Of a DNA stretch of 35,034 nucleotides, positions 1 to 35,034 are shown one piece after another (the stretch's first letter is position 1; the number at the start of each line of letters is the position of its first letter). This DNA comes from Syntrophomonadaceae bacterium (GTDB taxonomy: Bacteria > Bacillota > DSM-12270 > Thermacetogeniales > Thermacetogeniaceae): NCBI GenBank assembly GCA_012840385.1, contig DULK01000038.1:1-35034 (forward strand). The letters run 5' to 3'. A model generated the notes under the pieces. It ran no database searches, had not been told where the DNA came from, and saw nothing but the letters and a program-made list of their open reading frames with translations. A program made the position numbers and the translations under genes.

Positions 1-36
1 CCGTAGGGGGCTTTTTATTTTATACCTAGCTGGACA

Positions 37-58
37 CAACTAACAAACAACTAACAAA
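37..58. repeat. two tandem 11-bp direct repeats beside an attachment site
   Basis: The unit CAACTAACAAA occurs twice back to back (37-47 and 48-58), about 45 bases from a 3' tRNA fragment. Short direct repeats in this position are typical arm-type integrase sites near an att core. The role is inferred; no integrase gene is in the window. Confidence 0.5.
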
Positions 59-104
59 CAATTAAAGAATCTTTTATCAGAAGCACTTTTAACACGATAT
101 AATC

Positions 105-154
105 CTTGACTCACATTCAAGAGGTCGCAGGTTCAATCCCTGCCGCGCCCACCA
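105..154 (+). other. 3' fragment of tRNA-Val(CAC), probable attR of an integrated element
   Basis: The sequence has an anticodon arm (CTTGA / loop CTCACAT / TCAAG, anticodon CAC), a variable loop, a T-arm (GCAGG / TTCAATC / CCTGC), then the 3' acceptor strand CGCGCCC, A and CCA. The D-arm and the 5' acceptor strand (GGGCGCG would be needed) are missing; the bases before 105 are unrelated and AT-rich. A tRNA 3' half of this kind is the usual core duplicated by tyrosine-recombinase integration. Because the fragment reads on the plus strand, the element should lie to the left of the window and the intact tRNA beyond it, with chromosomal sequence resuming after about 155. This is not a functional tRNA gene. 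Confidence 0.7.
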
Positions 155-260
155 TTTAAGCCAATTAGTTCAAGGGTTTTGTGACTCAGAGGATATTGTT
201 GGATGGGTAGAAGTGGAAATAGTTCACTTTTAGTGCACATAACCCTTGAACTTAGCAAGA

Positions 261-287
261 GACTGGTGAGAGTACCAGTCTTTTTTT
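261..287 (+). terminator. rho-independent terminator
   Basis: A perfect 7-bp stem (GACTGGT 261-267, ACCAGTC 274-280) with a 6-base loop is followed directly by seven T (281-287). It ends a short plus-strand transcript coming from the attachment-site side. It lies inside the open frame in front of the HigB-like sequence, which argues that this part of the frame is not coding. Confidence 0.75.
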
Positions 288-299
288 GTATTTTTTCTC

Positions 300-502
300 T
301 AAACATAAAAAGGGTTCCCGGTTGTGAAGGGCTCTGGGAACTCCGTGAGAGATACGGTAATACACAAATTCGATTGTTTTTCTTTCAAGCCGGGCCGAAT
401 ATACTAGCAATAATTCACGGTTACGTTAAGAAAACTAAGAAAATACCCATGCACGTGCTCAAACAAGCTGTCCAAAAGATGAAAGAATATAAAAAGGAGT
501 GA
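300..502 (+). pseudogene. 5'-truncated HigB/RelE-type toxin (phage Gp49-like)
   Basis: The frame matches the C-terminal two thirds of HigB-type mRNA-cleaving toxins: a GLWELR core, then a beta strand (RLFFF), then HGYVKKTKKIP and a lysine-rich last helix. The open frame runs back to 203, but residues before the VPGCEGLWELR region do not resemble the family, and a strong terminator sits at 261-287. No start codon with a ribosome binding site lies between the terminator and the conserved core. I infer that the N-terminal part was lost, perhaps in the rearrangement that made the att site, so toxin activity is doubtful. The antitoxin follows after 7 bases. Confidence 0.6.
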
Positions 503-509
503 CCGATGA

Positions 510-785
510 ATGGTGCTTGATTACCGTGAAGCATTACAGAGAGAATTAAGAAACCCTGATTTCCAAAAAGCCTGGGACAGCTTTGAACTTGAATATAAAC
601 TTGCAGATCTTCTGCTCAAAATGCGTAGTGAAGCCGGGCTGTCTCAAGCGGAATTGGCTAAAAGAGTTGGTACTACCCAATCCGCTATCGCAAGAATGGA
701 GAGCGGAAAGGTCATACCTCGCTTAGAAAGTCTCGCAAAAATAGCTGCTGCTTGTGGCAAGAAACTAGAAATATATGCAAGATAA
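510..785 (+). CDS. HigA-type antitoxin, XRE-family DNA-binding protein
   Basis: This 91-residue protein has a helix-turn-helix of the XRE/Cro type at about residues 32-86 (LSQAELAKRVGTTQSAIARMESG is the recognition unit, followed by the P-x-L-E-S-L-x-K-I-A consensus). The N-terminal 30 residues (YREALQRELRNPDF) are typical of HigA partners that bind HigB-like toxins. AAGGAG at 494-499 lies 10 bases before the ATG at 510; an ATG at 506 gives only a four-codon frame. In the family the antitoxin blocks the toxin and represses its own operon. The toxin before it looks truncated, so this may be an orphan antitoxin or repressor. Confidence 0.8.
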   Translation: MVLDYREALQRELRNPDFQKAWDSFELEYKLADLLLKMRSEAGLSQAELAKRVGTTQSAIARMESGKVIPRLESLAKIAAACGKKLEIYAR

Positions 786-855
786 AAAGTGCGCAGCCAC
801 AAGGCTGTAGGCATAACTATTGCTGTTATAACGACTTACTTGCAGCTGGCTGCGC
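784..855 (-). terminator. possible minus-strand terminator after the hicA-like gene
   Basis: An 8-bp inverted repeat (GCGCAGCC 791-798, GGCTGCGC 848-855) is followed, on the minus strand, by an AC and five T (784-788). The loop is long (49 bases), so the call is tentative. A second palindrome, CACGGC-5-GCCGTG, lies at 910-926. The rest of 786-990 shows no gene. Confidence 0.35.
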
Positions 856-990
856 TAAAAAAACGAAGCATACGACGCCCCATACGCTGCTCTCGCGCTC
901 ACTGTTACGCACGGCCTCGGGCCGTGGGATACGCATGGTTTTTGCCACGTGGCTTGTGGGGTATCAGGATGAACACGAAAAGAAAATGCT

Positions 991-1215
991 TCAAAGAGAC
1001 TCCCAAAACTCTTTTTCAGTTATCTTCAGCTGTTTTTTGAGAATCCTCTGCCACAACTGCTTCGGAATTTCTTTGTGTACCGCACGGCTCACCTTCGTCC
1101 GGAGCACGGTTCCGTCGGCCATGACCTTCTCATAGTACCAGTGGTCGGTGCTCCGGACCAGCACCCAACCGTTCTTTTCGCAGTATCGCTTCAAGTCCCC
1201 AAACTTAGGAGGCAT
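991..1215 (-). CDS. HicA-like mRNA interferase toxin
   Basis: This small basic protein (74 residues) has the HicA layout: a first helix ending in an NGW motif (residues 15-17), then RSTDHWYYEK with a histidine at residue 25 in the place of the catalytic histidine of HicA, a beta hairpin, and a C-terminal helix. HicA toxins have a dsRNA-binding fold and cut mRNA. The start follows the stop of the upstream antitoxin by two bases, so the two are translationally coupled. The C-terminal tail (KITEKEFWESL) is longer than in many HicA proteins. Assignment is by fold pattern, not a close match. Confidence 0.65.
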   Translation of the reverse strand: MPPKFGDLKRYCEKNGWVLVRSTDHWYYEKVMADGTVLRTKVSRAVHKEIPKQLWQRILKKQLKITEKEFWESL

Positions 1216-1217
1216 TT

Positions 1218-1637
1218 TCAGATCTCCAGCAGGCTCCGGATTTCTTCATCGCTGTCGCAGAGCAGTACGCGCAGGATGTACGGGAAGTGCGCCCGCCGGT
1301 TGGGAGCGTTGATGAAAAGCTGGGAGCGTTCGAGGTAGTCCTGAGCATAGAACTTCAGATCCTGGACCAGTTCCTGGGCGGCATCTTCCACCGTCAGGCC
1401 GTTGGTGTAAAGCTCGAGCTCATCAAGGGCAAGTGTGACAGATCCGTCCTCTTCCCGGATGACCTCCGGTTTGAGCCTGTACTTTTCCAGGAGCAGCTTC
1501 TGGAGATCGGCTCGCAGGACCAGGACTTCTTCCGCCTGCCTGCGTCTGATGATCACCGGCCGGTAGTGGTTGAAGACTCTGCTGTACAGGGCCGAGAAGT
1601 TGCCGCGAGCTTCGGTAAACTTCAATTTTTCCAGCAT
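1218..1637 (-). CDS. hybrid antitoxin: Phd/YefM-like N-terminus with HicB-like C-terminal part
   Basis: Residues 1-45 follow the Phd/YefM pattern (FTEARGNFSALYSRV, then PVIIRRRQAEEVLVL), the DNA-binding and dimer half of that antitoxin family. The next part (EEDGSVTLALDELELYTNG, then TVEDAAQELVQDLKFYAQDYLE) resembles the HicB core, in which a G-x-V strand is followed by an EA-x-x-x-A helix. It is paired with a HicA-like toxin two bases downstream, which fits a HicB-type neutralising domain. Possible starts are GTG 1646, ATG 1643 and ATG 1637; I prefer 1637 because AAGAGG then lies at proper spacing. A palindrome in the promoter suggests autorepression. Confidence 0.65.
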   Translation of the reverse strand: MLEKLKFTEARGNFSALYSRVFNHYRPVIIRRRQAEEVLVLRADLQKLLLEKYRLKPEVIREEDGSVTLALDELELYTNGLTVEDAAQELVQDLKFYAQDYLERSQLFINAPNRRAHFPYILRVLLCDSDEEIRSLLEI

Positions 1638-1657
1638 CAGCATCACCTCTTACCTTC

Positions 1658-1686
1658 ATGATAGCACATTCTGTGCAGAATGTGCA
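1658..1686 (-). promoter_or_regulatory. promoter and operator palindrome of the hicA-like/antitoxin operon
   Basis: On the minus strand TGCACA (1681-1686) and TATCAT (1658-1663) are 17 bases apart, a sigma-A type promoter with four and five of six consensus bases. A perfect 10-bp inverted repeat with a 2-base centre (GCACATTCTG 1664-1673, CAGAATGTGC 1676-1685) fills the spacer and part of the -35 box. That position fits an operator at which the antitoxin would block RNA polymerase. The palindrome is seen; its ligand is inferred. Confidence 0.6.
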
Positions 1687-2099
1687 GTTCGAATTTTCTA
1701 AGGAAAGGAACATCAGGAAGGATTTTCTTGCAATTGTGTCGAAAAATGCTTCCACGCATGCTACAAGGGATTGGAACCACCCGATTTTCGGGTGTTTAAG
1801 GAGGAAATTGTCTGCCGTTGGGAATCGGCTGAGTATTTTGAGGTTACCGGAGACAAGGAGATTTTAGGTTAAGGTTGCCGGATTTAGTTGTGGTGCAGTG
1901 CACATCTTTATAATACGCAGATAAAGAGGTGGTCAACACCGATTATGAGGATGTCAGAGATCTTTTAAAAGAGTTGAATCCTTCGTTTGGAGGTTAACCA
2001 CAAGAGAAAACACTGGTTCAGCAAAGCTCGTCCAGACCCGCCATAAGACCATGTTTATCAAGGACACATACTATAAAATCAGGAGAGGGAGGGATTAAT
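1687..2099. other. gene-poor stretch
   Basis: No convincing gene is seen. A short frame near 1930-1997 ends in the peptide DVRDLLKELNPSFGG and a stop, followed by sequence without a start; it may be a remnant of a longer gene. A purine-rich ribosome binding site for the next gene lies at about 2083-2092. Confidence 0.4.
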
Positions 2100-2690
2100 T
2101 TGTGCCGCATTGGAAAGCATAAATCTCTACTTGTATCTGCAATTTTGATTGTTGCGATATTAGTAGCAGGAATGCTTATTACCGGCTCTTTTTCAGATTC
2201 AGACCCTATTGTAACGTATGAATCAGAGCTTCGAAAGGAGGAATTGCCTCAGATAAGCAGGTTTAACGGCAAAACTTTTATCCAAAGCAAGATGGGAGCC
2301 CAATCTGATTTGTCAGACTTGAAGCTTATAGCACAATTACCCGTTAATCTCGAGCGCAGCAATTTCTTGCAGGATTTAAAGTTTCAACTTGAGACGCCTA
2401 ATAAATCGGTGCCTATTCAAATCATTCCGGAAGAATCCTATATACAAACCGGCAACCTTTCGAACGGCGATATTATCAGATGGGGTGCTATTACCGGTAA
2501 CATCTCTATTGATGCAGGTAAACCGCAAACAGTAGTAATCGGGGTTTTTGAAATACCGTCACAGCAAAAGGCCAGTTTTACGTTTGCCTTACACGCAGGC
2601 AATGGAAATCCACCGGTTGCGTTAAGCTTTGGTAATCTTACTCCAAACGAAGAGATACTGCAGGTTATAAAAGAGGATAGTAAAGGATAA
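2100..2690 (+). CDS. membrane-anchored or exported protein of unknown function
   Basis: I do not recognise this 196-residue protein. Residues 9-30 form one hydrophobic segment (LLVSAILIVAILVAGMLITG) after a short basic start, so it is an uncleaved signal-anchor or a signal peptide with the rest outside the membrane. The outer part is rich in beta-type and polar residues and has no cysteine. The start is TTG at 2100, placed by the purine-rich GGGAGGGA box ending about 8 bases before it. Base composition is more AT-rich than the genes from 3.6 kb on, which together with the empty flanks suggests acquired DNA. There is no obvious operon partner. Confidence 0.55.
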   Translation: MCRIGKHKSLLVSAILIVAILVAGMLITGSFSDSDPIVTYESELRKEELPQISRFNGKTFIQSKMGAQSDLSDLKLIAQLPVNLERSNFLQDLKFQLETPNKSVPIQIIPEESYIQTGNLSNGDIIRWGAITGNISIDAGKPQTVVIGVFEIPSQQKASFTFALHAGNGNPPVALSFGNLTPNEEILQVIKEDSKG

Positions 2691-3091
2691 AAAAAGAAGG
2701 AATTGATGCTAAGGGTCAGTTGGATGTACCGGCGGATTCTTTGTATATTTCAGAAGTCGCTGTTCACCCTCTAGGCTTCTTGCTCTGGAGATGTCCTGGG
2801 TCACTTCTGGGGTTTTCCGTTGTTATCCCTTAAAGCCAGGTATTGAATGTAAATGAACCTTCCATTTAACTGCAGCCAGAATTCCGTCCTGTTTTGGGGC
2901 TGCCGTTCCTGTTCCTGCAGCCTGTGAAAGACTGCCCATCTGACACGAATAGTTGTTATAAAAAATTGCGGGAACAGGGGTTTGCGGGAGACTCATGAGG
3001 TAAAGTAACGGGCTGAATCCGGGACTGCCAAAACTTCTGGGACCCTTACTGATCCAGTTTTGAAAAGCTGATAGTTTTGTATAGAATAATT
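2691..3091. other. intergenic stretch without recognisable genes
   Basis: About 400 bases with no open frame of protein-like composition. A promoter for the following marR-type gene lies at its right end. I see no repeat or RNA motif that I can support. Confidence 0.4.
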
Positions 3092-3100
3092 TGATATAAT
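3092..3100 (+). promoter_or_regulatory. extended -10 promoter element of the marR-type gene
   Basis: TGATATAAT is a perfect TATAAT preceded by the extended -10 TG motif, 30 bases before the start codon. The -35 region at normal spacing is weak, as is common for extended -10 promoters. No clear MarR-type palindrome is visible beside it. Confidence 0.55.
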
Positions 3101-3129
3101 ACTAAATAAATCTTATAGGGGAGGTTCCG

Positions 3130-3576
3130 GTGAAACAGATCAGACAGGGGGAATTCCTGATCACAAAAATCCACCATGTTAAAGGTCGTATTATCTCAAA
3201 AAAACTGAAAGAGAACGATGTTGATGAGATAAATCCGGCGCAGGGCAGGATTTTGTTTTTTCTGTGGCAGAAAGACGGTGTTTCCATACAGGAGTTGTCA
3301 AAAAGAACTGCTCTGGAGAAGTCAACTCTTACCTGCATGCTTGACCGTTTGGAGGATGCTGGTTTTATCAGGCGTGTTCCCTGTAAGGTGGACCGGCGCA
3401 AGGTACTGATCCATGTGACCGGTAAAGACGAGAAGATGAGGCCCGTTTATGAGCGGGTGATTCGCGAGACGAACGATATCCTCTATCAGGGGTTTACCGA
3501 GCAGGAAATACAGGAATTTGAAAATTATCTGAACCGGGTTTTGAAAAATTTGTCGGAGTATGACGGTGACAGATAG
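3130..3576 (+). CDS. MarR-family transcriptional regulator
   Basis: The 148-residue protein has the MarR winged-helix layout: an N-terminal helix, DEINPAQGRILFFLW, the helix-turn-helix VSIQELSKRTALEKSTLTCMLDRLE with its recognition helix at about residues 62-75, then the wing RRVPCKVDRRKVLIHVT, and a long C-terminal dimer helix. The start is GTG at 3130 with AGGGGAGG just upstream. The gene for a MATE exporter follows after 35 bases, so this is probably the repressor of that exporter, released by a small molecule. The link to efflux is inferred from position. Confidence 0.85.
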   Translation: MKQIRQGEFLITKIHHVKGRIISKKLKENDVDEINPAQGRILFFLWQKDGVSIQELSKRTALEKSTLTCMLDRLEDAGFIRRVPCKVDRRKVLIHVTGKDEKMRPVYERVIRETNDILYQGFTEQEIQEFENYLNRVLKNLSEYDGDR

Positions 3577-3611
3577 AATTACTAGTCGGAAACTAATGAG
3601 GAGAAGGGAAA

Positions 3612-4994
3612 ATGGATCACTCAAAGCAGTTAGGTGAAGTAAAGGTTGCAAGACTTTTGTTGAAGTTCTCCATCCCCGCCATTATCGCCATGCTGGTCAA
3701 CGCCCTCTACAATGTTGTGGACAGGATTTTCGTAGGAAACAGCGTGGGCCCCCTGGGCATTGCAGGCATAACCATCGGATTCCCGATCATGCTGATCATG
3801 ATGGCCTTCGGGATGCTGATCGGATTGGGCGCCAACTCCCTGGTATCGATAAAGCTCGGCGAAGGGAGGAAGGACGAGGCGGAGCTCATACTGGGAAATG
3901 CAATGCTGCTGCTGATAATAGTGGCTCTGTTACAGTCGGCGGCAGGACTGGCCTTGCTGAATCCTCTGCTGAAGATCTTTGGGGCAAGCGGTGAGGTGCT
4001 TCCTTACGCCAGGGCCTACATGCAGATCATCCTGCTGGGAGCGATCTTTCAAAGCCTGGGCTTCGGCATGAACAACTTTATCCGGGGGGAAGGCAACCCC
4101 AGGGTTGCCATGCTTACGATGCTGATCGGGGCCGCCTTGAACGCCATGCTTTGCCCTCTGTTTATTTTCGGGCTGGGAATGGGAATAAGGGGCTCTGCCC
4201 TTGCCACGGTTATTTCACAAGGGGTATCGGCCGCCTGGGTTCTCCGTTATTTCTTCTCCGGCCAGAGCACCCTGAAAATAAGAAAGAAAAACCTTGTGCT
4301 GCAGAAAAGGGTAGTGGGCAGCATATTAGCCCTTGGCAGCGCTCCCTTTGCGCTGCAAATGGCTGCAAGCCTTGTGAACACGGTGATGAACAAGAGCCTC
4401 GGTTTCTACGGTGGGGATCTTGCCATCTCGGGGATGGGTATAGTGATGAGCGTGCTCAACCTTGCGATGATGCCGGTGATCGGGATCAACCAGGGTGTGC
4501 AGCCCATTATCGGCTACAATTACGGGGCGAAGAAATACGACCGCGTTAAGGAGGCGCTTAAACTTGCGATTACCGGCGCCACCGCCATTGTCTGCCTGGG
4601 GTTTGTCCTCGTTCAGGTTTTTCCCAGGCAGATCGTCGGCCTGTTCAACAGCAGCGACCCGGAGTTGCTGAAGCTGGGGGTTTATTTCCTGCGCAGTTTC
4701 TTAATATTCCTGCCTTTGGTCGGTTTTCAGATCGTCAGTTCCGGTTACTTCCAGGCCGTGGGAAAGCCCAAGCAGTCCGCCTTCCTTACTCTGTCTAGGC
4801 AGCTTATCCTTCTGGTTCCGGCGATCTTGATCTTGCCTCTGTTCTTTAAACTGCACGGGGTGGTCATGGCCGGCCCGGTAGCCGACTTGGGTTCTTCAAT
4901 GCTTACAGGCTTCTGGATTACGAGAGAAATCAGGCGCCTCGGTTCGAACGGTCAGCCTGTTTACGTGTTAAACAAGGCGGAATTGACGGACTAA
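3612..4994 (+). CDS. MATE-family multidrug/Na+ or H+ antiporter
   Basis: This 460-residue protein has about 12 hydrophobic segments and the marks of the MATE family, MepA-like branch: FSIPAIIAMLVNALYNVVDRIFVG near the N-terminus, the matching second-half repeat SAPFALQMAASLVNTVMNKSL, and the GINQGVQPIIGYNYGAKKYDRV block after the middle. MATE proteins export cationic drugs and other organic compounds across the cytoplasmic membrane using an ion gradient. Length is normal. The ATG at 3612 has GAGGAGAAGGG upstream. It forms a two-gene unit with the MarR regulator before it and ends at a likely terminator. The substrate cannot be told from sequence. Confidence 0.9.
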   Translation: MDHSKQLGEVKVARLLLKFSIPAIIAMLVNALYNVVDRIFVGNSVGPLGIAGITIGFPIMLIMMAFGMLIGLGANSLVSIKLGEGRKDEAELILGNAMLLLIIVALLQSAAGLALLNPLLKIFGASGEVLPYARAYMQIILLGAIFQSLGFGMNNFIRGEGNPRVAMLTMLIGAALNAMLCPLFIFGLGMGIRGSALATVISQGVSAAWVLRYFFSGQSTLKIRKKNLVLQKRVVGSILALGSAPFALQMAASLVNTVMNKSLGFYGGDLAISGMGIVMSVLNLAMMPVIGINQGVQPIIGYNYGAKKYDRVKEALKLAITGATAIVCLGFVLVQVFPRQIVGLFNSSDPELLKLGVYFLRSFLIFLPLVGFQIVSSGYFQAVGKPKQSAFLTLSRQLILLVPAILILPLFFKLHGVVMAGPVADLGSSMLTGFWITREIRRLGSNGQPVYVLNKAELTD

Positions 4995-5010
4995 AAAAGC
5001 AGTGACACCA

Positions 5011-5039
5011 CCTCAGGATTTGGCCATGAGGGTTTTTTT
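5011..5039 (+). terminator. probable terminator of the marR-MATE unit
   Basis: A 5-bp stem (CCTCA 5011-5015, TGAGG 5027-5031) is followed by G and a run of seven T, 17 bases after the MATE stop codon. Confidence 0.5.
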
Positions 5040-5147
5040 ACATCGTCTTCTCCGGCATGACAGCCCCTTATGGGGATGGCAGCAGGATTATCACGCCTCG
5101 GTATGGAACAATTCGGTTGGAATATGTTCCAAAGGGGATGCTGGCAG

Positions 5148-6302
5148 GTGAGATTTTTACATACCGGAGATGTTCATCTCACCCCGGGGGCTCCCGCCAG
5201 GTTTGAAGCCCTCAGGGCCGTTTGCGGGATGGCGCAAGAACTCGAGTGCGACGCCCTGCTGATCGCCGGTGATCTTTTTGACAGTGCGGCGGCCGCCTCG
5301 GAAATGAGGGCCCGGGTAAGGGAGTTGTTTGACTCCCTGCCGTTCGCTGTTTGCCTGATCCCGGGGAACCACGATGCGGCGGCCTTTTCGGCCGGCCAGT
5401 ATTACGGCGGCAATGTGCGGTCTGCGGGGACGGAACCGGCGGTCTGGCAGGTGGGGGAGGTGCCTGTCATAGGGCTGCCCTTTACTCCGGGCAGGACCGC
5501 CTACGAGTCTCTTTGCACTATTCCTTTGCCTGGAGAGGAATCCCCTCTTGTTGTAATGGCCCATGCAAGCTTCTATTACTCCGCTCTGGCCAGGCTCTAC
5601 CGGCAGGAGGAAGATGGGAACTCCGGCGAAGCGCATCTGTGGGACTGCGACTTCACCGATTTTCCTCCTTCCTATATTGCCCTGGGCCACTGGCACAATC
5701 CGACCCTTCCGCCGGTGCAGGTCAACCGGGCGCGGGTCGCCTACAGCGGCTCCCCCTATCCCATCGCCAGGGGGGAGACGGGCGCCAGAAAGGCATTGCT
5801 GGTGGAAATCGGCCCGGATGGCATCAAGGTCGAGGGGCGGGACATCCCCGGCGTTCCCCGCAGGGAGAGGGTTGCCTTTTACTTCCTGCCCGGCTCGGAA
5901 GAGCAGACGGTTGAGGAGATAAGATCTTACCTCTGCGACAGCGCCGACCCGAACGTAATTCTGGACCTTGAGACAGGCGGCTGGCTTGGCGACGCAAGGG
6001 AAGAGGCGGTCGCCGGAGAGATCGAAGCCATCGCAGCTCACTTCCGGGACGGCTGGAAGGATATAAATCTGGCCACGCCGCAGTTTGCAAGCATCGGGTC
6101 GCTTTCAGGCCTGGGCAGGAAGTGCCTGGAACTGCTCGAGGAAGTGGAGCATCCGGGTGTTTTCGAGATGGAGGATTTCACTGCCCCGTTCTTGCGAACC
6201 CTGGCAGAAGAGGTTTTAGGCGAAAGGGAACAGATCTATCGTGAGACCCTCTCCTTTATCCTGCGCTACCTGGGAAGGGGTAACCGTCATGCTGATTCGT
6301 GA
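5148..6302 (+). CDS. SbcD/YhaO-type metallophosphoesterase, DNA double-strand-break nuclease subunit
   Basis: The protein (384 residues from GTG 5148) is a calcineurin-like phosphoesterase of the Mre11/SbcD group. The metal ligands are all visible: GDVH (residues 7-10), GDLFD, GNHD, a histidine in the MAHASFYY segment and GHWH. It should act as a Mn-dependent exonuclease/endonuclease with the AAA partner encoded next, at DNA ends. The frame is open from 5070, but homology begins at VRFLHTGDVHL, so I chose GTG 5148, with AAAGGGG about 10 bases before it. It overlaps the next gene by 14 bases, so the two are translationally coupled. The C-terminal part is less conserved and probably caps the nuclease site. 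Confidence 0.85.
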   Translation: MRFLHTGDVHLTPGAPARFEALRAVCGMAQELECDALLIAGDLFDSAAAASEMRARVRELFDSLPFAVCLIPGNHDAAAFSAGQYYGGNVRSAGTEPAVWQVGEVPVIGLPFTPGRTAYESLCTIPLPGEESPLVVMAHASFYYSALARLYRQEEDGNSGEAHLWDCDFTDFPPSYIALGHWHNPTLPPVQVNRARVAYSGSPYPIARGETGARKALLVEIGPDGIKVEGRDIPGVPRRERVAFYFLPGSEEQTVEEIRSYLCDSADPNVILDLETGGWLGDAREEAVAGEIEAIAAHFRDGWKDINLATPQFASIGSLSGLGRKCLELLEEVEHPGVFEMEDFTAPFLRTLAEEVLGEREQIYRETLSFILRYLGRGNRHADS

Positions 6303-8709
6303 AATCGCCTGCAGGCCGGTGGGGCCCCTCGAGCGGCCGGTGTTGTTCCGCCCGGAAAAGCCCTGCACCGTAATTTTTGACGAAAACGAGGCGGGGAAGA
6401 CCGCTTTCGTGGATGTGCTGGTCAACCTGCTCTTCCGCAGGAGTTCCGCCCGGTCCCGGTTCCAGTCCCGGCGCTTTACAGAATTTGACGGCTGTGTCAA
6501 GATCGAGCACGGCGGCATGGAAATCGCTTTCGGGGGGAGCGTCGACCTCGATAGGAGGCTGGGGCTTCCCCCGCAGTTCGCCAGGCTCCCCATCGTGCGC
6601 GGCAGCGACCTGGCGGTTCTCTGGTCGGGGGACAGGGACAGGAAAGCCCCACTGATCGATGCCTGTATACAGCATTTTGCCTCCGATCTCCGGGAAAACC
6701 TGGATACGGTGATTAAGAACATCCGGGCGGAAGCCGGGCTGACCGCCAGGAGGAATGCCTGGTCCCAGGGCGCGTTGACCGGGATCGAAGGTTTCCTTAA
6801 CCTGTACCGCTGTAAAGACCTTTACCTGAAAGATCTGGCGGAAAGGGAGCGTCTCCGGCGGATGCTGCAGGAGGTTGAGGGAAGGCTGGCGGCAGTCAGG
6901 CAGGAACTCCAGGGGGCCCGGCAGTGCCTGCGGCAGCTTGAAGAGGAAAGGAATGCGGCATTGTGTGCCGCCGGCAGGATGCTGGCGGGGAAGCTCTCGG
7001 AGCTTAACCGGCTGTACAGGGATGCCGGTTACGAGAGGTGCACCCCGGAGGATGCCGGGCTGTGGGCGGAAATAGATGTCAAGCTGGACTCCCTCAGGGA
7101 AAAGAAATTATCGCTGCAGCAGGAGATGGAGAACTGTGAAGCCGAGTTGCAGGAGATACGGGAGAGGCTGGAAGCCCTTAATATTAACTGCAGGGATGCG
7201 GAAGCGGCCTGCCGGTCCGCCAGATCTGCTCTCGACACCGCCATGGAGGAGGCAAACCGCCGGGGGCGGCTTCTGTCAAACGCCCTGGGCGAATTGAGGA
7301 ATGCTTTTAGCACCGCTCAAGCGGCCGGGGCCCGGAAGGAGAAAACCGGATGGGCATTGCTTGCGGTGCCAGTCCTGGCGGTGGCGGCAATTTTGCTTTT
7401 CTATGCCGGGTTGCTTCTGCCCGGGGGGGTGGCGGCGGCTGCCTGCATCGGGGCGGCAGTATGGAGCGCGGCCGTTTCGGCCGCCTGTAGACAGGCGGAA
7501 AAGGAGGCTGCGGAAAGGGCTTTCCGCCTCCTCAGGGATTTCGGAGTGCAGCCGCCGGCGCGGATGGATGCTGCGGTGTCCGCCTTTGAGAGATACTGTC
7601 TGGAAGAGGAGGAAAGGTTGAAAAAGGAGGTTGCCGGAGCCGACCGGGCCTGCCGGGAGGCCGAAGCATACCACCAGCGGTTGCTCAATGAAAAAGCCGC
7701 TTTGCTCCAGAAGAGCGAGGTTTTGCAGACAAGCCGGCAGCGGGCCCGCACCATGCTCCAGACCTGCGGGAATGAGCTGGCGGCTGCGGAACAGGTTCGA
7801 CAGGAGTTGATGACGAGAACCGGCAAACCGTCACGCTCAGAGCTTGAAAAGGCCCTTCAGGAAAAGGCGGCAGTTGAAAAGGAAATGACGAAGATCAAAG
7901 CCCAACTCGAATCGTGCCTGGGCCCCGCGGGAGAGTGGCAAGAAAGGCTGGCCGGGCTGGAAAAATACCTCGAACGTTATCCGAGCCCGCGCTCTATGGA
8001 GGACCTTAACCGGCTGCAGGGGGAAAAAGAGGCTGCGGAGAAACGGCTGAAGGAAGAGGAACAGGAGCTTCAGGCAGAGCGCGACGCCCTGCAGCAGCAG
8101 ATCTTTGAGGCTTCCCGCAGGCTCGTGGCAGCAGGCTGCGAGGATGTGGGCGCTCTGGCAGGCCGCCTGGCGGAAGCGGAGGGCGCGCTGAAGGCGGCCA
8201 TCAGGAAGGCTCTGGCCGCCCTCTGGGCGCAGCGGGTCATCGAAGCTGCCCGGGGGAGCGTGGAGGACGCCCTCCTGGAGCCCCTTGCCCGGGCTTCTCA
8301 AATCTTCAGGTACATCACCGGGCGGTATGACTCCATCTCCTACACCAGACGGGATGGCGACCTCTTGTTTCAGGTCACCGGGAGCGGACGGACATACGGC
8401 GAGGAGGTTTTAAGTGACGGGACCAAGGCGCAGTTTCTGCTGGCTCTCAGGCTCGCCCTGCTGGAAAGGTTCCTGGGCGGCGAAAAGGGCTTCCTGGTCC
8501 TGGACGATCCCCTCTTGAACTCTTCGGAAACCCGCAAGAGGCGGGCCATCGAGGTTCTGCTGGACTACGCCAGGAACGGCTGGCAGGTCATCTACCTCAC
8601 GGTTGACGCCGCCGTTCCGGATATCTTCAAGGGGTATGGAGGGGATCTCGTCGCCTTGAAACGGGTCAGGAATCTGTACCAGCCCCCGGAACTCCGGAAT
8701 GAATCCTGA
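6289..8709 (+). CDS. SbcC/YhaN-type coiled-coil ATPase, partner of the SbcD-like nuclease
   Basis: This 806-residue protein has an N-terminal ATPase half with Walker A at residues 31-38 (DENEAGKT), long coiled-coil stretches rich in E, K, R and A, and a C-terminal half with the signature LSDGTKAQFLLALRLA and Walker B GFLVLDDPLL. A hydrophobic segment at about residues 355-400 (two helices) interrupts the coil, as in YhaN proteins, so it may be membrane-attached. The first glycine of Walker A is replaced by aspartate (D31). ATG 6289 was chosen because AAGGGG lies just upstream and the Rad50-type beta strand follows; the frame is open from 6241. It should bridge DNA ends and control the nuclease. 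Confidence 0.8.
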   Translation: MLIREIACRPVGPLERPVLFRPEKPCTVIFDENEAGKTAFVDVLVNLLFRRSSARSRFQSRRFTEFDGCVKIEHGGMEIAFGGSVDLDRRLGLPPQFARLPIVRGSDLAVLWSGDRDRKAPLIDACIQHFASDLRENLDTVIKNIRAEAGLTARRNAWSQGALTGIEGFLNLYRCKDLYLKDLAERERLRRMLQEVEGRLAAVRQELQGARQCLRQLEEERNAALCAAGRMLAGKLSELNRLYRDAGYERCTPEDAGLWAEIDVKLDSLREKKLSLQQEMENCEAELQEIRERLEALNINCRDAEAACRSARSALDTAMEEANRRGRLLSNALGELRNAFSTAQAAGARKEKTGWALLAVPVLAVAAILLFYAGLLLPGGVAAAACIGAAVWSAAVSAACRQAEKEAAERAFRLLRDFGVQPPARMDAAVSAFERYCLEEEERLKKEVAGADRACREAEAYHQRLLNEKAALLQKSEVLQTSRQRARTMLQTCGNELAAAEQVRQELMTRTGKPSRSELEKALQEKAAVEKEMTKIKAQLESCLGPAGEWQERLAGLEKYLERYPSPRSMEDLNRLQGEKEAAEKRLKEEEQELQAERDALQQQIFEASRRLVAAGCEDVGALAGRLAEAEGALKAAIRKALAALWAQRVIEAARGSVEDALLEPLARASQIFRYITGRYDSISYTRRDGDLLFQVTGSGRTYGEEVLSDGTKAQFLLALRLALLERFLGGEKGFLVLDDPLLNSSETRKRRAIEVLLDYARNGWQVIYLTVDAAVPDIFKGYGGDLVALKRVRNLYQPPELRNES

Positions 8710-8757
8710 GGCATCCGGTCAAAATAACAGTTGGAATTTTTTTAAGGGGTTGGTCAG

Positions 8758-9444
8758 ATGCTTTTGATCGCCGTACGGGCTTTGATCCTGTATGCCGTCC
8801 TGGTTGTGGTCATGCGCCTGATGGGAAAGCGGCAGATCGGCCAGCTGCAGCCTTTCGAGTTGGTCATCACAATCGTTATCGCCGAGCTGGCGGTCATCCC
8901 CATGAGCAATACCGGCATCCCTCTCTCCAACGGGATCATCGGCATCCTGGTCCTGCTTGCCGCGGAGATCTTCCTCTCCCTGCTGGTTCTCCATAGCGAG
9001 CCTGCCCGGAAGATTATCTGCGGGACGCCGACGATCCTGATCAACAACGGCAAGCTGATGACCAGGACCATGCGGCGCTTGCGGGTTAATTTAAACGATC
9101 TGCTGGAACAGCTGCGGTCCAAGGAGTACCCGAACGTTTCCGATATCGCCTACGCCGTCCTGGAGAACAACGGGACCCTGAGCGTCATCCCGCGGGCCAG
9201 CGTCAAACCGCCGGCCGCAAAGGATCTGGGGACCGCCGTAACCGAACCCCGGTTTCCCATCACGCTGATCCTCGACGGCCACGTCAACCTCCACAACCTG
9301 CAGCTTGCCGGAATCACCGTGGATACCCTGATGCAGCAGGCAGAAGCCCGGGGCATCGACGACCTCCGGGATGTCTTTTTTGCCCAGTTGACTACCGACG
9401 GGACCATCGACTTCCACCTTAAGGGAGAGGGGGACGATGAATGA
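8758..9444 (+). CDS. DUF421 membrane protein (YetF/YdfR-like)
   Basis: The 228-residue protein starts with three transmembrane helices (about residues 3-22, 35-55, 58-78) that include the DUF421 signature MRLMGKRQIGQLQPFELV. A cytoplasmic alpha/beta domain follows, with the family's ILINNGKL and RVNLNDLLEQLRSKEYPNVSDIAYAVLENNGTLSV blocks. Relatives in Bacillus are membrane proteins that form oligomers, some linked to spore or envelope functions; the biochemical role is not established. The stop overlaps the next start by four bases (ATGA), so it is co-translated with the DUF4363 protein. Confidence 0.9.
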   Translation: MLLIAVRALILYAVLVVVMRLMGKRQIGQLQPFELVITIVIAELAVIPMSNTGIPLSNGIIGILVLLAAEIFLSLLVLHSEPARKIICGTPTILINNGKLMTRTMRRLRVNLNDLLEQLRSKEYPNVSDIAYAVLENNGTLSVIPRASVKPPAAKDLGTAVTEPRFPITLILDGHVNLHNLQLAGITVDTLMQQAEARGIDDLRDVFFAQLTTDGTIDFHLKGEGDDE

Positions 9445-9830
9445 ATAAATGGGGCGGCTACCTGCTTGTTTTCGTGATTGTTGTAATCATCGGTGTCGGC
9501 GGTGCGCTGGTGCAGAGGTATCTGGACAGGACGGCGGGTGAATTGTCCGCAAGCCTTCAGGAGGTGGGAAGGGCGCTGGATCACGAGGACTGGGAGCAGG
9601 GTGAGCGAGCCTTTGCCGGCTTCGAGCAACGCTGGCGGGTGGTGCGCCGCAACTGGGCACTGGTTGTCGACCATGTGGAGATCGACAGTGTGGATATGAG
9701 GCTTGCGCGGCTAAAGGAGTTCATCCGCGCCCGGGAAGACGACGAGTCCCTGGCGGAGTACGGCGAGGCCTTGATGCTGCTCGAACATATACCGGAGCGG
9801 GAGCGCCTGACCTGGCGGAACCTGTTTTAA
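9441..9830 (+). CDS. DUF4363 family protein
   Basis: A 129-residue protein with one N-terminal transmembrane helix (residues 6-25) and a helical outer domain with the pattern W-x-x-x-R-x-x-W-x-x-x-V-x-H-x-E-I-D, characteristic of DUF4363. This family is repeatedly found beside DUF421 genes in Firmicutes, and here the start overlaps the DUF421 stop. It likely works with that protein at the membrane. Function unknown. Confidence 0.85.
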   Translation: MNKWGGYLLVFVIVVIIGVGGALVQRYLDRTAGELSASLQEVGRALDHEDWEQGERAFAGFEQRWRVVRRNWALVVDHVEIDSVDMRLARLKEFIRAREDDESLAEYGEALMLLEHIPERERLTWRNLF

Positions 9831-10128
9831 TTTATTCCCGTCGAGGTTGCGCTCGCTTCTGATTGCGTCCCGGACATCACAGGCCTCGCTCAGACCGGTT
9901 CTGAGGCCGCTGCAGGAACTATGCAACGAACCTCTGCAAACGCCGCGTTTGGCCTCGTTTCAAATCTATTCCATCGCAGGTCAAGAGGTGTCTGTACTCG
10001 CATCCCGACCTGTCATCCTTGCTTCGCCTGTCCTGTTACCCGGCTTTCCACAGGTCGCCCGGCACTCATTGCTGCTTCGTGAGCTGAAGAAGACAATAAA
10101 CGGAATTGTAAAACAAAGGCTAATTATG
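9831..10128. other. intergenic stretch without recognisable genes
   Basis: Open frames on both strands here have unnatural composition and no ribosome binding site. I see no terminator or gene. A structured element follows at 10129-10195. Confidence 0.4.
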
Positions 10129-10195
10129 CAACAGAGTTTCGGTGAGTGCTTGGTCGCTCGCCGGTAGACCCGTCGGGTATTTTCATACTCTGTTG
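10129..10195 (+). ncRNA. candidate structured RNA, copy 1 (shares a core with 14898-14960)
   Basis: A perfect 9-bp stem (CAACAGAGT 10129-10137, ACTCTGTTG 10187-10195) encloses two further hairpins: a 7-bp stem (CGGTGAG 10140-10146, CTCGCCG 10157-10163) and ACCC-GTC-GGGT (10168-10178). This is a three-way-junction shape. The blocks GTTTCGG (10136-10142) and CCGGTAGACCCGTCG (10161-10175) recur, 17-18 bases apart in both cases, at the second copy. The rnhA start is about 130 bases further on. The strand is not certain. Family unknown; a dispersed palindromic repeat is the main alternative. Confidence 0.5.
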
Positions 10196-10327
10196 GTGCC
10201 GCCGGAGGCGGCGTAGCGGTCTGCCCTGAAAAAGGAAAGTTCCGGGGAATGGAGAATTCTAAAGGGTGAATAGTCAAGCCGGTTTGAGCAATCCTGATAT
10301 ACATACTCGGTAAACGGAGGACCGTTG

Positions 10328-10774
10328 ATGAAGGAAGTTTCCATTTACACGGACGGAGCCTGTTCGGGAAACCCCGGCCCCGGGGGCTGGGGAGCCGTGC
10401 TGATATACAACGGGCACAAGAAAGAGATCAGCGGCAGAGTTGAGGAGGCCACCACCAACAACCGCATGGAACTGACGGCGGTAATCGAGGCTCTCAAGGC
10501 ATTGAAGGAGCCCTGCAAAGTGAAGGTGTACTCGGACAGCGCCTACCTGATCAATGCCTTCCGTCAGGGGTGGATCGACAGGTGGCAGAAAAACGGCTGG
10601 TTGAACAGCAGGAAGGAGAAGGTGGAAAACATCGATCTCTGGCAGGCCCTGCTGGAACTCACCGCCGTTCACCGCGTGGAATGGCACAAGATCAAGGGAC
10701 ACGACGGGATTTTCCTCAACGAACGCTGCGACAGGCTGGCCCGGGAAGAGGTTGCAGAGGCTAAAGAGGAATAA
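10328..10774 (+). CDS. rnhA: ribonuclease HI
   Basis: The 148-residue protein carries the full RNase HI set: YTDGACSGNPGPGGWGA with the first catalytic aspartate, NNRMELTAVIEAL with the glutamate, VYSDSAYLINAF with the second aspartate, the basic handle GWIDRWQKNGW, and HDGIFLNERCDRLAREE with the histidine loop and last aspartate. It removes RNA from RNA-DNA hybrids in the cytoplasm. ATG 10328 is preferred over TTG 10325 because GGAGGA lies 7 bases before it. It stands alone and converges on the metallo-hydrolase gene 10 bases downstream. Confidence 0.95.
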   Translation: MKEVSIYTDGACSGNPGPGGWGAVLIYNGHKKEISGRVEEATTNNRMELTAVIEALKALKEPCKVKVYSDSAYLINAFRQGWIDRWQKNGWLNSRKEKVENIDLWQALLELTAVHRVEWHKIKGHDGIFLNERCDRLAREEVAEAKEE

Positions 10775-10784
10775 TTAATAGAAC

Positions 10785-12410
10785 CTACTTGTTTGCCGCC
10801 TTTTGCTCCGCCTCGTCTATCTTGTCCTCAATGTCCTGAATCAGTTTTTCCAGAACTGCCTCCTCGCCGTTAGCACGCACGGGCAGGAGCAGTTGTTCTT
10901 TGAGAGCGGCAATTTTCTGCTCCAACCGCGTGAGGGCCAGCAAAAGCTGCTGCCGGGTGTTGGCCGCCGCTGCCGGGAAGGCTGCTGCAACTCTCGTCAG
11001 CTCCGCTCCGGTGGGCATGAGGACGTATTCCTCCCCCATCTGCGGGATCACCGTCGGAATGGCGAATTTTTGTTCGATCAGGCCTGCCAGTGTCCGGGAT
11101 GCCGGCGCCTCTCCGTGTACCACGAAAAGACGCTGCGGTTTTGTGGTAAAGTGGGATACCCAGTCCAGCAGTCCGGTCTGGTCGGCATGGGCGGAAAAGC
11201 CCTGGAGGGAGTAGATTTTGGCGGCCACGTTGATGATTTCACCCAGGATTTTCACCTTTTTTTCCCCGTCCAGGATCCGCCGGCCCAGAGTTCCCTCACC
11301 CTGGAATCCGACGAAGACCACCGCACATTCCGGGCGCCAGAGGTTGTGCTTCAGGTGGTGTTTGATCCGCCCGGCGTCGCACATCCCGCTTGCGGAGATG
11401 ATGATCTTGCTGCCGGGGAGGTTGTTTAAGGCCTTTGATTCTTCGGTAGTGCGTACAAAGGTTAAACCGGGAAAGTTAAAAGGGTCGTCACCGCTCTGGA
11501 GAAGCTGCCGGGCGGCCTCATCGTAACAGTCCTGGCAATTCCTGAAGATCTCGGTGGCGGATACGGCCAGCGGGCTGTCGATGTAGACCGGGATGGGCGG
11601 TACCTGTTTGGTTTCAATCATATTGTTGAGTTCATAGAGGATCTCCTGGGTCCTTTCTACCGCAAAGGCGGGTATCACCACGTTCCCCTTGTTCTTTACG
11701 GTTTCCAGGACGATCTCTTTCAGGCGGGCGGCCTCGCCTGCGATTGGCTCGTGGAAGCGGTCGCCGTAGGTTGATTCGATCAGGGCATAGTCCGCCTCGG
11801 CTATATAGGTCGGATCCCTTAAAATGGCGGTGCCCGTCTTCCCCAGGTCCCCGCTGAAGACGATCTTCATTTCCTTTCCGTTTTCCCTGACCCAGACCTC
11901 GATGATGGCGGAGCCAAGGATGTGCCCGGCGTCCAGAAAGCGGAGCCGCACGGCGTCGTTCAAAGAAACCTCTTGTTCGTAGGGGACGCCTTCAAACAGC
12001 CGGAGGCATTCAAGGGCGTCCGCAGCAGTATAGAGCGGCAGTTGGGCTCTTTCCCCCCGGCGCTTTGCCTTGCGGGACTCCCACTCTGCCTCCATCTCCT
12101 GGATGTGGCCGCTGTCCGGGAGCATCACCTTGCAGAGGTGGTGGGTTGCCCTGGTGGCAAGCACCTTTCCCCTGAAGCCCTGCTTGTAGAAGCGGGGTAT
12201 GAGCCCGGAGTGATCGATGTGGGCATGGGTGAGGAGGATATAGTCGATGGACTGAGGAGCTACCAGCGGGTTGCGGTAGTTGAGCATCCGCAGCTCGCGC
12301 CTTCCCTGAAACATCCCGCAGTCCACAAGAATCTTCAACCGATCGGTTTCCAGCAGGTAGCAGGAGCCCGTAACGGTACCGACACCGCCGAGAAAGGTGA
12401 GCTTCGCCAT
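10785..12410 (-). CDS. beta-CASP metallo-beta-lactamase-fold RNA hydrolase
   Basis: The 541-residue protein begins with a metallo-beta-lactamase domain: THAHIDH (zinc ligands), AGHILGSA and the SGDLG motif. A beta-CASP domain follows (PAFAVERTQEILYEL, SPLAVSATEIF, IIISASGMCDAGRI), and the fold closes with QGFSAHADQ and VVHGE. These motifs match the CPSF73-like/YSH1-like bacterial group of RNA nucleases. The last 80 residues after the core are a helical tail (LALTRLEQKIAALKEQL) that could mediate dimers. The start ATG 12410 lies beside a purine-rich box. The gene is divergent from the DUF4870 gene and seems to be transcribed alone. Confidence 0.85.
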   Translation of the reverse strand: MAKLTFLGGVGTVTGSCYLLETDRLKILVDCGMFQGRRELRMLNYRNPLVAPQSIDYILLTHAHIDHSGLIPRFYKQGFRGKVLATRATHHLCKVMLPDSGHIQEMEAEWESRKAKRRGERAQLPLYTAADALECLRLFEGVPYEQEVSLNDAVRLRFLDAGHILGSAIIEVWVRENGKEMKIVFSGDLGKTGTAILRDPTYIAEADYALIESTYGDRFHEPIAGEAARLKEIVLETVKNKGNVVIPAFAVERTQEILYELNNMIETKQVPPIPVYIDSPLAVSATEIFRNCQDCYDEAARQLLQSGDDPFNFPGLTFVRTTEESKALNNLPGSKIIISASGMCDAGRIKHHLKHNLWRPECAVVFVGFQGEGTLGRRILDGEKKVKILGEIINVAAKIYSLQGFSAHADQTGLLDWVSHFTTKPQRLFVVHGEAPASRTLAGLIEQKFAIPTVIPQMGEEYVLMPTGAELTRVAAAFPAAAANTRQQLLLALTRLEQKIAALKEQLLLPVRANGEEAVLEKLIQDIEDKIDEAEQKAANK

Positions 12411-12612
12411 TTATCTTCCTCCGTTATAGAACTTTTCCTACCTCTAATTTCCTCATTTCTCTTGCAATCCCTGCTCATAAGGGCAGAACAATAATTAAAA
12501 ATCTCTCGCCATCGTCATATATATGTTGAAGGAATAATAAAAGCATATTCCGAAACAACCCATATGTCCATCGCTCACCTCGGTTCAATCACCGCAAGAG
12601 AGGAGGAAACCC

Positions 12613-12966
12613 GTGGTCGAAGACGACGAGAAGCAGGTTTTTTTGTGGGGGATGTTCTGTCACCTCGCCGCATTGCTGGGCTTTATGGGGGTACCCTTTG
12701 GCCACATTATCGGGCCGCTGGTGGTCTGGCTGATCAAGCGGGATGATGATCCCTTTATCAATGATCATGGAAAGGAATCGCTCAACTTCCAGATATCCAT
12801 GACCATTTACGGGATCGTTGCGGCGCTGCTGGTGTTTGTCGTGGTCGGCATCATCCTGTTGATCGCCGTCGGGCTGGCCGACCTGATCCTGGTGATCATC
12901 GCCTCCGTGAAAGCAGCCAACGGCGAGCACTACCGCTACCCGTGCACCATCAGGTTCATCAAGTGA
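12613..12966 (+). CDS. DUF4870 small membrane protein
   Basis: This 117-residue protein has the DUF4870 pattern: an N-terminal helix with WGMFCHLAALLGF, then GHIIGPLVVWLIKRDDDPFINDHGKESLNFQI, followed by two transmembrane helices and a short C-terminus ending RYP-x-T-I-RFIK. Three to four membrane helices are expected. It starts with GTG 12613, six bases after a perfect AGGAGG. Members are widespread and of unknown function. The gene appears monocistronic and is followed, about 150 bases on, by a terminator. Confidence 0.85.
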   Translation: MVEDDEKQVFLWGMFCHLAALLGFMGVPFGHIIGPLVVWLIKRDDDPFINDHGKESLNFQISMTIYGIVAALLVFVVVGIILLIAVGLADLILVIIASVKAANGEHYRYPCTIRFIK

Positions 12967-13317
12967 TTTGAAGTATCTCCCATGGCCAACTTACTCGGAA
13001 AAGGGGGTGCTGTACCAGGAAAATCTGTTAAAGGCAGATAGTGGCAGGAAAAGGAGAGTGATGTCGAAGGGAAAAAGGTGATGAAAAGGAGTTCCAAAAG
13101 CGGTTAAAGGTACACCACAGGCAGGGGGAACCCTGCCTTTTAATCTAGCATCTTACCGTACTGGGATTTTCGTCAGGAAGATTTGAGGTGCATAAATTGT
13201 AGCAGGTACCTGAATAAGCAACTTCATGTGCAGGCAGTTATGCTGTATGGCACCAAGGAATTATTGGTTCAACGGAGAATAAATCCGAATAAAACCGTTA
13301 CTTGGGGGTATGGAGTT
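12967..13317. other. intergenic stretch with a terminator
   Basis: Apart from the hairpin at 13120-13141 nothing is recognised. An open frame joins 13183 to the DUF169 gene, but its residues before 13318 look untranslated. The purine-rich run at 13040-13095 contains several chance Shine-Dalgarno-like strings. Confidence 0.4.
13120..13141 (+). terminator. rho-independent terminator
   Basis: A 7-bp stem (GGCAGGG 13120-13126, CCCTGCC 13131-13137) with a 4-base loop and four T follows the DUF4870 gene. No other transcript in this direction ends nearby. Confidence 0.65.
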
Positions 13318-14052
13318 GTGTTTGAAAAGCTGAGGGATGCTCTGTGTTTGAAGAGTGAGCCGGTGGCGGTGGTCTGGGCCGAGGCTTTGGAGGAAAGAAC
13401 GGTGACCTACAAAAAAGGTGCCGAACACGGTTGCGTGATTCCCCTGGTTAAAATGGCGGCCTTCGAGGGGAGAGCTGCCGCGGTGGGAAGGGATTGCGTC
13501 GGGTGCCGGGGCGCGGCTTACCACCTTGGTTTTATCGACGAGCTGGGGCCGCAGTTTCGCCACTTTCTTTCCACCGGAATTCCCGGGCAGCTGGAAGGGG
13601 AGGGATACAAGAAAACCCCGGAGTTGGTTGACGCCCTGATGCAAAGCGGGTTAAAGCACCTGGCTGCTCCCAAGGATTACTGTGTCTTCAAGCCGGTATC
13701 CCTTCTTTCACCCGGGGACGAGCCGGAGGTGGTGTTTTTCCTGGTAAATCCGGATCAGCTTTCAGGACTCGTAGTTCTGGCGAATTACGATTTGCCGGGT
13801 AATGACGGCGTAGCCGCCCTGTTCGGATCCGGGTGCGACAGCCTCGTACTGTTTCCGCGCCTGGAGAAGATGGGCAGAAGGAGGGGGATCATCGGCCTGA
13901 CTGATGTAACCGTCCGGAAAATGCTTCCTCCGGAGATCTTAAGTTTCGCCCTGCCGTTCGACCGGGCCCTGGAACTGGAAGCGAACGTGCCGGGGAGTTT
14001 CCTGGAACGTAAGGTGTGGCAGGGTATCCGGGAGAGGCTCATCAATTCGTAA
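13318..14052 (+). CDS. DUF169 family protein
   Basis: The protein shows the DUF169 marks: an N-terminal helix followed by LKSEPVAVVW, a cysteine pair region CVGCRGAAYHLGF, and the central VFFLVNPDQLSGLVVLANYD block. About 244 residues from GTG 13318, which suits the family; the frame extends back to 13183 but that part has no family character. GGGGGTA lies about 9 bases before this GTG. The conserved cysteines suggest a metal or cofactor site, but the function of the family is not known to me. The gene stands alone between a terminator and the DUF554 promoter. Confidence 0.7.
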   Translation: MFEKLRDALCLKSEPVAVVWAEALEERTVTYKKGAEHGCVIPLVKMAAFEGRAAAVGRDCVGCRGAAYHLGFIDELGPQFRHFLSTGIPGQLEGEGYKKTPELVDALMQSGLKHLAAPKDYCVFKPVSLLSPGDEPEVVFFLVNPDQLSGLVVLANYDLPGNDGVAALFGSGCDSLVLFPRLEKMGRRRGIIGLTDVTVRKMLPPEILSFALPFDRALELEANVPGSFLERKVWQGIRERLINS

Positions 14053-14122
14053 GCCTTTGACCGGAGCCGCGATTGGTGGTGGGCGGGATCCATCCAATCG
14101 TAACCGGGAGCCGCCAATTTTT

Positions 14123-14152
14123 TTATCAAACCGGCCCCCAGGATGTTATAAT
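14123..14152 (+). promoter_or_regulatory. promoter of the DUF554 gene
   Basis: TATAAT (14147-14152) is preceded by the extended -10 TG (14144-14145); TTATCA (14123-14128), 18 bases upstream, is a fair -35. The start codon follows 31 bases after the -10. Confidence 0.55.
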
Positions 14153-14182
14153 AAACAGAAATCCATTATCAGGGGAGAAACC

Positions 14183-14875
14183 ATGTTGGGAACAATTGTC
14201 AATGCGGCAGCAGTGATTCTGGGGGCTCTGCTCGGTAACTTCTTGAAAGGTGGCTTTCCGGAAAACATCAAGGGTACCATCATGCAGGGGGTCAGCCTCA
14301 CGGTGATCCTGATCGGGATCTCCATGGCCGTCAAAACTCAGAATGTTCTGGTGGTGACTCTGAGCATCGTGGTCGGCGGCATCCTGGGCGAACTTCTGAG
14401 AATCGAAGACCGCCTGGCAGGGTTCGGTCAAAAGCTGGAAAGCCGCTTCGGCGGTGGGGACGGCAATTTTACGAAGGGCTTTGTTACCGCCAGCCTGGTC
14501 TTCTGCGTGGGGGCGATGGCCATCATGGGCTCTATCGAAAGCGGCCTGACGGGAAACCACACGACCCTTTTCGTCAAGTCGATCCTGGACGGTGTCACTT
14601 CCGTCGTCTTCTCCTCGAGCATGGGGATTGGTGTGGCCTTTTCGTCGATTCCGGTGTTCCTGTACCAGGGGGGGATCACCCTGGCGGCCGCTTACGTAAA
14701 GGCGTTTTTGACAGGGGCGATCATCAGGGAGATGACCGCCACCGGCGGGTTGCTGATTTTCGGGATCGGCCTCAACATGCTGTCTGACAGGATCCGGATC
14801 AAAGTGGGCAATCTACTCCCCGCCATCTTTGTGGCCATCTTTTTCACGGTCCTGTTTGCCCGTTTTCACATGTAG
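14183..14875 (+). CDS. DUF554 (YdfK-like) integral membrane protein
   Basis: A 230-residue protein with about seven transmembrane helices. It shows the DUF554 signature: start MLGTIVNAAAVILGALLG, the VGGILGELLRIEDRL loop, and the paired glycine-rich helices GAMAIMGSIESGL and LDGVTSVVFSSSMGIGVAFS, ending with GLNMLSDRIRIKVGNLLPA. The family is thought to be membrane transporters or channels but has no firm function. ATG 14183 is chosen because AGGGGAG lies 6-7 bases before it; the longer open frame from 14057 has no support. It is transcribed from its own promoter and followed by a structured element and a terminator. Confidence 0.85.
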   Translation: MLGTIVNAAAVILGALLGNFLKGGFPENIKGTIMQGVSLTVILIGISMAVKTQNVLVVTLSIVVGGILGELLRIEDRLAGFGQKLESRFGGGDGNFTKGFVTASLVFCVGAMAIMGSIESGLTGNHTTLFVKSILDGVTSVVFSSSMGIGVAFSSIPVFLYQGGITLAAAYVKAFLTGAIIREMTATGGLLIFGIGLNMLSDRIRIKVGNLLPAIFVAIFFTVLFARFHM

Positions 14876-14897
14876 GAGGATTTGTCCTGAGCCTGTT

Positions 14898-14960
14898 CTG
14901 TGTTCCTGTTTCGGCCTTCCCATAAGCCGCACCGGTAGACCCGTCGATATCTTTTCACAG
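14898..14960 (+). ncRNA. candidate structured RNA, copy 2 (shares a core with 10129-10195)
   Basis: Outer stem CTGTG (14898-14902) with CACAG (14956-14960), extended by GCC/GGC across an internal loop; an inner hairpin CGGC (14912-14915) with GCCG (14926-14929). GTTTCGG (14908-14914), CCGGTAGACCCGTCG (14932-14946) and a following TTTTCA match copy 1 in order and spacing, whereas the stem sequences differ. It lies between the DUF554 stop and the terminator before the Fur-type gene, so it may be a 3' UTR part of the DUF554 transcript. Function and strand are unknown. Confidence 0.45.
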
Positions 14961-14984
14961 CCTGGGCGGCATGAACTTCCAGCG

Positions 14985-15015
14985 AAAATGACCTGTTTGA
15001 CACGGGTCATTTTTT
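14985..15015 (+). terminator. terminator between DUF554 gene and zinc operon
   Basis: A 9-bp stem (AAAATGACC 14985-14993, GGTCATTTT 15005-15013) ends in a run of six T. It would end the DUF554 transcript before the zinc operon. Confidence 0.7.
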
Positions 15016-15025
15016 GTTTTATTTT
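14997..15025 (+). promoter_or_regulatory. promoter of the zinc-uptake operon
   Basis: TTGACA (14997-15002), a perfect -35, lies in the loop of the terminator above; TATTTT (15020-15025) is 17 bases downstream. The Fur-family box then falls shortly after the expected transcription start. Confidence 0.45.
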
Positions 15026-15037
15026 TAATAATGTAAC

Positions 15038-15057
15038 GGAATTAGGAATAATTCCTA
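15038..15057 (+). promoter_or_regulatory. Fur/Zur-family operator (7-1-7 inverted repeat)
   Basis: TAGGAAT-A-ATTCCTA at 15043-15057 is a perfect 7-1-7 inverted repeat, the geometry of Fur-family boxes. An overlapping second repeat, GGAATTA-4-TAATTCC, spans 15038-15055. It lies 16 bases before the Fur-type gene, so the regulator probably represses its own operon when metal is plentiful. Protein and metal identity are inferred. Confidence 0.65.
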
Positions 15058-15073
15058 TCTAGGAGGAATACCA

Positions 15074-15544
15074 ATGTTACTGCAAGATGTTTTAAAGGAA
15101 CTCAGGAAGGCGGGCATCAGGTTGACACCCCAGCGCCAGGAGGTGCTTCAGGCGCTGTTCGACGGTTTGCAGGGGGAGTGCCAGCCGCAGAGCGCCGAGG
15201 AGATCCTGCAGGTTGTACGGAAACGTTACCCGGGCGTAAGCCCGGATACGGTTTACAGGACCCTGGGAACTTTTAAAAAGCTTGGGCTTGTGCGGGAGGT
15301 AAACTTCCGGGACGGCTGCCGCCGCTTTGAGTTGGCGCTGCAGGGAGGGCATCACCACCACCTGGTTTGCCTGAGGTGCGGCCGCTCCCGTGAACTGCCG
15401 TTCTGTCCGGCGGATTGTCTTGTCCGGGTGCAGGAATACTGCCCGGATTTCGAGATAGAGGATCACGCTTTTACCGTCTTCGGGTACTGCCCGAAGTGCC
15501 GGGAGGAAAGCCGAGATGTTTTCAGGGAGACCGTGGAGGTTTAA
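15074..15544 (+). CDS. zur: Fur-family metalloregulator, probably Zur (zinc)
   Basis: The 156-residue protein has the Fur layout: winged-helix domain with LTPQRQEVLQAL and the recognition region VSPDTVYRTLGTFKKLGLV (about residues 56-74), then the metal-binding part GGHHHHLVCLRCG, and the CPKC pair near the end. The two C-x-x-C motifs hold structural zinc; the histidine run is the sensor-site region. It overlaps znuA by 29 bases and heads an operon for zinc uptake, so zinc is the likely signal. ATG 15074 follows AGGAGGA closely. Fur or PerR identity is less likely because of the context, but cannot be excluded. Confidence 0.8.
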   Translation: MLLQDVLKELRKAGIRLTPQRQEVLQALFDGLQGECQPQSAEEILQVVRKRYPGVSPDTVYRTLGTFKKLGLVREVNFRDGCRRFELALQGGHHHHLVCLRCGRSRELPFCPADCLVRVQEYCPDFEIEDHAFTVFGYCPKCREESRDVFRETVEV

Positions 15545-16532
15545 AGCAGGGGTTTTGCTCCTCCTTACCGCCCTCGGCATGGTGGCCGGCGTATTCCTCG
15601 GGGGCTGCCGGCAGCGCAATCCGGGCGCTGCGGGGGGAGGGGCATCCGGAGGACGCATCCCGGTGGTGGCTACCATTTATCCCCTGGCCGACTTTGCGCG
15701 GCTGGTAGGCGGAGAGCGGGTGTCGGTAACCCAACTGCTGCCGCAGGGGGCCGAGCCCCATGACTGGGAGCCTTCTCCTAAGGATATAATGAAACTATAC
15801 CGGGCGAAGCTGGTGATCTATAACGGTGCAGGATTGGAGCCCTGGATGGCACGCCTTTTACCGTCCCTGAGATCAAAGGGGGTAAGGGTTATGGAGGCCA
15901 CCAAAGGCTTACAACTCCTGACATTCGCGGAGGAAGAAAAACAGGGGTGGACCGTCTATGTAAACGGTTCCGGCCGGCTGCGGGAAAAAGGCGGGATGGG
16001 CGGCGGGCCGGTGGACCCTCATGCCTGGCTCGATCCCCTGCTTGCGCGAGAGATCGTGTCTCGCATGGCAAAGGAATTGATCGCGGTGGATCCGGCGGGC
16101 AAGGTTGATTACATGAGGAGGGCTCAGGCCCTGCAGAACAGGCTGGCCGGGCTGGACCGGGCATATACCGTGGCGGCACAGGGTTTCCGCAGGAAAGATA
16201 TCATCGTTTCCCACGCCGCATTCGGCTACCTGGGGCGCCGTTACGGGCTGCGCCAGGTGCCGGTGCTGGGACTGGCGCCGGAGCAAGAGCCCGATGCGGC
16301 CACCCTGGCAAAGATCGTGGATTACGGCAGGAAACATGGCATCCGGTATGTTTTCACCGAACCGACGGCCAATCCCAGGATCGCCGGTACCGTGGCCCGG
16401 GAACTGGGGGTGCCGGTACTGCCTCTTACTCCTATCGATAACCTGTCCCCTCAGGAAAGGGTGCGCAACTGCGATTATTTTGACCTGATGCTGCAAAACC
16501 TGAACAATCTCAAGAAAGCCCTTGGTGAGTGA
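15516..16532 (+). CDS. znuA: zinc ABC transporter substrate-binding lipoprotein ZnuA
   Basis: This 338-residue protein has a signal peptide with lipobox LGGC (Cys31), so it is anchored outside the membrane. It is a cluster-9 metal-binding protein with ligands at His82 (EPHDWEP), His169 (DPHAWLDP) and His233 (VSHAAFGYL), and an acidic residue in TEPTANP. A histidine, not glutamate, at the third site points to zinc over manganese. The histidine-rich loop of many ZnuA proteins is missing; a glycine-rich insert (about 150-166) stands there. ATG 15516 has AGGAAAG before it and lies within the end of the regulator gene. Confidence 0.9.
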   Translation: MFSGRPWRFKAGVLLLLTALGMVAGVFLGGCRQRNPGAAGGGASGGRIPVVATIYPLADFARLVGGERVSVTQLLPQGAEPHDWEPSPKDIMKLYRAKLVIYNGAGLEPWMARLLPSLRSKGVRVMEATKGLQLLTFAEEEKQGWTVYVNGSGRLREKGGMGGGPVDPHAWLDPLLAREIVSRMAKELIAVDPAGKVDYMRRAQALQNRLAGLDRAYTVAAQGFRRKDIIVSHAAFGYLGRRYGLRQVPVLGLAPEQEPDAATLAKIVDYGRKHGIRYVFTEPTANPRIAGTVARELGVPVLPLTPIDNLSPQERVRNCDYFDLMLQNLNNLKKALGE

Positions 16533-16534
16533 GG

Positions 16535-17275
16535 ATGGAAGTACTGCGATTAGAGGACGTATTCTTTTCCTATGGCAAACAGGTGGTTCTGGAGGGTGTT
16601 TCCCTCACCGTCCGGGAGGGGGATTTCCTGGCCCTGATCGGTCCGAACGGGTCGGGTAAGACCACCCTTGTTAAAATCGTGCTGGGGCTCCTGAAGCCGA
16701 TGAAGGGAAAGGTATTTTTATTCGGTACTGAGACCGGCAGGTTCTCGGAGTGGTACCGGGTGGGCTACGTTCCCCAGAGGCCGGCTCTGGACACCACCTT
16801 TCCGTCAACCGTAGCGGAGGTGGTAGCAGCCGGGCGCTTTGGAAGGGTGGGCCTCGGCCGCCGCCTGAAGCGGGGGGATTGGCAGGCGATCGAGGAAGCC
16901 ATGGAGGTGGTGGGACTGCTGCCGCTGTACGACCGCCCCGTCACCGAGTTATCCGGTGGACAGCAGCAGCGCGCCTTTATCGCCAGGGCCCTGGCCGGGC
17001 AGCCGGATCTCCTGATTCTCGACGAGCCCCAGGTCGGCCTGGACGACCGCGCCCTGCACGAGTTTTACCGGCTTTTGAGATACCTGAACTGCGAGAGGGG
17101 CATTACCCTGCTCATGGTTTCCCACGACGTGGGGGTAGTAGGGCGCTGGGTGAGCCGGGTGGCCTGCCTTAACAGGACGCTGATCTGCCACGGCACGCCC
17201 CAGGAGGTCCTGAACCCCATCAACCTCTCAAGGTTGTACGGGACCGAGGTGCGGGCCGTGGCCCACAGCCATTGA
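16535..17275 (+). CDS. znuC: zinc ABC transporter ATP-binding protein ZnuC
   Basis: About 246 residues with Walker A GPNGSGKTT (near residue 37), the Q-loop region VPQRPALD, signature LSGGQQQR, Walker B LLILDEPQVGLD and the H-loop VSHD. It powers zinc import by ZnuA and ZnuB at the cytoplasmic face. The stop of znuA (16530-16532) lies three bases before the ATG at 16535; a GTG at 16529 is in the same frame, but GGTGAG at 16524-16529 suits the ATG better. Confidence 0.9.
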   Translation: MEVLRLEDVFFSYGKQVVLEGVSLTVREGDFLALIGPNGSGKTTLVKIVLGLLKPMKGKVFLFGTETGRFSEWYRVGYVPQRPALDTTFPSTVAEVVAAGRFGRVGLGRRLKRGDWQAIEEAMEVVGLLPLYDRPVTELSGGQQQRAFIARALAGQPDLLILDEPQVGLDDRALHEFYRLLRYLNCERGITLLMVSHDVGVVGRWVSRVACLNRTLICHGTPQEVLNPINLSRLYGTEVRAVAHSH

Positions 17276-17294
17276 ACTTTGCGAGGGGATCAAC

Positions 17295-18152
17295 TTGCTT
17301 TCGATGTTCCAGTATGATTTTATGGTGCGCGCCCTGATAGCGGGTCTGGCGGCCGGCATCGTCTGCCCGGCGGTAGGCGTTTTCCTGGTTCTGAGGCGTT
17401 ATTCCTTTATGGCGGACACCCTTGCCCACATCTCCCTGGCCGGTGTCGCCCTGGGCCTCTGGCTCGGGGTTGCCTCGGCCCTGTCGCCCTTCCTGACCCT
17501 GGCCGTAGCCGTCTGCGGTGCTCTGCTGGTGGACAGGCTCCGCACAAGGGAAAGGGTATCGGCGGATGCTCTGCTCGCCCTGATGATGAGCGGAGGCCTG
17601 GCCCTGGCCGTGGTCTTTTTCGGCCTGGCGGGGGGAGCGCCCGTTGACGTCACTTCTTATCTCTTCGGGAGCTTGCTGACCGTAGGCAGCCGGGACGTCT
17701 GGCTGATCCTGTCGGTTGCCGTTTGTGTTCTGCTTCTCCTGGCGCTGCTGGCAAAGGAATTTTATTACGTGTGTTCGGATGAAGAGTCGGCCAGGGTTGC
17801 CGGGCTGCCCGTTGACCGGTTGAATCTCCTCTTTATTCTCATGGTTGCGGTGACGGTGGCCGTCTGCCTGAGGATGGTGGGGACCCTGCTGGTGGGAGCC
17901 CTCATGGTGATCCCGGTATTGGCCGCGCTCCTGGTGGGGAGGAGCTTCAGGCAGGTGGTTTTGATTTCGGTAATCATCGGGGTAACGGCGACCCTCTGCG
18001 GCCTGACGGCATCTTATCAGTTGGGGATCGCCGCCGGCGGATGTATCGTGATCACGGCCCTGCTCTTTTTCGGCGCCCTTTATGGAGCAAAAACCCTGCT
18101 TAACCTCTGCAGGCGAAGTCGAACGGGAGACGGTTCCGGGCAGGCAAATTAA
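17295..18152 (+). CDS. znuB: zinc ABC transporter permease ZnuB
   Basis: The 285-residue protein has eight to nine hydrophobic helices and the family marks: VGVFLVLRRYSFMADTLAHISLAGVALG near the start, the DEESARVAGLPVDRLN cytoplasmic loop, and LLVGALMVIPVLAALLVGRSF. It is the membrane channel for ZnuA/ZnuC. The start is TTG 17295, six bases after GAGGGG; ATG 17304 is a weaker choice. It ends the operon and overlaps the converging small gene by four bases. Confidence 0.9.
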   Translation: MLSMFQYDFMVRALIAGLAAGIVCPAVGVFLVLRRYSFMADTLAHISLAGVALGLWLGVASALSPFLTLAVAVCGALLVDRLRTRERVSADALLALMMSGGLALAVVFFGLAGGAPVDVTSYLFGSLLTVGSRDVWLILSVAVCVLLLLALLAKEFYYVCSDEESARVAGLPVDRLNLLFILMVAVTVAVCLRMVGTLLVGALMVIPVLAALLVGRSFRQVVLISVIIGVTATLCGLTASYQLGIAAGGCIVITALLFFGALYGAKTLLNLCRRSRTGDGSGQAN

Positions 18153-18397
18153 TGGGCGGCCTTCTCCCTGGGTGTGGCGATGATGTAAAAGGTTTGGCCG
18201 CTGTGGCTTCCATGGGTGTGAAAGTCCATGTCGGCTGCGCGGAGAAGTTCCAGGATCCGGTCTGTCTCGTGGGCGTCGGCAGCCTCCAGGTTGAGCACCA
18301 GGTGGTCGCCTGGGATCATTTTCGACGTAGCCGCCTTGACTATCTCCAGATCCGCCGGGTCGATGGACGGGCCGAGGTTGATGCTGATTTCCCGCAT
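18149..18397 (-). CDS. small conserved-looking protein of unknown function
   Basis: An 82-residue acidic protein that I do not recognise. It has a balanced alpha/beta pattern: MREISINLG, then DPADLEIVKAATSKM, HLVLNLEAADAHETDRILELLRAADMDF, and a last strand QTFYIIATP after a histidine-rich turn (HTHGSHSG). The helix after a strand and the size recall TusA-like sulfur-carrier or DUF2249 folds, but the CPxP motif of TusA is absent. ATG 18397 has GGAGGG 7 bases upstream; the open frame goes back to 18454 without support. It converges on znuB with a four-base overlap. Confidence 0.6.
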   Translation of the reverse strand: MREISINLGPSIDPADLEIVKAATSKMIPGDHLVLNLEAADAHETDRILELLRAADMDFHTHGSHSGQTFYIIATPREKAAH

Positions 18398-18628
18398 TTG
18401 TTTCCCTCCGGAATAAGTTTCCCCATTATTATTGACACATATCATCGATCCCATACCTCTCTAGTTCTTATTCGGCCGACATCAAAACAGTGTCACATAA
18501 TCAACCCGGCCGGTGTTAGATATTATGAAAGGGGATTCCTAACAGGAAGGGGTGATCGGTATATTCCGGTACGGCTAACTGAATGCCCCGGCTTACAGGG
18601 GTATGGGGTTCGGAAGGGAATTTATTTT

Positions 18629-19066
18629 TTGAGAGGAACGCTTCTTATTGTAATTTTGCTGACAAGTGTCTTCCAGACGGGGTGCCTGTTCGAAAAGTCC
18701 CCGCCACCAAAGGTTGACGGACTTGGTCCTCAAAAGTTGGTGGAGACATATTATCGGAGTGTCTCCAGAGGCGATCTGGCAACCGCCCGCGCCTGTCTTT
18801 CTGGGGATCTGCTTCCACTGATGAACAGCGCGGAGGATTCGGATTTTAATAACCTGGTCGCACTGTGGAATTTAAAAGTCAGCGAGGCACGCCCTATCCC
18901 ATTGTATGGCAAGAATATTGATGAGGTCCAGGTTGTAGTCGAGTATAATGCCGTGTACAGAAAGGTTATAACCTCCGGTAATGGCCGGCAAATGAGATTC
19001 GTGTATGTTGCCAGAAAGACAAAGGATGCTCCGTGGAAAATTATCAGCATCGGTACCGGGCCGTAA
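18629..19066 (+). CDS. lipoprotein of unknown function, NTF2-like/DUF4829-type
   Basis: A short signal peptide (LLIVILLTSVFQTGC) ends in a lipobox with the cysteine at about residue 18. The mature part begins with LVETYYRSVSRGDLATARACL, a typical start of the NTF2-like (DUF4829/DUF4878) fold, followed by antiparallel strands (VQVVVEYNAVYRK, QMRFVYVARKTKDAPWKIISIG). It would sit outside the membrane. About 145 residues from TTG 18629, the only start before the signal peptide with a ribosome binding site (GAAGGG). It lies 46 bases before an ECF sigma gene and may be in the same transcript. Confidence 0.65.
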   Translation: MRGTLLIVILLTSVFQTGCLFEKSPPPKVDGLGPQKLVETYYRSVSRGDLATARACLSGDLLPLMNSAEDSDFNNLVALWNLKVSEARPIPLYGKNIDEVQVVVEYNAVYRKVITSGNGRQMRFVYVARKTKDAPWKIISIGTGP

Positions 19067-19112
19067 GGGACGTTGAACAATACTGTTGAGGGCAGAAGCC
19101 GGGAGCGGATAA

Positions 19113-19667
19113 ATGGCCAAAAAACTAAATCACCGTTGGGAAAAGGGAATGTGTGTACCGGACGCCGCAGGTGGCTCCTTCGAGGAGGTCTACCGGGATT
19201 GCTACGGGCAGGTTGTCGGGCGGCTCGTTTACCTGCTTGGCGACCGGGCGGCGGCGGAGGATGTTGCCCAGGAAGCCTTTTTAAGACTGTATACCGTACC
19301 GCCTCCTACGAGGGAGAACCTGCTCGGGTGGCTGTACCGGGTGGGGGCGCGCCTGGCCATGAACTACCTGCGTGGCGAGAGCCGCAGGAGAAAGCGGGAG
19401 AAGCAGGTGTGGGACTCCCGGATAGGGGATGTGATCCCGCTGGAGGAGGTCATGTGGAGGCAGGAAACGGTCCGGGCAGTCAGGGAAGTTCTGCTCGAGC
19501 TGCCGGACCGGGACCGGATCGCCCTTTTGCTGCGCCATACCGGGTTTTCTTACCGGGAAATCGCACAGGTTATAGATGTAGCGCCGGCTTCGGTGGGTAA
19601 CATCCTGGCCCGGGCCCAGCGGAGTTTTCTGGAGAAATATAAAAAGCGTAAGGGGGATGAAAGCTGA
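19113..19667 (+). CDS. ECF RNA polymerase sigma factor
   Basis: The 184-residue protein has sigma region 2 (YGQVVGRLVYLLGDRAAAEDVAQEAFLRLY) and region 4 (LPDRDRIALLLRHTGFSYREIAQVIDVAPASVGNILARAQRSF), with a short linker and no region 3. It is a group IV (ECF) sigma factor that directs RNA polymerase to a small regulon upon an envelope signal. GGGAGCGGA precedes ATG 19113. The anti-sigma gene begins within the stop codon (TGATG), so the pair is coupled. The regulon may include the neighbouring lipoprotein and the damaged ABC transporter, which is inferred from position. Confidence 0.9.
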   Translation: MAKKLNHRWEKGMCVPDAAGGSFEEVYRDCYGQVVGRLVYLLGDRAAAEDVAQEAFLRLYTVPPPTRENLLGWLYRVGARLAMNYLRGESRRRKREKQVWDSRIGDVIPLEEVMWRQETVRAVREVLLELPDRDRIALLLRHTGFSYREIAQVIDVAPASVGNILARAQRSFLEKYKKRKGDES

Positions 19668-20803
19668 TGTGCTGCGATGAAGGAAAGTTGATGGCATACC
19701 TGGACCGTCAGCTGGCCCCCCGGGAGATGGAGCAGGTGAGCTTGCATATCTCCCGTTGCCCGGCCTGCCGGGCAAGGCTCGACCGTTTGCGCCGGGAAAA
19801 GGATGCCACAGGAAGACTCCTGGAGGCATACCGGGTGGCGGCGGAGGGCGGTCTCCAGAAGCCGGTGGCAGGCAGGATGCCTGCCGGATCGACCGGCTCC
19901 ACTAATTTAACTGTAAGGCGGAAAGGAGTGCACTTTGTTATGAAGCGTTACCGGAAAGCGTTAGCTGCCGTGGCTGCGGCGGCGCTGTTGATAGGGATGT
20001 TCAGTATCGCTCCCGTAAGGGGCTTTGCTTCACAGATCTTGCAGGTGTTCCGGGTGAACAGGGTACAGGTCCTGCACTTTGATCCGGCCGACGTGCAGGA
20101 GTTGGAGAAGGCCCTGGAGACCTACGGCAAAGGAGTTAATATCGACAGCTTCGGAGAGGTCCTCCGGGAAGAGGTCAACGACTATGCCCGGCTGGACCCG
20201 AATTCGGTAAGAATAGGGAGCCAGAGGATCGGCCTGCCGGAGCGGCTGGGTTCCTTTGAAGCCACCTCCGAACTCGGCATCCGGTCCGGCGAAAAATTGT
20301 CTATAACTCCCCGGGTGGAAGGCCTCAACGGGTTCCTGGCAAACATGGGAAGCCAAAAACTCCTGCCGCGTGCGCTGGACGGGAAAACCTTTAGCATCCG
20401 GATCTATCCGGTGGCAGTGAGGTCTTACGGGTCCGGCGGCAGCGAGCGGATCTCCATGTACCGGTCGGTTTCACCGGAACTGAGGGTGCCAGACGGGGTC
20501 AACGTGGAAGAGGTCCGGGAAGCCCTTTTGGGAATTCCCATTCTGCCTGAACGGATGCGGAACACCCTGGCAGGCATCGATCCCTACGGGAATACCCTGT
20601 TGATCCCCGATTTCGGTATGGAGAGGAACGGTCCCCTGCGGGAAGTGAAAGTGAACGGAAACGACGGCGTGTTCATGGAAGGTCCGCCGGATGCCTATCC
20701 GGCCCACAGGGTATTGATCTGGCCGCAGGGCGGGGTCTGGAACGCACTGGAAGGAAGCTTCACCCTTGACCAGGCCCTGGAACTGGCCGGGTACGTGAAA
20801 TAG
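19667..20803 (+). CDS. transmembrane anti-sigma factor with zinc-finger domain
   Basis: Residues 1-60 form a zinc anti-sigma domain (ZAS): CDEGKLMAYLDRQL, then H-ISRC-PAC-RARL with the H-x3-C-x2-C motif at about residues 27-34. One transmembrane helix lies near residues 100-120 (ALAAVAAAALLIGMFSIAP). The outer part of about 250 residues is a large domain that I cannot assign to a family. It should hold the sigma factor before it at the membrane and release it when the outer domain senses a signal. The 378-residue length is long for the group because of the outer domain. Confidence 0.8.
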   Translation: MCCDEGKLMAYLDRQLAPREMEQVSLHISRCPACRARLDRLRREKDATGRLLEAYRVAAEGGLQKPVAGRMPAGSTGSTNLTVRRKGVHFVMKRYRKALAAVAAAALLIGMFSIAPVRGFASQILQVFRVNRVQVLHFDPADVQELEKALETYGKGVNIDSFGEVLREEVNDYARLDPNSVRIGSQRIGLPERLGSFEATSELGIRSGEKLSITPRVEGLNGFLANMGSQKLLPRALDGKTFSIRIYPVAVRSYGSGGSERISMYRSVSPELRVPDGVNVEEVREALLGIPILPERMRNTLAGIDPYGNTLLIPDFGMERNGPLREVKVNGNDGVFMEGPPDAYPAHRVLIWPQGGVWNALEGSFTLDQALELAGYVK

Positions 20804-20823
20804 TGCTTGAGCGAGGTATAGCA

Positions 20824-21258
20824 ATGGCCGTACTTGAGACTTTGAACCTGACCAAGGTCTACCCGACCGGAGGTGGGTGCTTCGACGTCACCCTGACGGT
20901 GGAGCCGGGTGAAACCTTCGGCCTCCTGGGACCGAACGGGGCGGGGAAGAGCACCTTTATCAAAATGCTGGTCGGACTGCTGGCGCCGACGGCAGGGGAG
21001 GGGTGGCTGCTCGGCCACCCTCTGCACAGCGCCGCAGGCCGCCGCCGGGTGGGCTTTTTGCCGGAGAACTTCCGCTATCACGACTGGCTGACCGCCCGGG
21101 AGTTGCTGGAGTTTCACGGCAAACTGCACGGGCTCGACTTTCAGGAGCTGCGGAAAAGAATCCCCGAGGTGCTTTCCCTGGTCAAACTGGCGGGTGTTGA
21201 AAAGCAGGCGATTCGCACCTTCAGCAAAGGGATGCAGCAGCGGTTTACATTCTTTTGA
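20824..21258 (+). pseudogene. ABC transporter ATPase, 3' part deleted
   Basis: The frame starts as a BcrA/CcmA-type exporter ATPase: Walker A GPNGAGKST at about residues 36-44, Q-loop region GFLPENFRYHDWLT, and signature FSKGMQQR. Right after the signature the match stops with FTFF and a stop; Walker B, D-loop and H-loop are missing. The next bases encode the last part of a permease in another frame, so a deletion has joined the two genes. ATG 20824 (after GCGAGGTATAGCA) is the likely start, close behind the anti-sigma stop. ATP hydrolysis is not possible. Confidence 0.85.
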
Positions 21259-21407
21259 GCAAGACAGGGACCCCTAATATTTTTCAGGAGCTGGGACCTT
21301 TCGGCTGTTCTTCCGTCCCCAACGTCTGGATGGTGGTGTACGCAGTGGTTTACCTGCTGGCCTGCCTGCTCTTTGCCGTCCGGTTTTTCAATAAAAGGGA
21401 CGTTTAA
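21243..21407 (+). pseudogene. 3' remnant of an ABC-2 type permease
   Basis: In the frame shifted from the ATPase, codons from about 21243 read VYILLSKTGTPNIFQEL, then a transmembrane helix (VWMVVYAVVYLLACLLFAV) and the end RFFNKRDV with a stop at 21405-21407. That is a natural permease C-terminus with a last membrane helix and basic tail. Its remaining 5' part is gone. The end overlaps the clpB stop by a few bases. Confidence 0.75.
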
Positions 21408-23998
21408 GATACCTCGAATTCCAGCCCGTTCTTCCCGCCTTTGATGGTGATGGTATCCCCCTCTTTAATCTCCCCGGCCACGATCTTCCGGGAGAGGGGG
21501 GTCTCCACCTCCTGCTGGATCACCTGCTTGAGCGGCCTGGCGCCGAAGGAAGGCTCGTAGCCCCGATTGGCCAGGTAGCTGACGGCTTCCTCGTTCCACT
21601 TGAGGGTGCCGTACAGGGACTGCCGGATCCGTTCCGCCAGTTTCCCGAGCAGGAGTTCGGTGATTTTCCGGATCTGCTCCTGCTCCAGTGCGTGGAAGAC
21701 GAGCACCTCGTCCACCCGGTTCAGGAATTCGGGGCGGAAGTGCTGCCGCAGCAGGGAGAGCACCCTTTCCTTCATTTTTTCGTAATCTCCGCCCTTTTCC
21801 TGGTATTGCAGGATTTCCTGGCTGCCGATGTTGGACGTCATGATGATGATGGTATTTTTGAAATCCACCAGCCTCCCCTTGCCGTCGGTCAGCCGCCCGT
21901 CGTCCAGGATCTGCAGCAGGAGGTTGAAGACGTCGTGGTGGGCCTTTTCGATCTCGTCAAACAGCAGCACGCAATAGGGTTTCCTCCTGACGGCCTCGGT
22001 GAGCTGGCCCCCCTCTTCGTATCCCACGTAGCCGGGGGGCGCCCCGATCAGCCTGGCCACCGTATGCTTCTCCATGTACTCGGACATATCCAGGCGGACC
22101 ATATTGCGCTCGTCGTCGAAGAGGGCGGCGGCCAGAGCCTTGCTGAGTTCGGTCTTGCCTACCCCCGTGGGCCCCAGGAAAATGAAGCTCCCGACCGGGC
22201 GGTTGGGGTCCTTCAGCCCGCTCCGGGCCCGGAGCACGGCATCGACCACAGCGTGCACCGCCTCGTCCTGGCCGATCACCCTCTCGTGAAGGATCTCCTC
22301 GAGGCGGATCAGCTTTTCCTTTTCCCCCTCCATCAGCTTGCTGACGGGGATCCCCGTCCAGCGGCTGACTACCCTGGCGATGTCCTCCTCGTCCACTTCT
22401 TCCTTCAGGAGCGCGCCGGGCTTCTGCTTCCCGGCAAGGGACTCTTCCTCCGCCTTCAGTTTGCGCTCCAGCTCGTTCAAGCGACCGTATTTCAGCTCCG
22501 CCATCCGGTTCAGGTCGTACTCCCGTTCTGCCTTCTCTATTTCCGTGCGGGTCTCGTCGATCTTCCGCTTAATCTCCCTGATCCTGGTAATGGCCACTTT
22601 CTCGGACTGCCACCGGGCCTTCATGGCGTCCGCCTCGCTTCTCAGGTTGGCCAGTTCCTGCTGGATGTGCTTCAACCTCTCCTGTGATCCCTGATCCCTC
22701 TCCTTCTTCAAGGCCGCCTCTTCGATCTCCAGTTGCATGATGCGCCGGGTGATCTCGTCCAGCTCGCTGGGCATGCTGTCGATCTCGGTGCGCAGGTGCG
22801 CCGCCGCCTCATCGATCAGGTCGATCGCCTTGTCCGGCAGGAAGCGGTCGCTGATGTAGCGGTCCGACAGGACGGCTGCGGCCACCAGGGCGGCGTCCTG
22901 GATGCGGACACCGTGGTGCACCTCGTAGCGCTCTTTCAAACCTCTCAGGATGGAGATGGTATCCTCCACGGAGGGGGGGTTCACCAGGACCGGCTGGAAG
23001 CGCCGCTCCAGTGCTGCATCCTTTTCGATGTGCTTCCTGTACTCGTCAATGGTGGTGGCACCGATCGCCCGCAGCTCTCCCCGGGCCAGTGCCGGCTTGA
23101 GGAGATTCCCCGCGTCCATGGCACCCTCCGCTGCTCCTGCCCCTACCACCGTATGCAGCTCGTCGATAAAGAGGATGATCTGGCCGTGGGAGTTCTCCAC
23201 TTCCCTTAGAACCGCCTTCAAACGCTCCTCGAACTCGCCCCGGTATTTTGCCCCGGCGACCAGCGCTCCCATATCCAGGGCGATGATCCTCTTGCCCTTC
23301 AGCCCCTCGGGGACGTCCCGGGCGACGATGCGCCGGGCGAGCCCCTCCACGATGGCGGTTTTGCCAACCCCGGGCTCCCCGATCAGGACGGGGTTGTTCT
23401 TGGTGCGCCGGGACAGGATCTCCATCACCCGGCGGATCTCCTCGTCCCTGCCGATAACCGGGTCCAGCTTGCCCGCCCGGGCCAGGCCGGTCAGGTCCCT
23501 GCCGTACCGCTCCAGGGCCTCGTAGGTCTCCTCCGGGTTTTCACCGGTAACCCGCTGGTATCCCCTGACCTCCCGCAGGGATTGAAGCAGCCTGTCTCTG
23601 GTAATTCCCGTCTGGCGAAAGAGGTTTTTGACATCCTCCTCACCCTCCTCCGGAATTGCCAGCAGGAAGTGCTCCACACTGATATACTCGTCCTTTAACT
23701 GTTTGGCCTCTCTTTCCGCACGGGCGAGGACCCTGGACAGCCCGGTGCTCGCATGCAGGGGGCCTTCGTAGCCGTAGACGGAAGGTATCTTGTTTAACAG
23801 GTCCTCCAGCCTTTGACGGAAGGCGCCGGTTTCCACTCCGGCATGGATGAGGAAGTGTCCGGCCATTCCCTTCTCCTGGTCCAGCAGTGCGGCCAGCAGG
23901 TGCTTGGAGGTGACCTCCTGGTGATGCTTTTCGGCAGCGAGCTGCTGGGCGCCCGCCAGAGCTTCTCGCGATTTTTCCGTGAAGCGGTTGGTGTCCAT
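21404..23998 (-). CDS. clpB: ATP-dependent chaperone ClpB
   Basis: The 864-residue protein has the ClpB order: Clp N-domain repeats (1-145), first AAA+ module with Walker A GEPGVGKT (207-214) and Walker [16 protein letters not shown], the coiled-coil middle domain (about 400-525, [22 protein letters not shown]), a second AAA+ module with GPTGVGKT and [11 protein letters not shown], and the C-terminal D2-small domain. It dissolves protein aggregates with DnaK. There is no IGF/IGL ClpP-binding loop, and the long middle domain separates it from ClpC/ClpA. No CIRCE or CtsR site is visible upstream; it appears monocistronic. Confidence 0.95.
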
Positions 23999-24313
23999 CT
24001 ATTTCACCTCGTTATTGGGATTGTTCAACTGGGCTCCAGGTATAAAAAAAACCATCACCGTGCACCCGTTTTGCTTCCGGGGCCGGGGGAACGGGTTTTA
24101 AAGCAAAGGATTTCTTGGCAGGTTACGATCTTTCTTTCGGTACCTTACCCGATCATTAAAATGCCACTGTTCGTAGCGGTTGTCAATTAAATTCCCGGGT
24201 TTCGCCGCATAATAGTGTAGAGCCTGTTCGGTTTTGCAGGACCTTGACTCGAGGGGTGGAATTTCTTATTGAACGGCTGAACGAAATAATGGATTAACGG
24301 GGAGGAATGCAGC
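23999..24313. other. divergent intergenic region of clpB and the fmdE-like gene
   Basis: It holds a 7-bp inverted repeat (ACCCGTT 24064-24070, AACGGGT 24090-24096) followed by T on the plus strand. A TTGACA lies on the minus strand at 24180-24185, without a good -10 at 17 bases; it may belong to the clpB promoter. No heat-shock operator (CIRCE, CtsR repeat) is recognised. Confidence 0.35.
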
Positions 24314-24931
24314 GTGATCGGGGATAAAGCCATTTGGGAAAAGGCGGTGGATTTTCACGGGCATGCCTGCCCGGGCCTTGCCCTGGGATACCGTGCTGCC
24401 CAGGCGGGGATGCGGGAATTGAAAGCGGGGAGGTCACCGGACGAGGAGTTGTTCGTGATCGTGGAGAACGACAACTGCGGCGTGGATGCCGTCCAGGTGG
24501 TAACCGGCTGTACCATGGGAAAGGGGAACCTCTATTACCGGGATTACGGGAAGAACGCCTACACCTTCGGGCGCAGGGATACGGGTGAGGCTGTGAGGAT
24601 CGTGGTCAAGGGGCCGGGAGCGGTTTTAGGAGAGGAGTTTCAGGCGCTCAGGAGGAAGGTGATGGCCGGGGATGCCACCGGGGAGGAAAGGGAGCGCTTC
24701 CGCGCGATGCAGGCCGATGCCCCCGGCAGGATTCTGAACGCTCCGGAAGAGGAGGTGCTGACCGTAAAGCACATTAAGCTTGAACCGCCGCCGCGGGCGA
24801 GGATCTTTACATCCGTAACATGTGCGGTCTGCGGGGAGCAGGTGATGGAGCCCCGGGCGAGGCTTAGGGACGGCAAGCCTGTCTGCATTCCTTGCAGCGA
24901 TCCTTATCCCTCGCGCCTCTGCGGCCGGTAG
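24314..24931 (+). CDS. FmdE-family zinc-binding protein
   Basis: The N-terminal part shows the FmdE fold: FHGHACPGLALGYRAAQAGM (Cys and His ligands), ENDNCGVDAVQVVTGCTMGKGNL, and a YGKNAYTF block. A C-terminal zinc ribbon follows (CAVCG near residue 170 and CIPC near 191). FmdE proteins were named after a formylmethanofuran dehydrogenase operon, but in bacteria without that enzyme they occur alone and the role is unclear. GTG 24314 lies 8 bases after GGGGAGG; the ATG at 24307 is out of frame. No molybdenum or formate genes are next to it. Confidence 0.85.
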   Translation: MIGDKAIWEKAVDFHGHACPGLALGYRAAQAGMRELKAGRSPDEELFVIVENDNCGVDAVQVVTGCTMGKGNLYYRDYGKNAYTFGRRDTGEAVRIVVKGPGAVLGEEFQALRRKVMAGDATGEERERFRAMQADAPGRILNAPEEEVLTVKHIKLEPPPRARIFTSVTCAVCGEQVMEPRARLRDGKPVCIPCSDPYPSRLCGR

Positions 24932-25056
24932 GCGGAAAACGACCTTCCGCACTGCCGGGATGCAATCGGGAACAGGGGGAAACCGGTCCGAACATCTATC
25001 GCTGAGAGGCCTTCGCTTGCATAGAATATTCCAGAACCGACTGGGAGGAATGGAAG

Positions 25057-25878
25057 ATGGTCTATGCAAGCAGGTACTTGAGGCTGACAACCCCCTTTAT
25101 GGAGGGGGTAGATGTACGGGAGGCGCAGCAAAGGCTTTTGGAAAACGGTTTCAACCCGGGTCCGGCCGACGGGGTCTTCGGCCCGCAGACCGATGCGGCG
25201 GTGAGAGCCTTTCAAAGGGCGAACGGGCTTGTGGCCGACGGCATTATCGGCCCCCTGACCTGGAAAAGGCTGAGTGAGGCCGAGGCCGTCCGGGCGTACA
25301 GCATAACGGTGGATGTGGTGCACAGAACTCTTACCCTGTACCGGGATGGAAGTGTTGCGAAAACTTACCCCGTGGCGGTGGGTGCTCCGGACACACCCAC
25401 GCCGCTGGGCGATTGGACGATCACCGAAAAGGTCGAAAACCCGGGTGGCCCTTTTGGGGCGAGGTGGATGAGGCTGAGCATCTCCTGGGGCGCTTACGGG
25501 ATTCACGGTACGGATAACCCGGCTTCCATCGGTCAGGCCGTCAGCCACGGGTGTGTGCGCATGTACAACGAGGATGTCATAGAAGTGTATAACCTGGTCC
25601 AGATCGGTACATCGGTGAGGATAATCGGTGGTGCCTATACCGGGAGACTGCTGTCGGAAGGCACGTCGGGGTATGATGTTGCAGAGGTACAGAGAAAACT
25701 GAGCGTTCTCGGTTATTACACCGGGGCGATAGACGGGATTTTCGGTCCTTTGACAAGGCAGGCGGTGGTGGCCTTCCAGAGGGATCAGGGGCTTGTCGCC
25801 GACGGTATTGTGGGGCCCAGGACCTACGTCCACCTGCGGCAGGCCTACGACATCGCCACCGGAAACACAGAACCGTAA
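25057..25878 (+). CDS. L,D-transpeptidase (YkuD) flanked by two peptidoglycan-binding domains
   Basis: The 273-residue protein has a PG_binding_1 domain (about residues 17-72: VREAQQRLLENGF, DGVFGPQTDAAVRAFQ), a YkuD catalytic domain (80-192) with the motif HGTDNPASIG...SHGCVRM (His150, Cys166), and a second PG_binding_1 domain (206-266). Such enzymes form 3-3 cross-links in peptidoglycan or attach proteins to it. There is no signal peptide in front of the first domain, which is odd for an enzyme that must act outside the membrane; spore-associated relatives exist without classical signals. ATG 25057 follows GGGAGGA. The structured element at 25906-26020 lies just after its stop. Confidence 0.85.
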   Translation: MVYASRYLRLTTPFMEGVDVREAQQRLLENGFNPGPADGVFGPQTDAAVRAFQRANGLVADGIIGPLTWKRLSEAEAVRAYSITVDVVHRTLTLYRDGSVAKTYPVAVGAPDTPTPLGDWTITEKVENPGGPFGARWMRLSISWGAYGIHGTDNPASIGQAVSHGCVRMYNEDVIEVYNLVQIGTSVRIIGGAYTGRLLSEGTSGYDVAEVQRKLSVLGYYTGAIDGIFGPLTRQAVVAFQRDQGLVADGIVGPRTYVHLRQAYDIATGNTEP

Positions 25879-25905
25879 GTGATCGAGGTGCTTTCCTGAG
25901 GAGGG

Positions 25906-26020
25906 CCCCTTCTCTTTGCGGCAAATCCGGGGATCTCCCATGATCCCGATCCCTTCACCTTTGCCTGCAGAGAAAGGGTAGCCCTGCGGTGAGCGGATAG
26001 GTTGAGCGGCCTGCCAGTTC
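25906..26020 (+). ncRNA. candidate structured cis-regulatory RNA, copy A (before vanW)
   Basis: Four paired regions are visible: CCTTCTCT 25908-25915 with AGAGAAAGG 25969-25977 (one bulged A); GGCAAA 25920-25925 with TTTGCC 25960-25965; GGGATC 25930-25935 with GATCCC 25942-25947; GGTAG 25977-25981 with CTGCC 26011-26015. The blocks CACCTTTGCCTGCA, AAGGGTA, CGGTGA (25987-25992) and GGTTGA (26000-26005) recur in order in copy B at 31074-31180, while stem bases differ but still pair. It ends about 220 bases before the vanW start. I do not match it to a known riboswitch. The ligand, the strand and the link to vanW are inference. Confidence 0.55.
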
Positions 26021-26237
26021 CCTCAGACATCCGTTTTACTGATGATCGGAGCACCGATACTCCTTCCGAAGATGGATTATGGCATCTCGGAGAATGGTTT
26101 TCGACAGAGTTGCCGGGAATCAAACGGCCGGCCGGAGTCAGAGGAGGATGTGGATGTGTAAGAATTAGATAAGGCGAATAGTAGTTAATAAGAAAATGCA
26201 TCTTTAATTTCAGGAACCGGGAGATGGGGGGATATAG

Positions 26238-27077
26238 GTGGAGAGCATGTGCCTAAGGCCGAAGACAAGATCCAGGTTCCGGTTTGTTGTGGGAACCTTA
26301 TATTTCTGCATCAAAAGATACCGGCAGTGGTTCTTTTCCCGCTCCGTTTTCGCCCGCAACTTTGACACGAATCCCGGTAACTATCCATGTACGATTTTCC
26401 ATCACCGAACCCCCCTTTATCGCAGGCTCCGCAACACGGATATGTGGCTGCAGCAGAACAAGGTCATCAATTTAAGGCTGGCGGTGGCAAAGCTGAACTG
26501 CCTCGTGCTTCGTCCCGGTGAAACCTTTTCTTTCTGGCGTCTTCTGGGGAAGCCCACGAAACGGAAAGGCTACGTGGAAGGCATGGTTCTCTATGAAGGC
26601 CGCGTTGTACCTGGTATTGGAGGCGGTCTCTGCCAGCTATCGAACCTTATATACTGGATGACCCTGCATACACCGCTTACGGTAGTGGAACGCTGGCGTC
26701 ATAACTATGACGTTTTCCCAGATGTAGACCGAACACAACCCTTCGGGAGCGGTGCCACCGTTGTTTTTAACTATATCGATCTTCAGATCAGAAACGATAC
26801 CGAACAGACCTTTTATCTGCGCCTCTGGCTGACCGATACCCATCTATGCGGTGAATGGCGCTCAGATCGGCCTATATCATACACATACCAGGTTTACGAA
26901 AAAGAGCATCTTATCACCCATGAACCGTGGGGTTATATGAGGCATAACAGAATCCACCGCCGTATCCTCGATTCCCGGCAGACGATTATTGCCGACGAAA
27001 TGGTGGCCGAAAATCATGCCATCATGATGTATCCTCCCATGCTGAACACGGCAAAAAACGAATCCTCAAGGATATAA
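26238..27077 (+). CDS. VanW family protein
   Basis: The 279-residue protein carries the VanW core: NLRLAVAKLNCLVLRPGETFSFW, PTKRKGYVEGMVL, then GIGGGLCQLSNLIYWMTLH at about residues 127-145, and RWRHNYDVFPDVDRTQPFGSGATVVFNYIDLQIRN. VanW is named for a gene in vanB-type vancomycin clusters, but most members lie outside resistance clusters and their role in the envelope is unknown. There is no obvious signal peptide. GTG 26238 follows a G-rich box by 8 bases. No VanRS, VanA/B or VanX genes are near. The IS element begins right after its stop codon. Confidence 0.85.
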   Translation: MESMCLRPKTRSRFRFVVGTLYFCIKRYRQWFFSRSVFARNFDTNPGNYPCTIFHHRTPLYRRLRNTDMWLQQNKVINLRLAVAKLNCLVLRPGETFSFWRLLGKPTKRKGYVEGMVLYEGRVVPGIGGGLCQLSNLIYWMTLHTPLTVVERWRHNYDVFPDVDRTQPFGSGATVVFNYIDLQIRNDTEQTFYLRLWLTDTHLCGEWRSDRPISYTYQVYEKEHLITHEPWGYMRHNRIHRRILDSRQTIIADEMVAENHAIMMYPPMLNTAKNESSRI

Positions 27078-27078
27078 A

Positions 27079-27219
27079 GTGACATCCTCCCCTCAATAAA
27101 TTGAGGGGCATATCCCATCGTGGGATGGCAGCTTTCGCTGCAGGTTAGCCAGCATTCCCCGGATAACCCGGTTCATCACCTTGGCCTTAAGGGGTGCCAC
27201 GCTCCCCTTTCTCTTAGGG
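27079..27219 (-). ncRNA. predicted omega RNA (reRNA) scaffold of the tnpB element
   Basis: In IS200/IS605 elements the guide RNA comes from the 3' end of tnpB and the right end. Here that stretch, on the minus strand, has several hairpins: a GGGG/CCCC stem around AGCGTGGCA, CAGC-GAAA-GCTG, CATCCC-ACGA-TGGGAT, and the end hairpin with TTGAGGGG. The guide would be the bases just past the right end, inside the last codons of vanW. The presence of the RNA is inferred from family knowledge. Confidence 0.5.
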
Positions 27220-28338
27220 TCATGCCCCAAGAGCATCGAGCGCTCTGGTGGCTATGTTCAATGCCCCTACCCTGTCCGCGTCGGACTGGTAGCCGCATCC
27301 GGCGCATTTGAACCAGCCCTGGGTTTTGCGGTTGTACCGAGAAATATTCCCGCACTTTGGACAGGTCTTAGATGTTTCTTTGGGATCGACGTATATCACA
27401 GGCACTCCAGTGAGGGCCGCCTTGTATTCGATGAATGAGGCCAGTTCCCGGACGTTCCAACCAGACATCATCCGGTTGAACTTTTTTGAGCCTTTGGCCC
27501 GCTCACGGATACCTAGCAGGTTCTCCAGCGCAACGGCCGCGCTTTTGGCCTTCGCTATTTCAACGATGCGCTTAGAAAGGCAGTGGTTGATATAGCGCAT
27601 CCACCTGCGCTCGTGGCCTGCTTCTTTCTTGACACGGGAGAGCCTCCCTGCTTGCTGAAGCGCCCTGCGCCGGTCTGCCCAGCGTTCTTTCCGCCATCTA
27701 ATTTGGCGGCCGTCAAAGAACACGTTGTTGGACAGCACGGCCAATTTGACAATGCCGAAGTCGACCCCGATAATGCCGCCCGGCTCATTAAGACAAGTTT
27801 CGTAGACGAGGGATATGGTCACGTACCACTCGCCGCTTTTATCCTGCCATATCTCCATGGACCCCTGGCGGCAGGAACCTCCTACCAGATCACGGATTCT
27901 TTTGGCATGGTACGTGGAAGTGGCAAGTGGTACGGCTATCTGGCTTCTGCCGGAGGAGACAGGGAACTTAATAACCCACGTTCCGGAGGGAAGCTGGTAG
28001 AGAGAGTAGCAGTCCTGTCGCACCATTACCGGAACCGTTTTCTCAAATTTAGGCAGGCTGGCTTTTTTGCCCCTCAGCTTGCGGGAAAGATAGGAACGCC
28101 TGGCAGACAATGCTTTGAGCATGGCGCACTGGAGCGTACCCCGGTTGAGGTCAAATAACTCGCATGCTTGGCGGTAGGTTTCCCGGTTTAACTTTGCCCG
28201 GCTAGTGGTATTGAGTACTTCGGCCTGGGTTAGAAACCAGGAACATGCTTGGTGGTATGTTTCTAGCATTCGGGTTATCTTTTCCCGCTTGTTCTTGTTT
28301 GGAGATAAGAGCTTTGCTTTGAGAGTTACCACTTGCAT
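27220..28338 (-). CDS. tnpB: TnpB, RNA-guided RuvC-type nuclease of an IS200/IS605 element
   Basis: The 372-residue protein is full length. The RuvC catalytic residues are present: Asp in GVDFGIVKLA, Glu in ALENLLGI, Asp in DADRVGALNIA. A zinc finger CPKCG...CAGCG lies between the last two. The N-terminal half has the wedge/REC-like helices (MLETYHQACSWFLTQAEVLN). TnpB cuts DNA next to a short target motif using an RNA from the element's right end, which helps the element persist. GGAGGAG lies 7 bases before ATG 28338. No frameshift or missing catalytic residue is seen, so it may be active. Confidence 0.9.
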   Translation of the reverse strand: MQVVTLKAKLLSPNKNKREKITRMLETYHQACSWFLTQAEVLNTTSRAKLNRETYRQACELFDLNRGTLQCAMLKALSARRSYLSRKLRGKKASLPKFEKTVPVMVRQDCYSLYQLPSGTWVIKFPVSSGRSQIAVPLATSTYHAKRIRDLVGGSCRQGSMEIWQDKSGEWYVTISLVYETCLNEPGGIIGVDFGIVKLAVLSNNVFFDGRQIRWRKERWADRRRALQQAGRLSRVKKEAGHERRWMRYINHCLSKRIVEIAKAKSAAVALENLLGIRERAKGSKKFNRMMSGWNVRELASFIEYKAALTGVPVIYVDPKETSKTCPKCGNISRYNRKTQGWFKCAGCGYQSDADRVGALNIATRALDALGA

Positions 28339-28440
28339 TTAACATCTCCTCCGGTTTGCTTAAATTATAACACAACCGGAGAAAAATAACAAACCGCCAT
28401 TCATCCCCCGATTTTAATTGGGGGCATTCTGGCGGGACGT

Positions 28441-28689
28441 ATGTAAAATGTGTTTCAATTGACCGGGAAGCCTTGAAGTGGCTGGTCAGGAGCATAACCG
28501 GTCCCCGGGGCCCGAGGAAACTCTGCGTTATGAGGCAGAAGCAGGCACCACACACCTTAAGTATATAACCGGCCGCCCGCTGGGCGGAGCCTGGGACCTG
28601 GACAGGCTCCAGGAAGAGGAAGACCGCATCCGCGCTCATGTGCTGCTTTATTTATGTCTATTTTTCAAAACGTATATCTTCTTTAACGT
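28441..28689. other. region right of the IS, no gene assigned
   Basis: Two plus-strand stretches have protein-like composition: VSIDREALKWLVRSITGPRG from about 28451, ending at a stop near 28566, and LKYITGRPLGGAWDLDRLQEEEDR in another frame at about 28550-28630. They may be pieces of one frameshifted gene broken before or by the insertion. I cannot assign it to a family. Confidence 0.3.
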
Positions 28690-28757
28690 GACTGGTACTT
28701 TGGGCTTCTATCTGACCATCCTATCCTGGCGCAGGTTTGAACATTAACCCCTTTTCC
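28690..28757 (-). pseudogene. decayed partial copy of the exported-protein gene at 29030-29512
   Basis: On the minus strand this stretch reads GKGVNVQ, then, after one extra base, PAPG, a stop, and DGQIEAQ. The intact gene has GKGISVQPAPGQDGRVEAQ at the same place, and the two DNA segments align closely over about 60 bases. One frameshift and one stop codon show it is dead. It overlaps the 3' end of the gene at 28744-29028, whose last residues (KSRKRG) come from this remnant. Confidence 0.6.
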
Positions 28758-29028
28758 TTGATTTTTTGTTGAACAGCTTTAAAAGAGGCATCCCAGGTGC
28801 GTCTTTGCTTAGAGCTTCAAAAATCCGTTCCAAGTCCTCTTCGCCTCTGGTGGGCACGAGATACTTGAAGACCTCTACCAAGCGTTCACGGGCTAGTTTA
28901 GGTTCGGCCCAAAGCCTGTCATGGTTATCGGGTATCCAGCGCATGAACTGCTTGAAACCTTCATATTCTTCTTCACTGAACTCACCAAGGACGCGGTCCA
29001 AGTTAGGAGTACCGCCGGAGACGCTCAT
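28744..29028 (-). CDS. small acidic protein of unknown function
   Basis: About 94 residues, mostly helical and charged (DRVLGEFSEEEYEGFKQFMRW, then PKLARERLVEVFKYLVP). I do not recognise it. It has no signal peptide and no membrane segment. ATG 29028 follows the stop of the exported-protein gene by one base, so the two are coupled; a TTG at 29049 is in frame but lacks a ribosome binding site. The C-terminus runs into a decayed duplicate of the upstream gene, so the original end may have been lost. Confidence 0.5.
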   Translation of the reverse strand: MSVSGGTPNLDRVLGEFSEEEYEGFKQFMRWIPDNHDRLWAEPKLARERLVEVFKYLVPTRGEEDLERIFEALSKDAPGMPLLKLFNKKSRKRG

Positions 29029-29029
29029 G

Positions 29030-29512
29030 TTAGAGCAACCCCCATTCAACGATCCATTTGAGGCCGAGGGCGATCCAGTGAGATGTAGTGTGAGCGAAAC
29101 GGAGATTCCAGCGCAAGAAGTTATATGTCTGGTCGTAGATGGTTTGATACGCTAACTCCTCCCACGTAAGCAACCTCTCAAGGAAAACAGCAATCTTACC
29201 TGCGTTGTTTTTGAGCACAGTGAGGTAGCGGCCAGGAATATAATCACGTAGCTCACTGATAACCGTGTCAACGTTATGGCGCAGGTAATAAACCAGCTTA
29301 CGGATGGCCGCCTTGATCGCCGCCGTCTTGACACCCTGAGCTTCTACCCGACCATCTTGCCCTGGCGCTGGCTGGACGCTAATTCCTTTTCCAGCAGGAA
29401 CTACGATATTATTGTTTGCTTCAGCAGCAAGCGCACTCATGCCTGGTAACAGCATGTTTACTAATAGGACGAGCACGAGCAAAAGGCTCAATTTTTTCTT
29501 AACCGATCTCAT
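29030..29512 (-). CDS. exported protein of unknown function
   Basis: This 160-residue protein has a clear signal peptide: basic start MRSVKKK, hydrophobic core LLLVLVLLVNMLL, and a cleavage site near ALAAEA (residue 31). The mature part is helical (AAIKAAIRKLVYYLRHNVDTVISELRDYI; LTWEELAYQTIYDQTYNFL) with many aromatic residues near the end. No cysteines or catalytic motif are seen. It is the first gene of a two-gene unit. A decayed partial copy lies 300 bases downstream, so the gene has been duplicated. Function unknown; a small secreted toxin-like or signalling protein is a speculation. Confidence 0.6.
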   Translation of the reverse strand: MRSVKKKLSLLLVLVLLVNMLLPGMSALAAEANNNIVVPAGKGISVQPAPGQDGRVEAQGVKTAAIKAAIRKLVYYLRHNVDTVISELRDYIPGRYLTVLKNNAGKIAVFLERLLTWEELAYQTIYDQTYNFLRWNLRFAHTTSHWIALGLKWIVEWGLL

Positions 29513-29826
29513 CTGAATACCTCCCGAATATTTTTAAGTTGCCTGCCAAGTTACTATCATTAATGGGGATCTTATTATTAAGGGGGATATCGGGATTGAA
29601 AAAGTATAATTCTTCGCCTCCTTGCCTGCATTCCGGCACGCGCTTATTCAAACAGCGCGTCAGATACACCGCGCTTCCTTTGTTCTCCGAAATCCTTCCA
29701 GCTTCGACTTCCTTTACTGATTTCTTTGATCGCTATGGCCACAAGTAGTGATACCGCCGCCGACGAGATTGACGGTTAAATGAAAGAAAGAGACAACCGC
29801 TATAATTTCTGGTTTTGTACGTTACT
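29513..29826. other. intergenic stretch
   Basis: No gene is supported. An inverted repeat ACGCGC/GCGCGT lies at about 29638-29662. The area before 29560 should hold the promoter of the exported-protein gene on the minus strand, but I find no good -35/-10 pair. The block 29640-29745 is more GC-rich than its surroundings and may be a gene remnant. Confidence 0.3.
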
Positions 29827-30129
29827 TTAATGGAAGGCATATTCTGAAACAAATATTAAAAAAATTGAAAAAAAGAATAATACATAAAATAGGTGGGCAA
29901 TCGAGGGAACTTTTTTCCTAAGCAGAAGTCCAGAAGCTAATAACAGTATTGAGTTTATAATCGGGTATGGAGTAAATTCAATATTCGAAACTACTAACAA
30001 GAATAATCCCGCACCGCATGTAATCAATAATACGTGAGCTAACAACTTAAATCTATTTTTTACTAAATATCCTACTATACCTAGTAGAATAAAAACTACA
30101 ACGTATGCAATTGGATAAGGCGCTACCAT
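29827..30129 (-). CDS. small multi-pass membrane protein of unknown function
   Basis: About 100 residues with three to four hydrophobic helices (PIAYVVVFILLGIVGYLV, LLAHVLLITCGAGLFLLVV, PIINSILLLASGLLL, LFYVLFFFSIFLIFV). I do not recognise it. ATG 30129 is preferred because GAGGG lies 8 bases before it; an ATG at 30144 directly after the stop of the upstream gene is also possible. It is in one unit with the exported beta-rich protein before it and could serve in its export or immunity, by position only. The DNA is markedly AT-rich. Confidence 0.5.
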   Translation of the reverse strand: MVAPYPIAYVVVFILLGIVGYLVKNRFKLLAHVLLITCGAGLFLLVVSNIEFTPYPIINSILLLASGLLLRKKVPSIAHLFYVLFFFSIFLIFVSEYAFH

Positions 30130-30144
30130 AAACCACACCCTCAT

Positions 30145-30951
30145 TTAATTCCAACGCAGTTCTATTCCTGTATATGTTATTCCATTACCACCAGGTGCCG
30201 GTGCCCATTGACCCCAGATATCACCGTCACAAAATGCTGCGCTTGCCTGACAGGTAGAAAGACTGACAGAACAAGAAGACGCCACACCTATTCTTAATGC
30301 ATATCTATGTCCAGCTTGTAATGTAACTGTCAATGGCGCATTAATTGAACCTTGATAATTAAGCTGGGATCCTGTACGAGTCCTCTCAAATACAGTATTA
30401 CCACCAATATCAGAGCTTGTATTAAGATCTTCGACTGAAACTCTTACCCTAGCTGATGCTTCACCATTACTATTTGTTGTTACAAGTGAACCTTTATAAC
30501 TCCCTTTAAAAGTTATTGTAGCACTTCTTGAACCGCTACCAGAAATGTAAATTTCGTTACCTATCCAAGCCCAACTACCAGCATTCCCTTGAATAAAACC
30601 AAGATACGTTCCAGCATCTGCCCAACCGGGCTCATTTGCAAATCCGAATCCCTCACCATAAGTACCATAACCGCTTCCCCAGTAATTTGAATTGCCGGCA
30701 TCTGCCCATGTGAAAGTTTTATTGGTTCCTATGTTAATTGTTGTACTATTTGGACTAATTTTTTCAACTCGAGTTCGAGAATCTTTGAAGAGGGATACAC
30801 CTGCTCTATTCATTTGTTCATCTAGTTGATCCAACACAGTTCGCGAATCCAAAACCTTACTATTTGCTTGTGCCGATGCTGGAATAGCATAGGTTAACAA
30901 CAATACCACGGTAAAGCTCAAGATACTTAATTTTTTTAAAATTACTTTCAT
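30145..30951 (-). CDS. exported beta-rich protein of unknown function
   Basis: A 268-residue protein with a signal peptide (MKVILKKLSILSFTVVLLLTYAIPASAQA, cleavage after about residue 28). The mature part is rich in Gly, Ser, Thr and Asn, with repeated short strands, suggesting a beta-sandwich or jelly-roll. It contains three cysteines close together (SSCSVSLSTCQASAAFCDGD), perhaps one disulfide plus a free cysteine. ATG 30951 has GGAGGGTTT upstream; the frame is open to 30996. It is divergent from an ECF sigma gene 460 bases away, with the structured element between them. Confidence 0.65.
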   Translation of the reverse strand: MKVILKKLSILSFTVVLLLTYAIPASAQANSKVLDSRTVLDQLDEQMNRAGVSLFKDSRTRVEKISPNSTTINIGTNKTFTWADAGNSNYWGSGYGTYGEGFGFANEPGWADAGTYLGFIQGNAGSWAWIGNEIYISGSGSRSATITFKGSYKGSLVTTNSNGEASARVRVSVEDLNTSSDIGGNTVFERTRTGSQLNYQGSINAPLTVTLQAGHRYALRIGVASSCSVSLSTCQASAAFCDGDIWGQWAPAPGGNGITYTGIELRWN

Positions 30952-31410
30952 TTGAATAAACCCTCCTCGTTGAGATTGCTTACGTAACATATTCATAGAA
31001 TTTCATAGAATTGTCCAGGGGTCTTCCCTGGCTAAATCAAAAGAGAATCAAGATATAGCATTCCTCCTCTCGGCCTTCCTTTACAAAGGGCAAATTTCAG
31101 GCTTAAAAAATGCTTGCACCTTTGCCTGCAAAGGAAGGGTACTCGCCCCCGGTGAATGATTGGTTGAACGGTCTACCGATCCACCAGAGGCTATTTTTAC
31201 GTTCCAGCAATTGAACGGCAGAATAATTCATCTCTCATATATATAGACAATTTAGAAGGCCATTTTACTGCACGCAGTAGAAAAAATTTTTAACGGAGAT
31301 GAAAGATGGTAAATACGGAAGGAATTAGCACGTATCTATAGAATATTTGATCAATTCGAGCTTGAGTCCCATGTCCTCATCGCAAGTTGATGATAAAGAA
31401 GGGTTAAACA
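30952..31410. other. divergent regulatory region between exported protein and ECF sigma genes
   Basis: This 459-base region has a 6-bp hairpin CCAGGG-GTCTT-CCCTGG (31015-31031), a tandem TTCATAGAAT repeat (about 30993-31012), the structured element copy B (31074-31180) and an AT-rich stretch before the sigma gene. It must carry promoters in both directions; no ECF-type -35 (GGAAC) at proper spacing is clear. Confidence 0.45.
31074..31180 (+). ncRNA. candidate structured cis-regulatory RNA, copy B (before an ECF sigma gene)
   Basis: Paired regions match copy A in order: CCTTCCTTT 31074-31082 with AAAGGAAGG 31130-31138 (perfect 9 bp); GGCAAA 31089-31094 with TTTGCC 31121-31126; CAGGC 31098-31102 with GCTTG 31112-31116; GGTA 31138-31141 with TACC 31174-31177; CCG 31149-31151 with CGG 31169-31171. 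Conserved blocks CACCTTTGCCTGCA (31117-31130), AAGGGTA, CGGTGA (31150-31155) and GGTTGA (31162-31167) recur. The inner hairpin has a wholly different sequence from copy A yet is still paired, which supports RNA structure. It ends 230 bases before the sigma start. Family unknown. Confidence 0.55.
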
Positions 31411-31929
31411 ATGGCAAATTTAGATCAGAGAAAGGTTTACGAGGAGTACTACATGAAGATATATACATTAGCTTATTACATAACAAGAGATGAAGAGATG
31501 TCCAAGGACATAACCCAGGACACCTTTTTCACTGCATTCAAAAAAATCCACCAATTAAAATCAGAAGAAAAGATTGAATCGTGGTTAATCTCCATTGCCA
31601 CCAACCTTTCTCGGAACGCCCTGAAAAAAAGAGAATATCGATTGAGCGAGTATCAGCCGGAATTAAAGGAAAGAGGTAACCCCTACGATCAAGTGGAATT
31701 AAAAATGGCCGTAACCGATGCTCTCGATTCACTATCTCCCGCGTATAAAGAGACCATCCTGCTTTACTATTATTATGGGTTTTCGATAAATGAAATTTCA
31801 CAAATACTTGATGTGAATCAAAAAACCGTAAGCTCTCGTCTCAGTCGTGCCCGCCGGTTGATCAGAGAAAAAATCGGGCTGGAACAAAAAGGGGAAGGAG
31901 GAACGAGGGTTGTCAGATCCCTGCCTTGA
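31411..31929 (+). CDS. ECF RNA polymerase sigma factor
   Basis: The 172-residue protein has region 2 (YMKIYTLAYYITRDEEMSKDITQDTFFTAFKKIHQL, then IESWLISIATNLSRN) and region 4 (LSPAYKETILLYYYYGFSINEISQILDVNQKTVSSRLSRARRLIREKI). It belongs to the SigW/SigV-like ECF type. GAAGGG lies 8 bases before ATG 31411. The anti-sigma start overlaps its 3' end by 20 bases. The likely regulon includes its own operon and perhaps the divergent exported protein; this is inferred. Confidence 0.9.
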   Translation: MANLDQRKVYEEYYMKIYTLAYYITRDEEMSKDITQDTFFTAFKKIHQLKSEEKIESWLISIATNLSRNALKKREYRLSEYQPELKERGNPYDQVELKMAVTDALDSLSPAYKETILLYYYYGFSINEISQILDVNQKTVSSRLSRARRLIREKIGLEQKGEGGTRVVRSLP

Positions 31930-32671
31930 TAAACTTATAAAGGAAGCCGTTACAGAACAGATAAAATCTTTCCCGGTACCCGACATGGACGAGGAGTGGG
32001 AATTATTACAAAAGAGGATTTATACAGAAAAGAAAAGAGAAGCCTGGATAAAAAGAGCAGCAATAGCTGCGGCTGTGTTTCTTGGTTTGACCGGGATTCT
32101 AGCAGGGGTGTATCCGGTGCAGGCGGGGAATCTCAAAAATGCTGTAATCCGTCTGATCGACAAAAGAATCCTCGGTCCGATGCACAACCTGGTCATTAAT
32201 ACCGGTGCAAGCGATCGTGGTGACGTACCGCCGGACACGGTGAATATACCAAAACCCCTGAGGACCTCCTCCCTGGAAAAGGCGGTCGAATTTGCCGGAA
32301 GACCTTTCTGGATCCCGGCGGAAACACCGGAGGGATTGGAACTGGATGAAATAGAAGTTACAAAGGAGGAGGGGGGAGTTTTAAGCGTAAGGCTATTATA
32401 CAGGCACAACGAAAAGTATTATTCGATAATGGAGACTTTAATTGAAAAAAGAGGGAGCAAAGGCATTCTTTACGATACCGACGACTCGGAAGTTTCCAAG
32501 ATAAAAATCGGACAGAGTGATGCGGTGCTGATTATCAACAACAAGCACGGTACCTACAACCTGGACTGGTATCTGGGAGACTGGAGTTTCAGCGCTTTCA
32601 GTAATTTGGGTGAAAAAGAAATAATAACGATTTCCTCCAGTCTGATACCCACAAATGCGGTCGGAAAATAA
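31910..32671 (+). CDS. transmembrane anti-sigma factor, DUF4367-type outer domain
   Basis: The 253-residue protein begins with a cytoplasmic helical part (residues 1-45, LDKLIKEAVTEQIKSF...EEWELLQKRIY), a transmembrane helix (about 50-70, AAIAAAVFLGLTGILAGVYPVQA) and an outer domain with the DUF4367 pattern (FWIPAETPEGLELDEIEV; GQSDAVLII). It lacks the H-C-C zinc motif. It should bind and restrain the sigma factor that precedes it. TTG 31910 is preceded by GGAGG and lies within the sigma gene. Confidence 0.75.
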   Translation: MSDPCLDKLIKEAVTEQIKSFPVPDMDEEWELLQKRIYTEKKREAWIKRAAIAAAVFLGLTGILAGVYPVQAGNLKNAVIRLIDKRILGPMHNLVINTGASDRGDVPPDTVNIPKPLRTSSLEKAVEFAGRPFWIPAETPEGLELDEIEVTKEEGGVLSVRLLYRHNEKYYSIMETLIEKRGSKGILYDTDDSEVSKIKIGQSDAVLIINNKHGTYNLDWYLGDWSFSAFSNLGEKEIITISSSLIPTNAVGK

Positions 32672-32690
32672 ACGACAGGTGATAAGACTT

Positions 32691-33096
32691 TTAAAAATAA
32701 AGCGAGGCGGAGGTTGAATAGCCTGATTCGGTATGGCTTCCTTCTATGGCGGAGTGCTTTGCGCGAACCCTGTAATAATATCCCTTGGTAACCGACGTGG
32801 TCACCTGACCGGTCGCTTCGGAACTGTTCGTTTCGGTAAATTCCCAGCTTTTGACCGCTGTCCAGTTGCTTCCGTTCCATCTTTCTAAAGTTAGTATCAC
32901 TTTCACGACATCCACGGGGGTATAAGTATATGTTACACCCGTAAGGTATGCACGGCCGTCGGTTGTGGCGCTGATGCTGCAATTTCCGTAAGTGATATAT
33001 TGATAGGTTTGTGGTTTAACATAGACGGCTTTATTTGTCGGCGGTGGTGCTGATGCAAAGACCGGAGACGCATAAGCCAGCACCATAATCACACTC
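32691..33096 (-). pseudogene. exported beta-sandwich protein, 5' end deleted
   Basis: The frame reads VSVIMVLAYASPVFASA, the end of a signal peptide, then a mature domain of about 115 residues (NKAVYVKPQTYQYI, VVKVILTLERWNGSNWTAVKSW, KGYYYRVRAKHSA) similar to small secreted beta-sandwich proteins of the DUF6147 type. The basic N-region and start codon are missing; upstream the frame runs into the antisense of the sigma gene (MPLARCL...). The join is at about 33096-33101. An internal ATG exists but would leave no proper signal peptide, so export is unlikely. Confidence 0.65.
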
Positions 33097-33100
33097 ACAC

Positions 33101-33562
33101 TATTATCTAACCAGAGACCAGCACGCTGCTGAAGACATCGTGCAAGAGGCATTTGCTAAAGCAATATGCGCCTTTCATAAATTAAAAGATCCCAATAAAT
33201 TCAAACCATGGCTTACCCGGATTGCTTTAAACACAGGGAAATCATGGGTAGAGAGAAATAGTCATGTATCCTATTTGGCTGAAATTGAAGTTGCGGCCAG
33301 TAGCTTTGACTTGCCGTTGGAAGAGGCAATAAACGCTGAGACCAGGAAGGTAGTCATAGATGCCATCAGCTACCTCTCCCCGCAGGAACAAAAAGTAGTT
33401 GTTCTTCGATTTTATCTCGATCTTTTGGAAAAGGATATTGCAAATATCCTGGGTATTAGTGAAGGTACAGTTAAATCTGTTCTTCACCGGTCAAAACAAA
33501 AACTGGGCCGACATTTAAGTATGTGGTACGAAAAGGAGCGTGATGGCCGTGGAAGAAGATAA
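33101..33562 (+). pseudogene. ECF sigma factor, 5' end deleted
   Basis: From 33101 the frame reads YYLTRDQHAAEDIVQEAFAK, the middle of sigma region 2, then the rest of region 2 (FKPWLTRIALNTGKSW) and a complete region 4 (LSPQEQKVVVLRFYLDLLEKDIANILGISEGTVKSVLHRSKQKL). The first 25-40 residues and the start are gone: a stop codon lies four codons before. A GTG at 33140 could start a shorter protein lacking the front of region 2, but it has no good ribosome binding site. The anti-sigma gene follows with an overlap of about 20 bases. Confidence 0.75.
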
Positions 33563-34256
33563 TCTGGAACAGTTCTTGCGCACCGCCTTACAGTCCAATG
33601 AGATTACTATTCAAACACCCATGAGCGGGGTTGAAAACAAGATATTTGAAAAGGTCGCCAAGTACCGGGAACAGGAGCACCGAAAAAAACGACGATTCTA
33701 TCAAATGGCAGCCGGGATTATCCTGTTGCTAGGGATGATCGGCAGTATGCTTTTTCCTCAACCGGTCGTTGCGTTGAAAAACAAGCTGCTTCATCTTTTA
33801 TCCTGGTCTGAGCGAGAAATCAAGATTAATTTGCTCAGCCTAACAGCCGGCAACCATGTAGATGACCGCTTGGCCAACGAAATATCCAAATTACAGCCCG
33901 AGGTTCCCTATAAGATTAAAGTTCCGCAATACATTCCCACCGGAATGGCCTTCAAACAGGTTGCGATCAATAAAAAAGGCTCAGTAGTCCGACTGGTTAT
34001 GGAGTACGAGCAAGCAGATAAACGCTTGCGAATTACCCAGGAAAACATACCTGGTGAAACAAACTATTCTTTAAGGGTCAACACCGCATCTGGGCAAATT
34101 GAACAAATTAAGATCAATAATGCGGAGGGGCATCTGATTAAATACAGCAATGGCATGAATATGATTGTATGGGATACTGACGAGAGTATTAAGTTTATTG
34201 TGGACGGGAATCTTACCGCTGATGAATTACTGTTAATTGCTAGGTGCTTGGAATAA
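33543..34256 (+). CDS. transmembrane anti-sigma factor, DUF4367-type
   Basis: About 237 residues: a cytoplasmic helical segment (DNLEQFLRTALQSNEITI...KIFEKVAKYREQEHRKK), one membrane helix (residues 55-74, MAAGIILLLGMIGSMLFPQPVV) and an outer domain matching DUF4367 (VPQYIPTGMAFKQVAI, LVMEYEQADKRLRITQE, IIVWDTD-like strands). ATG 33543 lies 4 bases after AAGGAG; GTG 33549 is a possible start. Its sigma partner has lost its 5' end, so the gene may be silent or orphaned. Confidence 0.7.
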   Translation: MAVEEDNLEQFLRTALQSNEITIQTPMSGVENKIFEKVAKYREQEHRKKRRFYQMAAGIILLLGMIGSMLFPQPVVALKNKLLHLLSWSEREIKINLLSLTAGNHVDDRLANEISKLQPEVPYKIKVPQYIPTGMAFKQVAINKKGSVVRLVMEYEQADKRLRITQENIPGETNYSLRVNTASGQIEQIKINNAEGHLIKYSNGMNMIVWDTDESIKFIVDGNLTADELLLIARCLE

Positions 34257-34261
34257 ATATG

Positions 34262-35034
34262 TAGGGTTTGCTGAATAACCAAAAGATCCAGACACTACAA
34301 GGGTTTAGAGGTATTAAAATCGAATTATTGTCCAAGGAAAAAGCGTAAAAACCGGCAAAAAGCTTGCACAGGAGGCAGAAATGTACCGACGTCCCACTGG
34401 TCAGATGGTTCTGGAAGACGTCGTACTTCCCTTTGAAGGAAAACTCGATGCCAATAACCGTTGGGTCAAACTGGCTCAGATAATACCCTGGTCGGACATC
34501 GAAAAGGATTATGCCGACCTATTCCCATCCAATACCGGAACAGTAGCCAAACCCTTACGCATGGCCCTGGGTGCCCTGATCATCAAAGAAAGGTGCGGAT
34601 TCACGGACCGGGAAACAGTGGAACAAATCACCGAAAACCCGTATCTGCAATACTTCATCGGGCTGGAAAAGTATCAGATAGAGCCTCCCTTTGACGCCTC
34701 ACTAATATGGTTTACTTCCGCAAACGCCTGGATCAGAACATCATGAACAAAATAAACGAGCTGATCTGTCAAGGGGAGCAAAACAAAAAGACAAAAGATC
34801 CGGGTGACCCCGGGGAACCCCCGCATACAGGTGGTGTTCTATCCAAACAGGACTCTAAATCGGATGAGCCGGCTAATAAAGGCAAACTGTTGCTTGATGC
34901 CACCTGTGCCCCGGCCGATATCCGCTACCCAAGATCTGTCCCTGCTGAATGAAGCCCGGGAGAAAACCGAAGAGATGATCGACACCTTATATCATACCGG
35001 TCTGGGCCTGGCAAGGAAGCCTCGCACCTATCGC
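34262..35034 (+). mobile_element. IS5/IS1182-type insertion sequence, left part, cut by window end
   Basis: Just after the anti-sigma gene the sequence AGGGTTTGCTGAATAACC has the look of the terminal inverted repeat of IS5/IS1182-type elements. A transposase frame follows at 34381. The right end lies beyond the window, so the boundary and target duplication cannot be checked. Confidence 0.65.
34381..35034 (+). pseudogene. DDE transposase of the IS5/IS1182 group, frameshifted and partial
   Basis: The N-terminal InsH-type domain is intact (LDANNRWVKLAQIIPWSDIE, SNTGTVAKPLRMALGALIIKER, DRETVEQITENPYLQYFIGL). At about 34709 two extra bases (AT in CTAATATGG) shift the frame; the true continuation VYFRKRLDQNIMNKINELI is in the next frame. 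At about 34931 a second shift restores the first frame, where LSLLNEAREKTEEMIDTLYHTGL follows to the window end. The conserved LLLDATCAPADIRYP block holds the first catalytic aspartate. With two shifts the gene is inactive unless these are sequencing errors. Confidence 0.75.

What the first reader, a model, noticed from the sequence alone, without database searches (positions are those of the whole stretch)
30145..34256. Repeated module: exported protein divergent from ECF sigma plus DUF4367 anti-sigma
Two adjacent loci follow the same plan: an exported beta-rich protein on the minus strand, then an ECF sigma and its membrane anti-sigma on the plus strand. The exported proteins differ in sequence. 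A sigma factor divergent from a secreted protein suggests that the secreted protein is a target or a ligand in an envelope-sensing or contact-dependent system. A third exported protein (29030-29512) and a duplicated remnant of it lie close by. This pattern does not match a system I can name.
Basis: partly seen in the sequence, partly recalled or inferred. Interest (0 to 1): 0.65.

Follow-up and report, generated by a model that had tools for sequence, protein, structure and literature searches.

The report
Sigma-factor module driving secreted beta-sandwich proteins
Many Firmicutes carry a small gene cassette in which a membrane-held sigma factor appears to switch on a secreted beta-sandwich protein and, in some lineages, a second, interchangeable secreted protein; this window holds one such cassette plus the broken remains of another.

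Summary
The genes are there, but the "repeated divergent module" is not. σ1 (31411-31929) and its DUF4367 anti-σ (31910-32671) are intact. The "second module" is a rearrangement junction near 33100: σ2 lacks its first ~20 residues and exp2 lacks the start of its signal peptide, with no intergenic DNA between them.

Exp2 is a DUF6147 protein, and its natural partner is anti-σ1, tail-to-tail. DUF6147-like genes are strongly linked to DUF4367 anti-σ genes: 48 of 77 lie within 2.5 kb across 299 genomes. In a set biased to exp2's relatives, 39 of 52 loci are tail-to-tail (Desulfotomaculum, Pelotomaculum, Paenibacillus, Cohnella).

DUF6147 genes carry a conserved ECF-type promoter (TGAACC-N16-CGTC, usually 53-69 nt upstream); σ genes do not. 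In Desulfotomaculia a second, back-to-back ECF promoter faces a divergent exported protein that is unrelated from locus to locus. Exp1 is homologous to that protein in one Syntrophomonadaceae locus (two copies).

Best reading: an envelope-responsive σ/anti-σ switch whose outputs are DUF6147 plus a variable exported cargo. The secreted proteins are targets. The window copy is partly decayed. I found no paper naming DUF4367 or DUF6147.

The parts
30145..30996 (-). exp1: exported 283-aa β-rich protein (a second in-frame start at 30951 gives a cleaner signal peptide). Homologue of the divergent 'cargo' proteins of L184.
   Evidence: No Pfam or NCBIfam family; phmmer to both L184 cargo proteins, 1e-15 and 9e-11; profile hits in 11 of 299 genomes
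30997..31410 (.). Intergenic region between exp1 and σ1. No significant match to the DUF6147-type ECF promoter on either strand; one weak candidate toward exp1 at 31165(-), AAC-N17-CGAG.
   Evidence: PWM p = 0.37 for exp1 and 0.98 for σ1
31411..31929 (+). σ1: intact ECF sigma factor, 172 aa, regions 2 and 4.
   Evidence: Pfam Sigma70_r2 4.4e-12, Sigma70_r4_2 1.9e-14; TIGR02937 9.4e-25
31910..32671 (+). anti1: membrane anti-σ. Cytosolic helices, one TM (~50-68), PVQA motif at the outer face, then a DUF4367 domain with an RseB/MucB-like predicted fold. Overlaps the σ1 stop by 20 bp.
   Evidence: DUF4367 2e-10; TM and VxA; AF2 pLDDT 84.5; Foldseek top hits RseB/MucB
32672..32690 (.). 19-nt convergent gap between anti1 and exp2. 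Most relatives have a bidirectional terminator hairpin here; it is absent in the window.
32691..33152 (-). exp2: DUF6147 exported β-sandwich protein, partner of σ1/anti1 tail-to-tail. The 5' end of the ORF (from about 33100 up to 33152) is antisense σ2 sequence, so the n-region and promoter are lost.
   Evidence: PF19644 1.8e-6, 28.6 bits; AF2 pLDDT 90.7 all-β; relatives
33095..33105 (.). Rearrangement (or misassembly) junction that truncates exp2 and σ2 at the same point; approximate.
33089..33562 (+). σ2 remnant: ECF sigma without its first ~20 residues (region 2.1 helix). No in-frame start before GTG 33140.
   Evidence: (Sigma70_r2 from profile position 14)
33540..34256 (+). anti2: intact DUF4367 membrane anti-σ; groups with the Syntrophomonadaceae module type (L181/L184/L196/L193).
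   Evidence: DUF4367 4.7e-17; tree support 98/93
29030..29512 (-). exp3: exported 160-aa protein. A homologue lies beside a DUF6147/DUF4367 module in L100.
   Evidence: phmmer 4.5e-8 to L100 2257-2502(-); L100 carries a DUF6147-like gene at 2921-3190 and an anti-σ at 3369-4376

Best explanation
The window contains one copy of a widespread Bacillota signalling cassette plus fragments of a second. In the cassette a membrane anti-σ with an outward DUF4367 sensor domain (predicted RseB/MucB-like fold) holds an ECF σ. An envelope signal, not identified here, probably triggers site-1 cleavage at a conserved signal-peptidase-like [AVTS]-x-A site just outside the membrane and then intramembrane proteolysis, which frees the σ. 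The σ then transcribes a small exported β-sandwich protein (DUF6147) from a TGAACC-N16-CGTC promoter. In Desulfotomaculia and at least one Syntrophomonadaceae genome it also transcribes a divergent exported 'cargo' protein that differs from locus to locus, from a back-to-back promoter. Exp2 is the DUF6147 of σ1/anti1; exp1 belongs to a cargo family; σ2 is broken. Shown by sequence statistics: the association, the promoters and their positions, the truncation, the variable neighbours. Inferred: that the neighbouring σ uses these promoters, the proteolysis, the signal, and every function of the exported proteins.
For: A genome-wide profile search found 77 DUF6147-like genes in 50 of 299 genomes. 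48 lie within 2.5 kb of a DUF4367 gene, and 45 of 50 carrier genomes have DUF4367 against 53 of 249 others (Fisher p 2e-20, not corrected for phylogeny). In genome contigs 39 of 52 loci are σ, anti-σ, convergent DUF6147. The promoter AAC-N17-CGT peaks only at spacer 17. With leave-one-out PWM scoring, 24 of 58 DUF6147 upstream regions exceed the 95% null (2.9 expected), 13 of 47 if training loci are left out; σ upstream regions give 5 of 41 (2.1 expected). Divergent back-to-back promoters occur in 10 Desulfotomaculia-type loci with mutually unrelated exported neighbours. Promoter similarity tracks σ similarity (Mantel r 0.67, p 0.0002). The site has the architecture of a biochemically mapped Firmicute ECF promoter, tGTTAC-N16-CGTC (PMC3397946). 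The RseB/MucB fold is; the near-invariant A (36 of 40) with small -3 residue is, and signal-peptidase site-1 cleavage of RsiV and RsiP is described in PMC8844934. The exp2-anti1 pairing rests.
Against: The window itself lacks the promoter: exp2's 5' region is gone, exp1 and σ1 upstream give no significant match, and no exact site remains in the own genome. About half of the DUF6147 loci score below threshold, so either their promoter variants differ or the σ does not control them. The Mantel test does not separate σ-promoter matching from shared descent. Exp1-family genes elsewhere mostly stand alone. RseB similarity is weak (E 0.01, TM 0.28 over the whole model). Anti1 is placed poorly in the tree (long branch).
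Confidence: 0.72

Rival explanations
1. One reading: each exported protein is a partner (ligand or target) of the σ it is divergent from, in a repeated two-gene-plus-one module.
For: Head-to-head DUF6147/σ loci exist elsewhere (8 of 48 linked genes, mostly a supported clade of their own). Intact examples carry an ECF promoter at about -53 to -64.
Against: Exp2 lacks the N-terminal insert of the main head-to-head clade and falls outside it. σ2 and exp2 are both truncated and share no intergenic DNA. No exp1-like gene was found beside a σ start.
Confidence: 0.08
2. DUF6147 is a feedback ligand: the secreted β-sandwich binds the DUF4367 domain and tunes the switch, as well as being its output.
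For: Obligate-looking neighbourhood in every orientation. Secreted protein and outward sensor domain meet in the same compartment. RseB, the closest fold, is itself a regulatory binding protein.
Against: No direct evidence: no shared interface or co-folding was computed. Conserved adjacency is also expected for a dedicated target.
Confidence: 0.2
3. The head-to-head contact at 33100 is an assembly error joining two cassettes, and the real genome has two intact modules.
For: The host is a 105-contig assembly. Both genes break at one point, in a stretch with repeated module types and a transposase at the contig end.
Against: The window also lacks the terminator found in relatives, which suits real decay. 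A repeat at the junction that would explain a misjoin was not specifically searched for.
Confidence: 0.25
4. Unrelated accessory genes gathered in a transposon-rich island; adjacency means nothing.
For: A TnpB-like gene at 27220-28338 and a DUF772 transposase at 34381 flank the region. The two same-genus genomes lack matches to exp1 and anti2.
Against: Linkage and co-occurrence statistics, plus a conserved promoter spanning Desulfotomaculia to Paenibacillaceae.
Confidence: 0.05

Closest known systems
σV/RsiV and σP/RsiP of Bacillus (ECF σ with a membrane anti-σ cleaved by signal peptidase at site 1)
   Same: σ/anti-σ operon with overlapping genes; single-TM anti-σ; small-x-A motif at the outer face (PMC8844934)
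   Different: Sensor domain is DUF4367, not DUF4179/DUF3298 or the RsiP type; outputs are DUF6147 and variable exported proteins rather than lysozyme or β-lactam resistance genes (the latter partly from general knowledge)
RseA-RseB / MucA-MucB envelope stress systems
   Same: DUF4367 model's best PDB matches are RseB/MucB; a LolA-like domain as sensor on an ECF anti-σ
   Different: Here the domain is fused to the anti-σ itself; no MucB_RseB Pfam match; Bacillota, not Proteobacteria
Tt-RpoE1/Tt-TolB of Thermoanaerobacter tengcongensis (PMC3397946)
   Same: Firmicute ECF σ with adjacent membrane anti-σ; promoter tGTTAC-N16-CGTC has the architecture found here
   Different: Anti-σ is a 645-aa TolB protein; the σ is autoregulated, whereas σ genes here lack the motif; neighbours are not DUF6147
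Pfam PF19644 (DUF6147) and PF14285 (DUF4367)
   Same: Exp2 and both anti-σ proteins exceed the curated cut-offs
   Different: Families of unknown function; no linkage or role described in any paper held

Membership tests
ECF sigma factor (σ1) | σ2 and σ4 domains only, complete | tested here: met
   Sigma70_r2 profile 2-68/71, Sigma70_r4_2 2-52/54
ECF sigma factor (σ2) | complete σ2 domain and a start codon | tested here: not met
   Region 2 from position 14; TAA upstream, first start at 33140
Membrane anti-σ with DUF4367 | gene directly after σ, cytosolic N-terminus, one TM, DUF4367 outside | tested here: met
   Both copies; helices then β domain in the model
Membrane anti-σ with DUF4367 | binds and inhibits the adjacent σ | not testable with these tools
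   Needs two-hybrid or in vitro transcription
DUF6147 (PF19644), exp2 | profile score above curated cut-off | tested here: met
   28.6 bits against 24
DUF6147 (PF19644), exp2 | intact Sec signal peptide as in relatives | tested here: not met
   n-region missing at the junction; a hydrophobic core with ASA remains
σ/DUF4367/DUF6147 cassette | three genes adjacent | tested here: met
   σ1-anti1-exp2 tail-to-tail, gap 19 nt
σ/DUF4367/DUF6147 cassette | ECF promoter usually 53-69 nt before DUF6147 | tested here: not met
   Upstream DNA replaced by the σ2 remnant
σ/DUF4367/DUF6147 cassette, cargo slot (exp1) | exported gene divergent from DUF6147 with a back-to-back ECF promoter | tested here: not met
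   Exp1 is divergent from σ1, and its upstream has no significant site; only its homologues in L184 occupy the slot
MucB/RseB family | Pfam MucB_RseB sequence match | tested here: not met
   No match for either anti-σ; fold resemblance only
RsiV/RsiP-type regulated proteolysis | signal-peptidase site at the outer end of the TM | tested here: inconclusive
   VQA in anti1 and VVA in anti2; A in 36 of 40 relatives with A/T/V/S at -3 in 34 of 36; cleavage untested

The most novel reading that the evidence does not exclude
A cassette with a 'cargo slot': the σ/anti-σ/DUF6147 core is conserved, while the divergent, co-regulated exported protein is swapped between lineages. That would resemble a polymorphic secreted-effector or surface-antigen locus run by an envelope-sensing ECF σ, with DUF6147 as the constant secreted partner of changing cargo.
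Probability: 0.3. Interest if true: 0.75.

Novelty: new variant of a known kind. Interest (0 to 1): 0.56.

Why it matters
It ties two Pfam families of unknown function (DUF4367, DUF6147) into one regulatory cassette found from Desulfotomaculum to Paenibacillus. It supplies a promoter consensus and predicts the direct output. The cassette occurs in cultivable Paenibacillus strains, so σ dependence, the inducing signal and the role of DUF6147 can be tested directly. If the cargo slot is real, the promoter offers a way to find unannotated secreted proteins in anaerobic Firmicutes.

Tried and rejected
(1) Convergent overlap as antisense ('excludon') control of the anti-σ: rejected. Most convergent gaps in relatives hold an inverted repeat usable as a bidirectional terminator.

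(2) Shared promoter of σ and DUF6147 (autoregulation): a blind pairwise test was null (own pairs 11.31 vs crossed 11.26 matches, p 0.39), and the ECF motif is not enriched before σ genes.

(3) The reverse-complement control of the promoter scan was nearly as high as the forward count (13 vs 15 of 47). It first looked like failure, but the later scans show divergent promoters of the neighbouring exported genes there.

(4) Negative feedback through an ECF site before the anti-σ: strong only in L172 (17.8), 5 of 33 overall against 1.7 expected; left open.

(5) Remaining regulon sites in the own genome: none above control. A loose pattern in four other genomes was no more frequent than its control in three of them.

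(6) Rfam elements in the region: none. Fold search for exp2: only generic β-sandwiches. Pfam on cargo proteins: nothing above cut-off. PDB sequence search for both profiles: nothing.

The narrower A2 was used, which biases that sample toward exp2's clade.
Full report
What is in the window. The window is a whole 35,034-bp contig (C22) of a 2.70-Mb, 105-contig Clostridia assembly. From 29,030 to 34,256 it carries exported ORF exp3 (-), a small membrane ORF (-), exported exp1 (-), σ1 and anti1 (+), exported exp2 (-), a σ fragment and anti2 (+). Pfam finds complete ECF domains in σ1, DUF4367 in both anti-σ proteins and DUF6147 in exp2; exp1 and exp3 match nothing.

The second module is a junction. 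σ2 matches the region-2 profile only from position 14. Upstream its frame reads SHSHYYLTRDQHAAEDIVQEAF after a TAA, and the first start codon, GTG 33140, lies directly before the conserved QEAF stretch. Against 20 intact relatives about 20 residues are missing. Exp2 should open with a charged n-region but instead runs into antisense σ2 sequence. The two genes therefore break at the same place, about 33,095-33,105. This is a deletion, an inversion or a misassembly; the tools cannot tell which.

The real unit. DUF6147 (Pfam model) was found in 7 of 299 genomes of the phylum, mostly beside DUF4367 and mostly tail-to-tail. A profile made from these proteins (A1) found 77 genes in 50 genomes. Of these, 48 lie within 2.5 kb of a DUF4367 match: 22 downstream on the same strand, 16 tail-to-tail, 8 head-to-head with the σ gene, 2 upstream on the same strand. 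45 of 50 carriers have DUF4367 against 53 of 249 non-carriers. The DUF4367 list was cut off at weak scores, so 48 is a lower bound. A scan of 84,980 species genomes with the narrower profile A2 gave 52 loci. 39 have σ, anti-σ and a convergent DUF6147 (in a few the σ is off the contig end or unmatched), in Desulfotomaculum, Desulfallas, Pelotomaculum, Syntrophomonas, Paenibacillus, Cohnella and Saccharibacillus. In 42 convergent loci, including the window, the gap has a median of 52 nt and in most relatives holds a hairpin usable as a terminator from both sides; the window's 19-nt gap has none.

Which σ owns exp2. The main head-to-head DUF6147 proteins form a supported clade (98/98) with an N-terminal insert that exp2 lacks. 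Exp2 is closest in identity to the tail-to-tail L164/L165 proteins (41%), and anti1's nearest rows by path are L168, L164 and L165, though anti1 sits on a long branch. Anti2 falls with support 98/93 among the Syntrophomonadaceae loci L181/L184/L196/L193, one of which (L184) carries two exp1 homologues (1e-15 and 9e-11), each divergent from a DUF6147 gene. So σ1/anti1/exp2 look like one cassette, and exp1 plus σ2/anti2 look like scattered parts of an L184-type cassette.

The promoter. Upstream of DUF6147 genes the pattern AAC-N17-CGT is enriched, and only at spacer 17; most sites lie about 57-69 nt before the ORF and read TGAACC-N16-CGTC or variants. A PWM scored leave-one-out passes the 95% null in 24 of 58 DUF6147 upstream regions (2.9 expected) and in 13 of 47 untrained ones. 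It passes in 5 of 41 σ upstream regions (2.1 expected). The architecture equals that of the mapped T. tengcongensis ECF promoter tGTTAC-N16-CGTC (PMC3397946). Variants follow clades (GGATCC, TCAACC, GGAACT forms), and promoter similarity tracks σ similarity (Mantel r 0.67, p 0.0002), although common descent could produce the same result. This supports DUF6147 as a σ target and gives no sign of autoregulation.

The cargo slot. In ten Desulfotomaculia-type loci a second ECF site faces the other way, in most of them about 44-50 nt from the first. Where the contig is long enough, an exported protein often follows, 150-330 nt downstream. These proteins (L164, L165, L172, L173, L176) show no similarity to one another at E 0.01 and no Pfam family. 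In L166, L168, L169 and L171 no exported ORF was found in the slot (some of these end at the contig edge), so the slot is not always seen filled. In L184 the exp1 homologues occupy it, and the two intergenic regions show TCAACC elements on both strands, read by eye. Exp1 in the window faces σ1 instead and has no significant site. Exp1-family genes elsewhere mostly have no σ or DUF6147 within 1.5 kb, so exp1's membership is a lead, not a finding.

Proteins. Exp2 is predicted with confidence (pLDDT 90.7) as a single all-β sandwich resembling many Ig-like domains and nothing specific. Anti1 is predicted (84.5) as N-terminal helices, a TM and a β domain whose five best PDB matches are all RseB or MucB; the similarity is weak (E 0.01) and Pfam does not support family membership. 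At the outer end of the TM an alanine is conserved in 36 of 40 relatives with A, T, V or S at -3 in 34 of 36, as at a signal-peptidase site; the window proteins read PVQA and PVVA. RsiV and RsiP are cut at such sites (PMC8844934).

Mechanism and limits. Shown: linkage, promoter statistics, truncation, variable neighbours. Inferred: that the adjacent σ reads these promoters, that release is by signal-peptidase and intramembrane cleavage, and that DUF4367 senses an envelope signal. Unknown: the signal and what DUF6147 and cargo do outside the cell. No paper in the held library names DUF4367, PF14285 or DUF6147; the large 2021 ECF reclassification paper was not held, so it may group these σ factors without my knowing.

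Verdict. A real, apparently undescribed cassette of a known kind, found through a window whose own copy is damaged.

Noticed in passing
window 19113-20803 (+): A further ECF σ and anti-σ pair; the anti-σ has a weak antisigma/antisigmaE NCBIfam match, not DUF4367. Unrelated to the finding.
   Followed up: no
window 27220-28338 (-) and 34381-34746 (+): A TnpB/OrfB-like transposase (by sequence reading only) and a DUF772 transposase fragment flank the region, so it is a transposon-rich stretch.
   Followed up: no
L012 3876-4850 (own genome C38): Another σ/DUF4367 pair whose downstream DUF6147 survives only as a 3' fragment (C38:61177-61347), a second decaying cassette in this genome.
   Followed up: partly
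L011 3196-5736 (own genome C32): Co-directional σ, anti-σ, DUF6147, then a further exported protein and a membrane protein: the same core as an operon.
   Followed up: partly
L172 2269-2297 (-): Strong ECF-type site (17.8) inside the 3' end of σ facing the anti-σ gene, which could give negative feedback; weaker ones in L168, L171, L181, L184.
   Followed up: partly
L164, L165, L172, L173, L176 between the divergent ECF site and the cargo ORF: Long untranslated leaders of 150-330 nt before cargo genes; may hide an RNA element or a short ORF.
   Followed up: no
L184 400-4600: Two tandem exp1-like/DUF6147 pairs with nearly identical intergenic regions, the second DUF6147 truncated: cassettes duplicate locally.
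   Followed up: partly
L171 (DQHR01000113.1): Contig labelled Bacteroidales but its DUF6147 and anti-σ sit inside the Pelotomaculum/Desulfotomaculia group; probably a binning error.
   Followed up: no
L100 2257-4376: Exp3 homologue beside a DUF6147-like gene and a DUF4367 anti-σ, hinting that exp3 is also a cassette-associated exported protein.
   Followed up: partly

Follow-up and report, generated by a model that had tools for sequence, protein, structure and literature searches.

Two genes in the window, that is, the whole stretch of DNA analysed (35034 bases), have lost their 5′ ends at one point and are present in this form in the assembly. On the minus strand, a gene for a DUF6147 exported protein (32691-33100) lacks its start along with the initial portion of its signal peptide; on the plus strand, the gene for an ECF sigma factor (sigma 2; 33089-33562) has lost its start as well as region 2.1 and the first portion of region 2.2. 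The homologous stretches of the two genes meet within approximately 33095-33103. The junction is most likely an ordinary deletion scar, a case of regulatory gene decay, and it is rather likely that it was created by a single deletion between neighbouring sigma/anti-sigma modules. A preliminary description of this DNA had likewise proposed one deletion, acting on a divergent exported-protein/sigma pair laid out like the neighbouring locus; a deletion is still the simplest cause, with no intact equivalent of the compact DUF6147/sigma layout found in the genomes examined, but the likeness to the neighbour has been given up.

The window is one whole contig of a 105-contig draft genome (2.70 Mb, 98.8% complete), and from approximately 30 kb onward its composition shifts to low GC (0.39-0.51 for the features measured across 30145-35034 vs 0.56 for 1-29000). 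This low-GC stretch opens with an intact minus-strand gene for an exported protein of 283 aa with a signal peptide (30145-30996), divergent from the intact ECF sigma factor 1 (31411-31929, plus strand), and in the gap between the two, ahead of the exported gene, lies a conserved structured leader RNA (model R1; 31063-31198 on the minus strand). Anti-sigma 1 (DUF4367, PF14285; 31910-32671, plus strand), also intact, is followed by the DUF6147 gene, the junction, sigma 2, and anti-sigma 2. Directly behind the stop of anti-sigma 2, in the place that DUF6147 occupies in the nearest relative of sigma 2, starts an IS5-type transposase remnant (34258-35034, plus strand) with shifted reading frames, inside which the contig ends. 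The remnant carries two frame-shifting differences from both relatives aligned, has relatives of 78-90% in genomes of the same family, and is the sole copy found in its own genome with this query. Given the low GC and these frame-shifting differences, the surroundings (30145-35034) look like decaying mobile DNA.

The plus-strand frame of sigma 2 opens after a TAA at 33086-33088 and reads SHSH-YYLTRDQHAAEDIVQEAF, with homology beginning only at the Y (33101). As described earlier, it begins in the middle of region 2: the Pfam profile Sigma70_r2 (71 positions) is matched from position 14 onward only, and the first usable start is GTG 33140, within region 2. Of the two conserved regions by which ECF sigma factors are recognized, region 4 is whole and region 2 is partial. 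The gene nevertheless lies beside its cognate anti-sigma gene, which overlaps its stop, an adjacency repeated in its nearest relative (L046/L079, from the MAG HGW-Firmicutes-15; 49% over 142 aa). Before the common YYLTRD, this relative has 28 residues vs 21 in sigma 1, and the loss from sigma 2 is estimated against these two. No close relative of sigma 2 was found among the 20 genomes of the order, and phage records gave only weak ECF matches, under 60% identity. The contacts between ECF factors and core polymerase are described as running mainly from sigma region 2.2 to β′ (PMC8103513). Since a product started at GTG 33140 would be without region 2.1 and the start of 2.2, the main polymerase contact, sigma 2 is most likely dead.

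The anti-sigma gene downstream was correctly described as whole. Within the frame 33540-34256 (plus strand), its likely start, ATG 33543, is preceded by AAGGAG, and the gene runs intact to 34256. Its DUF4367 domain scores 62.9 bits (cut-off 22.1) and, as is characteristic of anti-sigma factors of this type, sits behind a membrane segment, seen as an unscored hydrophobic segment in the sequence, and next to an ECF sigma gene. In the anti-sigma tree it groups with L046 at 100/99. A search of the contigs of the genomes with the single protein as query gave no relative of anti-sigma 2, whereas a two-row alignment as query recovered one, that of HGW-Firmicutes-15. Anti-sigma 2 would now be without a promoter of its own unless transcription reads through from module 1 (sigma 1, anti-sigma 1, and DUF6147). 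Such read-through is possible, as no terminator-like site was found in 32500-33700 (0 vs 1.1 expected by chance).

The DUF6147 gene matches its family (PF19644) with an E value of 1.3e-6 and 29.1 bits, above the curated Pfam cut-off of 24, and the fragment is 39% identical to a protein of the same genus (E 2.5e-21). On the minus strand, its homology breaks off within the hydrophobic stretch of the signal peptide, and in relatives an n-region and further hydrophobic residues precede the part retained in the window. The full N-terminal signal peptide and dedicated start that the aligned relatives possess are therefore missing here, the n-region and the first hydrophobic residues being absent. 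The earlier view that both 5′ ends are missing at the join holds for both frames, and the suggested comparison of N-termini bears it out, with 28 residues in the sigma 2 relative and the n-region in the DUF6147 relatives extending beyond what the window retains. What does not hold is that the minus-strand frame ends without a start. It reads on past the junction without a stop as far as the in-frame ATG 33152, giving an ORF of 153 aa that runs antisense to the sigma gene, with the new N-terminus MPLARCLQQRAGLWLDN, then SVSVIMVLAYASPVFASA, which contains two arginines and a hydrophobic part. No ribosome site lies at the usual distance before this ATG, the nearest purine-rich stretch (GAAAGG) being approximately 18 nt upstream. 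No paper on DUF6147 or DUF4367 was found in the literature. As a separate observation, a segment in a same-genus genome (L108:1226-1273, in G001:C98) matches the window DUF6147 gene in its 3′ part over 49 bases (86%) and lies just behind the counterpart of window gene 26238-27077; it is possibly the remnant of a DUF6147 gene.

To which module the DUF6147 gene belongs can be judged from its relatives. The sigma, anti-sigma, and DUF6147 frames were mapped in loci from 61 relatives and from 398 genomes of the phylum, and the layouts were tallied in 40 rows, which include one for the window, two for G096, and three for partial DUF6147 frames, and leave out five further DUF6147 matches without a locus. 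DUF6147 is convergent behind the anti-sigma gene in 16 genomes outside the window, among them both same-genus relatives (G001 and G002) and the genome with the nearest relative of sigma 2; G190 is counted here by hand, since the closer of its sigma-like frames failed to align as ECF type. It is divergent from sigma in only seven genomes, all of other families, and the remaining rows are co-directional or without a module. The sigma/DUF4367/DUF6147 modules therefore occur in several arrangements, and the divergent exported-protein/sigma pair assumed by the preliminary description is not the arrangement seen in the two same-genus relatives. An intact compact layout was found in none of the genomes compared. 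The DUF6147 tree was built without four of the tally rows, namely those of the three partial frames and the second one for G096. In it, the window row lies outside the two clades marked as holding divergent-layout genes and is otherwise unplaced; these clades are mixed, since one of them includes a convergent row as well and two co-directional rows fall in the other. The window gene is convergent with anti-sigma 1 at a spacing of 19 bases, and hence most likely belongs to module 1. We conclude that at the junction the far end of module 1 abuts the beginning of module 2, which comprises sigma 2 and anti-sigma 2. Like the ECF sigma/DUF4367 anti-sigma/DUF6147 modules of the phylum, the window combines the same three families with DUF6147 facing the anti-sigma gene, whereas module 2 is without a start, without a DUF6147 gene of its own, and with an IS5 remnant behind it.

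The neighbouring locus (30145-31929), which had served as the template for a head-to-head ancestor, is not suited to that role, because its 283-aa exported protein is unrelated to DUF6147; the protein matches only itself in phmmer and has no Pfam or NCBIfam match. Its gap to the sigma gene, given earlier as 460 bases, has approximately that length if the exported gene starts at an inner Met (MKVILKK), and is 414 bases if the start is at 30996. A promoter region shared by sigma and DUF6147 genes was not borne out either: no two-block motif common to the upstream regions of sigma and DUF6147 exceeded chance pairing (6 of 17 matched modules vs 93 of 272 mismatched pairings), and the neighbouring gap holds the leader RNA.

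In the proposed event, the ancestor would have carried two neighbouring ECF sigma/anti-sigma modules within low-GC DNA that bears transposons, with sigma 1, anti-sigma 1, and the DUF6147 gene facing them forming module 1, and sigma 2 and anti-sigma 2 forming module 2. If the modules were once adjacent, DUF6147 and sigma 2 would have stood head to head merely by position, and one deletion would then be the simplest event. It would have taken the DNA from the DUF6147 start to the middle of region 2 of sigma 2, removing roughly 12-16 DUF6147 codons, about 21-28 sigma 2 codons, and the intervening space with the promoters, and neither truncated gene would now yield a working protein. The two frames overlap by 66 bases in the window, whereas in all seven genomes with a head-to-head layout they lie 111-298 bases apart. 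An undeleted locus was not found in any genome of the same species or of a close relative. This counts against the proposal, as do the draft state of the assembly, the want of close sigma 2 relatives in the order, and the fact that the minus-strand frame is open and gains an ATG, which need not happen in a purely dead gene.

G005, a genome of the same family assembled as one contig, has a lesion of comparable kind: a second copy of a module (L043:10086-11307, in G005:C1; 99.7% identity) has lost 139 bases of its sigma gene, from before the start to region 2. This makes deletions of sigma starts plausible. As in the window, the sigma start is lost up to region 2 and the anti-sigma gene is whole; unlike in the window, the parent copy is present intact at a distance of 5 kb, and sigma alone is cut, whereas the loss in the window reaches the exported-protein gene too. 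G261 also has a split sigma gene and a whole anti-sigma gene. What the junction illustrates is that a sigma gene can be lost while the anti-sigma gene stays. The idea that decay always strikes sigma first was rejected, as G027 has a split anti-sigma gene with a whole sigma gene, and both are truncated in G132.

An unlikely alternative is that the contig is chimaeric, the assembler having fused, at about 33100, two stretches that are not linked in the genome or that derive from a co-assembled organism. The assembly is a draft in many contigs, this one ends in an IS5 remnant, and sigma 2 is without a close relative in the order, all of which would fit a misjoin. However, the genome contains the 21-mer spanning the junction a single time, even when 2 mismatches are allowed, so that there is no repeat that suggests one. 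GC is similarly low on both sides (0.41-0.48 for sigma 1, anti-sigma 1, and DUF6147; 0.42-0.43 for sigma 2 and anti-sigma 2), the IS5 remnant on the right-hand side has its relatives in genomes of the same family, and the contamination of the genome is 0.09%. Quite improbable, too, is a rearrangement in which an already truncated sigma 2, together with anti-sigma 2 and IS5, was inserted into or translocated beside the DUF6147 gene. The IS5-related sequence, standing where DUF6147 would be expected from the nearest relative, and the scarcity of sigma 2 relatives in the order speak for it; yet neither an IS end nor a target duplication nor a repeat was noticed where the two genes meet, and the rest of the DUF6147 and sigma 2 genes was seen nowhere else, the missing ends being too short for a reliable search. 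That both genes still function, DUF6147 starting at ATG 33152, its new signal peptide being partly antisense, and sigma 2 starting at GTG 33140 or elsewhere, is highly improbable, for although the frames are intact past the junction and the new minus-strand N-terminus has its arginines and hydrophobic part, the ribosome site and the sigma regions noted above are lacking, and no promoter-like site near the junction exceeds chance.

Beside the single deletion, which is the preferred origin of the junction, the neighbouring gap holds an element that would matter more than the junction itself if it is regulatory. When the DNA of 29500-33100 was compared with relatives, 31050-31322 was found to recur in the same genome and in the relatives. 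The core of the leader RNA is 136 nt long (31063-31198, minus strand) and folds with z -3.7 against shuffles, compared with -5.85 for a relative. A covariance model detects it in 9 of 20 genomes of the order, with eight copies in its own genome. In the phylum, 10 of 299 genomes have it, and two other families are represented among these (G103 and G168; G203). Over 33 aligned matches (30 distinct), 86.6% of the cells pair, and 42 cells carry double changes vs 13.6 ± 3.2 in shuffled and 7-14 in slid alignments, in an alignment that is fitted to the structure. On that structure-fitted alignment, base pairs are kept through two-sided changes, the hallmark by which a structured cis-regulatory RNA is judged. 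In a MAFFT alignment of 19 matches, 14 pairs are predicted, of which seven show double changes, all in stem 1, and the second stem is recovered partly.

By a crude rule, 23 of 25 genes that follow the leader RNA have a signal-like, hydrophobic N-terminus, vs 24 of 50 other ORFs from the same loci, a count in which one of 26 matches has no downstream ORF, the other ORFs of the window fall outside the control, and identical or nearly identical loci are counted separately. Rfam 15 (4227 models) gave nothing at gathering in the window for the leader RNA, nothing at E up to 5 in 30980-31420, and no match at the positions of the leader RNA at E up to 1 in 21 loci; the hits obtained were three unrelated RNAs in other loci and one chance match. 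A known riboswitch was accordingly dropped as a candidate, since no Rfam 15 family matches, and no paper on the leader RNA was found. Like the cis-regulatory families of Rfam, this RNA is a conserved structured leader, in this case mostly upstream of exported-protein genes; unlike them, it has no match in Rfam 15. It is probably a cis-regulatory RNA, and possibly a repeat element or a DNA-binding site instead. There is about an even chance that it represents an undescribed cis-regulatory class, possibly a riboswitch, that would control exported-protein genes in at least three families of the phylum and, in some genomes, lie beside ECF sigma/anti-sigma/DUF6147 modules. Should it prove to be a regulatory RNA, direct tests could address what ligand or signal it responds to and why it stands before so many exported proteins.

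Elsewhere in the window, a partial match to the leader RNA (78% over 63 bases) lies at 25956-26015, between the genes at 25057-25878 and 26238-27077, and is also found in G001 and G002. In four loci (L118, L113, L128, and L133), spread over three genomes within the family and one from a different family, the genes associated with the RNA encode closely similar small hydrophobic proteins of 135-146 aa that share a TC..CG cysteine motif.
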